Positions 1-64,000 of a stretch of DNA of 64,000 nucleotides are shown here, one piece after another; within the stretch, counting starts at the first letter, position 1; every line of letters begins with the position of its first letter. The notes under the pieces are model-generated. The model was not told the DNA's origin. It made no database searches and saw only the letters and a list, made by a program, of their open reading frames with translations. Origin of the DNA: Flavobacteriaceae bacterium (lineage in GTDB: Bacteria > Bacteroidota > Bacteroidia > Flavobacteriales > Flavobacteriaceae); NCBI GenBank assembly GCA_030683815.1, contig JAUXPJ010000012.1, forward strand, positions 1 through 64,000, given 5' to 3'. The translations under genes were made by a program, and so were the position numbers.

Positions 1-114
1 ATAAAATTATCTAAAGATTATTCATTTGACTTTTTTTATTGGCTATTTTTCAATGAATTTTCTATCAATAATTTTGATAGACCAAAACCAAACTTAATAA
101 ATTTAAAGTTTTAA
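1..114 (+). CDS. C-terminal tail of an unidentified protein (5' end outside window)
   Basis: A reading frame is open from base 1 to a TAA at 112-114, giving 37 residues rich in aromatic and Asn/Lys residues. It converges on aroB with a 20-base gap. I do not recognise the family from this fragment. An open frame from the edge could also be chance in AT-rich DNA, but it fills the space up to aroB and its composition looks coding. Confidence 0.4.
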   Translation: MKLSKDYSFDFFYWLFFNEFSINNFDRPKPNLINLKF

Positions 115-134
115 AAAATCTTTTTCAGCAAACC

Positions 135-1196
135 CTAAATAAGATAATAATTGATCCCTTCTTCTATTAATTCTTGTGATACTTCACAATCAATTAAAGC
201 TTGTTCAGGTGCTTTTAATAAAACGAACATCACTTTACCAAGTTGATTTTTTTTATCGTGGCTCAATAGAGATATGATTTCGTTAATTTCATTTTTATCA
301 ACCTTTATTTTTCCGTAAAATTGATGAACGAATTGTTTTAAACCTTCTGTAATATCCAATGGAAAATGAAACATTTTATAGGATATAAACAATTCGACTA
401 CCATTCCGATAGCGATGGCTTCTCCGTGATTTAAACTATTTTTTTTATCTAAGAAATAACTCTCGAATGCATGTCCGATGGTGTGGCCGAAATTTAAAAT
501 TTTTCGCAAGTTTTTTTCGTAAAAATCGGCCTGAACAATTTCATTTTTGATGTGAATTGAACTATGAATTAAATTAATTATATTATTGTTATTGAGCTCT
601 TTATCATCCATTATTTCATTCCAAAGTTTAATATTAGAAATAAAGCCATATTTAATTACTTCTGCCAGTCCGCATTTAAATTCACGCTGAGGTAAAGTGT
701 TTAAATAATCTTCATCAATTAAAACCATTTCCGGATTAGAAAAAACACCTATTATATTTTTTAAATTACCAAAATCAACGCCGGTTTTTCCGCCAACAGA
801 AGCATCAACCATTGATAATAAAGAGGTTGGAATATTGATAAATCGTATTCCTCTTTTGTAGGTTGAAGCTACAAACCCTCCCAAATCAGTTACCATTCCG
901 CCACCTAAATTAATCAGTAAACTATTTCGATCGGCGCCGTATAATAATAATTCATTCCAAACCTGAGAACAAGTATTTAAATTCTTCGATATTTCTCCTG
1001 ATGAAATTGTAATCACTTCAAAAGGAATGGCAGAATCAAATTTACTCTTAAATACTGATAAACAATTAGTTAATGTATTTTCATCAACCAAAATAAATAG
1101 TTTACTAATCTTTTGATCTTCAATAAATTGAATCAATTTTTTATAAGATTCACTACTGAAAAACACCTTAAAGGAATCGGATTGAATATTATTCAT
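135..1196 (-). CDS. aroB: 3-dehydroquinate synthase
   Basis: It converts DAHP to 3-dehydroquinate, the second step of the cytosolic shikimate pathway, using NAD and a divalent metal. The 353-residue length is typical. Visible signatures are the nucleotide-binding stretch GGGMVTDLGGF (about residues 98-108), the SVGGKTGVD segment (about 133-141), and the metal ligands in GLAEVIKYG (E near 179), NFGHTIGH (H near 238) and NHGEA (H near 257). It is divergent from the proline dehydrogenase gene across an 87-bp gap. The shikimate kinase gene aroK lies near 59 kb in the same window, so the pathway is dispersed. Nothing unusual is seen. Confidence 0.97.
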   Translation of the reverse strand: MNNIQSDSFKVFFSSESYKKLIQFIEDQKISKLFILVDENTLTNCLSVFKSKFDSAIPFEVITISSGEISKNLNTCSQVWNELLLYGADRNSLLINLGGGMVTDLGGFVASTYKRGIRFINIPTSLLSMVDASVGGKTGVDFGNLKNIIGVFSNPEMVLIDEDYLNTLPQREFKCGLAEVIKYGFISNIKLWNEIMDDKELNNNNIINLIHSSIHIKNEIVQADFYEKNLRKILNFGHTIGHAFESYFLDKKNSLNHGEAIAIGMVVELFISYKMFHFPLDITEGLKQFVHQFYGKIKVDKNEINEIISLLSHDKKNQLGKVMFVLLKAPEQALIDCEVSQELIEEGINYYLI

Positions 1197-1232
1197 TTTT
1201 TACTGATTTTAATTACAAATTACGCAGAAATA

Positions 1233-1265
1233 TTTGATTAAATAAAGCCTTTCTAAGTATCTTTG
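1233..1265 (+). promoter_or_regulatory. Bacteroidota-type promoter for proline dehydrogenase
   Basis: TTTG at 1233-1236 and TATCTTTG at 1258-1265 are separated by 21 nt and match the -33/-7 pattern of the phylum. The -7 element contains the TTG at 1263 that could be read as a start codon. Transcription should begin near 1272, so translation must start at the downstream ATG at 1284. Confidence 0.65.
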
Positions 1266-1283
1266 AAAAAAATAAACATTACA

Positions 1284-2453
1284 ATGGAAAATATATTTAA
1301 TAATACACAAGTAGCGTTCGAAATCAAGTCAGATTCAGAACTTAATAGAGCCTACTATTTATTTGAAATGATTAAGCGAGAATCACTCGTAAAAATAGGA
1401 ACTTCCCTTACAAAGTTAGCATTAGCGACGCATTTGCCTATTGAAGGAATTATCAGAGCAACTGTTTTCGATCATTTTTGCGGCGGTGTCACGGAAGACG
1501 ACTGTAAGCCTGTAATTGACAAAATGTACACGAAAAATGTGCATACTATTTTAGATTATTCAGTGGAAGGAAAGGAAGAAGAAGCCGTTTTTGATGAAGC
1601 CATGAATAAAACAATTGAGATTGTCAAAAGAGCTAAAAATGAAAAAAGTATTCCGTTTGCTGTTTTTAAGCCAACAGGATTAGGTCGATTAGAAATCTAC
1701 CAAATGGTTACTGAAGGCAAAACGCTGAATGAAAGTGAAAAAACAGAGTGGGAAAAAGTAGTAAATCGCTATGAAAAAGTCAGCAAAGCTGCTTTTGAAA
1801 ATAATGTTCCTTTGATGATTGATGCTGAAGAAACTTGGATGCAAAAAGCTGCAGATGATTTAATTGAATCAATGATGGAAAAGTACAACAAAGAAAAAGC
1901 AATTATTTTTGGCACTTTACAATTATATCGTTGGGATCGATTAGATTATTTGAAAGGATTACATCAACGTGCCAAAGAAAAAGGATTTATTATCGGAATG
2001 AAATTGGTTCGCGGGGCTTATATGGAAAAAGAACGCGACCGCGCTCAAAAAACGGGTTACAAAGATCCTATTTGCGCTGATAAAACCGCAACGGACAAAA
2101 TGTATAATGATGTTTTGACTTATATGATTGAAAACATTAAGGATATGGCGATTTATAATGGAACTCACAACGAAGAAAGTTCTTATCTGTTGATGGATTT
2201 AATCGCTAAAAATGGCTTGGCTAAAAATGATCAAAGAGTATGGTTTGGTCAATTATACGGTATGAGTGATCATATTTCTTATAATTTAGCCAAACTAGGT
2301 TACAATGTTTCCAAATATTTACCATTTGGCCCGGTGCGTGATGTGATGCCTTACTTAATTCGAAGAGCAGAAGAAAATACTTCTGTAGCCGGACAAACCA
2401 GCAGAGAATTAAATTTACTGAGAACAGAAAGAAAACGAAGAGGGCTAGATTGA
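1284..2453 (+). CDS. Proline dehydrogenase (FAD-dependent, monofunctional)
   Basis: It oxidises proline to pyrroline-5-carboxylate with FAD, the first step of proline catabolism. At 389 residues it is a stand-alone ProDH rather than the PutA fusion. The C-terminal substrate and flavin signature YLIRRAEENTSVAGQ is present, and the central barrel region reads typically (DHFCGGV, PFAVFKPTG, KLVRGAYMEKER). I chose the ATG at 1284 because the upstream in-frame TTG at 1263 lies inside the -7 promoter element and because family members begin with the same MENIF-type sequence. One base separates its stop codon from the next gene, suggesting co-transcription. Confidence 0.95.
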   Translation: MENIFNNTQVAFEIKSDSELNRAYYLFEMIKRESLVKIGTSLTKLALATHLPIEGIIRATVFDHFCGGVTEDDCKPVIDKMYTKNVHTILDYSVEGKEEEAVFDEAMNKTIEIVKRAKNEKSIPFAVFKPTGLGRLEIYQMVTEGKTLNESEKTEWEKVVNRYEKVSKAAFENNVPLMIDAEETWMQKAADDLIESMMEKYNKEKAIIFGTLQLYRWDRLDYLKGLHQRAKEKGFIIGMKLVRGAYMEKERDRAQKTGYKDPICADKTATDKMYNDVLTYMIENIKDMAIYNGTHNEESSYLLMDLIAKNGLAKNDQRVWFGQLYGMSDHISYNLAKLGYNVSKYLPFGPVRDVMPYLIRRAEENTSVAGQTSRELNLLRTERKRRGLD

Positions 2454-2454
2454 T

Positions 2455-3708
2455 ATGATTTTATTAACATCAATAAGCGCAAGAATGCTGTTATTTATAG
2501 CAGTTATTCTTGTGCTTGATGTTTATACATTCTTCGGATTAAAGTGGCTTTTCAAAAATTCAAAAAAGAAAAAGTTGTTTTATTTGCTGTTTTTTGGGGC
2601 GGTTATTTTAAGCTATATCGGTTTGCTTAATATGTATTTTTACTTCAGAGAAACTATTAATAACACCCTCATTTCAAATTTATTAAGAGGATTTTTCTTT
2701 TCTTTTTTTGCATTTAAGTTACTGATGGTTATCTTTTTAGTATTCAATGATCTTCTGAGAATTGTCAGTTTGATCTTTGATGTTATTCTTAATTTTTTCA
2801 ATACTAAACCAAAAAAGGTTGAATTAAAATCAAGAAGAAGATTTATTACTCAAGTGGGTTTAGTGATAGCCAGTATTCCGTTTACTTCACTTTTATACGG
2901 TATTACTTTGGGAAAATATAATTTTAAAGTGATCAAACATGCGTTAAAATTTAAAACACTGCCAAAATCTTTTGATAAATTTAAAATAGTTCATATTTCT
3001 GATATCCATGCCGGTAGTTTTGATAATTTAGAAAGCGTTCAGGAAGGAATTGATTTAATTCAAGCACAAAATCCCGATATCATACTTCTTAGTGGCGATT
3101 TAGTCAATAATAATGCTAGAGAAATAGAACCCTATATTTCGATGTTCAAATCGCTAAAAGCACCTCACGGAAAGTTTGCTGTATTAGGAAATCACGATTA
3201 TGGTGATTATAAACAGTGGAATTCAATCCATGAAAAAGAAGAAAATTTAAAAAAACTGTTTGCTTATTTTGATGAAATGAATTTCAAACTCCTCAATAAC
3301 TCCAATGAAATCATCACCAAAGAAAATGAATCTATTGCTATCGTTGGTGTTGAGAACTGGGGCAAACCGCCATTTCCGCAAAAAGGCGATTTAGAAAAAG
3401 CGCTTCAAAACACCTCAGAACATTTTAAAATATTACTTTCACACGATCCCACCCATTGGGATTTGCAAGTCAAAAATCATCCATCAAATATTGCTCTGAC
3501 ACTTTCCGGTCACACGCACGGAATGCAGTTTGGTGTAGAAATTCCCGGAATTAAATGGAGTCCGGTAAAATACGTTTATCCATACTGGGCCGGATTATAT
3601 CGCTTTAATAATAAATATTTAAATGTCAATAGAGGATTTGGTTTTCTTGGTTATCCAGGAAGAGTTGGGATTTGGCCGGAAATCACCCTTATTGAATTAA
3701 ATTCTTAA
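2455..3708 (+). CDS. Membrane-anchored metallophosphoesterase (YkuE/YaeI-like)
   Basis: This is a calcineurin-like phosphoesterase of 417 residues. The N-terminal third has about four hydrophobic segments (near 8-28, 40-62, 75-105 and 130-150). The catalytic domain carries the metal-binding motifs in order: HISDIHAG, LSGDLVN, LGNHDYGD, LLSHDPT and LSGHTHGMQFG. The family includes UDP-diacylglucosamine and other phospholipid-headgroup hydrolases, but the substrate here cannot be told from sequence. The start codon is 1 base after the proline dehydrogenase stop, so the two genes probably share a transcript. Confidence 0.9.
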   Translation: MILLTSISARMLLFIAVILVLDVYTFFGLKWLFKNSKKKKLFYLLFFGAVILSYIGLLNMYFYFRETINNTLISNLLRGFFFSFFAFKLLMVIFLVFNDLLRIVSLIFDVILNFFNTKPKKVELKSRRRFITQVGLVIASIPFTSLLYGITLGKYNFKVIKHALKFKTLPKSFDKFKIVHISDIHAGSFDNLESVQEGIDLIQAQNPDIILLSGDLVNNNAREIEPYISMFKSLKAPHGKFAVLGNHDYGDYKQWNSIHEKEENLKKLFAYFDEMNFKLLNNSNEIITKENESIAIVGVENWGKPPFPQKGDLEKALQNTSEHFKILLSHDPTHWDLQVKNHPSNIALTLSGHTHGMQFGVEIPGIKWSPVKYVYPYWAGLYRFNNKYLNVNRGFGFLGYPGRVGIWPEITLIELNS

Positions 3709-3747
3709 AATAAAGGGACTTATTCCTAAAATACCGTTTTAAATGAC

Positions 3748-3755
3748 TACTTTTG
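3748..3755 (+). promoter_or_regulatory. -7 promoter element (TACTTTTG) of typA
   Basis: A perfect TAnnTTTG element sits 19 bases before the typA ATG, implying a short leader. No clear TTG is visible at the expected -33 position, so only the -7 box is called. Confidence 0.5.
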
Positions 3756-3774
3756 CAACCTCAAAAAAAGGTAT

Positions 3775-5550
3775 ATGCAATCAATTAGAAATGTGGCTAT
3801 TATAGCACACGTTGACCACGGAAAAACAACATTGGTAGATAAAATTATCGATCAAGCTAAAATTTTGGATGAACGTAAAGTTCATACTGATTTATTACTT
3901 GACAGTAACGATTTAGAACGCGAAAGAGGAATTACAATTTTATCTAAAAATGTTTCTGTTACTTATAAAGGTGTAAAAATCAATGTAATTGACACTCCCG
4001 GTCACTCCGATTTTGGAGGTGAGGTAGAGCGTGTTTTAAAAATGGCAGATGGCGTTTTATTGTTGGTTGATGCCTTTGAAGGACCCATGCCACAAACCCG
4101 ATTTGTACTTGGAAAATCCATTGAATTAGGATTAAAACCAATTGTAGTCATCAATAAAGTTGATAAAGTAAACTGCACACCAGACTTAGTTCACGAGCAT
4201 GTTTTTGATTTGATGTTTGCGTTAGATGCCTCTGAAGATCAGCTTAATTTTAAAACCATTTATGGCTCTGCAAAACATGGTTGGATGAATACTGATTGGC
4301 AACATCAAACAGACAATATCCTTCCGTTATTAGATGCTATTCTTGAAGAAATACCAGAAGCACCTTACCGCAAAGGAACACCACAAATGCAAATTACCTC
4401 TTTGGATTTTTCTTCTTTCACCGGAAGAATCGCAATTGGACGTGTTTTTAGAGGTGATTTGGAAGAAGCTAAAGATTATATGCTTTGCAAAAAAGATGGC
4501 TCACAAACTAAAGTAAGAATTAAAGAACTTCATGTATTTGAAGGTCTTGGAAAATCTAAAGTTTCCAATGTAAGAAGTGGCGATATTTGTGCCATTACCG
4601 GACTTGATAATTTTGAAATTGGTGATACCATTGCAGATATTAATGAACCCGAAGCTTTGCCAAGAATTTCTATTGATGAGCCTACGATGAGTATGTTATT
4701 TACGATTAACAATTCTCCTTTTTATGGTAAAGATGGTAAGTTCGTAACTTCTAGACATTTGAGAGATCGTCTATTTAAAGAAACTGAAAAAAACTTGGCA
4801 TTGCGCGTCGAAGAAACAGATACAGAAGAAAAATTCAATGTTTTTGGCAGAGGTATTTTGCATCTTTCAGTTTTAATTGAAACCATGCGCAGAGAAGGAT
4901 ATGAGCTGCAAGTGGGAAGACCCCAAGTAATCATAAAAGAAATTAACGGCAAAAAACATGAACCTTATGAAATTTTGGTGATTGATGTGCCAGAATCCGG
5001 AGCCAGTAAAGCTATTAATTTAGTGACTTTACGAAAAGGTGATCTTTTAGTTATGGAGCCTAAAGGCGATTTACAACATTTAGAATTTGATATTCCTTCG
5101 CGTAGTTTAATCGGTTTAAGAAATAAACTTTTAACAGCTACACAAGGAGAAGCCATCATTAACCACAGATTAAGGGGATTTGATGTTCATAAAGGCGATT
5201 TAAGCCCTAATTTAAACGGAGCCATTATATCTACAGAAACAGGAAAAGCAACTGCTTATGCTATTGACAGATTACAAGATAGAGGTAAATTTTTTATAGA
5301 TCCTAATCAAGAAATTTATAAAGGTCAGGTAGTTGGTGAAACTAACAGACAGGAAGATATGGCGGTAAATCTCATCAAAGGAAAAAAATTGAGTAACGTT
5401 AGAGCATCTGGTACCGATGAAAGTGCTAAAATTTTTCCAAAAACAGATTTTTCTTTAGAAGAATATATGGAATACATCAAAGATGATGAATACCTTGAAA
5501 TTACACCTAAGACCATGCGATTGCGAAAAATAAATTTCACCGGAAATTAA
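3775..5550 (+). CDS. typA: Ribosome-associated translational GTPase TypA/BipA
   Basis: It is an EF-G-like GTPase that binds ribosomes and assists 50S assembly and stress adaptation. It has 591 residues, near the usual 600. The N-terminal G domain shows AHVDHGKTTL (G1), RGITI (G2), DTPGH (G3) and NKVD (G4). EF-G-like domains and the BipA C-terminal domain follow, including the SRSLIGLRNKLLT and GTDES segments. It is monocistronic, with its own promoter and a terminator directly after it. Confidence 0.97.
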   Translation: MQSIRNVAIIAHVDHGKTTLVDKIIDQAKILDERKVHTDLLLDSNDLERERGITILSKNVSVTYKGVKINVIDTPGHSDFGGEVERVLKMADGVLLLVDAFEGPMPQTRFVLGKSIELGLKPIVVINKVDKVNCTPDLVHEHVFDLMFALDASEDQLNFKTIYGSAKHGWMNTDWQHQTDNILPLLDAILEEIPEAPYRKGTPQMQITSLDFSSFTGRIAIGRVFRGDLEEAKDYMLCKKDGSQTKVRIKELHVFEGLGKSKVSNVRSGDICAITGLDNFEIGDTIADINEPEALPRISIDEPTMSMLFTINNSPFYGKDGKFVTSRHLRDRLFKETEKNLALRVEETDTEEKFNVFGRGILHLSVLIETMRREGYELQVGRPQVIIKEINGKKHEPYEILVIDVPESGASKAINLVTLRKGDLLVMEPKGDLQHLEFDIPSRSLIGLRNKLLTATQGEAIINHRLRGFDVHKGDLSPNLNGAIISTETGKATAYAIDRLQDRGKFFIDPNQEIYKGQVVGETNRQEDMAVNLIKGKKLSNVRASGTDESAKIFPKTDFSLEEYMEYIKDDEYLEITPKTMRLRKINFTGN

Positions 5551-5559
5551 AATTAAAAA

Positions 5560-5583
5560 GCTGTAAGAGATTACGGCTTTTTT
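5560..5583 (+). terminator. Rho-independent terminator of typA
   Basis: A 7-bp stem (GCTGTAA with TTACGGC, one G-U wobble), a GAGA loop and a run of six T start 10 bases after the typA stop. Confidence 0.8.
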
Positions 5584-5630
5584 GTTATTGTAAATTGTTT
5601 TAATATTGTAGACAGATAAATATCTTGTAT

Positions 5631-8060
5631 ATGAATTTTTTAAATAAAATTACATCCTTTCGTTTTTACATTATTCTTGTATTAGCTTTTGCACTGAGTT
5701 TATGGATTGCCAATTTTGGAGGTTTTTTTGGTTTGCAATCTAAAGGAGTTGTTTTTGAAAACTTTTTTTCACTCGCTCTGTATTCCTTTATTAATAATTT
5801 CTTTTTCGGTATTTTAGTCGGACTTTTATTTCTTCCGCTGTATTTAATTCTTCTTAAAAAAAGTGAAGCTATTGCCCTAAAAATTATAGGATTTATTTTT
5901 GTAATTCTATTAATTATTGAGCTTTCTTTAATAAAATACAATTTAATAACACTTATTTTATTGGGAGCAGATTTATTAGGCTATTCATGGAGTGATATCA
6001 CCGCTACAGCATCGGCATCTAACGAATATAACCTGGCATTTCTTTGGCCATTTTTTGTTTTACCCATTTTAGTTTATTTACTGTTTAAACTTTTACAAAA
6101 AATTTTATCCGAAAAAATTGTCGGGCTGGTTTTTGTTGTATTTTCATCCTTGATAATTATTATAAAATTCTCTATATCACAAGTTTCCGCAAAAGAAAAT
6201 CAAAATAAATTTTCATTTTTAGTCAGTGATATTTTTAGGGTTTTGGGCGAGCAAAACAGCGGTTCAAACTTTGAAATAAATCCGGATAAACCTTATCCTT
6301 TATTACAAAATATTGAAAATACCCAAGATGTTTTAGGGGCATTTTTTAATGAAAATTCAGAAAAACCCAATATTGTTATTTTAATAATTGAAGGATTAGG
6401 TAGAAATTTTACCGGTATTGATGCTGAGTACAGCGGATTTACACCTTTTTTAGATTCACTGCAGCAACAATCTTTGTATTGGAAAAATGCAGTAAGTATA
6501 ACCGGAAGAACTTTTGGGGTAATTCCATCCATTTTAGGCTCGTTACCGTTAGGAAATGAAGGTTTTTTAGAAGTGAAAGAAACGCCATCACACATTTCAT
6601 TAATTACTGCTTTAAAAGAATTGAATTACACATCTTCATTTTATACCGGAAGTGATTCCGGTTTTGACAGAACCATTAACTTTTTTGATTATAATGGAAT
6701 TGATTTAGTGGTTGATCAAAAATCATTTGGTGAGGAATATGCAAAAACTGAAGCCAATGAAGGCGGATTTTCTTGGGGTTATGCTGATGGTGAATTGTAT
6801 AAGAAAGCACTGTCAATGTTGGATTCACAGACAAAACCACGATTAGATATTTATTTAACGGTTACCAATCACGAGCCATTTAATTTTCCAAATAGAGCAT
6901 CATATCTTAAAAAAGTTGAGAATTTGGTCAAGAGTAATCAATACAATAACAATCAGAAAACAGTCATTAAAAAAAGTCCGGAAATTTTTGCCAGTTTGAT
7001 GTATGTTGATCAATCTTTAAAAGAGCTGTTTAAAGGATATCAAAAGAGGGCAGATTATTCCAACACTATTTTTATCATAACCGGAGATCATCGATTAATT
7101 CCAATTCCGCAAAAAGATAATTTAAGCAGATTTCATGTTCCGTTAATAATCTATAGTCCATTATTAAAACAGCCCAAACAATTTGAATCTATAGTGTCAC
7201 ATGATGATATTACTCCGAGTATTATCTCATTTTTACATCATAGATATGGTTTTGATGGATTAAAAAAAACTGCTTGGTTAAGTGCCGGTTTAGACACTGT
7301 CAGTACTTTTAGAGGAACGAAGGAAATTCCGTTAATGCGCTATAAAGGAGCTATCAACGACTTTGTCTACAAAAATTATTTTTATACAGATAATACCTTA
7401 TATCAAATCGATAAAGATTTTAATTTAACAAAAATATCAGATCCTAAAATAGAAGATGAAGTAAAAAATTCATTTCAAAAGAATAAGAATCTCAATCAAT
7501 ATTTAGTTTCTCAAAATAAAATTTATCCTGATTCATTAAAAACATTTAAAATTCAAAGATTTGAATTTACTCAGAAACAACAAAAATTTATTGAAGGTCT
7601 GACAAAAGATAAAAATCCTGATGAGCAATTTATGATTGCCCGTGAGTTGGCTCATAACGGTAAAAGGGAAGATGCTCGTTTAATTTGCAACTATATTCTA
7701 AATGAATATCCAAACTTTAGCGATGTGCGTATTTTAAAGGGACGGACACTGGCTTGGGATGGTAAATATGAAGAAGCTGAAATAGAATTTTTGAAAGTAA
7801 TTAAAAAAAATCCATATTACGATGATGCTTATTTAGCTATATTAGATTTATATTGGTGGAGTGAAAAAGAAGAAAAGTCTGTAAAACTCCTAAAAAAAGA
7901 AATGTTGATGAATATTACAAATCCGGAAATAAGTTTTAAATTGGCTAAAGCAAACTATAGAACCAATCATGTGGCAAGAGCAAAAACAATATTAGACAGT
8001 ATCATTAAAAATTATCCGAAAAATCAAGAGTTCAAAAATTTTAGAGAATCTATAAAGTAA
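5631..8060 (+). CDS. LtaS/MdoB-like sulfatase-fold transferase or hydrolase with C-terminal TPR repeats
   Basis: The protein has 809 residues. About five membrane segments lie in residues 1-190. An alkaline-phosphatase-fold domain follows with NIVILIIEGLGR (metal site), SITGRTFGVIPS (candidate Thr nucleophile), YTGSDSGFDR, TVTNHEPF and ITGDHRLIP (metal site). TPR repeats fill about 640-800. Relatives move or hydrolyse phosphoglycerol or phosphoethanolamine groups on envelope glycans outside the inner membrane. I start at the ATG at 5631; a TTG two codons upstream is less likely. The next gene follows after 6 bases and has a TPR module resembling this one, so the two products probably work together. 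The substrate is unknown. Confidence 0.85.
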   Translation: MNFLNKITSFRFYIILVLAFALSLWIANFGGFFGLQSKGVVFENFFSLALYSFINNFFFGILVGLLFLPLYLILLKKSEAIALKIIGFIFVILLIIELSLIKYNLITLILLGADLLGYSWSDITATASASNEYNLAFLWPFFVLPILVYLLFKLLQKILSEKIVGLVFVVFSSLIIIIKFSISQVSAKENQNKFSFLVSDIFRVLGEQNSGSNFEINPDKPYPLLQNIENTQDVLGAFFNENSEKPNIVILIIEGLGRNFTGIDAEYSGFTPFLDSLQQQSLYWKNAVSITGRTFGVIPSILGSLPLGNEGFLEVKETPSHISLITALKELNYTSSFYTGSDSGFDRTINFFDYNGIDLVVDQKSFGEEYAKTEANEGGFSWGYADGELYKKALSMLDSQTKPRLDIYLTVTNHEPFNFPNRASYLKKVENLVKSNQYNNNQKTVIKKSPEIFASLMYVDQSLKELFKGYQKRADYSNTIFIITGDHRLIPIPQKDNLSRFHVPLIIYSPLLKQPKQFESIVSHDDITPSIISFLHHRYGFDGLKKTAWLSAGLDTVSTFRGTKEIPLMRYKGAINDFVYKNYFYTDNTLYQIDKDFNLTKISDPKIEDEVKNSFQKNKNLNQYLVSQNKIYPDSLKTFKIQRFEFTQKQQKFIEGLTKDKNPDEQFMIARELAHNGKREDARLICNYILNEYPNFSDVRILKGRTLAWDGKYEEAEIEFLKVIKKNPYYDDAYLAILDLYWWSEKEEKSVKLLKKEMLMNITNPEISFKLAKANYRTNHVARAKTILDSIIKNYPKNQEFKNFRESIK

Positions 8061-8066
8061 TTTATT

Positions 8067-9329
8067 TTGAAAAAAAATCTTTCCACTTTCGTTTTATCGT
8101 TATTATTAACAAATCTTATTTATGCACAAGATCCTGTTTTTCAAGGAAATCCGGATCGCTCTTTTGCAAATGCCCGGGAGCTGGCTTTTAATCAAGAGCG
8201 CGCAAAAGCACAAGATACTTTACGATTCATTTTAACGAAATATCCTAATTATCATGATATTAGAGCATTTTTAGCAAGTACTTATTCTTGGGATAAAAAA
8301 TACAGGGAAGCACGCACTGAATTTGACTATGTACTTCGAAATGCTCCCAAAAGAAAAGATACTTGGGTTGCCGCTATCAACAATGAATTATGGGGTAATG
8401 AGTCCCAAAGAGCCTTAGAAAAAGTGAATGATGCACTGATACATTTTGAAAATGATGAGGATTTGTTATATTTAAAAGCTAAATCATTAGAAAATAATAG
8501 GAGGGAAGAAGATGCTTTATTGGTTTTAAATGACTTGACAAAGCAAAATCCTGAAAATCAAAAAGTGCAAGATTATATAATTTCTTTAACTCATAAAATC
8601 AGTTATAATTCTGTTGGAATTAGCACTTCATTAAATCTGTATTCTGATGTTTTTGATCCGGCTCAAGAATATGCAGTTAAAATTGGGCGTAAAACCAAAT
8701 ACGGCAGTATCATAGGAAGAATTAATGTCAATGACAGATTTAATAAAACCGGAGTTCAATTTGAAGTGGATGCTTATCCAAAAATAGCAAAAGGCGTTTA
8801 CGGCTATTTGAATTTTGGTTATTCAAACACTAAGTTGTTCCCGGATTATAGACATGGAGGAGAATTACATTTTTCATTACCATACAGCATGGATGCTTCT
8901 TTTGGTTATAGAGCATTGCATTTTGACACCAGTACAACTCTGATGTACACAGGTTCATTAGGTTTGTACAAAGGAAATTATTACTTCTATTTCAGACCTT
9001 ATTTTACACCAAAAGAAGGAGTAGGAACCAGCAAGTCTGGAACAATCAATATCAGAAAATATAAATCGGATGAAGATAATTATGTAGGGATTTCATTCGG
9101 AATGGGTTATTCACCGCAAATTAATGATTTTGACCCTGTTCTCAATCAAAATATTATTATTGATTTAAAATCACAATCGGGTGGTTTGAGCTATTTTTTC
9201 ACTTCAAAAAATAAAAAACATGCTTGGGGAACTAAGTTTGGAATAACACATCGTGAAAATAGTTTTAGGCCGGATACTTATATTTGGATTTATTCATTCG
9301 GACTTAATTATGAGGTGCGTTTTAGATAA
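8067..9329 (+). CDS. YaiO-type outer-membrane beta-barrel protein with N-terminal TPR module
   Basis: A signal peptide (MKKNLSTFVLSLLLTNLIYAQ, cut near residue 21) starts at a TTG at 8067; no nearby ATG would keep it. TPR repeats occupy about residues 25-180. A C-terminal barrel region of alternating beta strands (about 185-420) ends in an aromatic/Arg tail (NYEVRFR), typical of outer-membrane proteins. The arrangement recalls PgaA and YaiO, in which a periplasmic TPR region accompanies a barrel linked to polysaccharide export. The gene is 6 bases after the sulfatase-fold gene and almost certainly in its operon. The function is inferred, not shown. Confidence 0.8.
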   Translation: MKKNLSTFVLSLLLTNLIYAQDPVFQGNPDRSFANARELAFNQERAKAQDTLRFILTKYPNYHDIRAFLASTYSWDKKYREARTEFDYVLRNAPKRKDTWVAAINNELWGNESQRALEKVNDALIHFENDEDLLYLKAKSLENNRREEDALLVLNDLTKQNPENQKVQDYIISLTHKISYNSVGISTSLNLYSDVFDPAQEYAVKIGRKTKYGSIIGRINVNDRFNKTGVQFEVDAYPKIAKGVYGYLNFGYSNTKLFPDYRHGGELHFSLPYSMDASFGYRALHFDTSTTLMYTGSLGLYKGNYYFYFRPYFTPKEGVGTSKSGTINIRKYKSDEDNYVGISFGMGYSPQINDFDPVLNQNIIIDLKSQSGGLSYFFTSKNKKHAWGTKFGITHRENSFRPDTYIWIYSFGLNYEVRFR

Positions 9330-9501
9330 CTAATTAAATTAAATCACGGATAAATACACCCTCCGATTCGCGGGATTGTTCAACATACCAATTTTCATAT
9401 ACTTCGTTATGGAAATCGGAGTTTCACGAATAAGAAAAACACATTTTAGTATCATATTAATCTATAAAATTCAGTGTATTTTCAATTAATAGGGCCTTAA
9501 T

Positions 9502-9513
9502 TTAGTCGTCTAA
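9502..9513 (+). promoter_or_regulatory. Candidate ECF-sigma promoter motif upstream of the YceI gene
   Basis: TTAGTCGTCTAA lies 76 bases before the YceI start. The same 12 bases occur, correctly oriented, 36 bases before the ECF sigma gene at 29751-29762. The CGTC core resembles the -10 element of many ECF promoters. The 260-bp gap before YceI also holds a loose inverted repeat (CTCCGATT 9361-9368 with AATCGGAG 9414-9421) and nothing else that I recognise. Confidence 0.45.
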
Positions 9514-9589
9514 TCTTAAAGTAAACTTATCCATTTAAGCTACATTAAGAATTAAAAAATTAATCTAAAAATTATTAAATACGACTACA

Positions 9590-10168
9590 ATGAAAAATTA
9601 CATTTTAAAAACAGGATTTTTACTTTTTATCGGCTTGCTAATTACTTCATTTACAAGTTTTAAAGATGAAAAAAAAGTAATAGACACATCTAAAAGTACT
9701 TTAGAGTGGTTAGGAACTAAAGTAACGGGAAAACACAACGGAACAATTAAATTGAAATCAGGCTATTTTAATTTTCAGGACAAAAAATTAGTAGGAGGTG
9801 AGTTTGTTGTGGATATGAAAACCATTGTCTGTAATGATTTACAAGGAGAATATAAAGCTAAACTCGAAGCTCACTTAAGCTCTGATGATTTTTTTGGTGT
9901 AGCTAATTTTGCTGAATCAACTTTTAAAATTACCCGTTTAGGTGTTATCGCTCCAAATAAGTATAAAGTTACCGGTGATTTAACTATCAAAGGAAAAACA
10001 TTTGAAAATTCTTTTGTGTTGGAATTCGAAGGGAATAAAGCACAAGGAACTCTTGTTGTTGACAGAACTAAATACGGTATTAAATACGGTTCCGGGAGCT
10101 TTTTTGATAATCTGGGCGATAAAGCAATTTCAGATAATTTTGAGTTAAAAATCTCCTTGGTATTTTAA
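9590..10168 (+). CDS. YceI family periplasmic lipocalin-like protein
   Basis: An exported 192-residue protein with a signal peptide of about 23 residues. YceI hallmarks are visible: STLEWLGTKVTGKHNGTIKLKSG near the mature N-terminus, the VDMKT strand, the FAESTFKIT strand, GDLTIKGKT and the RTKYGIKYGSGSFF region. YceI proteins are beta-barrels that bind isoprenoid or other amphiphilic ligands. Their physiological role is often stress-related but rarely proven. A terminator follows, so it is monocistronic. The upstream motif at 9502-9513 suggests ECF-sigma control. Confidence 0.93.
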   Translation: MKNYILKTGFLLFIGLLITSFTSFKDEKKVIDTSKSTLEWLGTKVTGKHNGTIKLKSGYFNFQDKKLVGGEFVVDMKTIVCNDLQGEYKAKLEAHLSSDDFFGVANFAESTFKITRLGVIAPNKYKVTGDLTIKGKTFENSFVLEFEGNKAQGTLVVDRTKYGIKYGSGSFFDNLGDKAISDNFELKISLVF

Positions 10169-10194
10169 TCTAAACTTTTTTGTATAACTGTTAA

Positions 10195-10221
10195 AACCAC
10201 TAGTCTTCCAGTGGTTTTTTT
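10195..10221 (+). terminator. Rho-independent terminator of the YceI gene
   Basis: AACCACT pairs with AGTGGTT across an 8-base loop, followed by T residues, 26 bases after the stop. Confidence 0.8.
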
Positions 10222-10381
10222 ATTTGAAACGAATTAATTTAATTGTGTTATATTTACAAGAATGTTAGTATTTCTTCCGATATCATTAATCAATATGCCT
10301 TGGGTTTTTATCCCGGGATTGTAAGTATTCTATTCTTTTTTCACTTTTACTTTTTCTTATCAACTTTATAACCATTTTAAA

Positions 10382-11518
10382 ATGAAAAATATTATTGTAT
10401 TAGGTGCCGGAATGGTGGGAAGCGCCATTGCACTCGACTTAGCCAGACAACATCAAATAACCGCCACAGATCTTAATGCAGAAGCTTTAAATAATCTTAA
10501 ACAAAAAGATTCATCAATTACAACTATTTCTTTAGATGTCAGTAATTTAGAGTTATTGTCTAAAACAATTTTACCTTTCGATTTTGTAGTTTGTGCAGTC
10601 CCCGGATTTTTGGGTTTTAAAACACTGGAAACCATCATTAAAACAGGTAAAAATGTAGTTGATATTTCCTTTTTCCCGGAAAACTCTTTAGAACTTGATT
10701 CTTTGGCAAAAAAACATAACGTAACTGCCGTTGTTGATTGTGGAGTAGCGCCCGGAATGGATAATTTAATATTAGGACGCTATAACGAAGAACTAAAATT
10801 AAATGATTTTGAATGTTTGGTAGGAGGGTTGCCTAAAGTAAAAAAATGGCCTTTTAACTATAAAGCTCCTTTTTCACCCATAGATGTAATTGAAGAATAT
10901 ACCAGACCTGCTCGTTATGTTGAAAATAGCCATATAATTGTTAGAGAAGCCCTTACAGATGTAGAAAATGTTGAATTCGATAAAGTAGGAACATTGGAGT
11001 CTTTTAATTCCGATGGATTACGATCAATCATTTACACCATGCCACATATTCCTAATATGAAAGAGAAAACTTTACGGTATCCCGGACATGTAGAATATAT
11101 ACAAGTGTTGAAATCTAGTGGATTTTTTAGCGAAAATTCATTAAAAATTGAAGGAAAAGAAATTTCACCACTAGAATTTACCTCAAAAATATTGTTTAAA
11201 GAATGGAAACTCAATCCGACAGATGAAGAATTTACGGTAATGCGAGTTATGGTAAAAGGAGTTGATAAAAATGGCAAAAACACCACTATTACTTACAATT
11301 TATACGATGAATACAATCCGGAAACTCAAACATCATCCATGGCAAGAACAACCGGCTATACGGCAACCGCTGCCGCAAATATGTTTCTAGATGGATTGTT
11401 TATTGAAAAAGGCGTTTTCCCACCGGAATTAGTAGGTAAACATAAACGCTGTTTCGAATATATTTTAAACTATTTAAAAGAAAGAAATGTGGTTTATAAA
11501 AAGGAAATTATTTTATAA
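10382..11518 (+). CDS. Saccharopine dehydrogenase-like NAD(P)-dependent oxidoreductase
   Basis: The 378-residue protein opens with the Rossmann dinucleotide-binding signature VLGAGMVGSAIALDLA (residues 5-20). The saccharopine dehydrogenase C-terminal fold follows, with DCGVAPGMDNLILGRY near residues 120-135 and GYTATAAANMFLDG near 320-335. Family members act on lysine, saccharopine or related amino acids (lysine dehydrogenase, carboxynorspermidine synthase). The exact substrate cannot be assigned. Gaps of 213 bp upstream and 123 bp downstream suggest a single-gene unit. Confidence 0.85.
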   Translation: MKNIIVLGAGMVGSAIALDLARQHQITATDLNAEALNNLKQKDSSITTISLDVSNLELLSKTILPFDFVVCAVPGFLGFKTLETIIKTGKNVVDISFFPENSLELDSLAKKHNVTAVVDCGVAPGMDNLILGRYNEELKLNDFECLVGGLPKVKKWPFNYKAPFSPIDVIEEYTRPARYVENSHIIVREALTDVENVEFDKVGTLESFNSDGLRSIIYTMPHIPNMKEKTLRYPGHVEYIQVLKSSGFFSENSLKIEGKEISPLEFTSKILFKEWKLNPTDEEFTVMRVMVKGVDKNGKNTTITYNLYDEYNPETQTSSMARTTGYTATAAANMFLDGLFIEKGVFPPELVGKHKRCFEYILNYLKERNVVYKKEIIL

Positions 11519-11641
11519 ATTAGTCAAAAATCAAAATTATATTAAACCAAATAATTAATATTACAAATAAATTAACTAAATCATTAATGTTGATATAGTT
11601 ATTCTCTCAATACTTAACACTCAAATCTATATAATTAAAAA

Positions 11642-12037
11642 ATGGAACCATTTACATCTGCATTTAGAGTTAAAGAAAGCGATATCGATACCTTAAACCA
11701 TGTAAATAATATATCGTATTTAAAATGGGTGCAAGAAATATCGGTCTCTCATTGGTTTGATATAACTACACCAGAAATTAATAATCGGTATTACTGGGTT
11801 ATTTTACGCCACGAAATTGATTATTATCATCCGGCTTTTTTAGATGAAGAAATTACGGCAGTTACTTGGATTGGAGAATCTGAAGGGGTAAAATCTGATC
11901 GATTTGTACATTTTTATTGCAAAGACAAATTAATTTCAAGAGTTAAAACTACTTGGTGTTTAATGGATAAAACTACCAATAGACCCACCAGAATTGATTC
12001 AGAAATATTAGAAATATTAGAGCCTTTTAAAATGTGA
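11642..12037 (+). CDS. Hotdog-fold acyl-CoA thioesterase (4HBT family)
   Basis: A 131-residue single hotdog domain. The N-terminal half has the active-site segment VKESDIDTLNHVNNISYLKW, with an Asp/His/Asn cluster like 4-hydroxybenzoyl-CoA and YbgC-type thioesterases. It is a cytosolic thioester hydrolase of unknown chain specificity. Confidence 0.85.
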   Translation: MEPFTSAFRVKESDIDTLNHVNNISYLKWVQEISVSHWFDITTPEINNRYYWVILRHEIDYYHPAFLDEEITAVTWIGESEGVKSDRFVHFYCKDKLISRVKTTWCLMDKTTNRPTRIDSEILEILEPFKM

Positions 12038-12045
12038 TATTTAGA

Positions 12046-12240
12046 ATGGTATCAGGTATTTGGTATCTGGTATCAAGTATGAACTCTCATAAAAATGGTT
12101 GCTATTAAGTTTAGTTTTTTAACTTTCTGGCAACCTGTGTTATGAGTTATCAGTAATTAGGATTCAAAGATTTAAAAGATTCAAAAGCTTCAAAAATAAA
12201 AAGTTCATGTATAATACCTGATACCAAATACTTGATACTT
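12046..12240. repeat. Inverted-repeat element built of GGTATC units, with nested inner repeats
   Basis: The left arm (12048-12085) and right arm (12202-12240) are imperfect inverted copies made of tandem GGTATC/AGTATC words and ending at a matching GAACT/AGTTC. Inside, CTCATAA pairs with TTATGAG and GGTTGC with GCAACC. The whole could fold as one long cruciform. It has no coding capacity and lies in the 380-bp gap between the thioesterase and cold-shock genes. It resembles small dispersed repeats common in flavobacterial intergenic DNA. Confidence 0.6.
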
Positions 12241-12266
12241 TAATCATTAAATTGAAAAGTAAAGCC

Positions 12267-12274
12267 TATCTTTG
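12267..12274 (+). promoter_or_regulatory. -7 promoter element (TATCTTTG) of the cold-shock-domain gene
   Basis: A perfect TAnnTTTG element predicts a start near 12281 and a 5' leader of about 137 bases. Long leaders are usual for cold-shock mRNAs. The -33 element is not clear. Confidence 0.5.
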
Positions 12275-12417
12275 CCATAATTTCAGTACACAATGGTAAT
12301 AATATACCATATAATAAATCTTTCGGTATATCAATTTTTCAGATTGAAATTTCCAAATCATTCATTTAGTACTTCAAAAGAATATTAATCATTAATACAT
12401 ATATTTAACAAATTCAA

Positions 12418-12873
12418 ATGGCAAAACCACAACAATCATTCAACAAAAATGAAAAGGAAAAAAAACGTTTAAAAAAACGTGAAGAGAAAGAAAAGAAAAA
12501 ATTAGAGCGCAAAGAAAATTCCAAAGGAGGCGCTTTTGAAGATATGATTGCTTATGTTGATGAATTTGGAAATATTACTGATACCAAACCGGATCCGGCC
12601 AATAAAGTTGAAATTGATGTTGAGAGTATTGAAATCGGCGTACCTAAAAAAGAAGACAGAGAAGACGATAATTTCACTTCTGAAAAACAAGGCAAAGTTT
12701 CTTTCTTTGATAATTCAAAAGGATTTGGTTTTATCATAGATAATTTATCGCAAGAAAAATATTTCGTTCATGTAAGCGGACTAGTTGATGATATTCAAGA
12801 AAATGATAAAGTTTCTTTTGAGCTAGAGCGTGGCATGAAAGGAATGAATGCTGTTAGAGTAAAAAAGATTTAG
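12418..12873 (+). CDS. Cold-shock-domain RNA-binding protein with charged N-terminal extension
   Basis: 151 residues. The C-terminal 65 residues form a CspA-type OB fold with RNP1 (KGFGFI, near residue 101) and RNP2 (YFVHVSGL, near 113). The first 40 residues are a Lys/Glu-rich helix or coiled coil, then an acidic linker. CSD proteins bind single-stranded RNA or DNA and melt structure, mostly in the cytosol. The basic extension is atypical for bare 65-70-residue Csps but recurrent in Bacteroidota. Confidence 0.9.
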   Translation: MAKPQQSFNKNEKEKKRLKKREEKEKKKLERKENSKGGAFEDMIAYVDEFGNITDTKPDPANKVEIDVESIEIGVPKKEDREDDNFTSEKQGKVSFFDNSKGFGFIIDNLSQEKYFVHVSGLVDDIQENDKVSFELERGMKGMNAVRVKKI

Positions 12874-13021
12874 CTTTTTATTTATAGACAGCTGTAAATT
12901 ACCACTATTATTTAATTGTATCATAATTGATATTATGTTAAATACTAAATTTTATACCCACTTAATAATGATGTATCTTTAGTTTTACTTACTCCTCCAT
13001 TGTTCAAAAATTTAATTTATA

Positions 13022-13059
13022 CTGATACGCGTCAATAAACTGACTGATATTGCTCATTG
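13022..13059 (+). promoter_or_regulatory. Candidate paired FNR/FixK-like boxes upstream of the DUF2267 gene
   Basis: CTGATACGCGTCAA (13022-13035) and CTGATATTGCTCAT (13044-13057) are both TGA-N6-TCA sites. Their centres are 22 bp apart, the spacing seen at the three pairs near 15 kb. A TTG at 13057-13059 abuts the second box. The expected -7 element near 13080 is poor, so this is the weakest of the four pairs. Confidence 0.4.
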
Positions 13060-13120
13060 TTATTGTCAAATAAATTGAGGAACTTGAAATACTATTAATC
13101 TTAGATAAACTTTTAAAATT

Positions 13121-13570
13121 ATGCCACATGATTTTAACAAATTCGCCAGTGAGGCCAATAAATTCATTAAAGATTATACAGTAGATCTAAATCTTGGTGC
13201 TGATACTGATAAAGCTTATAGAATTTTAACAGCCATCCTTCACGCCTTTCGTGAAATGATTTCTGTTCAAGAATCTATTCAAATGATATCTCAATTCCCG
13301 ATGTTTTTAAAAGCGGTTTATGTAAATCGTTGGGATGCAAAAATAAATAAAACAAAACCTAAAACTACAGAGCAATTTATTGAATTAGTTCGTGGGAAAT
13401 GCGGTAATACAGCTGAAATTGATTTTCCGGATGATGATATCTCTGAAATGTATTTAAGCGTTACATTTATTGCTTTACGTAAATATATTTCGTTCGGAGA
13501 ACTTGAAGATCTTAAAAGCAACCTGCCAAAAGATTTGAAATGGATGGTTGGTGGAACACTTATGTTTTAA
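13121..13570 (+). CDS. DUF2267 domain protein
   Basis: A 149-residue all-helical protein matching DUF2267. The DTDKAYRILTAILHAFREMIS segment near residues 27-47 and the PDDDISEMYLSVTFIALRKYIS helix near 105-126 are characteristic. Its biochemical role is unknown; in other bacteria such proteins appear in stress or redox gene groups. It starts the stress island, and the next gene follows after 62 bp on the same strand. The paired boxes upstream suggest control by the receiver-CRP regulator at 17.2 kb. Confidence 0.8.
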   Translation: MPHDFNKFASEANKFIKDYTVDLNLGADTDKAYRILTAILHAFREMISVQESIQMISQFPMFLKAVYVNRWDAKINKTKPKTTEQFIELVRGKCGNTAEIDFPDDDISEMYLSVTFIALRKYISFGELEDLKSNLPKDLKWMVGGTLMF

Positions 13571-13632
13571 ATGAAATCTTACCTAATTTCATTACTTAAT
13601 TATCTATTATTCAATTATTTAAATTTATTAAA

Positions 13633-14049
13633 ATGATTAATACAGGAATTTGGATTGATCGACAAAAAGCGCATGTTATAACTTTTAAGGATGAACATGA
13701 AATAGAACAAATTATTGAATCTGATGTTGAAGATTACAATGTCAAAGGCGGTTCTCGCTCTAAAACACCTTGGGGGCCTCAAGATAAAATTTCTGAAAGC
13801 AAGTATTTAGAAAGAAGAAAACATCAACTTAAAAATTATTTTCATAAAATTATGGATGTTGTCAATAATTCTGATGCTATTGCAATTTACGGACCTGCTG
13901 ATACTAAAATCCATTTTAAAGAAGAAATCAAAAAGAACAATAAATCAATTTTTGAAAAGATAAGAATTGTAAAAACTCAAGATAGCATGACTAAAAATCA
14001 GTTTAAAGCATTGGTTAAATCCTTTTCAAATTCAATCAATAAAATTTAA
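13633..14049 (+). CDS. Small eRF1/Pelota-domain-like protein (family uncertain)
   Basis: 138 residues opening GIWIDRQKAHVITF, a middle ERRKHQLKNYFHKIMDVV helix, then the strand AIYGPADTKIHFKEEI and a C-terminal helix. This order resembles the central domain of archaeal/eukaryotic release factor 1, which recurs in bacteria as the baeRF-like families. I recall similar unannotated proteins beside universal stress genes in Flavobacteriaceae. The GGQ loop of true release factors is absent. The gene may be co-transcribed with the DUF2267 gene. The family call is tentative. Confidence 0.55.
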   Translation: MINTGIWIDRQKAHVITFKDEHEIEQIIESDVEDYNVKGGSRSKTPWGPQDKISESKYLERRKHQLKNYFHKIMDVVNNSDAIAIYGPADTKIHFKEEIKKNNKSIFEKIRIVKTQDSMTKNQFKALVKSFSNSINKI

Positions 14050-14071
14050 ACTCCTTTCGGTGTTTTTCAAT

Positions 14072-14500
14072 TTACTCATTTATTTTTTTCTGTTTATTTC
14101 TTTTTAATATTTCTTTAATTAAGTCATATGCATTTGATTTTAAATCTTTTACACTTTGTAAATACAATAACTTTTTCTCATTAATTACACAGTGTTTTGT
14201 GTAAAATTCTTTTTCCCCCTCCAAATTATTGCTTTCAATAAGTGTTGCTAAATATTTTTGTTGGGTATATATTTCTGATTTTAAATGATTTAATTTTAAT
14301 TTATTTAAATCAAATTGTTTAATTATTTCTTTTGATTTATTATATAATTCAAAATTGCAAAGTTCTATAAAATATGAGTTGATGAGTTCTTCTAAAATCG
14401 TTTCTTCATCAAATATAAAATCTAATTCAGATAACCACTCTTTATAGGTTTCGTAAATTAAGTTGGGGGTTTTTAATTCTGTTAATAAAAGATGATCCAT
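14072..14500 (-). CDS. Hypothetical helical protein
   Basis: 142 residues, predominantly Leu/Lys/Glu/Asn-rich helices with likely coiled-coil character between residues 60 and 140. There is no signal peptide or membrane segment, and I do not recognise a family. It lies 65 bp downstream of hsp20 on the same strand with a hairpin between them, so it could be read through from hsp20 or made separately. It converges on the eRF1-like gene. Confidence 0.6.
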   Translation of the reverse strand: MDHLLLTELKTPNLIYETYKEWLSELDFIFDEETILEELINSYFIELCNFELYNKSKEIIKQFDLNKLKLNHLKSEIYTQQKYLATLIESNNLEGEKEFYTKHCVINEKKLLYLQSVKDLKSNAYDLIKEILKRNKQKKINE

Positions 14501-14519
14501 TTGGTTTTAATTAATGCAA

Positions 14520-14542
14520 AACAGGAAGTTATTCTTCCTGTT
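14520..14542 (-). terminator. Hairpin after hsp20, probable (leaky) terminator
   Basis: AACAGGAA pairs with TTCCTGTT around a 7-base loop. The U tract on the minus strand is short, so read-through into the downstream gene is possible. Confidence 0.5.
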
Positions 14543-14565
14543 TATCAGTTTAAACAATCTTAAGT

Positions 14566-15009
14566 TTAAGTAATTTCAATTACTTTAGATTTCGGCAAAA
14601 CTTTATATTCTTCTTTTTTGAAGATTATAATATTTAGAATTCCATTTTCATAATGAGCTTCTATTTTTTTATCCGTATCAATACTGTTGGGCAAAGTAAC
14701 TGAACGACTAAAGGAGCTGAAATTAAACTCTTTACGAGAGTATCCTTCCTCCTTTTCTTCTTTTTCACTAACTTTTTCAGCAGAAATAGTCAGTAAATCA
14801 TTTTCCAATCTCACTTCGAAATCTTTTTTGGTTAAACCCGGAGCAGCTACCTCAATTTCAAATGAGTCTTTTTTCTCCTTAATGTTGATAGCCGGCATCA
14901 ATTGATTTTTAATCACAAAATCGTCATGAAATAATCTTTCATTATTCCAAACATCAGCAAACATACTATCAATCCAAGGAAATCTGTTGTTAAATTTAAC
15001 TAAAGACAT
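14566..15009 (-). CDS. Small heat-shock protein, Hsp20/alpha-crystallin family
   Basis: An ATP-independent holdase of 147 residues. The alpha-crystallin domain spans about residues 38-138. The strand NIKEKKDSFEIEVAAPGLTKKDF, the beta-7 GYSRKEF-FSRSVTLP stretch and the AHYENGILNI segment are typical. It is the first of three minus-strand transcription units preceded by identical paired TGA-N6-TCA boxes (15069-15104). Regulation by the nearby FixL/FNR-like pair is therefore likely, as for the alpha-crystallin gene of the mycobacterial DosR regulon. The start ATG is followed by SLVKFNNRFPWIDSMF, typical for this phylum. Confidence 0.96.
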   Translation of the reverse strand: MSLVKFNNRFPWIDSMFADVWNNERLFHDDFVIKNQLMPAINIKEKKDSFEIEVAAPGLTKKDFEVRLENDLLTISAEKVSEKEEKEEGYSRKEFNFSSFSRSVTLPNSIDTDKKIEAHYENGILNIIIFKKEEYKVLPKSKVIEIT

Positions 15010-15038
15010 ATATAGATTTTTAAGATTAATAACACTCT

Positions 15039-15104
15039 CGAAGTTACGCTCTTATTAAAGAAATATCAATGATGAACATCAACTTAATGATTGATTGTAA
15101 TCAC
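15039..15104 (-). promoter_or_regulatory. hsp20 promoter with two FNR/FixK-like boxes 22 bp apart
   Basis: The boxes are TTGATTGTAATCAC (15091-15104) and ATGATGAACATCAA (15069-15082), both TGA-N6-TCA with centres 22 bp apart. On the minus strand a TTG (15067-15069) abuts the proximal box. Twenty bases further is the -7-like element TAACTTCG (15039-15046). The proximal box centre is 33 bp from the -7 centre, placing it near -41.5, the class II activator position. The spacing matches the units at 15300-15365 and 15599-15665. Confidence 0.65.
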
Positions 15105-15116
15105 ATCCTAATGCTA

Positions 15117-15296
15117 TAAAAAAAGCGGAAATTTTCATTTCCGCTCAAAGAAAGTTTCACCAATTTATAACTCAAATAAAATTTTCAAAATTCCCTCGAA
15201 CTTTCCACCAAGCAATTCAACGAAGGAATCTCATAAATTTTACTGCATTAATATCAGTGTACTTTCTAATTAACTTTAAATGACCTGAATCACTGT
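15117..15296 (-). ncRNA. Putative regulatory small RNA 1 (about 180 nt)
   Basis: A promoter with paired boxes (15300-15365) predicts a start near 15296. An intrinsic terminator (AGCGGAAA with TTTCCGCT, 15124-15145, then seven U) ends the transcript just before the hsp20 boxes. No ORF above a few codons is present. The RNA can form an internal 10-bp stem between GAUUCCUUCG and CGAGGGAAUU and a second GAAAGUU/AACUUUC pairing. I infer a small RNA; transcription is not demonstrated. Confidence 0.5.
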
Positions 15297-15299
15297 ATG

Positions 15300-15365
15300 T
15301 AAAAGTACTATTATATTAATCATTTATCAATGATATAAATCAATTTGAATAATGACATTAATCAA
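15300..15365 (-). promoter_or_regulatory. Promoter of putative sRNA 1 with two FNR/FixK-like boxes 22 bp apart
   Basis: In forward orientation the boxes are ATGATATAAATCAA (15330-15343) and ATGACATTAATCAA (15352-15365), with centres 22 bp apart. On the minus strand a TTG (15328-15330) abuts the proximal box, and the -7 element TACTTTTA (15300-15307) follows 20 bases later. Box-to-(-7) distance is 33 bp, identical to the hsp20 promoter. Confidence 0.6.
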
Positions 15366-15370
15366 TGGTA

Positions 15371-15595
15371 TAAAAATAAAGAAACGGGTTGCTTTCACTT
15401 CCCGTTTCCTCTAAAGAGATCAACTTTACTTTCCAATCCCTTTTGCATTTCTAGACTATTCTTTCGAATAATTATCGAAAATAAGATTTTTAAATTCAAT
15501 TAACCTCCTCATAAACGCTCTCACTTTTCAGGGTAAGAACACCATATTTTCTCTCGAAAACTAACTCCCTTTAAATATTTTCAAGATCTTTGATA
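15371..15595 (-). ncRNA. Putative regulatory small RNA 2 (about 220 nt)
   Basis: The promoter at 15599-15665 predicts a start near 15595. The transcript ends at GAAACGGG/CCCGTTTC (15381-15408) followed by a U-rich stretch, directly against the boxes of the sRNA 1 promoter. Two tiny frames exist on the minus strand: 18 codons (MRRLIEFKNLIFDNYSKE), which contains its own AGGAGG, and 17 codons near the 3' end. A short peptide mRNA therefore remains possible. Expression is inferred only. Confidence 0.45.
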
Positions 15596-15598
15596 CGC

Positions 15599-15665
15599 CA
15601 AAATTACAACATCTGACACCTCATAAACAATGATAACAATCAATTATTTAATTGATTGTTATCAT
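15599..15665 (-). promoter_or_regulatory. Promoter of putative sRNA 2; boxes form a 38-bp near-perfect palindrome
   Basis: ATGATAACAATCAA (15630-15643) and TTGATTGTTATCAT (15652-15665) are mirror copies with centres 22 bp apart. They form an inverted repeat with 18-bp arms (15629-15666) that overlaps the stop codon of the upstream membrane-protein gene. A TTG (15628-15630) and a perfect TAATTTTG -7 element (15599-15606) follow on the minus strand with 21 bases between them. Confidence 0.6.
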
Positions 15666-16051
15666 TAATATATTAAAAAATGATATACTTTATTTAAAAG
15701 ATACAATCCCATAAAAAATAAAAACATGAGTATAAATAGTACCCATTTAACTTGAAAATTTTTCAGCTGTTTTTTGGCTAAATCTGGAAATGAAAAAAAT
15801 ACAATCCCTTTAAAAAGAGCGATCCAACCAAACAATGTTATGATTATTCGCCAATCAGAAGTCCAAATATTGTGTAAAAGAATATTGATTAATCCGATTA
15901 TAATGGCCATAAATGAAACTATAAAAAGTAATTTTTCATCTTTTATATAATCAAACATTTGCTTGATTCTTTTGGTATTGATGATGAGTATCACAAAAAA
16001 TATGATTAAATACCATCCCCAAAATTCTGCTAAAAAAATTGATGTATTCAC
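15665..16051 (-). CDS. Small integral membrane protein, function unknown
   Basis: 128 residues with four predicted membrane helices (about 5-25, 40-62, 68-90 and 103-122) and short polar loops. I see no catalytic motif. It begins 5 bases after the end of the universal stress protein gene on the same strand, so the two form an operon. Its stop codon overlaps the palindromic box pair of the next promoter. Confidence 0.75.
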   Translation of the reverse strand: MNTSIFLAEFWGWYLIIFFVILIINTKRIKQMFDYIKDEKLLFIVSFMAIIIGLINILLHNIWTSDWRIIITLFGWIALFKGIVFFSFPDLAKKQLKNFQVKWVLFILMFLFFMGLYLLNKVYHFLIY

Positions 16052-16056
16052 AGCTT

Positions 16057-16902
16057 TTAATTTGATTTATGTAAAACTAACAATGGTATGTTTGTGTGAT
16101 AACTAATTTCCTCCACTTTTGGTTTAAAAAAGAGTTTCTGAAAAAAATTAAGGTTTTTAGGTACCATTGCAATCATATCAATATCCCTGCTTTGTGTAAA
16201 ACAGTTTAAGGCATCTTCTAACATTAAATTATGCAAAGTGTGATAACTATGATTTATATTCTCTAGACATTCAAACATAAAATTTTTATTGGCTAATTGT
16301 TCAGAGGTTAATTCAATTTTCTCCATTTTTACATGAACAATTCTGATGGCAGATTTATGTAAATCTGCAATTTTTAACAGCGTTTTAAGTGCTTTTCTCT
16401 TATAAAATACTTTATGATCTGTAGGGAAAGCTATTTCTTTTGGTGGCTTATAAACAGTATTCTCCGGGATTACAATTAAGGGAACTTTTACTTTATTGAT
16501 TACATCTCCGGTATTTGTTCCAATAAAAATTTCTTTGGCGCCAGTTGCTCCTTTTGTACCCATAACAATTAAGTCAATATCATTTTTCTTAACCACTTCT
16601 TTGATGGCATCTAAAAAGAAATTGTATTCTGATACCTTTCTAAAAGTGTGTTTCGGGTTTTTTTTACGCTCATTAATTCTTTGTAATATTTTGTCTAAAT
16701 TTTCACTTGTTGTTTTAAACAAGGTTTCTTCTAGATCTTCGTTAGTACTTGTTACCATAAAATCATCGGTGGTATAAGCCGGTAATCTATAAGAGTTAAA
16801 GACATAAAAATTACATGGTTCGTCTTTAAATAACTCCATGGCGTATTGAATTGCATTCCATGAGTTTTCTGAAAAATCCGTAGGAAGAAGTATATTTTTC
16901 AT
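16057..16902 (-). CDS. Universal stress protein (tandem UspA domains)
   Basis: 281 residues with two UspA folds. Domain 1 (about 1-145) keeps LLPTDFSENSWNAI and the ATP-loop-like GTKGATGAKEIFIGTNTGDVI. Domain 2 (about 150-281) has FPTDHK at the start and lacks the complete nucleotide loop. Such proteins accumulate in growth arrest, hypoxia or oxidative stress. The gene heads a two-gene unit with the small membrane protein. No TGA-N6-TCA pair of the 22-bp type is seen upstream; instead a dispersed-repeat-like segment lies in its promoter region. Confidence 0.93.
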   Translation of the reverse strand: MKNILLPTDFSENSWNAIQYAMELFKDEPCNFYVFNSYRLPAYTTDDFMVTSTNEDLEETLFKTTSENLDKILQRINERKKNPKHTFRKVSEYNFFLDAIKEVVKKNDIDLIVMGTKGATGAKEIFIGTNTGDVINKVKVPLIVIPENTVYKPPKEIAFPTDHKVFYKRKALKTLLKIADLHKSAIRIVHVKMEKIELTSEQLANKNFMFECLENINHSYHTLHNLMLEDALNCFTQSRDIDMIAMVPKNLNFFQKLFFKPKVEEISYHTNIPLLVLHKSN

Positions 16903-16928
16903 ATGTAGATAATTTATTGTTTAGTTAG

Positions 16929-17001
16929 ACTTCGCTTTGACTGCGCTCAGCACAGGCGCTCACTATAAATTTTTATTTGTCACCCCGATAAATCGGGACA
17001 A
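16929..17001. repeat. Dispersed-repeat-like segment in the 319-bp gap before the UspA gene
   Basis: The segment contains GACTGCGCTCAGCACAGGCG and a CCCGATAAATCGGG palindrome, and is more GC-rich than its surroundings. Wording of the CTTCGACTGCGCTCAG type recurs as an intergenic repeat in many flavobacterial genomes, as I recall. The rest of the gap (17002-17221) is AT-rich upstream DNA with no gene that I can support. Confidence 0.45.
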
Positions 17002-17221
17002 GTTACGGAATTGTTCATTCGTCTTTAATTTTTTTCGGTATTCACAAACTTAAGTTTCGCCGGTTTGATTAAAATTGCTGAATCAATGTATAAGTTTTTG
17101 CAAACATGACCATTTCACAGTTGTAATTGTTGATTTATTCTTCTAAATTTAAGAAAAAAATATCAGATAAACAATATATTAATCAAATTAAATGTTGATT
17201 TTGAATGATTTAATTATGTAT

Positions 17222-18238
17222 TTATAAGATTTTTTTTAATTTATCTGAATTGATAACTTTTACAACATTTCTCGATGTTGATATCAATCCTTCTTCTTTA
17301 AAATCAGTTAAAGTTCTGATGAGTGTTTCTTTTGCAATTCCGGTTAAACTGGCTAAATCACTTCTACTTATTTTAATTTCATTTTCTATACTTGATTTCT
17401 TAGCTAAATTTAGCAGTGTTGAAGCTGTTTTCTTTCTTACAGAACCGTAAGCCATTTGCAATAATTGTTCTTTGACTTCTTTAACATTTTTAGATAATCG
17501 TTTTATAAATTCAAATGCGAACAAATGATTTTTTTCAACTAAATCAATGATATCTTCTTTTAAAATTTTGTAAATATTACAATTGGTAAGACAAACGGCA
17601 TATTCACTATGTGATGAATTGATGAAGAAAGAACTATATCCAAAATAATCACCTTCCTTATACATTCCGGTGATTAATTCTTTACCATCAGATGTTATTT
17701 TATATGTTTTAACTTCTCCTTTTCCAATAAAATAAAGGTATTTACTATTATTTCCTTCATAATAAATAGTATTTTCTTTTTTAAAAGAGGTTAAATTTTC
17801 AGGTATTAATAAATTCTCAAGAGTTTTGAGGTGTTTTTCATCATGTGGTTCGTTTTTATTTTCAAATGCTTCCCTCCTTTTCAATCTACTTTCTATGGCA
17901 CTTAACAATTCTGATTCTTGAAAAGGTTTTAAAATATAATCATCAGCACCTAAATTCATCCCCTTTCTTACTTCAGCATGTTCGGTTTTTGCTGTGATAA
18001 AAATAAATGGAATCTTCGCAATAATAGGTTCTCTGGAGTGAATTTGTAAAACACCATATCCATCTATTTCGGGCATCATAATATCACAAAGGATAATATC
18101 CGGCAAAAATGATTTTGCTTTTTCAATACCAATTCTACCATTTTTAGCGGTTTCTACTTGATAATTGGCCAGCTCAAGAATTTCAGCCGTATTTTCTCTT
18201 ACAATATCATCATCTTCTATTAAAAGTATCTTTTTCAT
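17222..18238 (-). CDS. Response regulator fused to a CRP/FNR-type regulator (receiver, cNMP-like domain, HTH)
   Basis: 338 residues in three parts. A receiver domain (1-120) has acidic residues EDD at 8-10, phospho-acceptor D52 in LCDIMMP and the LKPF lysine near 104. A cyclic-nucleotide-binding-like beta roll spans about 135-260. A Crp-type winged helix spans about 265-338. The recognition helix reads IAKETLIRTL, keeping the Glu and Arg that contact TGA/TCA half-sites in FNR and CRP. No N-terminal cysteine cluster is present, so it is not an Fe-S FNR. Its start lies 12 bp beyond the kinase stop, so the pair is an operon. It behaves on paper like FixJ and FixK fused in one chain. Confidence 0.93.
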   Translation of the reverse strand: MKKILLIEDDDIVRENTAEILELANYQVETAKNGRIGIEKAKSFLPDIILCDIMMPEIDGYGVLQIHSREPIIAKIPFIFITAKTEHAEVRKGMNLGADDYILKPFQESELLSAIESRLKRREAFENKNEPHDEKHLKTLENLLIPENLTSFKKENTIYYEGNNSKYLYFIGKGEVKTYKITSDGKELITGMYKEGDYFGYSSFFINSSHSEYAVCLTNCNIYKILKEDIIDLVEKNHLFAFEFIKRLSKNVKEVKEQLLQMAYGSVRKKTASTLLNLAKKSSIENEIKISRSDLASLTGIAKETLIRTLTDFKEEGLISTSRNVVKVINSDKLKKIL

Positions 18239-18250
18239 TGGAGTTTATAT

Positions 18251-19495
18251 TTAAGTAATTTGGTAATTTGGTAATTCAAACGTAAAAATGGTTCCTGCAT
18301 TTTCTTTACTTTTAAAATATACAGTTCCTCCAAGTCCATCAATATGACCTTTTATAATATTAAGTCCTATTCCGGTACCTTGAATTTCCATAGCATTTTT
18401 GGCTCTAAAAAATCGTTCAAAAAGATGTTTTTGATCTTCTTTAGGAATTCCTATACCTTCATCTTTTATAGAAACTATCAGTTTGTTATTCTTAATTTTT
18501 GAATCAATTTCGATGATACTTTCTTCCGGTGAATATTTAATGGCGTTATACAATAAATTGGTTATGATAATGGTAATAATTCTTGTGTCGTTTAAAATTT
18601 CTTTATTTGAATTGTTTATTTTGTACTTAATTTTTTGATTCTTCTTTAAAATTGATTTGGTCTCCAATATAATTTTGTTAATTATTTCAAAAGGATTTAC
18701 CTGCTTAAATTGATACTTAATTTCTCCTTTACTAATCTGTTCCAGAGCAAGAAAATCTTGTAAAATGCTATTTAAATGATGAACCATCGATTTAACAAGT
18801 TCAATATGTTTGTCAATTTTTTCTTTGTTATTATTTTGTAAATGTTTCCCAATTAACGTAACTGATGTTAAAATTCCGCTTAACGGAGTTCTAAATTCAT
18901 GTGATGCCAAGGAAATAAACTTAGTTTTTAAATTGTTTAATTCAATCTCTTTTTCAAGTGCACTTTTAGCTTGTTTTTCAGCAACTATTTTGTTTCTAAT
19001 TTCTTCTATTAATACTTTGTTGGTCTCTCTAAGTAATTTGTTTTTAGCACGTAACTCTTTATTTTTATTTTTGAGTTCTTGTCCAAGCTGATAATTTATA
19101 TTTCTAAATAATTGTTCTTTTTGTTTATAATCACTGATATCAGAAATAGATGCCTTCACAAATTGTTTTCCTTCAATTTCAAAATGATTTAATCCAATGA
19201 TAACTTCAACTTTGTGACCTTCTTTATGAATTCCGTATAAATCTCTTTTCTCAAAATCAATTCTATGAAATGGTTTTTTGTGGTAATTTGCTATATTAGT
19301 CTCATGTTTTAGTTTCATTGATTTTGGCAGTAAAATATTAACACTCTGATTAAAAAGTTCTTCCTGTTTATATCCAAATATATTCTCTACTCTACTGTTT
19401 GTCAACAATATGATTCCAAATTCATCCGTAACAATAATTCCCTCTCTAGAGTTTTCAAAGCATATTTTATAAAACTCTTGATTGTTATGCAACAT
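18251..19495 (-). CDS. FixL-like cytosolic PAS sensor histidine kinase
   Basis: 414 residues with no membrane segment. PAS domain: about 5-125. Coiled coil: 130-190. HisKA with SLASHEFRTPLSG (H199). HATPase_c with NAIKYSPEE, DEGIGIP and GTGIGLNI. In the PAS domain, KLKHETNIANY aligns with the FixL segment carrying the proximal heme histidine (H64 here), and KRDLYGIHKEG aligns with the segment carrying the distal arginine (R84 here). I made this alignment from memory of FixL. It predicts a heme-based O2/NO/CO sensor signalling to the adjacent receiver-CRP protein. Confidence 0.88.
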   Translation of the reverse strand: MLHNNQEFYKICFENSREGIIVTDEFGIILLTNSRVENIFGYKQEELFNQSVNILLPKSMKLKHETNIANYHKKPFHRIDFEKRDLYGIHKEGHKVEVIIGLNHFEIEGKQFVKASISDISDYKQKEQLFRNINYQLGQELKNKNKELRAKNKLLRETNKVLIEEIRNKIVAEKQAKSALEKEIELNNLKTKFISLASHEFRTPLSGILTSVTLIGKHLQNNNKEKIDKHIELVKSMVHHLNSILQDFLALEQISKGEIKYQFKQVNPFEIINKIILETKSILKKNQKIKYKINNSNKEILNDTRIITIIITNLLYNAIKYSPEESIIEIDSKIKNNKLIVSIKDEGIGIPKEDQKHLFERFFRAKNAMEIQGTGIGLNIIKGHIDGLGGTVYFKSKENAGTIFTFELPNYQIT

Positions 19496-19777
19496 TATAA
19501 AAATTGATTATGGGTTCTTAAAAGAAGATAAATTTACGAAAAAATAAATTTTATTACTCAAAAATATTAATTATTCAATTGACAATCAGTTTATTTTAAC
19601 TATCATCATTTTAACAAACATTTTCAATATTTCTAATACTTATAAATATTTAAAAAAATTGATGTATTATTTGTAATATATTTTATCTGATAATTCGCAA
19701 TCGTTCTCTTTATTTCAGTAATTTTACCACCGATTTTAAATTAAAATTTTTACAATTTGGAAACTAAAACAACCAAA

Positions 19778-20875
19778 ATGGTACTTACAGATGCTTCTTT
19801 ATTAATTACTGAAGCATGTGTAAAAGCCGGTGCTGATGCTTTTATTGGCTACCCAATAACACCTTCTAATAAGTTTTATTCATACGGCTCAAAAAGATTT
19901 CCTTTGTTTTTAGCCGGACCAGATGAAATTACAGTGTTGCAATGGATGACCGGCTTATCTGCAGCAGGCAAATTTCCCGTAACAGCTACTGCTTTTCCAG
20001 GTTTAGCACTGATGGCAGAAACTTTCAACATGGCTTATATGATGGAATTGCCTATGTTATTGATAATTACTCAACGTTTAGGGCCAAGTACAGGATCTGC
20101 AACTACGGGTGCTCAAGGCGATTTAAGTTTTATCAATGGATTGATTTCCGGTGGATATCCGATTCCGGTTTTGTGTCCATCTAATTTTGAAGATGCTTGG
20201 AAATTAGCTGAAGAAAGCGTTAAAACAGCAATCAATTTAAGAACTCCGGTTATCTTATTGACATCTAAAGAAATGGTGATGACCCAGAAAAGTTTTGATA
20301 TCTCTAAGTTACATGAAATCAATAAAATAAATAGAGTTCATGAAATAATTGATTTACCATATAAAACCTATAAATCTGGCAATAATTTTATTCCTCCGTT
20401 TGTACCGGTAGGAAATGAAGAACATTTAGTCAGATTAAATTCATCTACTCATGATGATGAAGGAATGATTCAAAAGAACTCACCTAATGCCTTGGCAAAC
20501 ACTATCCGATTAAAGGAAAAGATGGAAAAACGATTGGACGAATACACCTTTTTTGAATACGATAAGCAAGATGACAGCAAACATCTTATTGTAACTTACG
20601 GAATTTCTGCAGAGGCATCCAGAGATGCTGTTGAAGAACTTCGTAAAAACAATAAAAAGATTTCTTTGCTTGTTGTAAAAACGTTATTGCCAGTTTCTGA
20701 AAAAATTACCAAAATAATTGATAGTTACCAAAATGTGACCTTTGTTGAAGAAAATATTGGTGGTCAATACAAAGAAATAATCTATGGAAAGGTATCAAGA
20801 TCAAATATCAAACAAGTTAATAAAATTGGTTTTATGATAAGCCCTTCTGATATAATTAAAGAATTATCTTTATGA
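19778..20875 (+). CDS. 2-oxoacid:acceptor oxidoreductase, alpha subunit
   Basis: About 365 residues. It carries the pyrimidine-binding segment of the alpha chain (AFIGYPITPSNKFY, ATAFPGLALMAETFNMAY) and a C-terminal transketolase-C-like domain (LIVTYGISAEASRDAVEELR). With the next gene it forms a TPP enzyme that oxidatively decarboxylates a 2-oxoacid (2-oxoglutarate or pyruvate class) and passes electrons to ferredoxin. I prefer the ATG at 19778; a TTG at 19757 would add seven residues. The next gene overlaps it by 4 bases (ATGA). Confidence 0.88.
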   Translation: MVLTDASLLITEACVKAGADAFIGYPITPSNKFYSYGSKRFPLFLAGPDEITVLQWMTGLSAAGKFPVTATAFPGLALMAETFNMAYMMELPMLLIITQRLGPSTGSATTGAQGDLSFINGLISGGYPIPVLCPSNFEDAWKLAEESVKTAINLRTPVILLTSKEMVMTQKSFDISKLHEINKINRVHEIIDLPYKTYKSGNNFIPPFVPVGNEEHLVRLNSSTHDDEGMIQKNSPNALANTIRLKEKMEKRLDEYTFFEYDKQDDSKHLIVTYGISAEASRDAVEELRKNNKKISLLVVKTLLPVSEKITKIIDSYQNVTFVEENIGGQYKEIIYGKVSRSNIKQVNKIGFMISPSDIIKELSL

Positions 20876-22098
20876 AAAGCGCAGTTTTAACAGATAAAAA
20901 AATGCCATTTTGCCCAGGTTGCGGACATGGCGTTATTGTAAATAGTATTTCAAAAGCTTTTATGGAATTGGGTTATAATCCGTTAGATATTATCATTGTA
21001 AGTGATATTGGATGCAGCGGATTAGTTGATCCTTTGTTTGCTACACATACCGTTCATGGATTGCATGGTAGAGCTCCGGCTTTAGGTTTAGGCGTTGCCA
21101 TGGGTTTAGCCAATCGAAATAAAAAGGTAATTGTTATTCAAGGTGATGGCGGAGCAACTATCGGTTTGCAGCATCTATTAGAAGCTGCCCGAAGAAATAT
21201 TGATGTTACTTTACTCGTTTTTAATAATTTACTTTACGGGATGACAGGCGGACAAATTAGTGGTCTTTCTACCGATAAGTTTAAAGAATTACGTCATGTT
21301 GAAGAAGGAGTTCCTCCTTTTGATATAGTTAGATTAGCTCATCAAGCTGGAGCTGTAAGTAGTGCTCGGGTAATTTCTCCGGCTAATTTTACTGAAAGCA
21401 TCAAATTTGCAGTGGAAACTTCTGGTTTTTCTTTGTTAGAGTTAGCCAGTGTATGTCCGTCATACGGACTTCAAAAAATCAAAGAATTAGATGATTTTTC
21501 AGAAGAAGCTGAAGCACTTTTAAATCATAGAAAAGCGAATGAAGTGGAGTATATTGAAACTCCTTCCCTACTAGATAAAGTAGAAATTATTGTCGATAAA
21601 TTTAACTCATCAATCAATGATCGATACGGAGTTGTATTGGCTGGTTCTGCAGGGGGCGGAATTCAATTAGCGGCAGAATTGTTGGCTAAAGCCGGAATGT
21701 CAGCAGGATTATACGCTACAATGAAAGGCGAATATCCCGTAACTGTGGGAACCGGTTTTTCGATTGCAGAAGTTATTCTATCTCGTAAACCCATCAATTA
21801 TACCGGATTGGATAAACCGGATGTTATTTTTATAATGACTGAAGATGGTTTAGATAAAGTAAAAAATCTGATAAAAAATGAAACGATGATCATTACTGAT
21901 GATTTTTTATCCCTTTCTGCCGATAATATATCTAGTAAATCATTTTCAAAAAAGGTTGGAAAACGAAGTGCTGTTTTAAGTGCTATTTCTTACTGGATTT
22001 CAAATACTGATATTATTCCTGAAGAAGCATTTAAGGAAGCAATTAGACCTCACAAACATGCAGATTTATTAATAAAGGCAATTGAAACGCCTTTGTAA
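20872..22098 (+). CDS. 2-oxoacid:acceptor oxidoreductase, fused beta-gamma subunit
   Basis: 408 residues. The N-terminal half is the TPP-binding beta chain: CPGCGHG near residue 13, GDGGATIGLQHL near 92 and the NNLLYGMTGGQ loop. The C-terminal part (about 245-400) is a gamma domain (VVLAGSAGGGIQLAAELLAKAG, then GTGFSIAEVILS and PDVIFIM). Gamma is more often fused to alpha or separate, so the beta-gamma order is less common. No ferredoxin-like subunit gene is adjacent. The acceptor and the 2-oxoacid cannot be fixed from sequence. Confidence 0.87.
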   Translation: MKSAVLTDKKMPFCPGCGHGVIVNSISKAFMELGYNPLDIIIVSDIGCSGLVDPLFATHTVHGLHGRAPALGLGVAMGLANRNKKVIVIQGDGGATIGLQHLLEAARRNIDVTLLVFNNLLYGMTGGQISGLSTDKFKELRHVEEGVPPFDIVRLAHQAGAVSSARVISPANFTESIKFAVETSGFSLLELASVCPSYGLQKIKELDDFSEEAEALLNHRKANEVEYIETPSLLDKVEIIVDKFNSSINDRYGVVLAGSAGGGIQLAAELLAKAGMSAGLYATMKGEYPVTVGTGFSIAEVILSRKPINYTGLDKPDVIFIMTEDGLDKVKNLIKNETMIITDDFLSLSADNISSKSFSKKVGKRSAVLSAISYWISNTDIIPEEAFKEAIRPHKHADLLIKAIETPL

Positions 22099-22108
22099 TC
22101 AAGTTTTT

Positions 22109-22147
22109 AAACCAAAAAACCTCGCAATTGCAAGGTTTTTTTGGTTT
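22109..22147. terminator. Bidirectional terminator between the 2-oxoacid oxidoreductase and Lrp genes
   Basis: A long symmetrical hairpin (AAACCAAAAAACCT with AGGTTTTTTTGGTTT around GCAATTGC) lies between convergent genes, with T runs in both directions. Confidence 0.8.
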
Positions 22148-22161
22148 ATTAAGAAGATATA

Positions 22162-22641
22162 TTATAATTCTCTAAATATTGAGTGAAGTAATCTTTTTTT
22201 ATCATTAATCGTTTCTTCTAAAGAAATCATAGTTTCAGTTCTAACAACTCCATGAATATCATCTATATTAAAAATAATTTCTTTTGCATGGTTGGTATCT
22301 TTTGCGCGAATTTTGCAAAAAATATTGTACTTACCGGCTGTAACATAAGCAACGGTAACATACGGAATCTTTTTTAAATCTTCCATCACTTGTTTGGTGT
22401 ACATTGTTTTTTCTAAAAAGATTCCTACATGAGCGATAAATGAATACCCCATTTTTTCATAATCTACAGTTAATGTAGAACCTTTAATTACACCTTCATC
22501 TTCCATTTTTTTAACACGTACGTGTATAGTTCCTGCAGATACTAACAATTGTTTTGCTATATCAGTAAAAGGGGTACGAGCATTTTCGATAAGGATATCT
22601 AAAATTTGATGATCAATTTCATCTAAAACATATTTTTTCAT
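22162..22641 (-). CDS. Lrp/AsnC family transcriptional regulator
   Basis: 159 residues. An N-terminal winged helix (LDEIDHQILDILIENARTPFTDIAKQL, VRVKKMEDEGVI) is followed by the RAM ligand-binding domain (about 65-150). Lrp proteins sense amino acids and feast/famine states. The target is unknown. It may control neighbouring genes of 2-oxoacid or peptide metabolism, but nothing in the sequence proves this. Confidence 0.93.
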   Translation of the reverse strand: MKKYVLDEIDHQILDILIENARTPFTDIAKQLLVSAGTIHVRVKKMEDEGVIKGSTLTVDYEKMGYSFIAHVGIFLEKTMYTKQVMEDLKKIPYVTVAYVTAGKYNIFCKIRAKDTNHAKEIIFNIDDIHGVVRTETMISLEETINDKKRLLHSIFREL

Positions 22642-22730
22642 AATGCAGTATATTTAATAATCAGAATCATACTGCAAAATTAAATAAAATAAATTAAAAA
22701 AAAAGCAATAATTATTAAGAATATATCAAA

Positions 22731-23801
22731 TTATACTAAAGAAAAAGAATTTCCATTAAAATTCTTTTCAAAATGACCAAAATAACTGCTTAAATCACCA
22801 ACTTTTTCTAGTTCTAATGATTTCTCTAACTTATTATTGATTAGCTTATATTTATACTGAAAAGCAACATCCTGAATCTTATTCTCATAAAAAGTATTTT
22901 TATAAATTACATCAAAAAATTGTTTGTCATTATTTGGAATATCAAAATAAGGTAAATAATTATCAAAATTCTGAGTCGTTGCAATAAAGTACAATCCTTG
23001 TAATAGTGCTAAAAAATTAAATTTTCTCACTTCTTCCCTATCATAATCATCTTTAAAATGGCCGGCCTCTACTAAAATTGTGTGAAATCCTGCTTTTTGG
23101 AAATTATCTCCAGTGGCATTTGGATAAAACTCATCGGTATATCTTCCAACCTGATTAGGGATAATTTGTTGAAGCAGCTGATTCATAGATACAATTACAC
23201 TCATCGTTTTTTTTCGGGATTCCGTTAAGGTTCGTTTTTTATCAACCGAAGGTGCTAAAAATGAAATTGTAGCAGGATTCTGAGTTCCCTCAACATTAAA
23301 AATAGTTCTTTGGTCGTGTAGATTGAAACAAAAATCTGGTTTAAAATCATATAAAATAGTATTCAACAGTTGACTTTCTTTGGCTTTTAAATCAACTGCA
23401 TCTCTGTTTAAATCAATTCCGTCAGCATTTTCTCTTGTGTAAGCTCTTGCGCCGTCCGGATTTAAAATGGGTATAAACTGAATCGTCAACTCTTTAAATA
23501 ATTGATCTTTGATTAATTCAAAGTGAATGGATTCAAAAAAAGAAATAAGATCTAATATAGCTTTAGTACCAGTACTTTCATTACCATGCATTTGAGACCA
23601 AATCAATACTTTTTTACTTCCGGATCCAATTTTTAAAGAAAAAATTGATTCGTTTTCATCGGATTTTCCAACTTCATTGGTAATTAATTTTGTTTTATTA
23701 AAAATAAACGGTTTTATATCCTCTACAGTAATTTGCAATCCAACCACTTCTTTATCATAAGAAGCTTCATACCATTTTAATATTTCTAAATAATTAAGCA
23801 T
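22731..23801 (-). CDS. M14-family zinc carboxypeptidase
   Basis: 356 residues without a signal peptide. Zinc ligands are visible in WSQMHGNESTG (HxxE near residue 74) and NLHDQ (near 162), and the catalytic Glu in LVEAGHF (near 247). The NPDGARAYTRENADGIDLNRD segment is the usual substrate-binding region. Its -7 promoter element coincides with a TTTACATTTGTGA motif (23814-23826, minus strand) that is shared with the XRE gene promoter. Confidence 0.88.
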   Translation of the reverse strand: MLNYLEILKWYEASYDKEVVGLQITVEDIKPFIFNKTKLITNEVGKSDENESIFSLKIGSGSKKVLIWSQMHGNESTGTKAILDLISFFESIHFELIKDQLFKELTIQFIPILNPDGARAYTRENADGIDLNRDAVDLKAKESQLLNTILYDFKPDFCFNLHDQRTIFNVEGTQNPATISFLAPSVDKKRTLTESRKKTMSVIVSMNQLLQQIIPNQVGRYTDEFYPNATGDNFQKAGFHTILVEAGHFKDDYDREEVRKFNFLALLQGLYFIATTQNFDNYLPYFDIPNNDKQFFDVIYKNTFYENKIQDVAFQYKYKLINNKLEKSLELEKVGDLSSYFGHFEKNFNGNSFSLV

Positions 23802-23813
23802 TAGATAAGATTT

Positions 23814-23826
23814 TCACAAATGTAAA
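23814..23826 (-). promoter_or_regulatory. Shared promoter/operator word of the M14 peptidase gene
   Basis: On the minus strand the bases read TTTACATTTGTGA, which contains the perfect -7 element TACATTTG, 13 bases before the M14 start codon. The identical 13-mer is at the XRE promoter. Confidence 0.45.
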
Positions 23827-24622
23827 TATAATATAATTCACATTTGTATATTACAAACAACAAACGTTTTATTTACAAGTGTTAAATTGTAAGTAACCAA
23901 TAACAAATAACAGCTCTATCATAAACATTCTCTATAACAGTGTATTTAAAGTCTTTATTTCAGTGTTTTAAGTATTGTTAATTGTACTTTTAGTTAACCT
24001 GCCAATTTGTTATATTCAGTGAAAATCTGTAAGTCCCTACATACATTTACTTTTGTTTATTAAAATTGTAATTATACAAATGTAAATACATATAGATACT
24101 AGCCACGTCGTGGTTTTGTATTAATTGTAAGTTGAATTGATTTATTCAGTAATAAATAAGTAGATAAAAATTAATCTATACTTATATATTGAAACTTAAT
24201 CGTTTATTATAACTAACTATTTATAATTATATATGTTTATTTATGTTATATTTTATAATCATATATAGTATTATAATTTAAATATGTAACTCTTTATCTA
24301 ATAATTATTACATATTTTTATATAAACATTAAGATATAGTTATAATATATAATTCTATATCTTATAAATACTTTATATCTATTATCATATATGTATATTT
24401 TGATTACATATTAAAGTTAAGATAACTGTAACATCTTATCTATAGTTCCTGTCAATTTATTTAAAAATTAATATTATTGCTCCAAATACAGAATGAAGTC
24501 TTTTATCATCTATCAATATTTTACTTATGAATTGTAATTGAATAGTAAATATTAACTTATAAATTGTAACCAAAAACTTGATTTTATAATTATTTATTAA
24601 TTTGCATATGTCAATTTAATTG

Positions 24623-24635
24623 TTTACATTTGTGA
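24623..24635 (+). promoter_or_regulatory. Shared promoter/operator word of the XRE regulator gene
   Basis: TTTACATTTGTGA contains the -7 element TACATTTG 31 bases before the XRE start. A second half-copy, ACATATGTAAAT (24652-24663), lies between it and the start codon. This would suit autorepression. Confidence 0.45.
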
Positions 24636-24666
24636 TATAAAATATTAATTAACATATGTAAATTAT

Positions 24667-25098
24667 ATGGACATTTCTGAGCGTTTAAAAATTGTAATGG
24701 ATTATTATGAATTAACTCCATCTAACTTAGCTGATCAATTAGATGTTCAACGATCTAGTATTTCTCATCTTTTATCCGGTAGGAACAATCCCAGCTTAGA
24801 TTTTGTAATGAAAATATTAGATGCTTTTCCTGAAGTTGATTTATATTGGTTTGTAAATGGTGTTGGTGAATTTCCTTTAAATGAAAATAAATCTTCAGAA
24901 AAATTAAATACGCAATTCTCAGAAGCCAATAATAAGGAACAGCAAGAACTATTATTTCCAAAAGAAATTACTGAACAGGAAATTAATCCTATTCAAATCA
25001 ATCCAAATACACTTTTGAATAGTGACAAGAATAAGCTTATTGAGCAAATTGTCATTTTCTACACCGATGGATCCTTTGCTAACTATATAAAAAAATAA
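24667..25098 (+). CDS. XRE-family helix-turn-helix regulator
   Basis: 143 residues. The N-terminal HTH_3 domain spans about residues 3-62 (LKIVMDYYELTPSNLADQL, VQRSSISHLLSGRNNPS). A low-complexity linker rich in Asn/Gln/Glu follows, then a short conserved-looking tail (IEQIVIFYTDGSF). I recall flavobacterial XRE proteins with this type of tail. No phage genes are nearby, so a prophage repressor role is unlikely. It may bind the repeated ACAAATGTAAA words upstream. Confidence 0.85.
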   Translation: MDISERLKIVMDYYELTPSNLADQLDVQRSSISHLLSGRNNPSLDFVMKILDAFPEVDLYWFVNGVGEFPLNENKSSEKLNTQFSEANNKEQQELLFPKEITEQEINPIQINPNTLLNSDKNKLIEQIVIFYTDGSFANYIKK

Positions 25099-25099
25099 A

Positions 25100-25125
25100 G
25101 CTTTCTAAACAGAAAGCCTCATTTT
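25100..25125. terminator. Hairpin between convergent XRE and M1 peptidase genes
   Basis: GCTTTCT pairs with AGAAAGC around AAAC directly after the XRE stop. The T tract is short (CATTTT). Confidence 0.6.
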
Positions 25126-25147
25126 ACCTAATATTATAATCAATTAT

Positions 25148-27601
25148 TTATTCAACAAGTTCAGCCATTCCTTTTCTAATAATCATAATCAACTCTTCTT
25201 TATTGTTGTGTTTTTCAGTTTGTTGAATTGTCAGCATTTGTTGAAAATAATATAAAGCTGCTTTATCAAAGTTATACTTTTTATATTGCTTCCCTTTTTT
25301 AACAAAATCATTCACTAAATTTTGAATAACTTCTTTATTATTGCTTTTAGCTATTTGATTATAAGCCGCTGTATATAAATCTACGGTGGCTTTATCCGTA
25401 GAAAACATCCCGTCTATCAAATGCTTGGAAATATATTCATCTTGCGTTTGATCTTTTTCTGAAATGTATATTTTGACAAGTAAAGGAGCCAAAAAGTCTT
25501 TGGTTTGTGAATCTAATTTATTGGCCTCATTTAAGGCCATTTTCTTATCCAATTGATATAATGCAGAAATTGAATTTCCTTTTATTGCCATCGATAAATG
25601 TTTGATTCCATCTTCAAATAATGATTTATATTTTAAATCGACCAACTTTCCCAAAACCATAATTGCTTTAGCTCTAACAAGTGTTTTAGGATCATTTTTG
25701 GCGATGTTTTCAATAATGGCTATTGCTTCTTTTTTATTATTTTTATCAAATAAATCGATGTTTTCTAACGCTAAAATCCTGATTTCAAAATATTTATCAT
25801 TTAAAGCTTGTGTCATTGTTTTAAAAACTTCTTTATTGGTTTGATGCTTTGCTAATTCAACAATAGCTTCTCTTCTGTCTAAAAATTTAGGTGCTTTTTG
25901 GTATTGATAAATAAAATTTTCAATTGTTTTAGCATCAGTTATTGCAGCTAATAATGATTTATTGGCATTTACATTAATTAATTTAGGCAATGTTGTGTAA
26001 TTAAAAGTGAATGTTTTTTCTTTAGCATCAACCCAAACTGTATAATTAGAAACTCCATTTGGTTCATATATATCAATAGTTAAAGGAAATTCAAAAACTT
26101 TTTCATTTTGTTTTATGGCTACAGTTACTGTATTATTAGTTTTATTATATGTATAATTAACACTGAATTTTACATGACCATTTCCATAATACCATTGGTT
26201 AAAAAACCAATTTAAATCCTTTCCACTTACTTCTTCTGCAATAAGTCTAAAATGAGTGGCTTCGGCGGTATTGTATTGTCGCTGTTTTAAAAATCTCTTG
26301 ATGCTTTCAAAAAATGCCTCATCACCCATAAAATTTCTAAGCATATGAAGAATGGCTCCTCCTTTATTATAGCTCACTAAATCAAACATATCTTCGCGAT
26401 GACGGTATTCAAAACGAACTAAATTTTTTGATTCATTTTCTGGAGATTCAAAATATCTTTGGATATCTTCATATAAATGTGCATCTGCTTCATCTTTTCC
26501 ATATTCATGTTCTAACCATAAATATTCACTGTAATTTGCAAATGATTCATTCAGCGTTAGATTGCTCCAGCTTTCAGCGGTTACTAAATTTCCAAACCAA
26601 TGATGAAATAATTCATGGGCGATGGTATTTTCCCAAATATTCTCATCAATTAACTGATTTTTAGTCTGATAAGCATTTTCTGCATGAATCACCGCTGTGG
26701 TATTTTCCATCGCACCGCTCACAAAATCACGACCAACAATTTGACTGTATTTATCCCAAGGATATTCAATTCCGGTTAAATTGGAGAAAAAGTCAAGCAT
26801 TTTTGGCGTTTTTCCAAAAATGTCTTTTGCTGCCGATTCATATTCTTTTTCAACATAATAATCAACTGATTTACCTTTCCATGTATCTTTAACAACGCTA
26901 AATTCTCCAACCGCCATAAAAAATAAGTAAGGTGCATGGGCTTGATCCATTTTCCAATAATCTGTTCTTGTTTTGTCTGAATTTTTAGTTTGTGAAATCA
27001 GTTTTCCGTTAGAAAGTGTAGTGAATTTTTCAGGAACCGTCATATAAATTTCTTGAGTAGATTTTTGGTTGGGTGAATCAATGGTTGGAAACCAACAACT
27101 ACTGGCTTCTGTTTCGCCTTGTGTCCATATTTGAGTAGGTTTATTGGGATCTAAACCTTTTGGATTGATGAAGTAAAGTCCTTTGGCATCTTTGATAAAT
27201 TCACTCCCTTTTTCTTTAACTTCTTCAGGTCTGGCAGTATATTTAATATAAACTTCATACTTTTCCAGACTGCTGTAACTTCTTCCTAATTCAATAGTTA
27301 ACTCATTATTATGATAATTAAAAGGGATTTTTGAACCGTTTAATTTAACTTCATGAATCAACATCGCTTTGGCGTCTAATGTTACTTTATTGGTTGGATA
27401 AAAATGTGGTTTTAAGGTAACCCAAGCTTCACCATTCAATTGACTTTTCTCAAAATTAAAATCAACTTTTAATTTGGTATGTACTAGATTATTTATTTTT
27501 TCACGTTCGGCTCTGTATTGGCTACTGTTGATGTATTGTTGAGAAAAAGCAATGTTTGTAGAAAATAAAACAAGTAAAAGGAAGAAAATGAATCGTTTCA
27601 T
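25148..27601 (-). CDS. M1-family aminopeptidase, exported
   Basis: About 817 residues. The signal peptide MKRFIFFLLLVLFSTNIAFS supports the ATG at 27601 rather than a TTG eight codons upstream. The catalytic domain shows the GAMENTT substrate motif and the zinc signature HELFHHWFGNLV followed by the Glu in LNESFANY, i.e. HExxH-x18-E. The C-terminal 250 residues are helical, HEAT-like. It trims N-terminal residues from peptides in the periplasm or on the surface. A terminator upstream separates it from the ECF operon. Confidence 0.94.
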   Translation of the reverse strand: MKRFIFFLLLVLFSTNIAFSQQYINSSQYRAEREKINNLVHTKLKVDFNFEKSQLNGEAWVTLKPHFYPTNKVTLDAKAMLIHEVKLNGSKIPFNYHNNELTIELGRSYSSLEKYEVYIKYTARPEEVKEKGSEFIKDAKGLYFINPKGLDPNKPTQIWTQGETEASSCWFPTIDSPNQKSTQEIYMTVPEKFTTLSNGKLISQTKNSDKTRTDYWKMDQAHAPYLFFMAVGEFSVVKDTWKGKSVDYYVEKEYESAAKDIFGKTPKMLDFFSNLTGIEYPWDKYSQIVGRDFVSGAMENTTAVIHAENAYQTKNQLIDENIWENTIAHELFHHWFGNLVTAESWSNLTLNESFANYSEYLWLEHEYGKDEADAHLYEDIQRYFESPENESKNLVRFEYRHREDMFDLVSYNKGGAILHMLRNFMGDEAFFESIKRFLKQRQYNTAEATHFRLIAEEVSGKDLNWFFNQWYYGNGHVKFSVNYTYNKTNNTVTVAIKQNEKVFEFPLTIDIYEPNGVSNYTVWVDAKEKTFTFNYTTLPKLINVNANKSLLAAITDAKTIENFIYQYQKAPKFLDRREAIVELAKHQTNKEVFKTMTQALNDKYFEIRILALENIDLFDKNNKKEAIAIIENIAKNDPKTLVRAKAIMVLGKLVDLKYKSLFEDGIKHLSMAIKGNSISALYQLDKKMALNEANKLDSQTKDFLAPLLVKIYISEKDQTQDEYISKHLIDGMFSTDKATVDLYTAAYNQIAKSNNKEVIQNLVNDFVKKGKQYKKYNFDKAALYYFQQMLTIQQTEKHNNKEELIMIIRKGMAELVE

Positions 27602-27665
27602 ATTAAAATTTTTATAGTGAATCAAAAATAATTATTGCAATTTTATCTACCGTTAATATAAAGTT

Positions 27666-27688
27666 AAAAAGTCACGCAAAGCGTGACT
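27666..27688 (-). terminator. Rho-independent terminator of the ECF sigma operon
   Basis: On the minus strand AGTCACGC pairs with GCGTGACT around three bases, followed by five T. It lies 22 bases after the last DUF4252 gene. Confidence 0.8.
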
Positions 27689-27709
27689 CTTCATTAAAAT
27701 AAATATAGA

Positions 27710-28252
27710 TTATTTAATTTTGTCAAAAATTGTGTGTAAACTTTTGAATTGATTGCTGTCTTTGTCAATATTAATTTTATTTAATAATTGTACCATTTGA
27801 GACGGATTCATATTTTCACCTAATACTCTGACTATGGCCAAACCTTTTTCATTATCTGCTCCGAAAAACACCACTTCATCAATGTTATTTTCTTCTCCGA
27901 GATATTTAACGGTAACTTCGCTATGACCGGTTTTTACTCTCAATATTTCCTTAAACTTTTTGTTTGATAGAATCTCTTTTATCTGCTGTTTTTCAACTGC
28001 ATAAATATCTTTATTTTCTGTTGTAAGCTGCAATCCCAAAAAGTTAAACTTTTTAATACTCTTGAGCGCTTTAAGCGTTTCTTCTGAACCATTTTCCTCT
28101 TTTAAGGTCAGAATACTAGCTGGAATATCGATGGAAATAAATTCATTGTCCTGTTGTTTTTCAACTATATATTCTTGTAAAGATTTAAAAGATTCGCAAT
28201 TGCTTACTCCAATTAACAAGAATATTGCAATAATAAATTTCAGTATTTTCAT
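27710..28252 (-). CDS. DUF4252 lipoprotein
   Basis: 180 residues. The N-terminus MKILKFIIAIFLLIGVSNC ends in a lipobox-like VSNC, so it is probably lipidated at residue 19. The rest matches DUF4252 (ASILTLKEENGSEETLKALKSIKKFNFLGLQ, VKTGHSEVTVKYLGEENNIDEVVFFGAD segments). It is last in an operon with an ECF sigma factor, a membrane anti-sigma-like protein and a second DUF4252 protein, separated from the latter by 1 base. Function is unknown. Confidence 0.85.
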   Translation of the reverse strand: MKILKFIIAIFLLIGVSNCESFKSLQEYIVEKQQDNEFISIDIPASILTLKEENGSEETLKALKSIKKFNFLGLQLTTENKDIYAVEKQQIKEILSNKKFKEILRVKTGHSEVTVKYLGEENNIDEVVFFGADNEKGLAIVRVLGENMNPSQMVQLLNKINIDKDSNQFKSLHTIFDKIK

Positions 28253-28253
28253 C

Positions 28254-28778
28254 CTATTGTTTTTTAGTATTTTTAAGATGCTCTCCTCCGGGTATATTCA
28301 TTTGTTCTGTTAATCTATAAACTTTATTCAAATCTATATTTCCGGTAAGTGACATGATAATTGTTTGTTTTTTAGCACTATTTCCATCATTGGCAAACAT
28401 GACTAATTCATAAACGATGTCTTCTTTAGAACTTTTTTTGATGTAGAAAGAAACAGTACTTCCTTTGTCTTTAATACGCATTAGTTCTGTTAATTTACTG
28501 CTGCTGATATAACTGTTAAAACTAGTTTGCATATCGGCTGCTATCTTACTATTTTCAGTTACAAGCACTTTTAATTCTGATAAACCACTAATTAAATCTT
28601 GATATTCTTTTGCTTCGGGAGTTTTTCCTCCCATATTCTTCATCAGTTTAAACATTTCTTGAGTTACTACAACTGAAGTTACTTCATTTAAATCTTCAAA
28701 TTTATTGAAGATGGATGTTTGAGCTGAAACATATAGAGTTCCTGCTAAAAACAGTATTATGGCAATTATATTTTTCAT
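28254..28778 (-). CDS. DUF4252 exported protein
   Basis: 174 residues with a cleavable signal peptide (about 1-19, ending VSAQ) and no lipobox. The DUF4252 core contains FNKFEDLNEVTSVVV, IKDKGSTVSFYIKK and VMFANDGNSAKKQTIIMSLTGNI. It is a paralogue of the following gene; one appears soluble or periplasmic and the other lipidated. Both are presumably surveillance or effector parts of the sigma-factor circuit. Confidence 0.85.
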   Translation of the reverse strand: MKNIIAIILFLAGTLYVSAQTSIFNKFEDLNEVTSVVVTQEMFKLMKNMGGKTPEAKEYQDLISGLSELKVLVTENSKIAADMQTSFNSYISSSKLTELMRIKDKGSTVSFYIKKSSKEDIVYELVMFANDGNSAKKQTIIMSLTGNIDLNKVYRLTEQMNIPGGEHLKNTKKQ

Positions 28779-28786
28779 TTTTTCTA

Positions 28787-29218
28787 TTATTTAGGTGAAT
28801 TAAATATTTTATCGGTCGTATATTGATACTCTTTTAGCTGAACAAAAGCTAAATTTCCTTTATTCATATGATGCGAAAGCATGTCTAATGCTTTTTTAGT
28901 TTCCAAAAAAGCTGCTTTTGCTTTTTGCCTCTTTTCGTATTGTTGATAACCAATACCAATAGAGAAAAGTATTAAAATTGAAGCTGCAATTGATAAGTAT
29001 TTCCAATTAAATAGGGGTTTATCTATTTTAAGTTTAATTTCTTTTTTAAACGATTCAACTTTAAATGCTGTATAAGCGTTAAATAACATTTTATACGATT
29101 GTAAGTGAATTGGAATTTTCTCCTTTTCAAATACAGATTTAAGCAACTGCTCTTCAGCTAAAGTTGTTGCTGCATTTTCATACTTTTCCAGTAATTTTTC
29201 TATTTTATCCCAATCCAT
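28787..29218 (-). CDS. Single-pass membrane protein, probable anti-sigma factor
   Basis: 143 residues. A cytosolic helical N-terminus (1-70) is followed by one membrane span (about 73-91) and a helical periplasmic tail. It lacks the zinc HxxxCxxC motif of ZAS anti-sigma factors. The assignment rests on position: it overlaps the sigma gene by 14 bases and shows the sigma-then-membrane-protein topology usual for ECF pairs. Confidence 0.65.
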   Translation of the reverse strand: MDWDKIEKLLEKYENAATTLAEEQLLKSVFEKEKIPIHLQSYKMLFNAYTAFKVESFKKEIKLKIDKPLFNWKYLSIAASILILFSIGIGYQQYEKRQKAKAAFLETKKALDMLSHHMNKGNLAFVQLKEYQYTTDKIFNSPK

Positions 29219-29714
29219 ATGCGTACATTTTTAATAGTTGTTTTCTGATTGTTTTTCTTGCCCTTGAAAGCGCCACTCTGACGGCGGTTTGATTCATGTC
29301 TAATATTTCACAAATTTCATCATAATCATACTCTTCAACATCTCTTAACTGAATGATAATCCGCTGTTGTTCCGGCAATTGGTCCATTAATTTTTTTACA
29401 ATCTGAACACTGTTTTCTAATTCTATCTTTTTATCGAGAGAAATCTCATTTGAAACATAATTACTATGAACTAATTTTAAATTTCCGGCTTGTTTTGATT
29501 TTAATCGATCTAAACAATAATTTTTAGTCAGCGTCATTGCATAGGCCTCAACACTTCTTAAACCTGAAATTTCTTCTTTTTTATTCCACAACTTCACAAA
29601 CAATTCTTGTATTGCATCTTCTGCTTCATCAGTTGAAATCAACAATCGCTTAGCTAATCTAAAAACTTTATCTTTAACAGGTAAAACGTTCTGCAAAAAC
29701 TCTTTCTGAGTCAT
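29205..29714 (-). CDS. ECF-type RNA polymerase sigma factor
   Basis: 169 residues with region 2 (VFRLAKRLLISTDEAEDAIQELFVKLWNKKEE, about 17-48) and region 4 (LPEQQRIIIQLRDVEEYDYDEICEILDMNQTAVRVALSRARKTIRKQL, about 118-165). It directs transcription of its own regulon, probably an envelope stress response given the downstream exported proteins. A TTAGTCGTCTAA motif 36 bases before its start also precedes the YceI gene, suggesting autoregulation and at least one other target. Confidence 0.93.
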   Translation of the reverse strand: MTQKEFLQNVLPVKDKVFRLAKRLLISTDEAEDAIQELFVKLWNKKEEISGLRSVEAYAMTLTKNYCLDRLKSKQAGNLKLVHSNYVSNEISLDKKIELENSVQIVKKLMDQLPEQQRIIIQLRDVEEYDYDEICEILDMNQTAVRVALSRARKTIRKQLLKMYAYGLG

Positions 29715-29750
29715 TTTTTTACAAATCTTTATTTTGTTGATTTTCGTTAT

Positions 29751-29762
29751 TTAGACGACTAA
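29751..29762 (-). promoter_or_regulatory. Candidate autoregulated ECF promoter motif
   Basis: The minus strand reads TTAGTCGTCTAA, with GTTAC about 20 bases upstream as a possible -35 element. It is an exact 12-bp match to the motif at 9502-9513. Confidence 0.45.
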
Positions 29763-29846
29763 TTTACAATTTTGTAACATCCAAATCTTTTATTCTAATT
29801 AATTTAATAACTTGCGATATCATTAAATATTAAATTAATTAAAAAT

Positions 29847-31298
29847 ATGAATCGATTTAAAATATTGTTTTTGGTGATTGTTTTATTAATATCATCCATA
29901 AAATGTTCTGATAATAATTTAGAAGAAATTTCGGAAACAAATCTGGAAGTGCAGAATTTTATATGGAAAGGGCTGAATTTGTATTATTTATGGCAAGGAA
30001 GCGTTCCTAATCTAGCTGATAATCGATTTAAAACTCAAGGCGAATTAGATAATTTTTTAAAAGATTATACTGACCCGAAATTATTGTTCGAAAGTTTAAT
30101 TTATGACAGAACAAACACCGATAAATGGTCATGGATTGTAGATGATTATATCGCTTTGGAACAATCTTTTCAAGGAATATCTAAAAACAATGGAGCTGAA
30201 TTTGGTTTGGTTGGATTAGCAAATAGTGATGATATTTTTGGTTATGTTCGTTATATCATCCCTGGTTCTGATGCCAGTAATAAAAATATTAAACGCGGTG
30301 ATATATTTTGGGGCGTAAATGGCACACAACTTACCCGTTCTAATTACAGTAATTTGCTTTTTGGAAGTGCAGAATCTTATACATTAAATTTTGGGTCAAT
30401 TAATAGCGGAGTTTTATCTAAATTAACTACAACTGTTCAACTTACAAAAACTCAAATCCAGGAAAATCCTGTTTTCATTGTAAAATCTTTTGAAGAAAGC
30501 GGTAAAAAAATCGGATATCTAATGTACAATGCTTTTACAAGAGATTTTGACAAACAACTTAACAATGCCATTTTACAACTAAAAACAGAAGGAATTACTG
30601 AGATAATACTTGATTTACGTTATAATTCCGGAGGATCTGTTCAAAGTGCCGTGTATTTATCAAGCATGATTACGGGTCAATTTAAAGGACAATTATTTAC
30701 AAAAGAATATTGGAACAGTAAAATTCAAGATTATTTTGAAAAAAATTACCCGGCGGGTTTGGTCAGTAATTTCACTGATAAAATGACTGATGGAACTGCT
30801 TTAAATCATTTAAATTTTACCAAACTATATATGATTACAACTTCCAGTTCTGCATCAGCCAGTGAATTGGTAATCAACGGATTAAAACCTTATATTGCTG
30901 TTAAAACTGTTGGCAGAAAAACCAGTGGAAAATATACGGCATCCGTTACTTTGTACGATTCTAAAAACTTCCTTCGAACCGGTGCCAATCCAAATCATAA
31001 ATGGGCAATGCAACCCATTGTTTTACAAGAAAAAAATAAGTTGGGTGAAAATAGTCCAACAGGTTTTGAGCCCGATGTAAACTTGCTTGAAGATTATTCA
31101 AATATGGGTATTTTAGGAAATATTGACGAACCATTATTAGCCAGAACAATTAATTATATTATAACCGGAAGTAGATATACAGACACTTCTAAATTCATTG
31201 AATTGCCGGAGATACATCATACTAAAAAAGAAATGCCGTTTGGTGATAATATGTATATCCAACGAAATCTGCCATTAGATAAAATAATTAAACAATAA
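29847..31298 (+). CDS. S41-family (C-terminal processing) protease, lipoprotein
   Basis: 483 residues. The lipobox is SIKC near residue 20. A PDZ-like region lies near 125-200 (FGLVGLANSDDIFGYVRYIIPGSDAS). The peptidase domain has EIILDLRYNSGGSV (about 250-263) and the catalytic-serine segment TSSSASASELVINGL (about 331-345), with a downstream Lys in RKTSGKY. It is probably anchored in the outer membrane. The following small lipoprotein gene starts 28 bp later. Confidence 0.9.
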   Translation: MNRFKILFLVIVLLISSIKCSDNNLEEISETNLEVQNFIWKGLNLYYLWQGSVPNLADNRFKTQGELDNFLKDYTDPKLLFESLIYDRTNTDKWSWIVDDYIALEQSFQGISKNNGAEFGLVGLANSDDIFGYVRYIIPGSDASNKNIKRGDIFWGVNGTQLTRSNYSNLLFGSAESYTLNFGSINSGVLSKLTTTVQLTKTQIQENPVFIVKSFEESGKKIGYLMYNAFTRDFDKQLNNAILQLKTEGITEIILDLRYNSGGSVQSAVYLSSMITGQFKGQLFTKEYWNSKIQDYFEKNYPAGLVSNFTDKMTDGTALNHLNFTKLYMITTSSSASASELVINGLKPYIAVKTVGRKTSGKYTASVTLYDSKNFLRTGANPNHKWAMQPIVLQEKNKLGENSPTGFEPDVNLLEDYSNMGILGNIDEPLLARTINYIITGSRYTDTSKFIELPEIHHTKKEMPFGDNMYIQRNLPLDKIIKQ

Positions 31299-31326
31299 TA
31301 ACTAACTAAAAACCAACTCAATAAGA

Positions 31327-31884
31327 ATGAAAAATGGATTGATTTTTTCAATCGTCTTGCTGTTTTTTATAAGTTGTAAAAATAAAAGTGAATTAGCTTC
31401 TGAGTTTGATTGCCATTTTAATTTCTCAAACTCAGAACTAAAAACACTCACAGATATCAACAAAAATTACTCAATATCTATTCCAAATCACTGGAAAATA
31501 TCTTATTATTATGATGAATATCAATCTGATATCTACGTTGCTGATACTTTGAAATCTTTAACTTCAACTTATATTTTAAACTTCTCCAATAAAAAAGGAA
31601 CTCTTTTGTTGGATGAAAATTTTAAAAACAAAATCCATTCAGAATTATTAGAAAATGGATTGGAAGTTATTAAAGACAAAAAACTTCAAAATAAAGAAAA
31701 TTCTTCCTATTATATTTATGCTAAAGGTACTCGAAATCAATTTTCTTATTGTCAAATCCAACTTTACAAACCTTTAGACAATCATTCCTTTTTTGATATA
31801 AAAATTGAAATTTATGGAGATCAACAACTGGAAGAAAGAATTTGTGAAGCCATACATTACATCGAACTGCTCCAAATTCATTAA
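31327..31884 (+). CDS. Hypothetical lipoprotein
   Basis: 185 residues. A type II signal peptide ends in FFISC (Cys near residue 17). The rest is a beta-rich domain (SIPNHWKISYYYDEYQSD, STYILNFSNKKGTLLLDENF) recalling PsbP/DUF1795-like folds. I do not recognise a named family. It is probably co-transcribed with the S41 protease. Confidence 0.75.
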   Translation: MKNGLIFSIVLLFFISCKNKSELASEFDCHFNFSNSELKTLTDINKNYSISIPNHWKISYYYDEYQSDIYVADTLKSLTSTYILNFSNKKGTLLLDENFKNKIHSELLENGLEVIKDKKLQNKENSSYYIYAKGTRNQFSYCQIQLYKPLDNHSFFDIKIEIYGDQQLEERICEAIHYIELLQIH

Positions 31885-31955
31885 AATTTATTGTTAAAAA
31901 ATACCTAACTCTTAAATCCTTTTCCAATTTTCTTTCTATTATATACTCAAAATAG

Positions 31956-31963
31956 TATTTTTG
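31956..31963 (+). promoter_or_regulatory. -7 promoter element (TATTTTTG) of pepT
   Basis: A perfect TAnnTTTG element lies 16 bases before the pepT ATG, giving a very short leader. Confidence 0.45.
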
Positions 31964-31979
31964 ACAAAAATTTAATATT

Positions 31980-33212
31980 ATGCAACATTTAATTGATCGT
32001 TTTATAAAATACATTACTATTGATACACAATCAGATCCAGAAAATCCAGTCTTTCCAAGTACCGAAAAACAGTGGAATTTAGGTCGATTATTAGTGGAAG
32101 AACTCCAAGAAATTGGTTTAGAAAATGTAACTATTGACCATCAATGTTATGTAATGGCAACTTTACCTTCAAATGTTGATTATAAAGTTCCAACAATTGG
32201 TTTTATCGCACATATTGATACAAGCCCTGATTTTAGCGGTGAAAATGTAAATCCGCAAATCCATTATAATTACGACGGAAAAGACATCATTTTAAACAAA
32301 GAAGAAAACATTATTCTTTCTCCTTCTTATTTTGCCGATTTATTGCTATATAAAGGAAAAACCCTAATTACAACCGATGGTACTACCCTATTAGGTGCTG
32401 ATGATAAAGCGGGAATTGCTGAAATTGTCACAGCTATGGAATATTTAATCCAACATCCGGAAATTAAGCACGGTGAAATTAGAATTGCATTTACCCCTGA
32501 TGAAGAAGTTGGAAAAGGAGCTCATCAATTTGATGTAGAAAAGTTCGGAGCTCAATGGGCTTACACTATGGATGGCAGTGAAGTTGGTGAATTGGAATAT
32601 GAAAATTTTAATGCTGCATCGGGTAAAGTAATTATCAAAGGGAAAAATGTTCATCCCGGTTATGCCAAAGGAAAAATGATTAATTCACTTTTAATAGCCA
32701 ATGAATTTATAGCAGCACTTCCTTCAGGGGAAGTCCCACAAAAAACAGAAGGTTACGAAGGTTTTTTTCATCTCAATTCTATGCATGGCGATGTTGAACA
32801 AACGCAATTGCAGTATATTATCCGCGATCATGATATCGAATTATTTGAAAAAAGAAAACAACTTTTTATAGAAGTTGCACAAAATATCAATAAAAAATAT
32901 CCTCAAGATGTCATTGAAGTAGAAGTAAAAGATCAATATTTTAACATGAAAAAAATGGTAGAACCCGTTTTACATATTGTTGAAATTGCCGAACAAGCAA
33001 TGAAAAATTGTGGTATTACACCCAAAATAAAAGCCATTCGAGGCGGAACAGATGGTTCGCAACTCTCTTACAAAGGACTGCCCTGCCCTAATATTTTTGC
33101 TGGCGGGCATAATTTTCACGGACGTTATGAATATGTTCCGGCAGAATCTATGCAAAAAGCCATCGAAGTAATTATAAATATTGCACAATTAACAACTCAA
33201 AAATACCAATAA
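31980..33212 (+). CDS. pepT: Peptidase T (tripeptide aminopeptidase, M20B)
   Basis: 410 residues, the usual length. It is a dinuclear zinc enzyme releasing the N-terminal residue of tripeptides in the cytosol. Visible motifs are [11 protein letters not shown] (near 80), [16 protein letters not shown] (near 139), [11 protein letters not shown] (near 176), the [16 protein letters not shown] lid region and [12 protein letters not shown] (near 358). One base separates it from lysA, so the two are probably co-transcribed. Confidence 0.96.
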
Positions 33213-33213
33213 A

Positions 33214-34419
33214 ATGAATAATCAATTATTACTTTCTTTAGTAGAAAAATACGGAAGTCCGTTATATGTTTATGATAGTGAAATCATTAGCAATCAATAC
33301 AAACGATTGACTAAAGCTTTTAAAAAGGTAAAGAAGGTTAAGATTAATTATGCGGTTAAAGCCTTATCAAACGTCAATATACTGAAGTTATTTAAAACTT
33401 ATGGTGCTGGTTTAGATACTGTTTCGAAACAAGAAGTTCTTTTAGGACTTCATGCCGGTTTTAAACCAAAAGATATTGTCTATACTCCAAATGGTGTATC
33501 CTTGAAAGAAATTGAAGATGTTGCACAAATGGGTGTTCAAATCAATATAGACAATTTATCTATTTTAGAACAATTCGGGCATCATTATCCAAAAATTCCA
33601 GTGTGTATTCGTATCAATCCACATATTTTAGCCGGTGGAAATCATAAAATATCGGTGGGTCATATCGATTCAAAATTCGGAATTTCTATTCACCAAGTTC
33701 CTCATATACTGCGAATTGTAGAAAATACCAAGATGAAAATCAACGGAATTCACATGCATACCGGATCTGATATTTTAGATATTGATGTGTTTGTAAGTGC
33801 TGCAGATATTTTGTTTGATGTAGCTAAACAATTTGATAATTTGGAATTTATTGATTTCGGAAGCGGATTTAAAGTTCCCTACAAATTAGGTGATATTTCT
33901 ACCGATATTGAAGAATTAGGCGAAAAACTAACTGCAAGATTTAATGAATTTAGTAAAGAATACGGTCGCGAATTAACCTTGATGTTTGAACCCGGGAAGT
34001 TTTTAGTGAGCGAAGCCGGTTACTTTTTAGCCAGTGTTAATGTAATAAAACAAACTACTTCTACTGTATTTGCCGGTGTTGACAGCGGATTTAATCATTT
34101 AATCCGTCCTATGTTCTATGATTCATATCACGAAATAATCAATCTTTCAAATCCAGATGGTAAAAATAGATATTATACTGTGGTAGGTTATATTTGTGAA
34201 ACAGACACTTTTGCATCCAATCGCCCTATTCATGAAATTCATGAAGGCGATATTTTATGTTTTAAAAATGCCGGTGCCTATTGTTTCTCTATGGCTTCTA
34301 ACTACAATTCCAGATTTAAGCCGGCAGAAGTTTTAATCCATAATGGAAATGATTATCTCATCAGAAACAGAGAAACAATCGAAGATATTTTAAGAAATCA
34401 AACAGAAATTGAACTGTAA
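33214..34419 (+). CDS. lysA: Diaminopimelate decarboxylase
   Basis: It makes lysine from meso-diaminopimelate with PLP. 401 residues. The PLP lysine lies in NYAVKALSNVNILK (K near 49), and HMHTGSDI, FGSGF, MFEPGKFLV and the CETDTFASNR/AYCFSMASNYNS dimer-interface segments are present. The thr operon follows after a regulatory leader, placing two branches of the aspartate family side by side. Confidence 0.95.
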   Translation: MNNQLLLSLVEKYGSPLYVYDSEIISNQYKRLTKAFKKVKKVKINYAVKALSNVNILKLFKTYGAGLDTVSKQEVLLGLHAGFKPKDIVYTPNGVSLKEIEDVAQMGVQINIDNLSILEQFGHHYPKIPVCIRINPHILAGGNHKISVGHIDSKFGISIHQVPHILRIVENTKMKINGIHMHTGSDILDIDVFVSAADILFDVAKQFDNLEFIDFGSGFKVPYKLGDISTDIEELGEKLTARFNEFSKEYGRELTLMFEPGKFLVSEAGYFLASVNVIKQTTSTVFAGVDSGFNHLIRPMFYDSYHEIINLSNPDGKNRYYTVVGYICETDTFASNRPIHEIHEGDILCFKNAGAYCFSMASNYNSRFKPAEVLIHNGNDYLIRNRETIEDILRNQTEIEL

Positions 34420-34611
34420 ACAGCTGAAAAATACAGCAAAACAATTTGTAGATAAACTAGAAAGCAAGATTTCTCATTAGTTCTTAAAAGTATTTTTTTG
34501 AACAATAAATTATTTCCAACAAATATTACACTTATATTTTAAATATTTTGTAAATATTTAGATGCGAAATCTTTATTTTAAGAAAAAAGAGGATAAAATG
34601 ATTTGATTGTC

Positions 34612-34641
34612 TTGTTTTTAAGGCAATATCTGTTACATTTG
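34612..34641 (+). promoter_or_regulatory. Promoter of the thr operon leader
   Basis: TTG at 34612-34614, 19 bases, then TACATTTG at 34634-34641. The predicted start near 34648 gives a 180-nt leader before thrA that contains the short Thr-rich peptide. The remainder of the 384-bp gap upstream (34420-34611) is AT-rich with nothing recognised. Confidence 0.6.
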
Positions 34642-34693
34642 AACTGTGCAATCTATAATAAGACATATCGCTTCGAATATATACTCAACTAAT

Positions 34694-34744
34694 ATGAGTG
34701 ATATTCATATTGCATATACCACAATTACTACCCCTAGGGGTTAA
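34694..34744 (+). CDS. Probable thr operon leader peptide (attenuator)
   Basis: An ATG-initiated 16-codon frame encodes MSDIHIAYTTITTPRG. Four of the six codons 9-14 region are Thr (ACC ACA ATT ACT ACC), with Ile between, the pattern expected where ribosome stalling on charged tRNA-Thr/Ile controls transcription. It lies inside the predicted leader RNA. A CTATTCATGAATAG hairpin followed by a T-rich run precedes the thrA ATG and could be the attenuator. CCCTA at the end of the frame can pair with UAGGG beside that hairpin, an alternative fold. Expression is inferred. Confidence 0.6.
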   Translation: MSDIHIAYTTITTPRG

Positions 34745-34827
34745 TTCCTGCTATATAATCCGATTGCTTTATTATTTCTATTCATGAATAGGGCTTATAA
34801 TTTTTGTTAATATTAATATATCTCAAA

Positions 34828-37275
34828 ATGAAAGTGTTAAAATTTGGAGGAACCTCTGTAGGTTCCTCAGAAAATATAAATAAAATCATTCAAATCATAT
34901 CAACAAATGAACAAAACGACGTTCAAATAGTTGTGGTATCAGCATTTGCAAAAGTAACCGATTTATTATTAGACGCCGCTCAGTTAGCTTCAATAAAAAA
35001 TTCATCTTATACTACTGTTTTACTTAAAATCAAAGACATTCATTTAAATATAGTATTCGACCTAATTCCCAAAAAGAACCAACAAGAATTGATTATTTAC
35101 ATTGAAGACAGATTTGAAGAACTGAAACAGGTACTGCAAAGTATTTCACTAATTCATGAGTTATCTGCAAAAAGTGAAGCTAATATTATGAGTTATGGAG
35201 AGTTGCTTTCTTCATATATTATTACGTATGCAATGCAATTGAAAAAAATTGACGCCATTCGTAAAGATTCACGCCAACTCATTTTTACAAATACAACATA
35301 TACCAATGCATTGGTAGATTTTGACAAGTCTAACAAAAAAATAAAATCATTTTTCAAAGATAATAAGGCTAAAGTAGTTGTGGTGCCCGGGTTTATAGCT
35401 TCAAGCCACGATGGATATACTACTCTTTTAGGAAGAGGAGGTTCTGATTTTAGCGCTGCAATTTTTTCAGCTGCAGTAAATGCTTCTGTTCTTGAAATCT
35501 GGACAGATGTCAGCGGAATGTATACAGCCAATCCCAAATTGGTTAGTCAAGCTATACCTATTGAACAAATTTCCTACGAAGAAGCCATGGAATTATCTCA
35601 TTTTGGTGCAAAGGTAATCTATCCACCAACGATACATCCTGTATTGAAAAAGGAAATCCCAATTCTTATCAAGAATACCTTAGAACCTAATGAAAATGGG
35701 ACTTTAATAACCAAACAAACCAATAGTAAAACAACTCCGGTAAAAGGAATAAGTCATATTGAGAATGTATCATTGATTACATTAGAAGGTTCGGGAATGG
35801 TAGGAATTCCCGGTTTTTCAAAAAGATTATTTGAAACATTAGCTGCTGAAAAAATCAATGTAAACTTGATAACTCAAGCGTCATCTGAACATTCAATTTG
35901 TATTGGAATTGATGATAGTGATGCTGACAAAGCAAAAGCGGCCATGGATACCGTTTTTGAACTTGAAATTATAAGAGATAAAATTAATCCGTTAATTGTT
36001 GAAAAGCACCTGTCAATTATTGCAATTATTGGTGATAACATGAAAAGTCATCAAGGTATCAGCGGAAAAATGTTCAGCACTCTAGGTAAAAATAATGTGA
36101 ATATTAGAGCCATCGCACAAGGAGCCTCAGAAAAAAATATCTCAGCTGTTATAGCCACTAAAGATGTAAAAAAAGCATTGAATAGTTTACACGAGAGCTT
36201 TTTTAAAGACAATTATAAGCAGTTAAATTTATTTATAACCGGAGTTGGTAACGTAGGTGAGAAATTGATTGAGCAGATAAAATTACAGCAACAATATTTG
36301 TTAGACAACTTAAAAATTAACCTTAGAATCATTGGCTTGTCAAATTCTAAAAAAATGTGCTTTGATGAGGATGGCATTTCGTTACAGACTTGGAAAGAAA
36401 AATTAAATAATGGCACAAGTACTTCATTGCATGGTTTTTTAGAAAATGCGAAAGAACTCAACCTTAGGAACAGCATTTTTGTTGATATAACTGCCAATAA
36501 TAAGGTATCTGATATGTATAAAGAGTATTTAAAAAGTAGTATTGCCGTTGTTGCCTGCAATAAAATTGCATGTTCTTCAGATTACGTAAAATATAGTGAG
36601 TTAAAAGACTTATCGTTAAAATATAATTCGCCATTTTTATTTGAAACTAATGTAGGTGCAGGACTACCTGTAATAGATACTTTGAACAATTTTATGGCTT
36701 CCGGAGATCGTATTCTCAGCATACAAGCTGTACTTTCAGGTAGTTTGAACTTTATTTTTAATAATTTTACATCTAATACTAATTTTTATGATATTGTTAA
36801 ACAGGCACAACATGATGGTTATACAGAACCTGACCCCAGAATTGATTTAAGCGGGATGGATGTAGCCAGAAAAATATTAATTTTAGCTAGAGAAAGTGGA
36901 AATAAATTGAATTTGGAAGATATTGAAAACAATTCTTTTTTAACTAAAAAAAATCATGAGGCAACTACTGTTGATGATTTTTATGCATCACTCTTATTGG
37001 ATGCTCCACATTTTAATAAGTTGCTTGCATCCGCTGAAAAAAATAAGTGTCAATTAAAATATGTAGCTGAATTTAGCAACGGTAAAGCTAAAGTAGGGCT
37101 TAAAGAAATTCCGGAGGATCATCCTTTTTATAACTTAAAAGGAAAAGATAATATAGTTATGTTTTATACCAATCGCTATCCGGAACAACCCATGATAATT
37201 AAAGGCGCGGGTGCGGGAGCCGATGTAACAGCTTCCGGACTTTTTGCTGATATAATCAAAATAGCAAGTAAATAA
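34828..37275 (+). CDS. thrA: Bifunctional aspartokinase / homoserine dehydrogenase
   Basis: 815 residues. It catalyses the first and third steps from aspartate to threonine. The N-terminal aspartokinase begins MKVLKFGGTSVGSS and has GRGGSDFSAA near 212. Two ACT-like regulatory stretches follow (about 310-460: SLITLEGSGMVGIPGFSKRLFETLA; SIIAIIGDNMKSHQGISGKMFSTLG). The homoserine dehydrogenase (about 465-815) shows FITGVGNVGEKLI and the GAGLPVIDT and GYTEPDPRIDLSGMDVARK segments. I start at the ATG at 34828, giving the canonical MKVLKFGGTS; eight upstream codons are leader. It is first in thrABC. Confidence 0.96.
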   Translation: MKVLKFGGTSVGSSENINKIIQIISTNEQNDVQIVVVSAFAKVTDLLLDAAQLASIKNSSYTTVLLKIKDIHLNIVFDLIPKKNQQELIIYIEDRFEELKQVLQSISLIHELSAKSEANIMSYGELLSSYIITYAMQLKKIDAIRKDSRQLIFTNTTYTNALVDFDKSNKKIKSFFKDNKAKVVVVPGFIASSHDGYTTLLGRGGSDFSAAIFSAAVNASVLEIWTDVSGMYTANPKLVSQAIPIEQISYEEAMELSHFGAKVIYPPTIHPVLKKEIPILIKNTLEPNENGTLITKQTNSKTTPVKGISHIENVSLITLEGSGMVGIPGFSKRLFETLAAEKINVNLITQASSEHSICIGIDDSDADKAKAAMDTVFELEIIRDKINPLIVEKHLSIIAIIGDNMKSHQGISGKMFSTLGKNNVNIRAIAQGASEKNISAVIATKDVKKALNSLHESFFKDNYKQLNLFITGVGNVGEKLIEQIKLQQQYLLDNLKINLRIIGLSNSKKMCFDEDGISLQTWKEKLNNGTSTSLHGFLENAKELNLRNSIFVDITANNKVSDMYKEYLKSSIAVVACNKIACSSDYVKYSELKDLSLKYNSPFLFETNVGAGLPVIDTLNNFMASGDRILSIQAVLSGSLNFIFNNFTSNTNFYDIVKQAQHDGYTEPDPRIDLSGMDVARKILILARESGNKLNLEDIENNSFLTKKNHEATTVDDFYASLLLDAPHFNKLLASAEKNKCQLKYVAEFSNGKAKVGLKEIPEDHPFYNLKGKDNIVMFYTNRYPEQPMIIKGAGAGADVTASGLFADIIKIASK

Positions 37276-37277
37276 AT

Positions 37278-38207
37278 ATGAATTATATTAAAATATTCTC
37301 TCCCGCAACGGTAGCAAATGTTTCTTGCGGTTTTGATGTATTAGGCTTTGCATTAAATGCTATTGGTGATGAAATGGTATTTAAAAAAACAACTAAGAAA
37401 GGGGTTAAAATAAAAAAAATTGAAGGAGCCAATCTAACTTGCAATATTAAAAAAAATGTAGCCGGCGTTGTAGCAATAGCAATGCTTAATAAGGTAAATG
37501 CAGATTTTGGTATTGAAATTGAACTTTTAAAGAAAGTAAAACCCGGTAGCGGTCTTGGCAGCAGTGCTTCAAGTGCAGCGGGTGCCGCATTTGCAATAAA
37601 TGAATTATTAGGAAACCCATTTACAAGATTAGAACTAACTGAATTTGCCAGAACAGGAGAAAGAGTTGCCTGTGGTTCTCCCATTGCTGACAATGTTGCA
37701 GCAGTCCTGTATGGTGGATTTATTCTAGTCAAAAGTTATGAGCCTCTTGAAATTATAAAACTACCGGTACCGGAAGACTTATGGGTAACTATTATTCATC
37801 CGCAAATTGAAGTTAAAACAGAAGATGCTCGCAACGCGCTGAACCCTCTTGTCCCCATTGCAGACGCTGTAAAGCAAAGTGCTAATTTAGCAGGATTAAT
37901 AAGCGCCTTATATACTGATGATTATCAATTAATTAGCAGATCTTTAATTGATGTAATTGCAGAGCCATATAGAAAAAATTTAATTCCACATTTCGAGGAA
38001 GTCAAAAAAGCCGGCTTGAAAAACGGAGCATTAGGCATTGGTATTTCGGGATCTGGACCTTCAATTTTTGCCTTATGTAAAGGCAAAGAAAACGCTATGA
38101 GTGTTGCTGAAGCAATGAAAGAAGATTATCAAAATACCGGCATTGAATTTTATATTTATACTTCGAAAATAAATAATCAAGGAATAATAATATTAGACAG
38201 TAAATAG
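37278..38207 (+). CDS. thrB: Homoserine kinase
   Basis: A GHMP-family kinase of 309 residues that phosphorylates homoserine for threonine synthase. Visible motifs are the N-terminal FSPATVANVSCGFDVLG, the ATP loop KPGSGLGSSASSAAGAAFA (about 90-108) and the C-terminal GIGISGSGPSIFALC. It lies 2 bases after thrA and 1 base before thrC. Confidence 0.97.
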   Translation: MNYIKIFSPATVANVSCGFDVLGFALNAIGDEMVFKKTTKKGVKIKKIEGANLTCNIKKNVAGVVAIAMLNKVNADFGIEIELLKKVKPGSGLGSSASSAAGAAFAINELLGNPFTRLELTEFARTGERVACGSPIADNVAAVLYGGFILVKSYEPLEIIKLPVPEDLWVTIIHPQIEVKTEDARNALNPLVPIADAVKQSANLAGLISALYTDDYQLISRSLIDVIAEPYRKNLIPHFEEVKKAGLKNGALGIGISGSGPSIFALCKGKENAMSVAEAMKEDYQNTGIEFYIYTSKINNQGIIILDSK

Positions 38208-38208
38208 G

Positions 38209-39501
38209 ATGAAATATTACAGTTTAAATGGCAAAGCATCAGAAGTAAACTTTAGAAATGCCTTAATAAAAGGCTTAGCCGAAGATAAAGGATTATATTT
38301 TCCTAAATCTATTCAGAAATTGCCTGAAGAATTTATTGAAAATATTCATTCATTTACTGAACAAGAAATAGCATTTACAATTATAAAACAATTCATCGGA
38401 GATGAAATTCCGGATTCAGTTTTAAAACAAATCATAGAAGAAACACTGAATTTTGATTTTCCTTTCGTTGATATTGAAGAAAATATTAAGACATTGGAGC
38501 TTTTTCATGGTCCTACTATGGCTTTTAAAGATGTAGGAGCTCGTTTTATGGCGCGTTGTCTTGGATATTTTAATAAAGATAATAATCAAGAAGTTACGGT
38601 ATTGGTTGCTACATCCGGTGATACTGGCGGAGCGGTAGCCAGCGGATTTTTAGGCGTTAAAAATGTAAAAGTTGTTATATTATACCCTAGTCAAAAAGTA
38701 AGTGAAGTTCAGGAAAAGCAATTGACTACGCTATGTAAAAATATTTATGCACTGGAAGTTGAAGGTACTTTTGATGATTGTCAGGCCATGGTAAAAAAAG
38801 CTTTTTTAGATGATTCTATCACATCAATCAAACAATTAACATCAGCCAATTCAATTAATATAGCCCGTTGGTTACCGCAAATTTTCTATTTTTTCTTTGC
38901 ATTTAAAGCATTAAAAGGGAACAATAAAAAAGTAGTTTTTTCTGTCCCTAGCGGTAATTTTGGAAATATTTGTGCCGGATTAATGGCAAAAAAGCTGGGT
39001 TTACCAATACATCAGTTCATCGCTTCTACCAATGCAAATGATATAATTCCGAAATTCATACAAACGGGTGATTACCATCCGTTACCTTCTGTACAAACTA
39101 TTTCAAACGCTATGGATGTAGGTGACCCAAGTAATTTTATTCGTATTCAAAAAATTTATAATAATGACTTTGATGCCTTAAAAAAAGATCTCCTCTCCTA
39201 TTCTTTTACTGATGATGAGACTCGAAGAGCCATGTTGCATTTATATAAAAATTGTAATTACATTTCCGATCCGCATGGAGCCGTTGGATACTTAGGTCTT
39301 AAAAAATATGAAATACATAACGATACCATTGGTATCTTTTTGGAAACTGCACATCCTGTTAAATTTTTAGATGTAGTTGAACCCATTATTAATAAATCCA
39401 TCGAATATCCTGAGCAAATTCAAAGTGTCATGACTGAAACCAAAGTAGCAACTTTTATCCATTCATACGATGAATTAAAATCTTTTTTACTCAATAATTA
39501 A
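38209..39501 (+). CDS. thrC: Threonine synthase
   Basis: 430 residues. This PLP enzyme converts O-phosphohomoserine to threonine. The PLP lysine is in [17 protein letters not shown] (K near 105). The phosphate loop [24 protein letters not shown], and HGAVGYLGL are present. It is the last gene of the thr operon; gcvT follows after 35 bp. Confidence 0.96.
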
Positions 39502-39536
39502 TCAGTAAATTTGACAGAATTTTAATTTTATTTTTA

Positions 39537-40619
39537 ATGAAAAACACCGCTTTAACTCATATACATGAAGCTTTAGGAGCAAAAATGGTTCCTTTTGCCG
39601 GATATAATATGCCTGTTCAATACGAGGGCGTAAATGCAGAACACGAAACTGTTCGTAATAGTGTAGGCGTTTTTGACGTATCGCACATGGGCGAATTTTT
39701 GTTGAAAGGTGAAAAAGCCATTGATTTAATACAATTAATCACCAGCAATGATGTTGCTCTTTTATATGATGGAAAAATTCAATATAGCTGTATGCCAAAT
39801 GACCAGAGCGGAATTGTTGATGACTTATTGGTTTATCGCATCAAAGAAGATAAATATATGTTAGTGGTAAATGCTTCTAATATTGAAAAAGATTGGAATT
39901 GGATTTCAAAACACAACACTTTTGGGGTTGAAATGATCAATCAATCTGATGATATTTCTCTTTTAGCCATTCAGGGTCCAAAAACAGCCAAAGCTTTACA
40001 ATCTTTAACTGATGTAAATTTGGCTGAAATGGAATATTATACCTTTAAAATAGGGACTTTTGCCGGAGTTGAAAACGTGGTAATTTCTGCAACCGGTTAT
40101 ACAGGAGCTGGCGGATTTGAAATTTATTTCGATAATGAAAACGCAGAAACCATTTGGAATGCGGTGTTTGAAGCGGGAAAAGAGTTTGGAATAAAACCAA
40201 TTGGATTGGCTGCACGTGATACTTTGCGTTTAGAAATGGGTTTCTGTTTATATGGAAATGACATCAATGATACCACTTCTCCTATTGAAGCCGGTTTAGG
40301 TTGGATTACCAAATTCACCAAAAACTTTATCAATTCAGAAAATTTATTAAAACAAAAAGCAGCAGGTGCTGCTAAAAAATTAGTGGCATTTGAAATGATT
40401 GATAAAGGAATTGCAAGACATGATTATGAAATTGTTGATGCTGATGGCAATCAAATTGGAGTTGTAACTTCCGGAACTATGAGTCCGTCTCTAAAAAAGG
40501 CAATCGGAATGGGTTATGTTCCAAAAGAATACACAAAAACAGGTTCACAATTTTATATCAGAATTCGTAAATCTGATATTTTGGCGGAAGTGGTAAAGCT
40601 TCCTTTTTATAAAGGATAA
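39537..40619 (+). CDS. gcvT: Aminomethyltransferase (glycine cleavage T protein)
   Basis: 360 residues. It transfers the methylene group of glycine from lipoyl-H protein to tetrahydrofolate. The start [51 protein letters not shown] and [18 protein letters not shown] are diagnostic. Serine hydroxymethyltransferase, which shares the one-carbon pool, lies 3 kb downstream on the other strand. Confidence 0.97.
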
Positions 40620-40620
40620 A

Positions 40621-40663
40621 CTTCTCGATACTGTTTTTCTGTGAAAAACAACTCGAAGTGATG
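40621..40663. repeat. Short dispersed-repeat-like segment after gcvT
   Basis: CTTCTCGATACTG and ACTCGAAGTGATGA flank a TTTTTCTGTGAAAAA palindrome. I recall this wording as a recurrent intergenic repeat in flavobacterial genomes; only one copy is seen here. Confidence 0.4.
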
Positions 40664-40705
40664 ATTAAAATGTATTTATAATTTAATCAAGTTTAAAAAT
40701 ATAAG

Positions 40706-40743
40706 AAAAAAGCGTTCTGAAATAAATCGGAACGCTTTTTTTT
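40706..40743. terminator. Bidirectional terminator between gcvT and the acyltransferase gene
   Basis: AGCGTTC pairs with GAACGCT, flanked by an A run on the left and a T run on the right, so it can act in both directions. Its right edge overlaps the acyltransferase stop codon. Confidence 0.85.
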
Positions 40744-41281
40744 ATGATAATTCGGGATGGTATCCTTTTACTCCTTTAAAAAATTGGTGAAAATGCTCAA
40801 AATCGGCTTCCATATCTTGAGTTATGTTATAAGCTTCCGAAATTTTTAAAATCCTATTTTCGAAATCTAATGATAACATTATAATGGGGACATTGGCGCC
40901 TTTGGCAATATAATAAAAACCCGTTTTCCATTTATCTACTTTTTTTCTGGTTCCTTCTGGAGATATTGCCAAACTGAATTTTTCCCTCTTATTAAACTCA
41001 TCAACAATAGCATCTACTAAATTAGTATTTTTTGATCGGTCAACCGGAGTTCCTCCTAACCATCTGAATATAAAACCAAAAGGAGGTTTAAAAAGGGACC
41101 CTTTTCCAATAAAATTTGTATCAATATCTTGAGCCCACTTAACCAATAATCCCAAAGGAAAATCAATCCAACTGGTATGGGGGACAACAATAACAATAAA
41201 CTTGGTTAAAGATTTAGGAAAACTACCTTCAAATTTCCAACGCCAGAGGTATCTTAAAATGAATTTTGAAAGTGTTTTCAT
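40742..41281 (-). CDS. 1-acyl-glycerol-3-phosphate acyltransferase-like (PlsC family)
   Basis: 179 residues from the ATG at 41281; an upstream TTG at 41296 is less likely. PlsC motifs are visible: PHTSWIDFPLG (block I, with the usual Asn replaced by Pro), GGTPVDRS (block II), ISPEGTRKK (block III) and VPIIMLSLDF (block IV). It is short for PlsC and resembles the glycerol acyltransferase-like proteins common in Bacteroidota. It should act on the inner face of the cytoplasmic membrane. Confidence 0.85.
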   Translation of the reverse strand: MKTLSKFILRYLWRWKFEGSFPKSLTKFIVIVVPHTSWIDFPLGLLVKWAQDIDTNFIGKGSLFKPPFGFIFRWLGGTPVDRSKNTNLVDAIVDEFNKREKFSLAISPEGTRKKVDKWKTGFYYIAKGANVPIIMLSLDFENRILKISEAYNITQDMEADFEHFHQFFKGVKGYHPELS

Positions 41282-41382
41282 ATTGTTTGTTAACAACTCT
41301 GTTTTTATTTTTAAAATACAAGTTATGGCTACAAAGATAATTATCTTACTTTTATAAACTAATTATTTTAAATAGTACAATT

Positions 41383-41925
41383 ATGAAAAAAATTACAGTT
41401 TTAATTATACTGATAAGTTTAACAAAAATGAATGCTCAAGAAACTGAAGTGAAAACCGGATTAATAATAGAGAATTTTGGGAAAGTATATCAGATAGATA
41501 ATCCTGATTTATTATTAAAAAAAGATACAGAATACAAGGTTATTTTTAATATTTATACAGATAATTCAAAGGATAACAATCTAAACCCACTACTTAACAC
41601 CGTTGCGCGCTATTTAAATGTGCACGCACAACAGGGAATTCTCTTAGAAAATATGAAAGTAGTAGTAGTTTTGCATGGAGCCGCCACAAAAAGCGCTTTA
41701 AGCGATACCGCTTATCAAAAACTATTTAAAACTGACAATCCTAATACTGAATTAATTCAGGATTTAAAGAATGCAAATGTTGAATTATATGTATGCGGTC
41801 AATCTTATTTGGCAAATGGATTTAAGTTAAATGAGAAATCACCAGATGTTAAATTGGCTTTGTCTGCTTTAACAGCTCTAGTAGAATATCAAAATAATGG
41901 CTATTTAATTATAAATTTCAATTAA
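41383..41925 (+). CDS. Exported DsrE-family protein
   Basis: 180 residues with a signal peptide ending near MNAQE (about residue 19). The DsrE/DsrF-like fold is indicated by YKVIFNIYTDNSKDNN, HAQQGILLENMKVVVVLHGAATKSAL and NANVELYVCGQSYLANGF. The single Cys of YVCGQS occupies the place of the reactive Cys of DsrE proteins. The role is unknown; small exported DsrE proteins may bind sulfur species. rmuC starts 3 bases later. Confidence 0.8.
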   Translation: MKKITVLIILISLTKMNAQETEVKTGLIIENFGKVYQIDNPDLLLKKDTEYKVIFNIYTDNSKDNNLNPLLNTVARYLNVHAQQGILLENMKVVVVLHGAATKSALSDTAYQKLFKTDNPNTELIQDLKNANVELYVCGQSYLANGFKLNEKSPDVKLALSALTALVEYQNNGYLIINFN

Positions 41926-41928
41926 TTT

Positions 41929-43254
41929 ATGGATCCGTATTATTTAAGTATAGTCCTATTTATTGCAGCTTTATTTATAGGAGTTTTTATTGGAAAAATA
42001 TTAACTAAAAACAACTATGAAAAAGTGACTTCTGAATTAGAAATTAGAAACAGACTGCTACTTGAAGAAAAACAGCTTAATGAATTAAATATCAATAAGT
42101 TAATACAGGATAAAAATATTTTAAATGAAGAAAAACATCAAATTGACATAAGGTTGGCGCAAAAGGTTTCTGAATTTAATAATTTGGAAGAAAAGCTACA
42201 TGAAAATAAAGCTGAAGTCGGAAAATTACAGGAAAAATTTACCAAAGAATTTGAATTGTTAGCCAATAAAATATTAGAAGAAAAATCTGTTAAATTCACT
42301 GAGCAGAACAAGGAAAACTTAAGAAATATTCTGAATCCGCTTCAGGAAAAAATTCAAACTTTTGAGAAAAAAGTAGAAGATACACATAAAGAAAGTATTG
42401 ATTACCACGCCGCTTTACGTCAGCAAATACTGGGGTTAAAGGATCTCAATATGCAAATGAGTAAAGAAACCGTCAATTTAACAAAAGCGTTAAAAGGCGA
42501 TAGTAAAACCCAAGGAAATTGGGGTGAATTGGTGTTGGAGCGTGTTTTAGAAAAGTCCGGTTTAGAAAAAGACAGAGAATATTTTGTGCAGCAAAGTTTT
42601 GTAAATGATGAAGGTAAAAGAATTTTCCCTGATGTGGTCATAAATTTACCCGATAATAAAAAAATGGTGATTGACTCCAAAGTTTCGTTAACAGCTTATG
42701 AGCAATATATAAATTCTGATGACGAGAATGAAAAATTACAGTTCTTAAAGGAACATATAAATTCATTGAAACGCCATATTGAACAATTAAGCGAAAAAAA
42801 ATATGAAGATATTTATAAAATAGAATCTCCTGATTTTGTACTGTTATTTATTCCAATAGAACCTGCATTTGCAGTGGCGCTGAATACTGACAATCAGCTA
42901 TATAATAAAGCTTTTGAAAAAAATATTGTAATCGTTACCCCTACTACTCTTTTGGCGACATTACGTACTATTGATTCCATGTGGAATAATGAAAAACAAC
43001 AGAGAAATGCAATAGAAATCGCACGTCAGGCAGGCGCTTTATACGATAAATTTGAAGGTTTTATTTCAGATTTAACCAATGTCGGAAAAAAAATGGATGA
43101 AGCAAAAGCGGAATATAAAGGCGCTATGAATAAATTATTTGAAGGAAAAGGAAACTTAATAGTAAGTGTTGAAAAATTGAAAAAAATGGGTGCAAAAACT
43201 AAAAAATCATTGCCTCAAAACATTATAGAACGCGCTGAAGATATTGAGGAATAG
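41929..43254 (+). CDS. rmuC: DNA recombination protein RmuC
   Basis: 441 residues. An N-terminal membrane anchor (about 5-22) is followed by a long coiled coil (30-190) and the RmuC nuclease-like domain (about 200-400), with TQGNWGELVLERVLEKSGL, FPDVVINLPDNKKMVIDSKVSL and IESPDFVLLFIPIEPAFAVAL. RmuC limits DNA inversions at short inverted repeats. It is probably co-transcribed with the DsrE-like gene and ends at a bidirectional terminator. Confidence 0.95.
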   Translation: MDPYYLSIVLFIAALFIGVFIGKILTKNNYEKVTSELEIRNRLLLEEKQLNELNINKLIQDKNILNEEKHQIDIRLAQKVSEFNNLEEKLHENKAEVGKLQEKFTKEFELLANKILEEKSVKFTEQNKENLRNILNPLQEKIQTFEKKVEDTHKESIDYHAALRQQILGLKDLNMQMSKETVNLTKALKGDSKTQGNWGELVLERVLEKSGLEKDREYFVQQSFVNDEGKRIFPDVVINLPDNKKMVIDSKVSLTAYEQYINSDDENEKLQFLKEHINSLKRHIEQLSEKKYEDIYKIESPDFVLLFIPIEPAFAVALNTDNQLYNKAFEKNIVIVTPTTLLATLRTIDSMWNNEKQQRNAIEIARQAGALYDKFEGFISDLTNVGKKMDEAKAEYKGAMNKLFEGKGNLIVSVEKLKKMGAKTKKSLPQNIIERAEDIEE

Positions 43255-43268
43255 TTGAAAGCTAAATA

Positions 43269-43289
43269 AATCCCGCCTTGAGCGGGATT
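43269..43289. terminator. Bidirectional terminator between rmuC and glyA
   Basis: AATCCCGC pairs with GCGGGATT around CTTGA, with A/T-rich flanks on both sides, between convergent genes. Confidence 0.8.
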
Positions 43290-43299
43290 TATAATATAA

Positions 43300-44574
43300 T
43301 TACTTTGCAAACAATGGCAAGCCAGCCATCATTTCATGTACTTTTTGAGCAACACTTTCTAAGACATTTTCATCTTTAAAATTGGTAATTACTTCATCAA
43401 TTAAAGCAACTATTGGTTCCATATCGGTTTCTTTTAATCCGCGAGTGGTAATAGCTGCAGTACCTACTCTAATTCCTGAAGTTATAAAAGGTGATTTATC
43501 ATCAAATGGAACCATATTTTTATTTACGGTAATTTCTGCTTTCACTAAAGCATTTTCGGCTTCTTTACCGGTGATATTTTTATTGCGTAAATCAATCAGC
43601 ATCATATGATTATCCGTTCCGCCAGAAATAATATGGTAATTTCTATCATTGAAAGCTTGAGCCAGAGCAACGGCATTTCGTTTTACTTGTAGTTGATAAA
43701 ATAAGAAATCATCAGTTAATGCCTCACCAAAAGCAATGGCTTTTGCAGCGATAATGTGCTCTAAAGGCCCTCCTTGCATACCCGGAAAAACAGCCGAATC
43801 AATGATGGCAGACATCAATTTCAAATCTCCCTTCGGAGTTTTTATTCCCAACATATTTTCAAAATCATTGCCTAATAAAATCATTCCTCCTCTTGGACCT
43901 CGTAAGGTTTTATGAGTTGTAGTGGTCACCACATGACAATGCGGTAGCGGATCGTTTAAAATTCCTTTGGCTATTAATCCTGCCGGATGAGAAATATCAC
44001 CCATTAATAGGGCTCCTACGCTATCAGCAATGGCTCTAAATCGCTCAAAATCAATATCTCTGGAGTAAGCAGAAGCGCCAGCAATAATTAATTTAGGTTT
44101 TTCTTGATGAGCAATGATTTCAATTGTATCATAATCCAATCTTCCTGTTTCTTTTTCTACTCCATAGAAAGAAGTTTGATATAATTTACCCGAAAAGTTT
44201 ACCGGAGAACCGTGTGTTAGATGTCCACCATGAGATAAATCGAAACCTAAAATTTTATCACCTGGTTTTAACAAAGCATGATAAACTGCTGCATTCGCTT
44301 GAGAGCCGGAGTGTGGCTGAACGTTAGCATGTGTGGCATTAAAAAGAGTTTTAGCGCGGTCAATGGCAATTTGTTCAATAATATCCACCACTTCGCAACC
44401 ACCATAATATCTTTTACCGGGAAATCCTTCGGCATATTTATTTGTTAAAATAGAGCCCGCTGCTTTTAGAACTTGATCACTTACATAATTTTCAGAAGCA
44501 ATGAGCTCTAAACCATTAGTTTGTCTTATTTTTTCATCTGAAATGAGATCGAAAATTATTTTATCACGTATCAT
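43300..44574 (-). CDS. glyA: Serine hydroxymethyltransferase
   Basis: 424 residues. It interconverts serine and glycine with tetrahydrofolate and PLP. The PLP lysine lies in [15 protein letters not shown] (K near 223). The N-terminal [26 protein letters not shown] and [13 protein letters not shown] segments are complete. It is transcribed divergently from the fumarylacetoacetase gene, whose promoter shares the 115-bp gap. Confidence 0.98.
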
Positions 44575-44630
44575 TTTATTGTAAAATTTCAGTTTATAGT
44601 TATTTAAATCCCAAAAATACTAAAATCATT

Positions 44631-44659
44631 TTGCAAATAATAAGAAACTACTATATTTG
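44631..44659 (+). promoter_or_regulatory. Promoter of the fumarylacetoacetase gene
   Basis: TTG at 44631-44633, 18 bases, then a perfect TATATTTG at 44652-44659, 31 bases before the ATG. On the other strand TATTTTTG (44613-44620) is a candidate -7 element for glyA. Confidence 0.6.
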
Positions 44660-44689
44660 GTATAGCATAAATCATTAAAAAAAACTGCC

Positions 44690-45970
44690 ATGTTAATCAC
44701 AGCAAATAATCCAAATCGAAAATCGTGGATTCCCGTTAAACCCAATTCTGATTTTCCTATTCAAAATATCCCTTTCGGAGTCTTTATAACCAAAGATGAT
44801 GTTGTTACTGTTGGCACTCGTATAGGAGATTATGCTATTGATTTAGGAGCTTTACATCAATTGGGTTATTTTCAAGAAATTGATTTAACCGATGATATCT
44901 TTTTACAAGATACCCTCAACGATTTTATTTCTGATGGAAGAAAAACATGGCGAAAAGTAAGAAATAGAATTGCTGATATTTTTGACATTAATAATTTTTT
45001 ACTTCAGCATAATGAAAATCATCGTGAAAAAGTGTTGTTTGATATGAAAGATGTTGAAATGCAATTACCTGTTAATATTGGTGATTATACCGATTTTTAC
45101 TCCAGTAAATACCACGCTACCAATGTGGAAACCTTATTAAAAGGCATTGACAAATCAAAATCAGCCAATTGGCTGCATATGCCGGTTGCATATCACGGAC
45201 GCTCTTCTTCCATCGTTGTTTCAGGAACTCCTATCAGAAGACCTAAAGGTCAGACCGTTATTGAAAATGACTTTACTCCTATTTTTGGACCATCTCATAT
45301 GCTTGATTTTGAATTAGAGATTGCTTTTATTACAACTGATGCCAATAAATTGGGTGATAGTATTAGCGTAAAAGATGCTGAAGAAAATATTTTTGGATTA
45401 GTTTTATTAAACGATTGGACAGCGCGTGATATACAAAAGTGGGAATTTGAACCATTGGGTCCTTTTTTATCAAAAAACTTTGCTTCTACCATTTCTCCTT
45501 GGATTGTAACTTTAGACGCTTTAGAACCTTTTAGAGTTGAAAGTCAAATTCAAGATCCTAAACCGCTTCATTATTTACAACAAGAAGGTAAAAAAACGAT
45601 AGATATCAATTTACAAGTATCATTAAAACCTGATAAAGGTTTAGAAACTGTAATTTCTAATTCTAATTTCAAATATCAATATTGGACCATGTCACAACAA
45701 TTAGCACATCATACAGTAAATGGCTGTAATGTTCGTTCCGGTGATTTCTTTGGCAGTGGAACCGTTTCCGGAAATAAACCTGACAGTTATGGCTCTATGA
45801 TTGAATTAACTTGGGCAGGTACAAAACCTATTATATTAAATGATGGTTCCAATCGGAAATTTATTGATGATTTTGATACTGTTATCATGAAAGGTTATTG
45901 TTCCAATAATCAAGTTAGAATTGGATTTGGTGAATGTAAAGGAAAAGTATTTCCGCCGAAAAAGAATTAA
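44690..45970 (+). CDS. fahA: Fumarylacetoacetase
   Basis: 426 residues. It hydrolyses 4-fumarylacetoacetate to fumarate and acetoacetate, the last step of tyrosine catabolism. The FAH N-terminal domain (PNSDFPIQNIPFGVF) and the catalytic domain (DFYSSKYHATNVETL, MPVAYHGRSSSIVVSG, LDFELEIAFI, NDWTARDIQKWEFEPLGPFLSKNFASTISPW, GSGTVSGNKPDSYGSMIEL) are complete. No other tyrosine-degradation genes lie in the window. The following lipoprotein gene starts 14 bp later. Confidence 0.96.
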   Translation: MLITANNPNRKSWIPVKPNSDFPIQNIPFGVFITKDDVVTVGTRIGDYAIDLGALHQLGYFQEIDLTDDIFLQDTLNDFISDGRKTWRKVRNRIADIFDINNFLLQHNENHREKVLFDMKDVEMQLPVNIGDYTDFYSSKYHATNVETLLKGIDKSKSANWLHMPVAYHGRSSSIVVSGTPIRRPKGQTVIENDFTPIFGPSHMLDFELEIAFITTDANKLGDSISVKDAEENIFGLVLLNDWTARDIQKWEFEPLGPFLSKNFASTISPWIVTLDALEPFRVESQIQDPKPLHYLQQEGKKTIDINLQVSLKPDKGLETVISNSNFKYQYWTMSQQLAHHTVNGCNVRSGDFFGSGTVSGNKPDSYGSMIELTWAGTKPIILNDGSNRKFIDDFDTVIMKGYCSNNQVRIGFGECKGKVFPPKKN

Positions 45971-45984
45971 ACAAATAATTTATC

Positions 45985-47169
45985 ATGTATCGCAGCTTCT
46001 TAATTATTACTGGTTTATTAATAAGTATCACCAGTTGTAGCGGCGTAAAAAAAACGCAATCTGAACTTCACGCCGGTAACTATGACAAAGCCATTGATGT
46101 TGCTGTCTATAATTTAAAAACCAATAAAAACAAAAAAAGCAAACAAGATTATGTCGTTTTATTAGAAGAAGCTTTTGTAAAAGCGGTAGAACGTGATGAA
46201 AATCGTTTAAAACTATTGAAAGGAGACACCAATCCCGTTTATAGTCAAGAGATTTTCGATATTTATATAAATTTAGATCAACGGCAAGAAAAAATAAGAC
46301 CTTTGCTCCCCTTAAAAATAGTGAACAGTAACCGAAATGCAAAATTTGTATTTAAAGATTATTCTTCAGAAATAATTCAATCTAAAAAACAGTTAACCGG
46401 CTATTTATACAGCAATTCTTTACGGCTTTTGGCTTCTAACCAAAAAGAAAATGCACGTTTGGCTTATCAGGACTTATTTTATTTAAATAAAATAAATCCC
46501 AATTTTAAGGATGTTTCTCAATTACTGGAAGAGGCTCATTTTAAAGGAACTAATTTTATTTTTGTTCAGTTGATGAATGATACTCCATTTGCAATTCCGC
46601 ATCGATTAGAAGATGATTTATTGAATTTTAATACCTACGGATTAAACGATTTTTGGACGGTTTATCACCGTCAAAAAACTGAAAATATTCTGTATAATAT
46701 GCAGTTATTAATTCGTTTCACATCCATAGAAGTGAGTCCTGAGCAACTAAAAGAACGAATTATAATCAAAGAAAAAGAGGTGAAAGACGGATTTACCTAC
46801 CTGAAAGATAAAAACGGAAATGTAAAAAAAGACAGTTTGGGCAATGATATTAAGATGGATAAATTTAAAACTGTCAGAAGTACGGTTATTGAAATTACTC
46901 AGTTCAAAACCGCTAAAGTAGTGGCTAAAGTTGATTATTTTGATACGAGAAATCAACAACTCATCAACTCGTTTCCGGTAGCTTCTGAATTTATTTTTAA
47001 ACATCAATTTGCCACTTTTAAAGGCGATAAACGAGCACTGGAAAGTCCTTACATCGATTGGATTAACAGGAAATTTATTCCTTTTCCTTCCAGTGAACAA
47101 ATGATTTTTGATACAGGAGAAGATTTAAAACAGAAAATTAAAGCAATTCTAAAAAACCAAAATTTTTAG
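45985..47169 (+). CDS. Conserved hypothetical lipoprotein
   Basis: 394 residues. A type II signal peptide has lipobox SITSC (Cys near 18). A helical, TPR-like N-terminal half (SELHAGNYDKAIDVAVYNLKTNKNKKSKQDYVVLLEEAF) is followed by a beta-rich C-terminal domain. I recall similar lipoproteins of this length in Flavobacteriaceae but no assigned function. Confidence 0.8.
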   Translation: MYRSFLIITGLLISITSCSGVKKTQSELHAGNYDKAIDVAVYNLKTNKNKKSKQDYVVLLEEAFVKAVERDENRLKLLKGDTNPVYSQEIFDIYINLDQRQEKIRPLLPLKIVNSNRNAKFVFKDYSSEIIQSKKQLTGYLYSNSLRLLASNQKENARLAYQDLFYLNKINPNFKDVSQLLEEAHFKGTNFIFVQLMNDTPFAIPHRLEDDLLNFNTYGLNDFWTVYHRQKTENILYNMQLLIRFTSIEVSPEQLKERIIIKEKEVKDGFTYLKDKNGNVKKDSLGNDIKMDKFKTVRSTVIEITQFKTAKVVAKVDYFDTRNQQLINSFPVASEFIFKHQFATFKGDKRALESPYIDWINRKFIPFPSSEQMIFDTGEDLKQKIKAILKNQNF

Positions 47170-47200
47170 AAAAAATCTGCTTATTGAGAATTTTTAAAAT

Positions 47201-47575
47201 TTAATTAATTGTTATTTCTAAAATATCGTAGTGCGAAGCATGAGTTTTCACTTTTCCATTTTCTAACACAATTATTTGTGGTGATTGATGCGTTATTTGA
47301 AATCGTTCTGCAATTTCACTAGAAACAGCCCGATAATTTAATAAGTCTAATAAATAGAATTCAATTCTATCAACTTTATCTTGATACTTCTTTTCAAACC
47401 GACTCAATACACTTGAGCTAATTCCACAGCGGGAGCTATGTTTGAAAATCACTGTTGTTTTGTCGTTAGTTTGTTGAATTTCATCTAATGGAGTCACATC
47501 ATTTAGTGAAATCCATGGAAAATCATTCTTTCCACTATTTTGTTTAATCTCTGAAAAAATATCAAATAAACCCAT
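47201..47575 (-). CDS. ytxJ: Bacillithiol-system redox protein YtxJ
   Basis: A thioredoxin-fold protein of about 124 residues. The active-site region is FKHSSRCGISSSVLSRFE (single redox Cys near 50), followed by YLLDLLNYRAVSSEIAERF and the cis-Pro segment QITHQSPQIIVLENG. YtxJ is a monothiol bacilliredoxin-like protein in bacillithiol-making organisms, including many Bacteroidota. I prefer the start MGLFDIF at 47575; an ATG at 47599 would add eight residues. Confidence 0.88.
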   Translation of the reverse strand: MGLFDIFSEIKQNSGKNDFPWISLNDVTPLDEIQQTNDKTTVIFKHSSRCGISSSVLSRFEKKYQDKVDRIEFYLLDLLNYRAVSSEIAERFQITHQSPQIIVLENGKVKTHASHYDILEITIN

Positions 47576-47708
47576 ACTCCTATTGTTAAATTGCGACATA
47601 ATGTCTTTAATATTAATTACTAAGCGTCAAATTGTCTGTAAAATCATCAGAATCTCCATTGGAATACAATTTGAACGTTAAAAGTAAAAATATAAAAAGA
47701 AAAAACCG

Positions 47709-50300
47709 ATGAATTTAAACAATTTTACCATCAAAAGTCAGGAAGCGGTGCAGCAGGCACAGCAAATTGCGCAAGGTTTGGAGCATCAACAAATTGAAAA
47801 CGCCCACATTTTAAAAGGAATTATAGAAGTAGATGAAAATGTAACACCCTTTTTAATACAAAAGTTAGGAGTTAATTTTGAGCTTTTAAAAACGACCGTT
47901 GATCATATATTAAAAGGATTTGCAAAAGTATCCGGTGGTGAGCAAATACTCTCTCCTACGGCTTCTACTACCTTAATGGAAGCAACCAATTTGGCTAAAA
48001 AAATGAAAGATGAATATGTTTCAATTGAGCATTTATTGTTGGCTTTACTGAAATCTAAAGAGGCAATTGGACAGGTTTTAAGAGATAACGGAATTACAGA
48101 AATCAACCTCAATACAGCCATTCAAGAACTCCGAAAAGGAAGTAAAGTAACTTCACAAAGCGCTGAAGAAACTTATAATTCACTTAATAAATACGCTAAA
48201 AACCTGAATCAGTCAGCCAATGAAGGAAAATTAGATCCGGTAATTGGAAGAGATGAAGAAATCCGTAGAATTTTACAAATTCTCTCTAGAAGAACAAAAA
48301 ACAACCCCATTTTGGTTGGAGAACCCGGAACCGGTAAAACTGCCATAGCAGAAGGATTGGCACATCGTATTGTTAAAGGAGATGTTCCGGAAAATCTTCA
48401 GGATAAAGTGATTTATTCTTTGGATATGGGAGCACTGATTGCCGGAGCAAAATACAAAGGTGAATTTGAAGAACGTCTAAAATCCGTTGTAAAAGAGGTC
48501 ATTTCAGCAGAAGGTCAAATTGTATTATTTATCGATGAAATTCATACACTGGTTGGAGCAGGTGGCGGACAAGGAGCTATGGATGCCGCTAATATTTTAA
48601 AACCGGCCTTAGCTCGTGGCGAATTGCGTGCTATCGGCGCTACGACTTTAGATGAATATCAAAAATATTTTGAAAAAGACAAAGCCTTGGAAAGACGTTT
48701 CCAAAAAGTGATGGTGGAAGAACCCGATATAGAAAGTGCTATTTCTATTTTGCGTGGAATCAAAGAAAAATATGAAACACATCATCATGTTCAAATAAAA
48801 GACAATGCCATCATCGCTGCGGTTGAACTTTCTAATCGGTATATTACCAACCGATTTTTACCCGATAAAGCCATTGATTTAATGGATGAAGCATCCGCTA
48901 AACTTCGGATGGAAATGAATTCTAAGCCCGAAGAATTGGATGTGCTGGATCGAAAAATCATGCAGTTAGAAATTGAAATTGAAGCGATTAAAAGAGAAAA
49001 TGATGCTAAAAAATTAGATTCACTAAAAAAAGAATTGGCAGAATTGAAGAGCAATCGCGATGCATTTTCAGGCAAATGGAAATTAGAAAAAGAAGTAGTT
49101 GATGCCATTCAAAATACCAAAGAACAAATAGAAAATTTAAAGTTAGAAGCAGATCGAGCTGAACGCGAAGGAAATTATGGACTTGTGGCAGAAATTCGCT
49201 ATGGAAAAATCAAAGAACAAGAAAGTAAACTTCAGCAATTGCAAAAAAAATTGACAGAATCACCACATAAATCGATGATCAAAGAAGAAGTTACTTATGA
49301 AGATATTGCCGAAGTTGTAGCCAAATGGACGGGAATTCCAATTCAAAAAATGCTGCAAAGTGATCGAGACAAATTACTTCATTTAGAAGATGAACTACAC
49401 AAACGAGTTGTGGGACAAGAAGAAGCAATTCAAGCAGTTGCCGATGCGGTTCGTCGTTCCAAAGCCGGATTGCAAGACACTAAAAAACCATTAGGAACCT
49501 TCCTTTTTTTGGGAACAACCGGTGTTGGAAAAACAGAATTAGCCAAAGCCTTGGCGATTTATTTGTTTAATGATGAAAATTCTTTGACTAGAATTGATAT
49601 GAGTGAATACCAAGAACGTCATGCGGTAAGTCGTTTAGTCGGTGCACCTCCCGGTTATATTGGGTATGAAGAAAGCGGACAATTAACAGAAGCTGTACGC
49701 AGAAAACCGTATTCGGTGATACTTTTAGACGAAATTGAAAAAGCACATCCCGATACTTTTAATGTTTTGTTACAAGTGCTGGATGAAGGTCGTTTAACTG
49801 ATAATAAAGGTCGTGTAGCCGATTTTAAGAACACCATTATTATTATGACTTCCAATATTGGGTCGCATATTATTCAAGAAAAGTTTGAAAATCTAAAAAT
49901 GGCCGAACGCGATACAGTTACTGAATTTACCAAATTAGAAGTATTGAGTTTACTGAAACAAACCGTTAGACCTGAATTTATCAATCGGATTGATGAAATT
50001 ATCATGTTTACGCCTTTGAATGAAGAAGAAATCAGAGAAATAGTTCAACTTCAATTAAAAAGGGTTTCAAAAATATTATCAGAAAAAAACATCATTTTAG
50101 AAGTTACGGAAGATGCCTTGACAAGTTTGGTTGAAAAGGGATTTGACCCTCAATACGGTGCCCGACCGGTAAAACGAGTTATTCAAAAAGAAGTTTTGAA
50201 CGAGCTTTCAAAAGAATTGTTATCAGGAAGAATTCAACCTGAAAGTACTATTATTTTAGATGCTTTTGATGATAAGTTAGTTTTTAGAAACAAAAAATAA
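47709..50300 (+). CDS. clpB: ATP-dependent disaggregase ClpB
   Basis: 863 residues, full length. The N-terminal Clp_N double repeat covers about 1-145. AAA+ domain 1 has Walker [14 protein letters not shown] (near 205) and [14 protein letters not shown]. The middle coiled-coil domain (about 400-535) distinguishes ClpB from ClpA/C. AAA+ domain 2 has [14 protein letters not shown] (near 605) and [13 protein letters not shown], and [13 protein letters not shown] closes the protein. It works with DnaK to rescue aggregated proteins, so it joins Hsp20 in proteostasis. No ClpP-binding loop is expected or seen. I see no heat-shock operator in the short upstream gap. Confidence 0.98.
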
Positions 50301-50345
50301 AACTGCATTTGGCCGTTTTTTTGTTTCTTTATAAAAAATTATCCA

Positions 50346-50855
50346 ATGCAGAAAATTATTTTATCATTGCCGTTTTTAATAATGATGACAACTATTTCAG
50401 CTCAAGAATCCGATTTAAAAACAACCACTTATTTTCTTATCAGGCATGCAGAAAAAGTGAGAAGTGATGCTAAAAATCTCAATCCGGATTTAGATGAAAG
50501 AGGAATTCAAAGAGCTCAAAAGTGGAAAGATATTTTTCAATTTATTGATTTTCAATATATTTACTCCACTAATTTCACCAGAACTATTAAAACTGTTGAA
50601 CCAATTGCCCTAGAAAAAAATATAGAAATTTCCATGTATCATCCGACTAAAATAGATTTTGAATTGTTTAAGAATAAAACTCTAGGTAAAAATATATTGA
50701 TAGTCGGACACAGCAATTCCATTCCGCAGTTTGTAAATGTATTAATCAATCAAGAAAAATATAAAGAAGTTGATGATACCGAATTTTCCCATTTGTACAT
50801 CATCACCATCAAAGGAAATCAGATTTCTGATCATTTGCTATACATCGATTTTTAA
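50346..50855 (+). CDS. Exported histidine-phosphatase-family protein
   Basis: 169 residues with a signal peptide ending near TISAQ (residue 19). The catalytic motif FLIRHAEKV has RHA instead of the usual RHG, which is common in SixA/PhoE-like relatives. The second histidine is in ILIVGHSNSIPQFV. An Arg in FTRTIKTVEP completes the phosphate pocket. The substrate is unknown; it is probably periplasmic. Confidence 0.88.
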   Translation: MQKIILSLPFLIMMTTISAQESDLKTTTYFLIRHAEKVRSDAKNLNPDLDERGIQRAQKWKDIFQFIDFQYIYSTNFTRTIKTVEPIALEKNIEISMYHPTKIDFELFKNKTLGKNILIVGHSNSIPQFVNVLINQEKYKEVDDTEFSHLYIITIKGNQISDHLLYIDF

Positions 50856-50904
50856 TTTTTATTAAATCAATTTTTGAAGTGTTTTCAATACCTTTGCCGG
50901 TGTA

Positions 50905-51360
50905 ATGCAGAAAAAAATCAACATACAAAATAAAAAGGCACGTTTTGAATACGAAATTATTGAAACGTATATAGCCGGTATCAAATTAACGGGAACTGAA
51001 ATAAAATCGATTAGAGAAAGTAAGGCGCGTATTACAGAGAGTTTTTGCGAGTTTAATGAATCGGGTGAATTGTTTGTAATTAATATGTATATCGAAGAAT
51101 ATGCGCATGGAAATTACTACAATCACAAACCCAAAAGTGAGCGTAAATTACTGATGACCAAAAGAGAACTGAAAAAATTACAAAAAGAAGTTCAGAATGT
51201 CGGAATTACGCTCATACCTTTAAAATTATTTCTGACTGAAAAAGGTTGGGCAAAATTGGAAATTGCACTTTGTAGAGGTAAAAAATTATACGATAAACGA
51301 GAAAATTTAAAAGAACGTGATTCTAAAAGAGATTTAGATCGTTTACAAAAAAAATTCTGA
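50905..51360 (+). CDS. smpB: SsrA-binding protein SmpB
   Basis: 151 residues, a tmRNA partner in trans-translation. Typical segments are INIQNKKARFEYEIIETYIAGIKLTGTEIKSIRESKARI, the GNYYNHKPKSERKLLMTKRELKKL centre and the basic C-terminal tail KLYDKRENLKERDSKRDL. The tmRNA gene itself is not in this window. The stop overlaps the start of the next gene (TGATGA). Confidence 0.97.
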   Translation: MQKKINIQNKKARFEYEIIETYIAGIKLTGTEIKSIRESKARITESFCEFNESGELFVINMYIEEYAHGNYYNHKPKSERKLLMTKRELKKLQKEVQNVGITLIPLKLFLTEKGWAKLEIALCRGKKLYDKRENLKERDSKRDLDRLQKKF

Positions 51361-52289
51361 TGAAATTGCTGCCTTTTTTACAGCTTATAAGATGGAAAAA
51401 TCTGGTTATTTTAGCCACTGCCCTACTTGTTATCAAATACGGCTTTATCAATGTTTTTACTGATGAAAGTGCTTTAAATAACCTTCAATTTGTATTATTT
51501 CTTTGCAGTATTTTATTAATTGCGGCGGCCGGTTACATTATCAATGATATTTATGATATTGAAACCGATACAATTAATAAACCGTCCAAGGTATTTATTG
51601 GAACTGTCCTTAGTATCAACCAAGCTTACAACTTTTATTTTTTATTCAATATTATTGGGGTTATTTTGGGATTTTTAGTAGTTAATTTTCTTCAAAAACC
51701 CATATTTTCGAGTATTTACATCATCGGTTCTTTTGTATTGTATTACTACAGCACAACACTTAAAAGAATGCCGGTAATTGGCAATTTTGTTGTAGCATTT
51801 TTTATCAGTTTCACTTTAATTACTTTAGCTTATTTCGATTTAATTTTAGTCCACAATACAGATAACTTAGGATTTCATTATCTGTTATTTGAACTTATTT
51901 TTGAATTCTCTATTTTTGCTTTTATGATTAATTTTATTCGAGAAATAGTTAAAGATTTAGAAGATATAGAAGGAGATAATTATCTACAAATGAAAACTTT
52001 ACCAATACTAATCGGAATTAAATACTCAAAAGTATTTATCGAATTTTTGTCTTTATTATTGATTATTGCATTAACCTATTTTGTAATCAGTTATTTGCAA
52101 TTCAATTCAATTATCTTTTATTATTTTTTAATCTTTATTGCTTTTCCGCTATTTTATTTTTGTATTAAACTGTATTATTCAGAAACCAAATCTGATTTTA
52201 ATTTTTTAAGCAAAATCTTAAAGGTTTGTATGTTATCAGGCATTATCGCGATTATTTTCATTTCTTTATCTATCAAAAATGTTATCTGA
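51360..52289 (+). CDS. UbiA-family prenyltransferase
   Basis: 309 residues with 8-9 membrane helices. The first Asp-rich motif, NDIYDIETD (about 62-70), binds prenyl-diphosphate through magnesium. A second acidic region is KDLEDIEGDN (about 197-206). In this phylum such genes are often annotated as geranylgeranylglycerol-phosphate geranylgeranyltransferase-like, and the acceptor remains uncertain. It overlaps smpB by 1 base and maf by 11 bases, so the three genes are translationally coupled. Confidence 0.87.
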   Translation: MKLLPFLQLIRWKNLVILATALLVIKYGFINVFTDESALNNLQFVLFLCSILLIAAAGYIINDIYDIETDTINKPSKVFIGTVLSINQAYNFYFLFNIIGVILGFLVVNFLQKPIFSSIYIIGSFVLYYYSTTLKRMPVIGNFVVAFFISFTLITLAYFDLILVHNTDNLGFHYLLFELIFEFSIFAFMINFIREIVKDLEDIEGDNYLQMKTLPILIGIKYSKVFIEFLSLLLIIALTYFVISYLQFNSIIFYYFLIFIAFPLFYFCIKLYYSETKSDFNFLSKILKVCMLSGIIAIIFISLSIKNVI

Positions 52290-52860
52290 AAAGTTATCTC
52301 AATATCACATCATTTTAGCATCCGGTTCACCCAGAAGACAACAATTTTTGGAAGAGTTAAATCTTAATTTTACAATTCAGTTAAAAGATACGGATGAAAA
52401 CTATCCTAAACATTTACAAGGAGCTGAAATTGCTGACTATTTAGCGGTATTAAAAGCCAAAGCTTTTCAAAGTGAATTAAAAGAAAATGATTTATTAATT
52501 ACTGCCGATACTATTGTTTGGCTCGATGGAAAATCGTTGGCTAAATCTGAAAATAAAGAAGAAGCTGTTAAAATGCTTCAGGAATTATCGGGTAAAACTC
52601 ATGAAGTCATTTCTGCTTGTTGTATCACAACAATTCAATTTCAAAAGGTTTTTCACGAAGTTACCAAAGTTCATTTTAAAGAATTATCCGACGAAGAAAT
52701 AGAATTTTATGTAACTAATTTTAATCCTTTCGACAAAGCCGGAAGTTACGGAATCCAAGAATGGATTGGTTACAGTGGAATCGAAAAAATTGAAGGAAGC
52801 TTTTTTAATGTGATGGGATTTCCCGTTTTTAAATTTTACAAAGCCCTTCAGGAATTATAA
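52279..52860 (+). CDS. maf: Maf-family nucleoside triphosphate pyrophosphatase
   Basis: 193 residues. The Maf signature LASGSPRRQQFLEEL lies at residues 13-27. TADTIVWLDGK, KAEEAVKMLQELSGKTHEVIS-like and AGSYGIQEWIGYSGIEKIEGSFFNVMGFPV segments follow. Maf proteins hydrolyse modified or canonical NTPs such as dTTP/UTP. The start overlaps the prenyltransferase gene. Confidence 0.94.
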   Translation: MLSEKLSQYHIILASGSPRRQQFLEELNLNFTIQLKDTDENYPKHLQGAEIADYLAVLKAKAFQSELKENDLLITADTIVWLDGKSLAKSENKEEAVKMLQELSGKTHEVISACCITTIQFQKVFHEVTKVHFKELSDEEIEFYVTNFNPFDKAGSYGIQEWIGYSGIEKIEGSFFNVMGFPVFKFYKALQEL

Positions 52861-52900
52861 CATTCCACAATTAATACTTAAATTTGCACACTTTAAAATC

Positions 52901-53006
52901 CTATCCCCGACCCTTTCCAAAGGAAAGGGAGCGTAACAGGATAGTTAAAAAAAGATAAATTAATTTAAACAAAAAGTCCTTCCCTTTGGGAAGGATTTAG
53001 GATGGG
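52901..53006. repeat. REP-like imperfect inverted repeat upstream of the transketolase gene
   Basis: CTATCCCCGACCCTTTCC (from 52901) and GGAAGGATTTAGGATGGG (to 53006) are imperfect inverted copies, and each arm is internally palindromic (CCTTTCCAAAGGAAAGG; CCTTCCCTTTGGGAAGG). It is markedly GC-richer than its surroundings. A TAAATTTG -7 element at 52879-52886 would place the whole repeat in the 5' leader of the transketolase gene. Confidence 0.65.
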
Positions 53007-53035
53007 AAATCAAATAAAAACATCAAATTATCAAA

Positions 53036-53989
53036 ATGAAAAAATACACTTTTACAGAAAAAAAAGATACCCGTTCCGGTTTTGGAGCCGGTTTAGCTGA
53101 ATTGGGAAAAACCAATGAAAATGTAGTGGCTTTATGTGCTGATTTAATTGGTTCTTTAAAAATGGAAGAATTTATTAAAAATAATCCGGAACGTTTTATT
53201 CAAGTTGGAATTGCTGAAGCCAATATGATGTGTATGGCGGCTGGATTAACCATTGGCGGTAAAATTCCGTTTGCCGGAACTTTCGCTAATTTTGCCACTG
53301 GAAGAGTGTATGATCAAATTCGTCAATCCATCGCTTATTCAGAGAAAAATGTAAAAATATGTGCTTCACATGCCGGACTCACTTTAGGCGAAGATGGCGC
53401 TACACATCAAATATTAGAAGATATCGGTTTGATGAAAATGTTACCGGGAATGACCGTTATCAATACCTGTGATTACAATCAAACAAAAGCGGCAACCATT
53501 GCTATTGCTGACCTTGTAGGTCCCGTTTATTTACGATTTGGAAGACCTGTTGTTCCAAACTTTACACCTGCTGATCAAAAATTTGAAATAGGAAAAGCAG
53601 TTCAATTAACAGAAGGAAATGATGTTACAATCGTCGCTACCGGACATTTAGTTTGGGAAGCATTGGTAGCTGCAGAAGAATTAGAGAAACAAGGAATTAG
53701 TGCCGAAGTTATTAATATTCATACCATTAAACCTTTGGATGAAAATGCTATTTTAAACTCTGTTAAAAAAACAGGTTGTATAGTAACTGCTGAAGAGCAT
53801 AATATTTTAGGCGGTTTAGGTGAAAGTATTGCACGAACTTTAGTACAAAATTATATGGTTCCACAAGAATTTGTGGCTGTGAATGATAGTTTTGGAGAAT
53901 CGGGAACTCCGGATCAACTTATGAAAAAGTATGGTTTAACGGATAAAGCAATTGTTGCAGCTGTTAAAAAAGTTATTGCCCGAAAATAA
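53036..53989 (+). CDS. Transketolase, C-terminal subunit
   Basis: 317 residues covering the pyrimidine-binding domain ([47 protein letters not shown]) and the C-terminal transketolase domain ([36 protein letters not shown]). The TPP-binding N-terminal half is a separate protein in organisms with split transketolase and is usually encoded directly upstream. Here Maf and a repeat lie upstream, and no N-terminal partner is in the window. The pair works in the pentose-phosphate pathway. Confidence 0.93.
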
Positions 53990-54086
53990 AAACATAGTTA
54001 TTGCGTTAATAAGTATTACAATTATAGTAAGTTTTGTATTGTTAGTTGGGGGAATTGTGATAGTTGCTGCTGATATAAAAAAATAG
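53976..54086 (+). CDS. Possible 36-residue single-span membrane peptide
   Basis: A TTG-initiated frame overlaps the last 14 bases of the transketolase gene and runs 36 codons to TAG. It encodes MPENKN, then about 23 hydrophobic residues (from [14 protein letters not shown]), then a polar AADIKK end. The hydrophobic-core-plus-charged-tail layout suits a small membrane protein translationally coupled to the gene before it. The non-ATG start and AT-rich context make chance possible. The rest of the gap to 54257 shows nothing else. Confidence 0.35.
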
Positions 54087-54257
54087 TAAGCAACCATAAT
54101 TTTCAAAACAATTTAATTTAATGTGTGAATTATGCAATTTAAACCTAAAATTACATAACTCTTTTCTGAATTATGTAACTTCTTTGTAAGATTAATAACT
54201 GTATCAGTCAAGTCACAGTTTAAAAGTAACTATTATAAACCCTAAATTTAAAATCTT

Positions 54258-54869
54258 ATGAAAAAAAGAATTTTAGTATTATCCATTGCTTTTATAGCAA
54301 CTGTATTTTATGTAAACGCGCAAAGTGGTTTTGGAATAAAAGCCGGATTAAGTTATAACACCAATGGTGAATTAAAAGAATTTGTCAATGAAACCGGAAC
54401 TATTATTGATAATAAAGGAAATGGAAAATCTGGATATAATGTTGGTATTTATGGCAAACTGGATCTGGGTCCAATTTATTTAAGACCGGAATTGGTTTAT
54501 ACAAAAACCACCAGTGAATACACCTTAAATTCAGGGACTGAAGATTATAAAACAGCGAAGTTAGACGTGCCTGTTTTAGTTGGCATTAGACTAATTGGTC
54601 CATTAAATATATTCGCAGGACCCGCATTTCAATATTATTTAGATAACGATTTTAAAGGATTAAAATATGAGAATATTGAAAATGATTTTTCGGTTGGTTT
54701 AAACTTGGGCGCTTCTTTAGAACTTGGAAGATTAGGTATAGATGCCAGATATGAAAGAGGCTTTAGCCAAAATGAAGCAGAATTTACCGGTATTAATCCT
54801 AATGTTTATTATCGATTAGATTCAAGACCAGAACAAATTATATTCAGTTTATCGTATCGACTGAACTAA
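54258..54869 (+). CDS. Outer-membrane beta-barrel protein (porin-family), copy 1
   Basis: 203 residues. The signal peptide ends near VNAQS (residue 21). GFGIKAGLSYN starts an eight-strand barrel of the OMP_b-brl/OmpA-like class, and an aromatic-containing last strand (QIIFSLSYRLN) ends it. It is the first of three tandem paralogues and is followed by its own terminator. It probably sits in the outer membrane; no transport substrate can be assigned. Confidence 0.85.
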   Translation: MKKRILVLSIAFIATVFYVNAQSGFGIKAGLSYNTNGELKEFVNETGTIIDNKGNGKSGYNVGIYGKLDLGPIYLRPELVYTKTTSEYTLNSGTEDYKTAKLDVPVLVGIRLIGPLNIFAGPAFQYYLDNDFKGLKYENIENDFSVGLNLGASLELGRLGIDARYERGFSQNEAEFTGINPNVYYRLDSRPEQIIFSLSYRLN

Positions 54870-54890
54870 ACAACATCCACATTTTCTAAA

Positions 54891-54916
54891 AAATCCCGCA
54901 ATTGCGGGATTTTTTT
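54891..54916 (+). terminator. Rho-independent terminator after barrel gene 1
   Basis: AAATCCCGC pairs with GCGGGATTT around AATT, followed by T residues, 22 bases after the stop. Confidence 0.85.
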
Positions 54917-55000
54917 ATGCTCAAAATACTTCAATTTTATTGATTTATCTTTAAATTTTATTACTTTTATACCAATTAATAAACCCCTTAAATGAAATTT

Positions 55001-55639
55001 ATGAAAAATCTACCCCAATTTATTTTGTTGTTATCTTTATTGTTTACTTTCTCATTTACACAAGCTCAGGAATACTTTGTTGGTGTAAAAGGGGGAGTTA
55101 ATTATGATTTTGCCGGAGATATTTATGATTTAGGTACTAGTATAGAATCTACAGCAGACGATGTTAAACACGGTGCGAATAGCAAAATGGGCTATCATAT
55201 GGGTGTTTGGTTTAAAGTTGAATTTTTAAATTTCTTTATCAGACCTGAATTGGTATATACACAGATTGAAAAAGAATATCCTTCATTATTTTCTCAAAAA
55301 ATTACAACTCAAAAAATTGATGTTCCCATTGTTTTAGGGACTAAGCTTTTAGGTCCATTTTATTTATTTGGAGGTCCTGCTTTTCAGTATATTGCCGAAA
55401 AAGAAATTTCCATTACTTCCACGCAAATAGATTTTAAAGAATTAACAGTCGGACTGAATATAGGTGCAGGTGTTGAACTGGGGAACTTTGGATTGGAAGT
55501 ACGATGGGAAAAGGGTTTTAGTGAAAAGGATCACGCATCTGTAACCTCCATTTCAGGAAATAGTTTAGTTACCAGAAATTTTGAAATAGACAACAGACCT
55601 AATCAGTTAATATTCGGTTTAACCTATAAGCTGAACTAA
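55001..55639 (+). CDS. Outer-membrane beta-barrel protein, copy 2
   Basis: 212 residues from the ATG at 55001; an ATG at 54992 would add three residues, but 55001 matches the start of copy 3. The signal peptide ends in FTQAQ. The mature part resembles copy 1 (GVKGGVNYDFAGD; LGTKLLGPFYLFGGPAFQY; RPNQLIFGLTYKLN). The first 65 bases of the gene are nearly identical to copy 3 although the mature regions differ strongly. Confidence 0.85.
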   Translation: MKNLPQFILLLSLLFTFSFTQAQEYFVGVKGGVNYDFAGDIYDLGTSIESTADDVKHGANSKMGYHMGVWFKVEFLNFFIRPELVYTQIEKEYPSLFSQKITTQKIDVPIVLGTKLLGPFYLFGGPAFQYIAEKEISITSTQIDFKELTVGLNIGAGVELGNFGLEVRWEKGFSEKDHASVTSISGNSLVTRNFEIDNRPNQLIFGLTYKLN

Positions 55640-55778
55640 AACAATTACATTCATAAAAAAAGTATCGCTAATGCGGAATTTTTTTGTTTACAGAAACTGC
55701 CAATTTCTTTTATTTTATCGATTTATATTTAATTTTCGTTAAATTTATATCAATTTATAAATCATTTAAACAAAAACC

Positions 55779-56537
55779 ATGAAAAATCTACCCCGATTTA
55801 TTTTGTTGTTATCTTTGTTGTTTACTTTCTCATTTACACAAGCTCAAGAGTACCACATAGGTGTAAAAGGAGGAATTAATTATAATACCATTGGAGATTT
55901 ATTTCATTATGGCGAAATTCATGGTTTTGGAGGAGATCTCACTCCTGATGAAGACATGACATATACTGCTGATAAAGGAATAGGAAATCATTATGGGATT
56001 TATGTTACTGCTGATTTTGGCAGATTTTTCATTCGCCCTGAGATAAATTTCACTTCTATGAAAAACAGTTATGCCTTAGCATTTAATACTACTGATTGGA
56101 CATCAACAAAAATTGAGATACCAATACTTATAGGTATAAATATTTATAAGCCTGTTTCAATATATGCAGGTCCTGTTTTTAGTTCTATTTCTGACAGGGA
56201 AATAGAAGGTCTAAAACTTCAAAATGGTGTTCCCGAAACACCACTTACATTCGATAAGAATGCAACAGGGATTAACGCAGGAGTTTTAATTCAGTATAAA
56301 AGATTTGGTTTAGATTTACGCTATGAATATGGCATTACATCTGTTAAAACTCAGAGAATTAAAATGATTAGAGCAACTTATGGCACTTTTGTTGCTGATT
56401 TAAAGGAGTATAATCCAAGTCAAATCAGTATGAGTTTAACTATTGACTTGCTGCATTTCAGTATTGGGAATAGAAATAGCGGTAGCGGTTCGAGATATGA
56501 CTGGAGAAATCACAAAAATTGTCCCGTCCTAAAATAA
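55779..56537 (+). CDS. Outer-membrane beta-barrel protein, copy 3 with divergent C-terminus
   Basis: 252 residues. The signal peptide is almost identical to that of copy 2. The barrel region (GVKGGINYNTIGD; PILIGINIYKPVSIYAGPVF; LDLRYEYG) ends at the presumptive last strand SQISMSLTIDLLHF. About 22 extra polar residues then follow (IGNRNSGSGSRYDWRNHKN). That tail is absent from copies 1 and 2 and could reflect a frameshift or loss of the original stop. Confidence 0.8.
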   Translation: MKNLPRFILLLSLLFTFSFTQAQEYHIGVKGGINYNTIGDLFHYGEIHGFGGDLTPDEDMTYTADKGIGNHYGIYVTADFGRFFIRPEINFTSMKNSYALAFNTTDWTSTKIEIPILIGINIYKPVSIYAGPVFSSISDREIEGLKLQNGVPETPLTFDKNATGINAGVLIQYKRFGLDLRYEYGITSVKTQRIKMIRATYGTFVADLKEYNPSQISMSLTIDLLHFSIGNRNSGSGSRYDWRNHKNCPVLK

Positions 56538-56568
56538 GAAAGCTCCGTAAATTCGGGGCTTTCTTATT
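56533..56568. terminator. Bidirectional terminator between barrel gene 3 and the FKBP gene
   Basis: A 15-bp stem (AATAAGAAAGCTCCG with CGGGGCTTTCTTATT, one G-U pair) spans the gap between convergent genes. Confidence 0.8.
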
Positions 56569-57404
56569 TACGATTTCTTAATGGCTGTTTTCTTGTCCAA
56601 ATAATTTGGAATCCCATTTCCGTTGGTATCATCATTGGTTGGATCTCCATCTCCGTCTAAATCTTCATCACGGGTTAAAATTCCATCACCGTCATCATCT
56701 TTATCCAGAAAATTAGGGATTTTATCACCATCGGTATCATCATCAATAACTTCACCATCTCCATTTAAATCTTCTTTATAATTTGGCACCATATCGTTAT
56801 CATCATCAGATTCATTGACATCATATAGATCAAAATAAAATATTAATGGCGAATTTTCCGGTATAATTCCTTGCGCTCTATTTTGATATCCTAAGCCGGA
56901 AGGAATAAATAAAATTCCTTTACCGTGATTTACAAAATCAAAGGATTCATCAGGATTTATAACCGCAGTTCCTCCTTTAAATAATGGGAAGGCATGGCGC
57001 CAACCTTCTATTAAATTATTCAATTGAAACCAAGATTTGCCTTTATCAAACAAAGTACTGTCTAATAATACGCCTCTATAATTAACATAAACAGAATCTA
57101 CACGTGTCGGACTTTTAGTAGTCCCTATATTTTGCACTAAATAATACAATTTATAAGTTATCTCATTTTCAACAACTTCCTTAGATTTTAAGTTCACATC
57201 ATTAAAAAGTGGGCTTTCCCCATTTTTGATGGTTTTAATAATTCCGGAAGGTACATCTAAATAATGGGTATTGAGATACTTAACTAAAGCTTCATCGTCT
57301 AAGATAGCTTGCGCGGCATGATCAAACACTTTATCGTCATCTTTACTGCAAGAAAATATTACCAAACCTAAAATTAAAAAGGCTATCAAGTACTTTATAT
57401 TCAT
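56568..57404 (-). CDS. FKBP-type peptidyl-prolyl isomerase lipoprotein with calcium-binding TSP3-like repeats
   Basis: 278 residues. The lipobox is VIFSC (Cys near 19). An FKBP-like domain spans about 95-200 ([67 protein letters not shown]). The C-terminal 75 residues carry repeated acidic DxDGDG motifs ([38 protein letters not shown]), as in thrombospondin type 3 repeats. It is probably an outer-membrane-anchored periplasmic or surface chaperone, related to GldI-type FKBPs of the phylum. Confidence 0.9.
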
Positions 57405-57481
57405 TCTTTAAATTTTAAGCTCGCAAGATACAATTTTCCTATATTTGTTTACAAGTTTTGGTAATTTTTAACATTAAAATA

Positions 57482-57853
57482 ATGCGGATTGATAAATATT
57501 TATGGTGTGTTCGCTATTTCAAAACCAGAAGTTTGGCAACTGAAGCTTGTAACAAAGGTCACCTGAAGATAAACAATGCCACAGTTAAGGCATCTAAGGA
57601 TGTTTTTGTTGGAGATGCTATAAGCATCCGCAAAAATCAAATTTACTATTCATTTGAGGTAATTGGAATGCCGACAACCAGAGTTGGCGCTAAATTAGTT
57701 GCTCTTTATATAAAAGATACAACAACAGCTGAGGAATTAGAAAGATTAGAATTGATGAAATATTCACAAGAATATTACCGTGGAAAAGGAACCGGAAGAC
57801 CAACCAAAAAAGACCGACGAGATTTAGAAGAGTTTGCTGATGAAAATGACTGA
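57482..57853 (+). CDS. S4-domain RNA-binding protein, HslR/Hsp15-like
   Basis: 123 residues from the ATG at 57482; a TTG eight codons upstream is unlikely. An S4 RNA-binding domain (MRIDKYLWCVRYFKTRSLATEACNKGHLKINN, residues 1-32) is followed by a basic C-terminal tail (RGKGTGRPTKKDRRDLEEF). Hsp15 recycles stalled 50S subunits carrying peptidyl-tRNA. The methyltransferase gene overlaps its 3' end. Confidence 0.9.
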   Translation: MRIDKYLWCVRYFKTRSLATEACNKGHLKINNATVKASKDVFVGDAISIRKNQIYYSFEVIGMPTTRVGAKLVALYIKDTTTAEELERLELMKYSQEYYRGKGTGRPTKKDRRDLEEFADEND

Positions 57854-58433
57854 TAACAAAACATATTGGGAATCTAAATACGATACAGGAGAAACCGGCT
57901 GGAATATCGGAGCTATTTCAACTCCTATAAAAGAATATATTGACCAATTAGCTGATAAAAATATAAAGATTTTGATTCCTGGAGCCGGAAATGCTTATGA
58001 AGCTGAATATTTGTTTCAACAAGGATTTTCAACTATTTTTGTAATGGATATCGCCAGAGCTCCTTTAAATAATTTGATGAAGAGGATCCCCGATTTTCCT
58101 GAAAATCAACTGCTTGAAGAAGATTTCTTTCAGCATCAAGGTCTGTACGATTTAATTTTAGAGCAAACTTTTTTCTGCGCCATTAACCCTTCTCATCGCA
58201 ATTTATACGCTCAAAAAATACATGAATTATTAAATGATGGTGGTAAATTAGTGGGTTTGTTGTTTGATTTTCCTTTAACTGATGAAGGTCCGCCTTTTGG
58301 AGGTTCTCATCAAGAATATTTGGATACTTTTACGCCATATTTTGATATCAAAATTCTTGAAAAAAGTTATAATTCAATTAAACCAAGAGCCAAACGTGAA
58401 TTTTTTATACAATTTAAAAAGAAATCATTATGA
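57840..58433 (+). CDS. SAM-dependent methyltransferase, TPMT-like
   Basis: About 197 residues. The start MKMTDNKTYWESKYDTGETGWNIG and the SAM motif ILIPGAGNAYEAEYL match the thiopurine S-methyltransferase/TehB-like family, with EQTFFCAINPSHR and GLLFDFPLTDEGPPFGGS further on. The substrate is unknown. The start is ATG at 57840 or 57846; both overlap the S4 gene. The phosphoribosyltransferase gene overlaps its end by 4 bases. Confidence 0.87.
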   Translation: MKMTDNKTYWESKYDTGETGWNIGAISTPIKEYIDQLADKNIKILIPGAGNAYEAEYLFQQGFSTIFVMDIARAPLNNLMKRIPDFPENQLLEEDFFQHQGLYDLILEQTFFCAINPSHRNLYAQKIHELLNDGGKLVGLLFDFPLTDEGPPFGGSHQEYLDTFTPYFDIKILEKSYNSIKPRAKREFFIQFKKKSL

Positions 58434-58924
58434 AGAATACTATTCTCAACAACGAACAAATTCAACAAAAAATAAAACGAATTGCCTATCAAATATATGA
58501 AAGCAACAGCACTGAAAGCAAACTGGTTATTGCCGGAATTGCCGGAAATGGGTTTCAACTCGCCTTAAAAATTAAGGAAACGCTGGAAAATATTTCGCCA
58601 TTTGAATTGATTTTATGTGAAGTAAAAATTGATAAGAAAAATCCGTTAAATCCAATTACTACTTCTATTCCATTAACATCAATGCAACATTTATCTGTTG
58701 TATTGGTTGATGATGTTTTGAGTACCGGTAAGACTTTGATTTACGGAGTTGCCCATTTTTTACAGATACCCCTAAAGCAATTTAAAACGGCGGTTCTTAT
58801 CAATAGAAATCATAAAAAATATCCTGTTAAAGCTGATTTTAAAGGACTTTCACTCTCTACAACATCGCAAGAGCATATCAGTATTGAAATAGAAAATCAA
58901 GTATTTACGGCTTATTTAATGTAA
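58430..58924 (+). CDS. Phosphoribosyltransferase-family protein (PyrR-like)
   Basis: 164 residues. The PRPP-binding motif VVLVDDVLSTGKTLIYG lies near 90-106, with the type I PRTase fold around it. Relatives include PyrR and hypoxanthine phosphoribosyltransferases; the substrate cannot be fixed. It is translationally coupled to the methyltransferase (ATGA) and overlaps aroK tail-to-tail by 9 bases. Confidence 0.85.
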   Translation: MKNTILNNEQIQQKIKRIAYQIYESNSTESKLVIAGIAGNGFQLALKIKETLENISPFELILCEVKIDKKNPLNPITTSIPLTSMQHLSVVLVDDVLSTGKTLIYGVAHFLQIPLKQFKTAVLINRNHKKYPVKADFKGLSLSTTSQEHISIEIENQVFTAYLM

Positions 58925-59428
58925 AATGGTTTTAATTTCAACAGCAATTTCTCCAACTGTTTTTTCATCAGTAGAAATAACAAATTCACTTTGCAGGTAA
59001 AAAGGCACTCGTTCAAAAAGGTGTTTTCCTATAAATTCCGGCAAATCTTCATCGCTTAAATGCGCAATTAAAGGTCTTTCAGACTTTTGAGAAATTAATC
59101 TATTCACTAAAGTATCAATGGATGCTTTTAAATAAATAGTGGTTGTAAATTTTTTTAATAAATCCATATTATTTCCATAACAAGGTGTTCCACCTCCTAC
59201 TGCTAAAATAATATTTCCTTCTAATTGTAAAATTTCCTGTAAGCAGTCTGTTTCTTTTTTTCTGAAATAAATTTCGCTTTTGCGTTTAAAAATCTCAGAA
59301 ACAGATAATTGCTCTTTATCAGCAATATAAAGGTCTAAATCAATAAAAGGAATTTGTAATTGTTGGGCCAATAACTGGCCAATACTTGATTTACCACAAC
59401 CCATATAACCCGCCAAAACGATTTTCAT
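58916..59428 (-). CDS. aroK: Shikimate kinase
   Basis: 170 residues. It phosphorylates shikimate with ATP. The Walker A loop GYMGCGKSSIGQLLA lies at residues 7-21. DLDLYIADKEQLSVSEIF binds shikimate, AVGGGTPCYGNN is the second substrate loop, and RPLI is in the lid region. Confidence 0.96.
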   Translation of the reverse strand: MKIVLAGYMGCGKSSIGQLLAQQLQIPFIDLDLYIADKEQLSVSEIFKRKSEIYFRKKETDCLQEILQLEGNIILAVGGGTPCYGNNMDLLKKFTTTIYLKASIDTLVNRLISQKSERPLIAHLSDEDLPEFIGKHLFERVPFYLQSEFVISTDEKTVGEIAVEIKTILH

Positions 59429-59477
59429 TTTCTAATTTTTAAATAACAAATATCGGTTAAAAAAAACAGATTAATCA

Positions 59478-59507
59478 TTGTAACTTTAAAAATTGATACT
59501 ATATTTG
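59478..59507 (+). promoter_or_regulatory. Promoter of tRNA-Lys
   Basis: TTG at 59478-59480, 19 bases, then a perfect TATATTTG at 59500-59507. The tRNA begins 24 bases later. Confidence 0.7.
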
Positions 59508-59531
59508 CACTCGCAAAAGAAAAGGGAACCT

Positions 59532-59604
59532 GACCGGTTAGCTCAGTCGGTAGAGCACAACACTTTTAATGTTGGGGTCCTGGGTTCGAGCCCCAGACCG
59601 GTCA
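59532..59604 (+). tRNA. tRNA-Lys (anticodon TTT)
   Basis: A 73-base cloverleaf. The acceptor stem pairs GACCGGT with ACCGGTC and A is the discriminator. The D arm is GCTCAGTCGGTAGAGC. The anticodon stem CAACA/TGTTG carries loop CTTTTAA, and the T arm has GGTTCGAGCC. CCA is not encoded. Confidence 0.98.
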
Positions 59605-59605
59605 C

Positions 59606-59638
59606 AAAGAGTTGTTCGCCGTGGCGAACAACTCTTTT
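59606..59638 (+). terminator. Long hairpin terminator after tRNA-Lys
   Basis: AAAGAGTTGTTCGCC pairs with GGCGAACAACTCTTT in a stem of about 14 bp, followed by T residues. It separates the two tRNA genes. Confidence 0.75.
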
Positions 59639-59659
59639 AGTTTATAATTCTACTTAAAA

Positions 59660-59743
59660 GCGCGTGTGGTGAAATTGGTAGACACGCCATCTTGAGGGGG
59701 TGGTGACCTTATGGTTGTGCTGGTTCGAATCCAGTTACGCGCA
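59660..59743 (+). tRNA. tRNA-Leu (anticodon GAG)
   Basis: An 84-base class II tRNA with a long variable arm. The acceptor stem pairs GCGCGTG with TACGCGC (one G-U) and A is the discriminator. The anticodon stem CCATC/GGTGG encloses loop TTGAGGG, giving anticodon GAG. The T arm contains GGTTCGAATCC. Confidence 0.95.
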
Positions 59744-59752
59744 CATCAAAAG

Positions 59753-59778
59753 ACTTAATCGGCTGTTAAGTTTTTTTT
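59753..59778 (+). terminator. Rho-independent terminator after tRNA-Leu
   Basis: ACTTAA pairs with TTAAGT around a 7-base loop, followed by eight T. Confidence 0.8.
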
Positions 59779-59845
59779 ATCCCTATTTTTAATTTTGACA
59801 TTACATTATTCTTGTTATCTTTAGAATAATTAAATTTTTACAATC

Positions 59846-60895
59846 ATGTCAAGCTCTTATAAATTAAAATCTTACTTTTCAAAAGAATGGTTTTCATATA
59901 ACTTTCTGGTATTAATTTCTTATTACTTTACTGCAATTTTCGGAATGAATTATATTCATTATGAAGGTGCCACACCAATTTGGGCTCCGGCCGGAATTGT
60001 TTTTGCTACGGTATTTATATTCGGTTACAAAATTTGGCCAGCTATTTTCTTGGGTGCATATGCGCTAAATTATCCCATACTTTCATCATTGGGTTCTACC
60101 TTTTTGGAAATTAATTTAAGTGCTTTATTGTGCGCTGGTGGCAATACTCTAGTAGTTTTGATTGGTTATTATACTGTAAGTAAACTAACTGACAAATCTC
60201 ACCCATTTAAAAACATCCATAACATTATTATTTTTCTTTTCTTTGGAATGATTGTTCCTGCTCTTTTAAATTCATTAACCGGCGGTTTAACCTATTCAAA
60301 TATTACAAATAATTGGAATAATTTCTTTCCATTTTGGTTAAATTGGTTTTTGGGAGATCTTGGAGGAATTATAATTTTGACTCCACTTATTTTAAATTTC
60401 AAAAAAGAAGAACTTTTATTGACAAAAGTTCCCAAACTAATTGAATTTATATTGTTGACTATTTTTCTTTATTTTATAATAAACCTATTTTTTGTGGTTG
60501 ATTTTATCTTACCGCTATCAATAGTTTTACCCGTTATACTCATTTTTATATTTAGATTCGGAAAATTTGAAACAGCGTTAAGCGTATTTATTTTATCTAT
60601 ATTTTCAATTTGGATCTTAAATAATCCAAATAATATTTTTTATAAAATCTATCCGTATGCGCCATTGATACCACTTACTTTTTCACTTATCTCTATCTCA
60701 GTTACTTCTATAGTAGTATCGACAGTATTAAGCGAAGATCGACACAAAAGAAATGAATTATTAAAGAAAAATACGGAATTAAACCAATGGTATCAGATTA
60801 CCTTGGATCGTGAAGAACGCAATATTGAACTCAAAAAAGAAGTTAACGAATTATTAAAAAAACTAGGAACCCCTAAAAAATATTTAACTAAATAA
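59846..60895 (+). CDS. Stand-alone MASE1 membrane sensor protein
   Basis: 349 residues with about eight membrane helices in the first 300. The MASE1 hallmark is visible in GATPIWAPAGIVFATVFIFGYKIWPAIFLGAY (about 41-72), with GDLGGIIILTPLIL near 170. The tail (about 300-349) is a coiled coil, NQWYQITLDREERNIELKKEVNELL, of the signalling-helix type, but no kinase or GGDEF domain follows. The giant PAS sensor gene begins 60 bp downstream on the same strand, so the two may form a split receptor. Confidence 0.85.
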   Translation: MSSSYKLKSYFSKEWFSYNFLVLISYYFTAIFGMNYIHYEGATPIWAPAGIVFATVFIFGYKIWPAIFLGAYALNYPILSSLGSTFLEINLSALLCAGGNTLVVLIGYYTVSKLTDKSHPFKNIHNIIIFLFFGMIVPALLNSLTGGLTYSNITNNWNNFFPFWLNWFLGDLGGIIILTPLILNFKKEELLLTKVPKLIEFILLTIFLYFIINLFFVVDFILPLSIVLPVILIFIFRFGKFETALSVFILSIFSIWILNNPNNIFYKIYPYAPLIPLTFSLISISVTSIVVSTVLSEDRHKRNELLKKNTELNQWYQITLDREERNIELKKEVNELLKKLGTPKKYLTK

Positions 60896-60955
60896 ACCAT
60901 TTTTGTGTATATTTTTAATAGAATTGTATAAACATTTAATTTTATCTGTAAAAAT

Positions 60956-63900
60956 ATGAACATCCCTGAAGATGCCTTAGAAAAATTACTACAAAATTCT
61001 GACAAATCTAGAACTGTTCTTTTAAATTTATTGGAAGATCAGCATTTGAAGGTTAATGAACTGCGTGAGAGTCAATTAAAGTATGAATCATTATTTGAGA
61101 ATTCACCGGTATCTCTTTGGGAAGAAGATTTTTCTGAAGTTCAAAAATTTTTAAATGAACATTGTCCTATTCCAGAATTAGTTGAGACTTATCTTGATGA
61201 TAATCCGGATAAAATTCATGAATTAGTTGCTTTAGTAAAAGTTATTGATATTAATCAAGCAACCTTAAAACTGTATAAAGCAAATTCTAAAGATCAATTA
61301 ACTAAAGGTTTGGCCTCAATTTTTACCACTGATTCACTTGATATATTTAAAAAACTCATCATTGGATTTTCTCAAAAGATATCCGAGCTTGAAACAGAAA
61401 CTGTCAATAAAAATTTAGCAGGTGAAATTCTTCAAATTAAACTGAAATATGCCGTTTTACCCGGATATGAAGAAACCTTAGAACGCGTAATTGTATCTAT
61501 TATCGACATAACACAGGAGAAGGAAATAAAAGAAAAGTTACTGCAAAGTGAGCAACGTTTTATAGAGGCTCAAGCAGTGGCTCGTTTTGGGAACTGGTAT
61601 ATAGATTATAAAAAAAATACTATTACCAGAAGTCAGGAAATTTTTAACATCCTTGAAACAACTGAAAAGGAACTGAAACCCACTTTTGATTCTTTTAAAC
61701 AACTGATTCAAAAAGATGATTTTGAAGAATATAAGAAAGTCTTTGAAGAATCTATTAAAAAACAAAAGCCCTATGAATTTTCATTTAGAATTATAACACC
61801 TAAAGGAAACGTAAAATACGTATTAGAAAAAGGACAGACTTTTTATGATGAACACAATCAGCCATTACGTACGGTAGGTACCTTACAAGATATTACTGAA
61901 AAAGTACATGCAGAGCATCAAATCAAAGAAAGTCAACTTCAATATCAGGTTTTGTTTGATAATGCACCCATTGCCTTATTTGAAGAAGATTTTACAGAGG
62001 TAATCCAAAAACTTATGGATTTAGGCGCTGCCTCAGATACAATTGATACCCTTTTGGATGATGCTGACTTATTACAACAATGTATGCAGCTCATTTTTGT
62101 TAATAATGCAAACCAAGAATCATTAAAACTATTTAAAGCTGACAGCAAAGAACATTTTCATCAATTCTTGCCAAATCTATTTACAAAACATGCTGTAGAT
62201 ATTGTTAAAAATATTTTTATTGATATAACTCAAGGAAAAACAAATGGTTCTTACGAAACTACGCTTAGAATGGTTGATGGAGAATTATTTAATGCATTGG
62301 TGCGTTTTTCGGTTTTGAAATACAAAAAAGATTCAGGTAAACTCATCTTCTCTGTTGAAAACATAACACTTCGAAAAAAATTATTGGAAGAAATTAACGA
62401 TAAACAAGAAAATTTAAATCAAGCGCAAAAAATTGCTTTAATTGGCAGTTTTACCTTAAATCATGCTGATAACAGTATTATCAGGACAGATGAGTTTTAT
62501 CGTATTTTTGAAACAACTGTTGAGAAACTACCTACACGTGAAGAATGTTTCCTTTCCTTTGTTCATCCTGAAGATTCAAAACAATTAGTAACTGCATTTC
62601 GCAATTCAATCAAAAACAAAAATCCTTATGAATTGGTATATAGAATTACTACCGGAAAAGGGAATTTAAAATACATCCATGAAAAAGGAAATACCTATTA
62701 TAATGAAAAAGATGAACCATTAAAAACAATCGGCACGCTACAGGATATTACCGAAAAAATCCTCTTTGAAAATGAGTTAGACAAATCTCGTAAAACACTT
62801 GAGAAAACGCTGTTCAATATGACCGATGGATTTATTCACATCAATAAAAATTGGGAATATACTTTTGTCAACCCACAAGCTGCCAAATTTTTACATCAAC
62901 CAATAGATGTTTTATTAGGCGCTAAAATTTGGGATGTTTTTCCTGATATAATAAATAAAGGTTTTTACAGCAACTGTAAAGAGGTCTTAGCTACTCAAAA
63001 ACCGATGGTTTATGAAGAGCATTTTAAAGAACATCAACGTTGGTTTGAAAATAGAATTTATCCATCTACAGACGGACTTTCTATTTTTTTTAATGATATC
63101 ACTGATCGCAAAAATATTGAGAAAAGAACTAAAGAGGCTCATAATGTTATTATCAATAGTAATTCAATTGCTATTGTTTGGGAAAACATACCAACTTGGC
63201 CTATCAAATATGTTTCAGAAAATATAGAACGTATTTTAGGATATTCAGCCGGTGAAATGACTGATGAAATTATTCATTTTTCAAAAATCATGCATCCTGA
63301 TGATTTAGAAATATCTAATGAGGAAGCTTTTTTATATTTGAAAGATGCTGATGCTGAACAATATAATCTTTCTCCATATAGAGTTTTTACCAAAGAAGGG
63401 AAAATACGTTGGATAGCTGAACGCACCAATATCATTAGAAATGAAAAAAATGAGATTATAGAATTACGTGGATTTATTGATGATATAACTGAACAACATC
63501 AGTTGGAAAATGCTATTAATTCAATTTTAAGTTCTGTTTCCAAAGTAACAGGAAACGAATACCTGAAAGAGATAACGATACAATTATCTAATGTATTAGG
63601 CGCTGATCATACTTTTATCGGCTTAAATGAAACAGAAAATCTATTAATTATCAACACTTTATTTAATTGTTATAAAGGAGAAATTGTCGATAATTTTTCA
63701 TACAACTTAAAGGGTACTCCTTGCGCTGATGTATTAGAACTTAGTGCCCGTAGTTTTGCTGGTAATGTAGCTAATTTATTCCCAAAAGATGTTTTGCTGG
63801 CAGAAATGGGAATTGAAGGTTATGTTGGAGTTCCATTATTAGACAGCCATAATCATCCTATCGGAATTATGGTGGCACTTTTTAAAAGTCCAATAGAAAA

Positions 63901-64000
63901 TATTCTTTTTGCTGAATCCATTATCCAATTATTTTCAACAAGGACAAGTGCAGAAATTGAACGTTTAAGAACAGAAGAAAAACTCAAAGAATCAGAAGCG
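60956..64000 (+). CDS. Multi-PAS/GAF sensor protein, probable histidine kinase (3' end outside window)
   Basis: The frame is open from the ATG at 60956 to the last base, 1015 codons without a stop. About six PAS-like domains precede a GAF domain (about 820-990), and the fragment ends in a coiled coil (TEEKLKESEA) where another PAS or a kinase core would follow. Residues about 38-305 and 320-585 are a duplicated two-PAS module: NSPVSLWEEDFSEV matches NAPIALFEEDFTEV, and TVGTLQDITEKV matches TIGTLQDITEKI. No membrane segment is seen, so it is cytosolic; the preceding MASE1 protein could supply the membrane part. Confidence 0.85.
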   Translation, partial: MNIPEDALEKLLQNSDKSRTVLLNLLEDQHLKVNELRESQLKYESLFENSPVSLWEEDFSEVQKFLNEHCPIPELVETYLDDNPDKIHELVALVKVIDINQATLKLYKANSKDQLTKGLASIFTTDSLDIFKKLIIGFSQKISELETETVNKNLAGEILQIKLKYAVLPGYEETLERVIVSIIDITQEKEIKEKLLQSEQRFIEAQAVARFGNWYIDYKKNTITRSQEIFNILETTEKELKPTFDSFKQLIQKDDFEEYKKVFEESIKKQKPYEFSFRIITPKGNVKYVLEKGQTFYDEHNQPLRTVGTLQDITEKVHAEHQIKESQLQYQVLFDNAPIALFEEDFTEVIQKLMDLGAASDTIDTLLDDADLLQQCMQLIFVNNANQESLKLFKADSKEHFHQFLPNLFTKHAVDIVKNIFIDITQGKTNGSYETTLRMVDGELFNALVRFSVLKYKKDSGKLIFSVENITLRKKLLEEINDKQENLNQAQKIALIGSFTLNHADNSIIRTDEFYRIFETTVEKLPTREECFLSFVHPEDSKQLVTAFRNSIKNKNPYELVYRITTGKGNLKYIHEKGNTYYNEKDEPLKTIGTLQDITEKILFENELDKSRKTLEKTLFNMTDGFIHINKNWEYTFVNPQAAKFLHQPIDVLLGAKIWDVFPDIINKGFYSNCKEVLATQKPMVYEEHFKEHQRWFENRIYPSTDGLSIFFNDITDRKNIEKRTKEAHNVIINSNSIAIVWENIPTWPIKYVSENIERILGYSAGEMTDEIIHFSKIMHPDDLEISNEEAFLYLKDADAEQYNLSPYRVFTKEGKIRWIAERTNIIRNEKNEIIELRGFIDDITEQHQLENAINSILSSVSKVTGNEYLKEITIQLSNVLGADHTFIGLNETENLLIINTLFNCYKGEIVDNFSYNLKGTPCADVLELSARSFAGNVANLFPKDVLLAEMGIEGYVGVPLLDSHNHPIGIMVALFKSPIENILFAESIIQLFSTRTSAEIERLRTEEKLKESEA

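Follow-up and report, generated by a model that had tools for sequence, protein, structure and literature searches.

Three promoters of one design follow one another head to tail on the minus strand of a Flavobacteriaceae contig (JAUXPJ010000012.1), and neither of the first two, P1 and P2, has a coding sequence to itself. What would such an array produce, and which activator would read it? Analysis of the surrounding 64,000-nt stretch of DNA (hereafter, the window) and of related genomes favors one answer, to which we assign a probability of roughly two in three: these are class II double-dimer promoters, most likely activated by a receiver-CRP response regulator, that make two hypoxia-type small RNAs (sRNAs) and the hsp20 mRNA within a low-oxygen or dormancy-like stress module. 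The answer draws on the geometry and conservation of the boxes, the promoter spacing, the classes of target genes, the anatomy of the RNAs, and the linkage to the receiver-CRP gene, all of which can be read in the genomes themselves.

Geometry of the paired boxes and their conservation

An earlier, sequence-only reading of this DNA described three minus-strand pairs of TGA-N6-TCA boxes, and a search for TGA-N6-TCA-N10-TGA-N6-TCA recovered every one (Table 1). As that reading had it, the box centers are exactly 22 bp apart and a TTG abuts the proximal box at P1, P2, and P3. Its spacings to a TAnnTTTG-like element, given as 20, 20, and 21 in ascending coordinates, correspond to 21, 20, and 20 for P1, P2, and P3, and these -7 elements match TAnnTTTG at 6/6 (TAATTTTG), 5/6 (TACTTTTA), and 5/6 (TAACTTCG) positions, respectively. 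The transcription start site (TSS) was set 5 nt past the -7 element, a prediction that follows the placement of TAnnTTTG at -12 to -5 in a Flavobacterium transcriptome study (PMC9723704). With this numbering, the proximal boxes center on -42.5, -41.5, and -41.5, in agreement with a proposed location near -41.5, and the distal boxes are centered 22 bp further upstream. The boxes had also been called identical, which is true of their geometry and core but not of the six inner bases or the spacer.

The same reading held that the arrangement was not due to chance, and the controls bear this out. The pattern occurs four times in the window and not once in 100 dinucleotide shuffles, and the whole 2.5-Mb genome contains five copies as compared to zero in a reversed control. 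Four of these five lie within the window cluster, and all five are directly followed by TTG. The fourth pair, P4, is absent from the earlier reading and is located upstream of a DUF2267 gene; its counterpart in the congener G183 (C16:16328) possesses a better -7 element, TAACTTCT. The fifth (G000:C18:44088) lies upstream of a 32-aa membrane peptide (MKIITIVITVVLISFLLYVLFKYIRKFLDQIW; MKVFTIIITALLIGLLVYAVFKYIKKVYNQNL), which is found under the same promoter type in both congeners (L057:4122, i.e., G000:C18:44121, minus strand; and L045:3225).

Table 1. Promoters, genes, and predicted RNAs of the array and its surroundings, in window coordinates.
Feature	Position	Strand	Remarks
P4 double box	13023-13056	+	TTG 13057-13059; degenerate -7 element GAACTTGA
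DUF2267 gene	13121-13570	+	Under P4; E = 1.6e-20
138-aa protein	13633-14049	+	Likely in DUF2267 operon; also in congener G183; no Pfam or NCBIfam family match
142-aa protein	14072-14500	-	Accompanies hsp20 in relatives; without a match in Pfam or NCBIfam
hsp20	14566-15009	-	Under P3; PF00011, E = 2.4e-19
P3 -7 element TAACTTCG	15039-15046	-	N20 from TTG; predicted TSS ~15034; leader ~25 nt
P3 TTG	15067-15069	-	
P3 double box TGATTACAATCA-N10-TGATGTTCATCA	15070-15103	-	Pattern search
sRNA2	15116-15295	-	~180 nt, predicted noncoding; fold z = -5.25
sRNA2 intrinsic terminator	15146-15123	-	
sRNA2 hairpin II	15267-15149	-	
P2 -7 element TACTTTTA	15300-15307	-	N20 from TTG; predicted TSS ~15295
P2 TTG	15328-15330	-	
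P2 double box TGATTAATGTCA-N10-TGATTTATATCA	15331-15364	-	Pattern search
sRNA1	15372-15594	-	~223 nt, predicted noncoding; fold z = -3.5; 5' hairpins
sRNA1 terminator hairpin III	15409-15381	-	Followed by T tail
sRNA1 long hairpin II	15511-15412	-	
P1 -7 element TAATTTTG	15599-15606	-	N21 from TTG; predicted TSS ~15594
P1 -33 TTG	15628-15630	-	Abuts proximal box
P1 double box TGATAACAATCA-N10-TGATTGTTATCA	15631-15664	-	Directly 3' of 128-aa gene end; pattern search
128-aa membrane-type protein	15665-16051	-	Conserved operon end
Universal stress protein (usp)	16057-16902	-	E = 6.4e-23
Receiver-CRP response regulator	17222-18238	-	REC-cNMP-HTH_Crp; helix GIAKETLIR; candidate activator
PAS histidine kinase	18251-19495	-	Proposed partner of receiver-CRP; conserved adjacency

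Among 301 Flavobacteriaceae genomes, the pair with its TTG was found in 11 genomes of eight genera, with up to 13 copies each and a reversed control of zero throughout; the pair is single-copy in two of the 11, which may be chance matches. When any spacer from 0 to 30 was allowed in the nine family genomes with several copies, 58 of the 67 box pairs abutting a TTG were separated by N10, with at most three at any other spacer, although motif-bearing genomes may be related and counts across them are therefore not independent. The downstream element behaves in the same way. At 60 pair-plus-TTG sites collected irrespective of any -7 element, a match to TAnnTTTG (at least 5/6) stands at N20 in 34 and at N21 in five, and at most four occur at any other distance. 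Since these sites were unselected, the peak at N20/N21 (39/60) is independent support for the promoter geometry, and with the predicted TSS it places the box near -41.5 and against the -33 element, as expected of class II promoters. A fixed box spacing combined with a fixed -7 distance supports a class II double-dimer promoter, and on sequence evidence the three promoters are real and evolutionarily conserved.

Conservation ahead of orthologous hsp20 genes, on which the sequence-only reading had staked its proposal, was also found. The pair, its TTG, and a -7-like element (N18-21) occur upstream of hsp20 in G183, Lutimonas (G025 and G255), G148, and G117, as well as in L153, L168, L233, and L242. 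The core order in Flavobacteriaceae is a kinase–receiver-CRP–usp–128-aa operon followed by P1, P2, P3, and hsp20. The window's full order of genes and promoters is kept in G183, Lutimonas (G025 and G255), G148, and L153, in part on contigs L237 and L242, and with fewer promoters in G117 and L168. A scan for the complete architecture, as had been suggested, returned at least 116 stretches across GTDB genomes; among the matches listed, the records are all from Bacteroidota, Ignavibacteria, or Chlorobi, presumably the phyla where a TTG/TAnnTTTG promoter type is to be expected. The strict architecture occurs in one of 297 phylum-sampled genomes, namely the window's own, and is therefore patchy rather than general.

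Downstream genes and candidate activators

The first genes downstream of the pairs, taken phylum-wide, include CcoI-type copper ATPases (10/83), Usp (7/83), Hsp20 (6/83), ccoNO fusions (3/83), and FixS (2/83). The cbb3-oxidase targets that characterize a FixK/FNR-type microoxic regulon are thus present across the phylum; within the window, no cbb3 genes lie under a box pair. From the ccoI, ccoNO, ccoS, usp, and hsp20 families we infer that the pairs serve a low-oxygen regulon. Pairs were also seen upstream of an apparent primary-type sigma factor gene of 286 aa (L124; G271:C7:141666) and of an indolepyruvate:ferredoxin oxidoreductase-like gene, an anaerobic-type enzyme (L125; G048:C89:14641). 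In the window, a korAB-like 2-oxoacid:ferredoxin oxidoreductase (19757-22098) is divergent from the kinase gene, and the intergenic region that they share has neither a double nor a single box. A different arrangement occurs at a feoA-like gene (L006, G000:C9:70054; L277; L288; also in G048 and G271), where a single box is accompanied by a Fur/PerR-like TTAGAATNATTCTAA palindrome between -33 and -7. The single boxes that precede feoA and hemN point to a distinct class of FNR type.

Five Crp-type HTH proteins are encoded in the genome, and two of them are serious candidates for binding the pairs. The best supported is the receiver-CRP, whose gene adjoins the array in every family array seen whole and lies near pairs in some Chitinophagales and Saprospiraceae. 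Its N terminus contains a receiver domain in place of the cysteine cluster that would hold the Fe-S center of FNR, and for that reason the activator system is not FNR in the strict sense. The second is an FNR-like paralogue (C12:134517) with a CxxC near the N terminus; the protein (L244) contains CEHC and further Cys, and it scores 72.9 of 228 bits against the Fnr model, far below the cut-off. Both candidates have the Glu and Arg suited to reading TGA, in KETLIR (receiver-CRP) and TESVIR (paralogue). Just ahead of the Glu, nearly every family receiver-CRP linked to TTG double boxes has Lys or Asn, and those that lack such boxes have Thr, Ser, or Pro, the exceptions being G271 and L215 (Thr, yet with pairs) and L310, L315, and L325 (Lys, in genomes G204, G182, and G055 without pairs). 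Aligned by motif, this residue would correspond to position 180 of CRP, which has been reported to determine specificity together with position 181 (PMC1274295). The receiver-CRP is present in 112 of 237 family genera and the pair in only eight, and the pair therefore cannot be predicted from the presence of this protein alone.

The serious rival is that both dimers are FNR-like and that the adjacent receiver-CRP is incidental, a reading that we consider rather unlikely. Close orthologues of the paralogue (E < 1e-69) are found in all nine motif-bearing family genomes and in no more than nine others of those sampled, in Chitinophaga an FNR-like gene and ccoI often flank the pair, and the target genes are of FNR type. 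However, none of those nine other genomes has a pair, and eight of them lack the receiver-CRP. The feoA and hemN boxes look like an FNR class of their own, the sRNA terminators described below track the receiver-CRP gene, and the receiver-CRP helix Lys goes with the pair.

It is conceivable that one box serves each protein, forming an AND gate for a kinase signal and oxygen, and this heterotypic arrangement ranks third. Pairs do occur in nine of the ten family genomes with both proteins, and genomes without one of them yield just two isolated single-copy hits. The distal consensus, TGAYnAnAATCA, differs from the proximal one, TGATnnnnATCA, and single boxes serve the same sRNAs where FNR is more distant. 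Against this, the numbers are small and the genomes possibly related, G120 has both proteins and no pair, and the core is common to both boxes; we regard the arrangement as distinctly unlikely. That such a side-by-side gate controls tandem structured sRNAs forming a hitherto unknown set across the family is likewise an unlikely combination. The homotypic receiver-CRP promoter is the reading retained below.

Predicted small RNAs downstream of P1 and P2

The segments that follow P1 and P2, predicted to be structured and noncoding, were missed by the sequence-only reading. ORFs on the transcribed strand from P1 to P3 do not exceed 34 aa, and a small protein encoded in the inter-promoter segments was rejected for want of a conserved ORF. 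Each segment ends in an intrinsic terminator, that of sRNA1 being directly legible in the sequence and conserved in relatives, and each folds more stably than its dinucleotide shuffles (z-scores in Table 1).

Twenty-two such units were collected from the window and its relatives: 19 of P1 type, from about a dozen genera, and three of P2 type. In all of them, a long hairpin II of 91–123 nt (z from -1.9 to -6.8) is closed by a stem of 11–16 pairs only a few nt from the terminator hairpin, and an equally good closing stem appears in 0–2% of shuffles. The closing stem does not align in a primary-sequence alignment of the RNA cores, so pairing was assessed sequence by sequence. Its sequence has been rewritten between genera while complementarity was kept: the outer pairs number 8/8 (by construction), as opposed to a mean of 3.95 when strands are mixed between groups. 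Sequence conservation is seen in the terminator stem, GRAACRGGAAG/CTTCCYGTTYC, and in a stretch of sRNA2, GCTTGGTGGAAAGTT, that is invariant in an alignment of the window, G183, and L237. The complement of this stretch occurs elsewhere in the window no more often than by chance.

Among 40 genomes, the terminator stem was found 12 times, nine of them within ~5 kb of a receiver-CRP gene, and not at all in the 16 genomes without that gene. Most P1-type units are located after the receiver-CRP operon. Genera without the TTG pair also carry these RNAs after that operon, often preceded by a single box of the form TGATAwATATCATT, and the RNAs are thus more widely distributed than the double-box genera. 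Several variants were also observed. In G271:C4 (L303:1251-2493), a second, unlinked module consists of a double box without TTG, two tandem sRNAs, and then hsp20, while G177 (L088:5488-6072) has three tandem units after one single-box promoter. An uncharacterized secreted protein of 168 aa takes the place of sRNA2 behind P2 in Lutimonas, G148, and relatives (L040:6641-7147, L041, L042, L242). A BoxA-like GTTCTTT lies near the sRNA 5' end in L168, G221, G177, G165, and L303; it is absent from the window and is not claimed as an sRNA feature. A search of Rfam returned no family match for the sRNAs, and its weak, sub-threshold hits to plastid and L20-leader families were taken as chance.

With a promoter and terminator of its own, no conserved ORF, and a conserved structure, each predicted transcript has the makings of an independent sRNA gene, and sRNA1 and sRNA2 are predicted to be previously undescribed structured small RNAs. 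Instead, hsp20 could have P1 and P2 as further promoters upstream of its own, the hairpins acting as attenuators within a long leader; all three promoters do point head to tail toward hsp20, and the terminators could be leaky. Yet hsp20 has a complete promoter of its own ~25 nt from its start codon, a terminator and T run closes each unit, P2 drives the secreted protein in Lutimonas and G148, and in G177, G221, and others the stretch examined has the RNAs but no hsp20 behind them, all of which makes a leader quite improbable. Least of all can the array be put down to a mobile repeat or to chance clustering of palindromic cores in AT-rich intergenic DNA, readings refuted by the zero counts in 100 shuffles and in the reversed control of every family-scan genome and opposed by the conserved position and downstream genes of the pairs.

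A proposed circuit and its relation to known systems

The mechanism that we infer runs from signal and phosphorylation through binding, activation, and transcription to sRNA action. The PAS kinase would be activated by low oxygen or respiratory stress and would switch the receiver-CRP, which, once phosphorylated, would fill the two boxes with a pair of neighboring dimers on one face of the DNA. P1 to P3 would be activator-dependent Bacteroidota promoters of sigma-A type (TTG ... TAnnTTTG), and the proximal dimer, at about -41.5 and abutting the -33 TTG, would touch RNA polymerase in the class II manner. P1 would then produce sRNA1 and P2 sRNA2, each with its own intrinsic terminator, and P3 the hsp20 mRNA, all as separate units, while P4, on the opposite strand, would serve DUF2267 and the 138-aa protein. 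The array, usp, and the 128-aa gene may jointly form a module for low-oxygen or dormancy-like stress, in which the sRNAs would act post-transcriptionally on their targets.

In E. coli class II CRP/FNR promoters, the activator box lies at about -41.5, CRP and FNR sites have a common TGA-N6-TCA core, and the recognition helix reads Glu-x3-Arg. The predicted promoters and candidate activator described here resemble them in all three respects. What sets them apart is a further dimer site, invariably 22 bp upstream, together with -33/-7 elements of the Bacteroidota kind and a receiver-CRP as the likely activator. The ccoNO, ccoI, and ccoS targets found across the phylum are those of FixK/FNR microoxic regulons; here, however, the box is paired, the oxygen response is predicted from gene content, and the visible core in Flavobacteriaceae is hsp20, usp, and the sRNAs. 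FNR-dependent sRNAs such as FnrS likewise combine an intrinsic terminator with control by an activator of the Crp/Fnr family, which is predicted here. No relation to them in sequence or structure was found, and the present RNAs are distinguished by tandem units, a long irregular hairpin, and the lack of an Rfam match.

A working parallel, with no suggestion of common ancestry, is the DosR dormancy regulon of mycobacteria, in which a two-component response regulator likewise goes together with a chaperone of Hsp20 type, with universal stress proteins, and with an sRNA. The regulator there, DosR, is of NarL type, in contrast to the receiver-CRP. The mycobacterial sRNA, DrrS, is DosR-dependent (PMC5360333). 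Within Bacteroidota, HcpR2 of Bacteroides is also a Crp/Fnr-family regulator, but its motif, GTAACnnnnGTTAC, differs from the box pair, and its regulon in most Bacteroides comprises only hcp (PMC1274295). Carbon sensing is the role that a meta-regulon study gave to Crp/Fnr homologues in Flavobacteriales and Saprospiraceae (PMC8510549). The Flavobacterium psychrophilum transcriptome study reports that cbb3 is induced when oxygen is limiting and that sRNAs are numerous; the passages found in it do not include this motif, and "Crp" is absent from its main text (PMC9723704). The sequence-only reading knew of no description of a double-box class II architecture in Bacteroidota, and none emerged from a search confined to open-access papers without their supplements.

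Bacteroidota are abundant in seas, soils, and guts, and their control by oxygen is poorly understood. The array provides an exact, searchable promoter signature, a candidate regulator, a predicted new family of structured RNAs, and a list of likely targets that includes cbb3 oxidase and its maturation, Hsp20, and universal stress proteins. A low-oxygen network of the Flavobacteriaceae would thereby be open to direct testing, as a circuit in a largely unstudied phylum.
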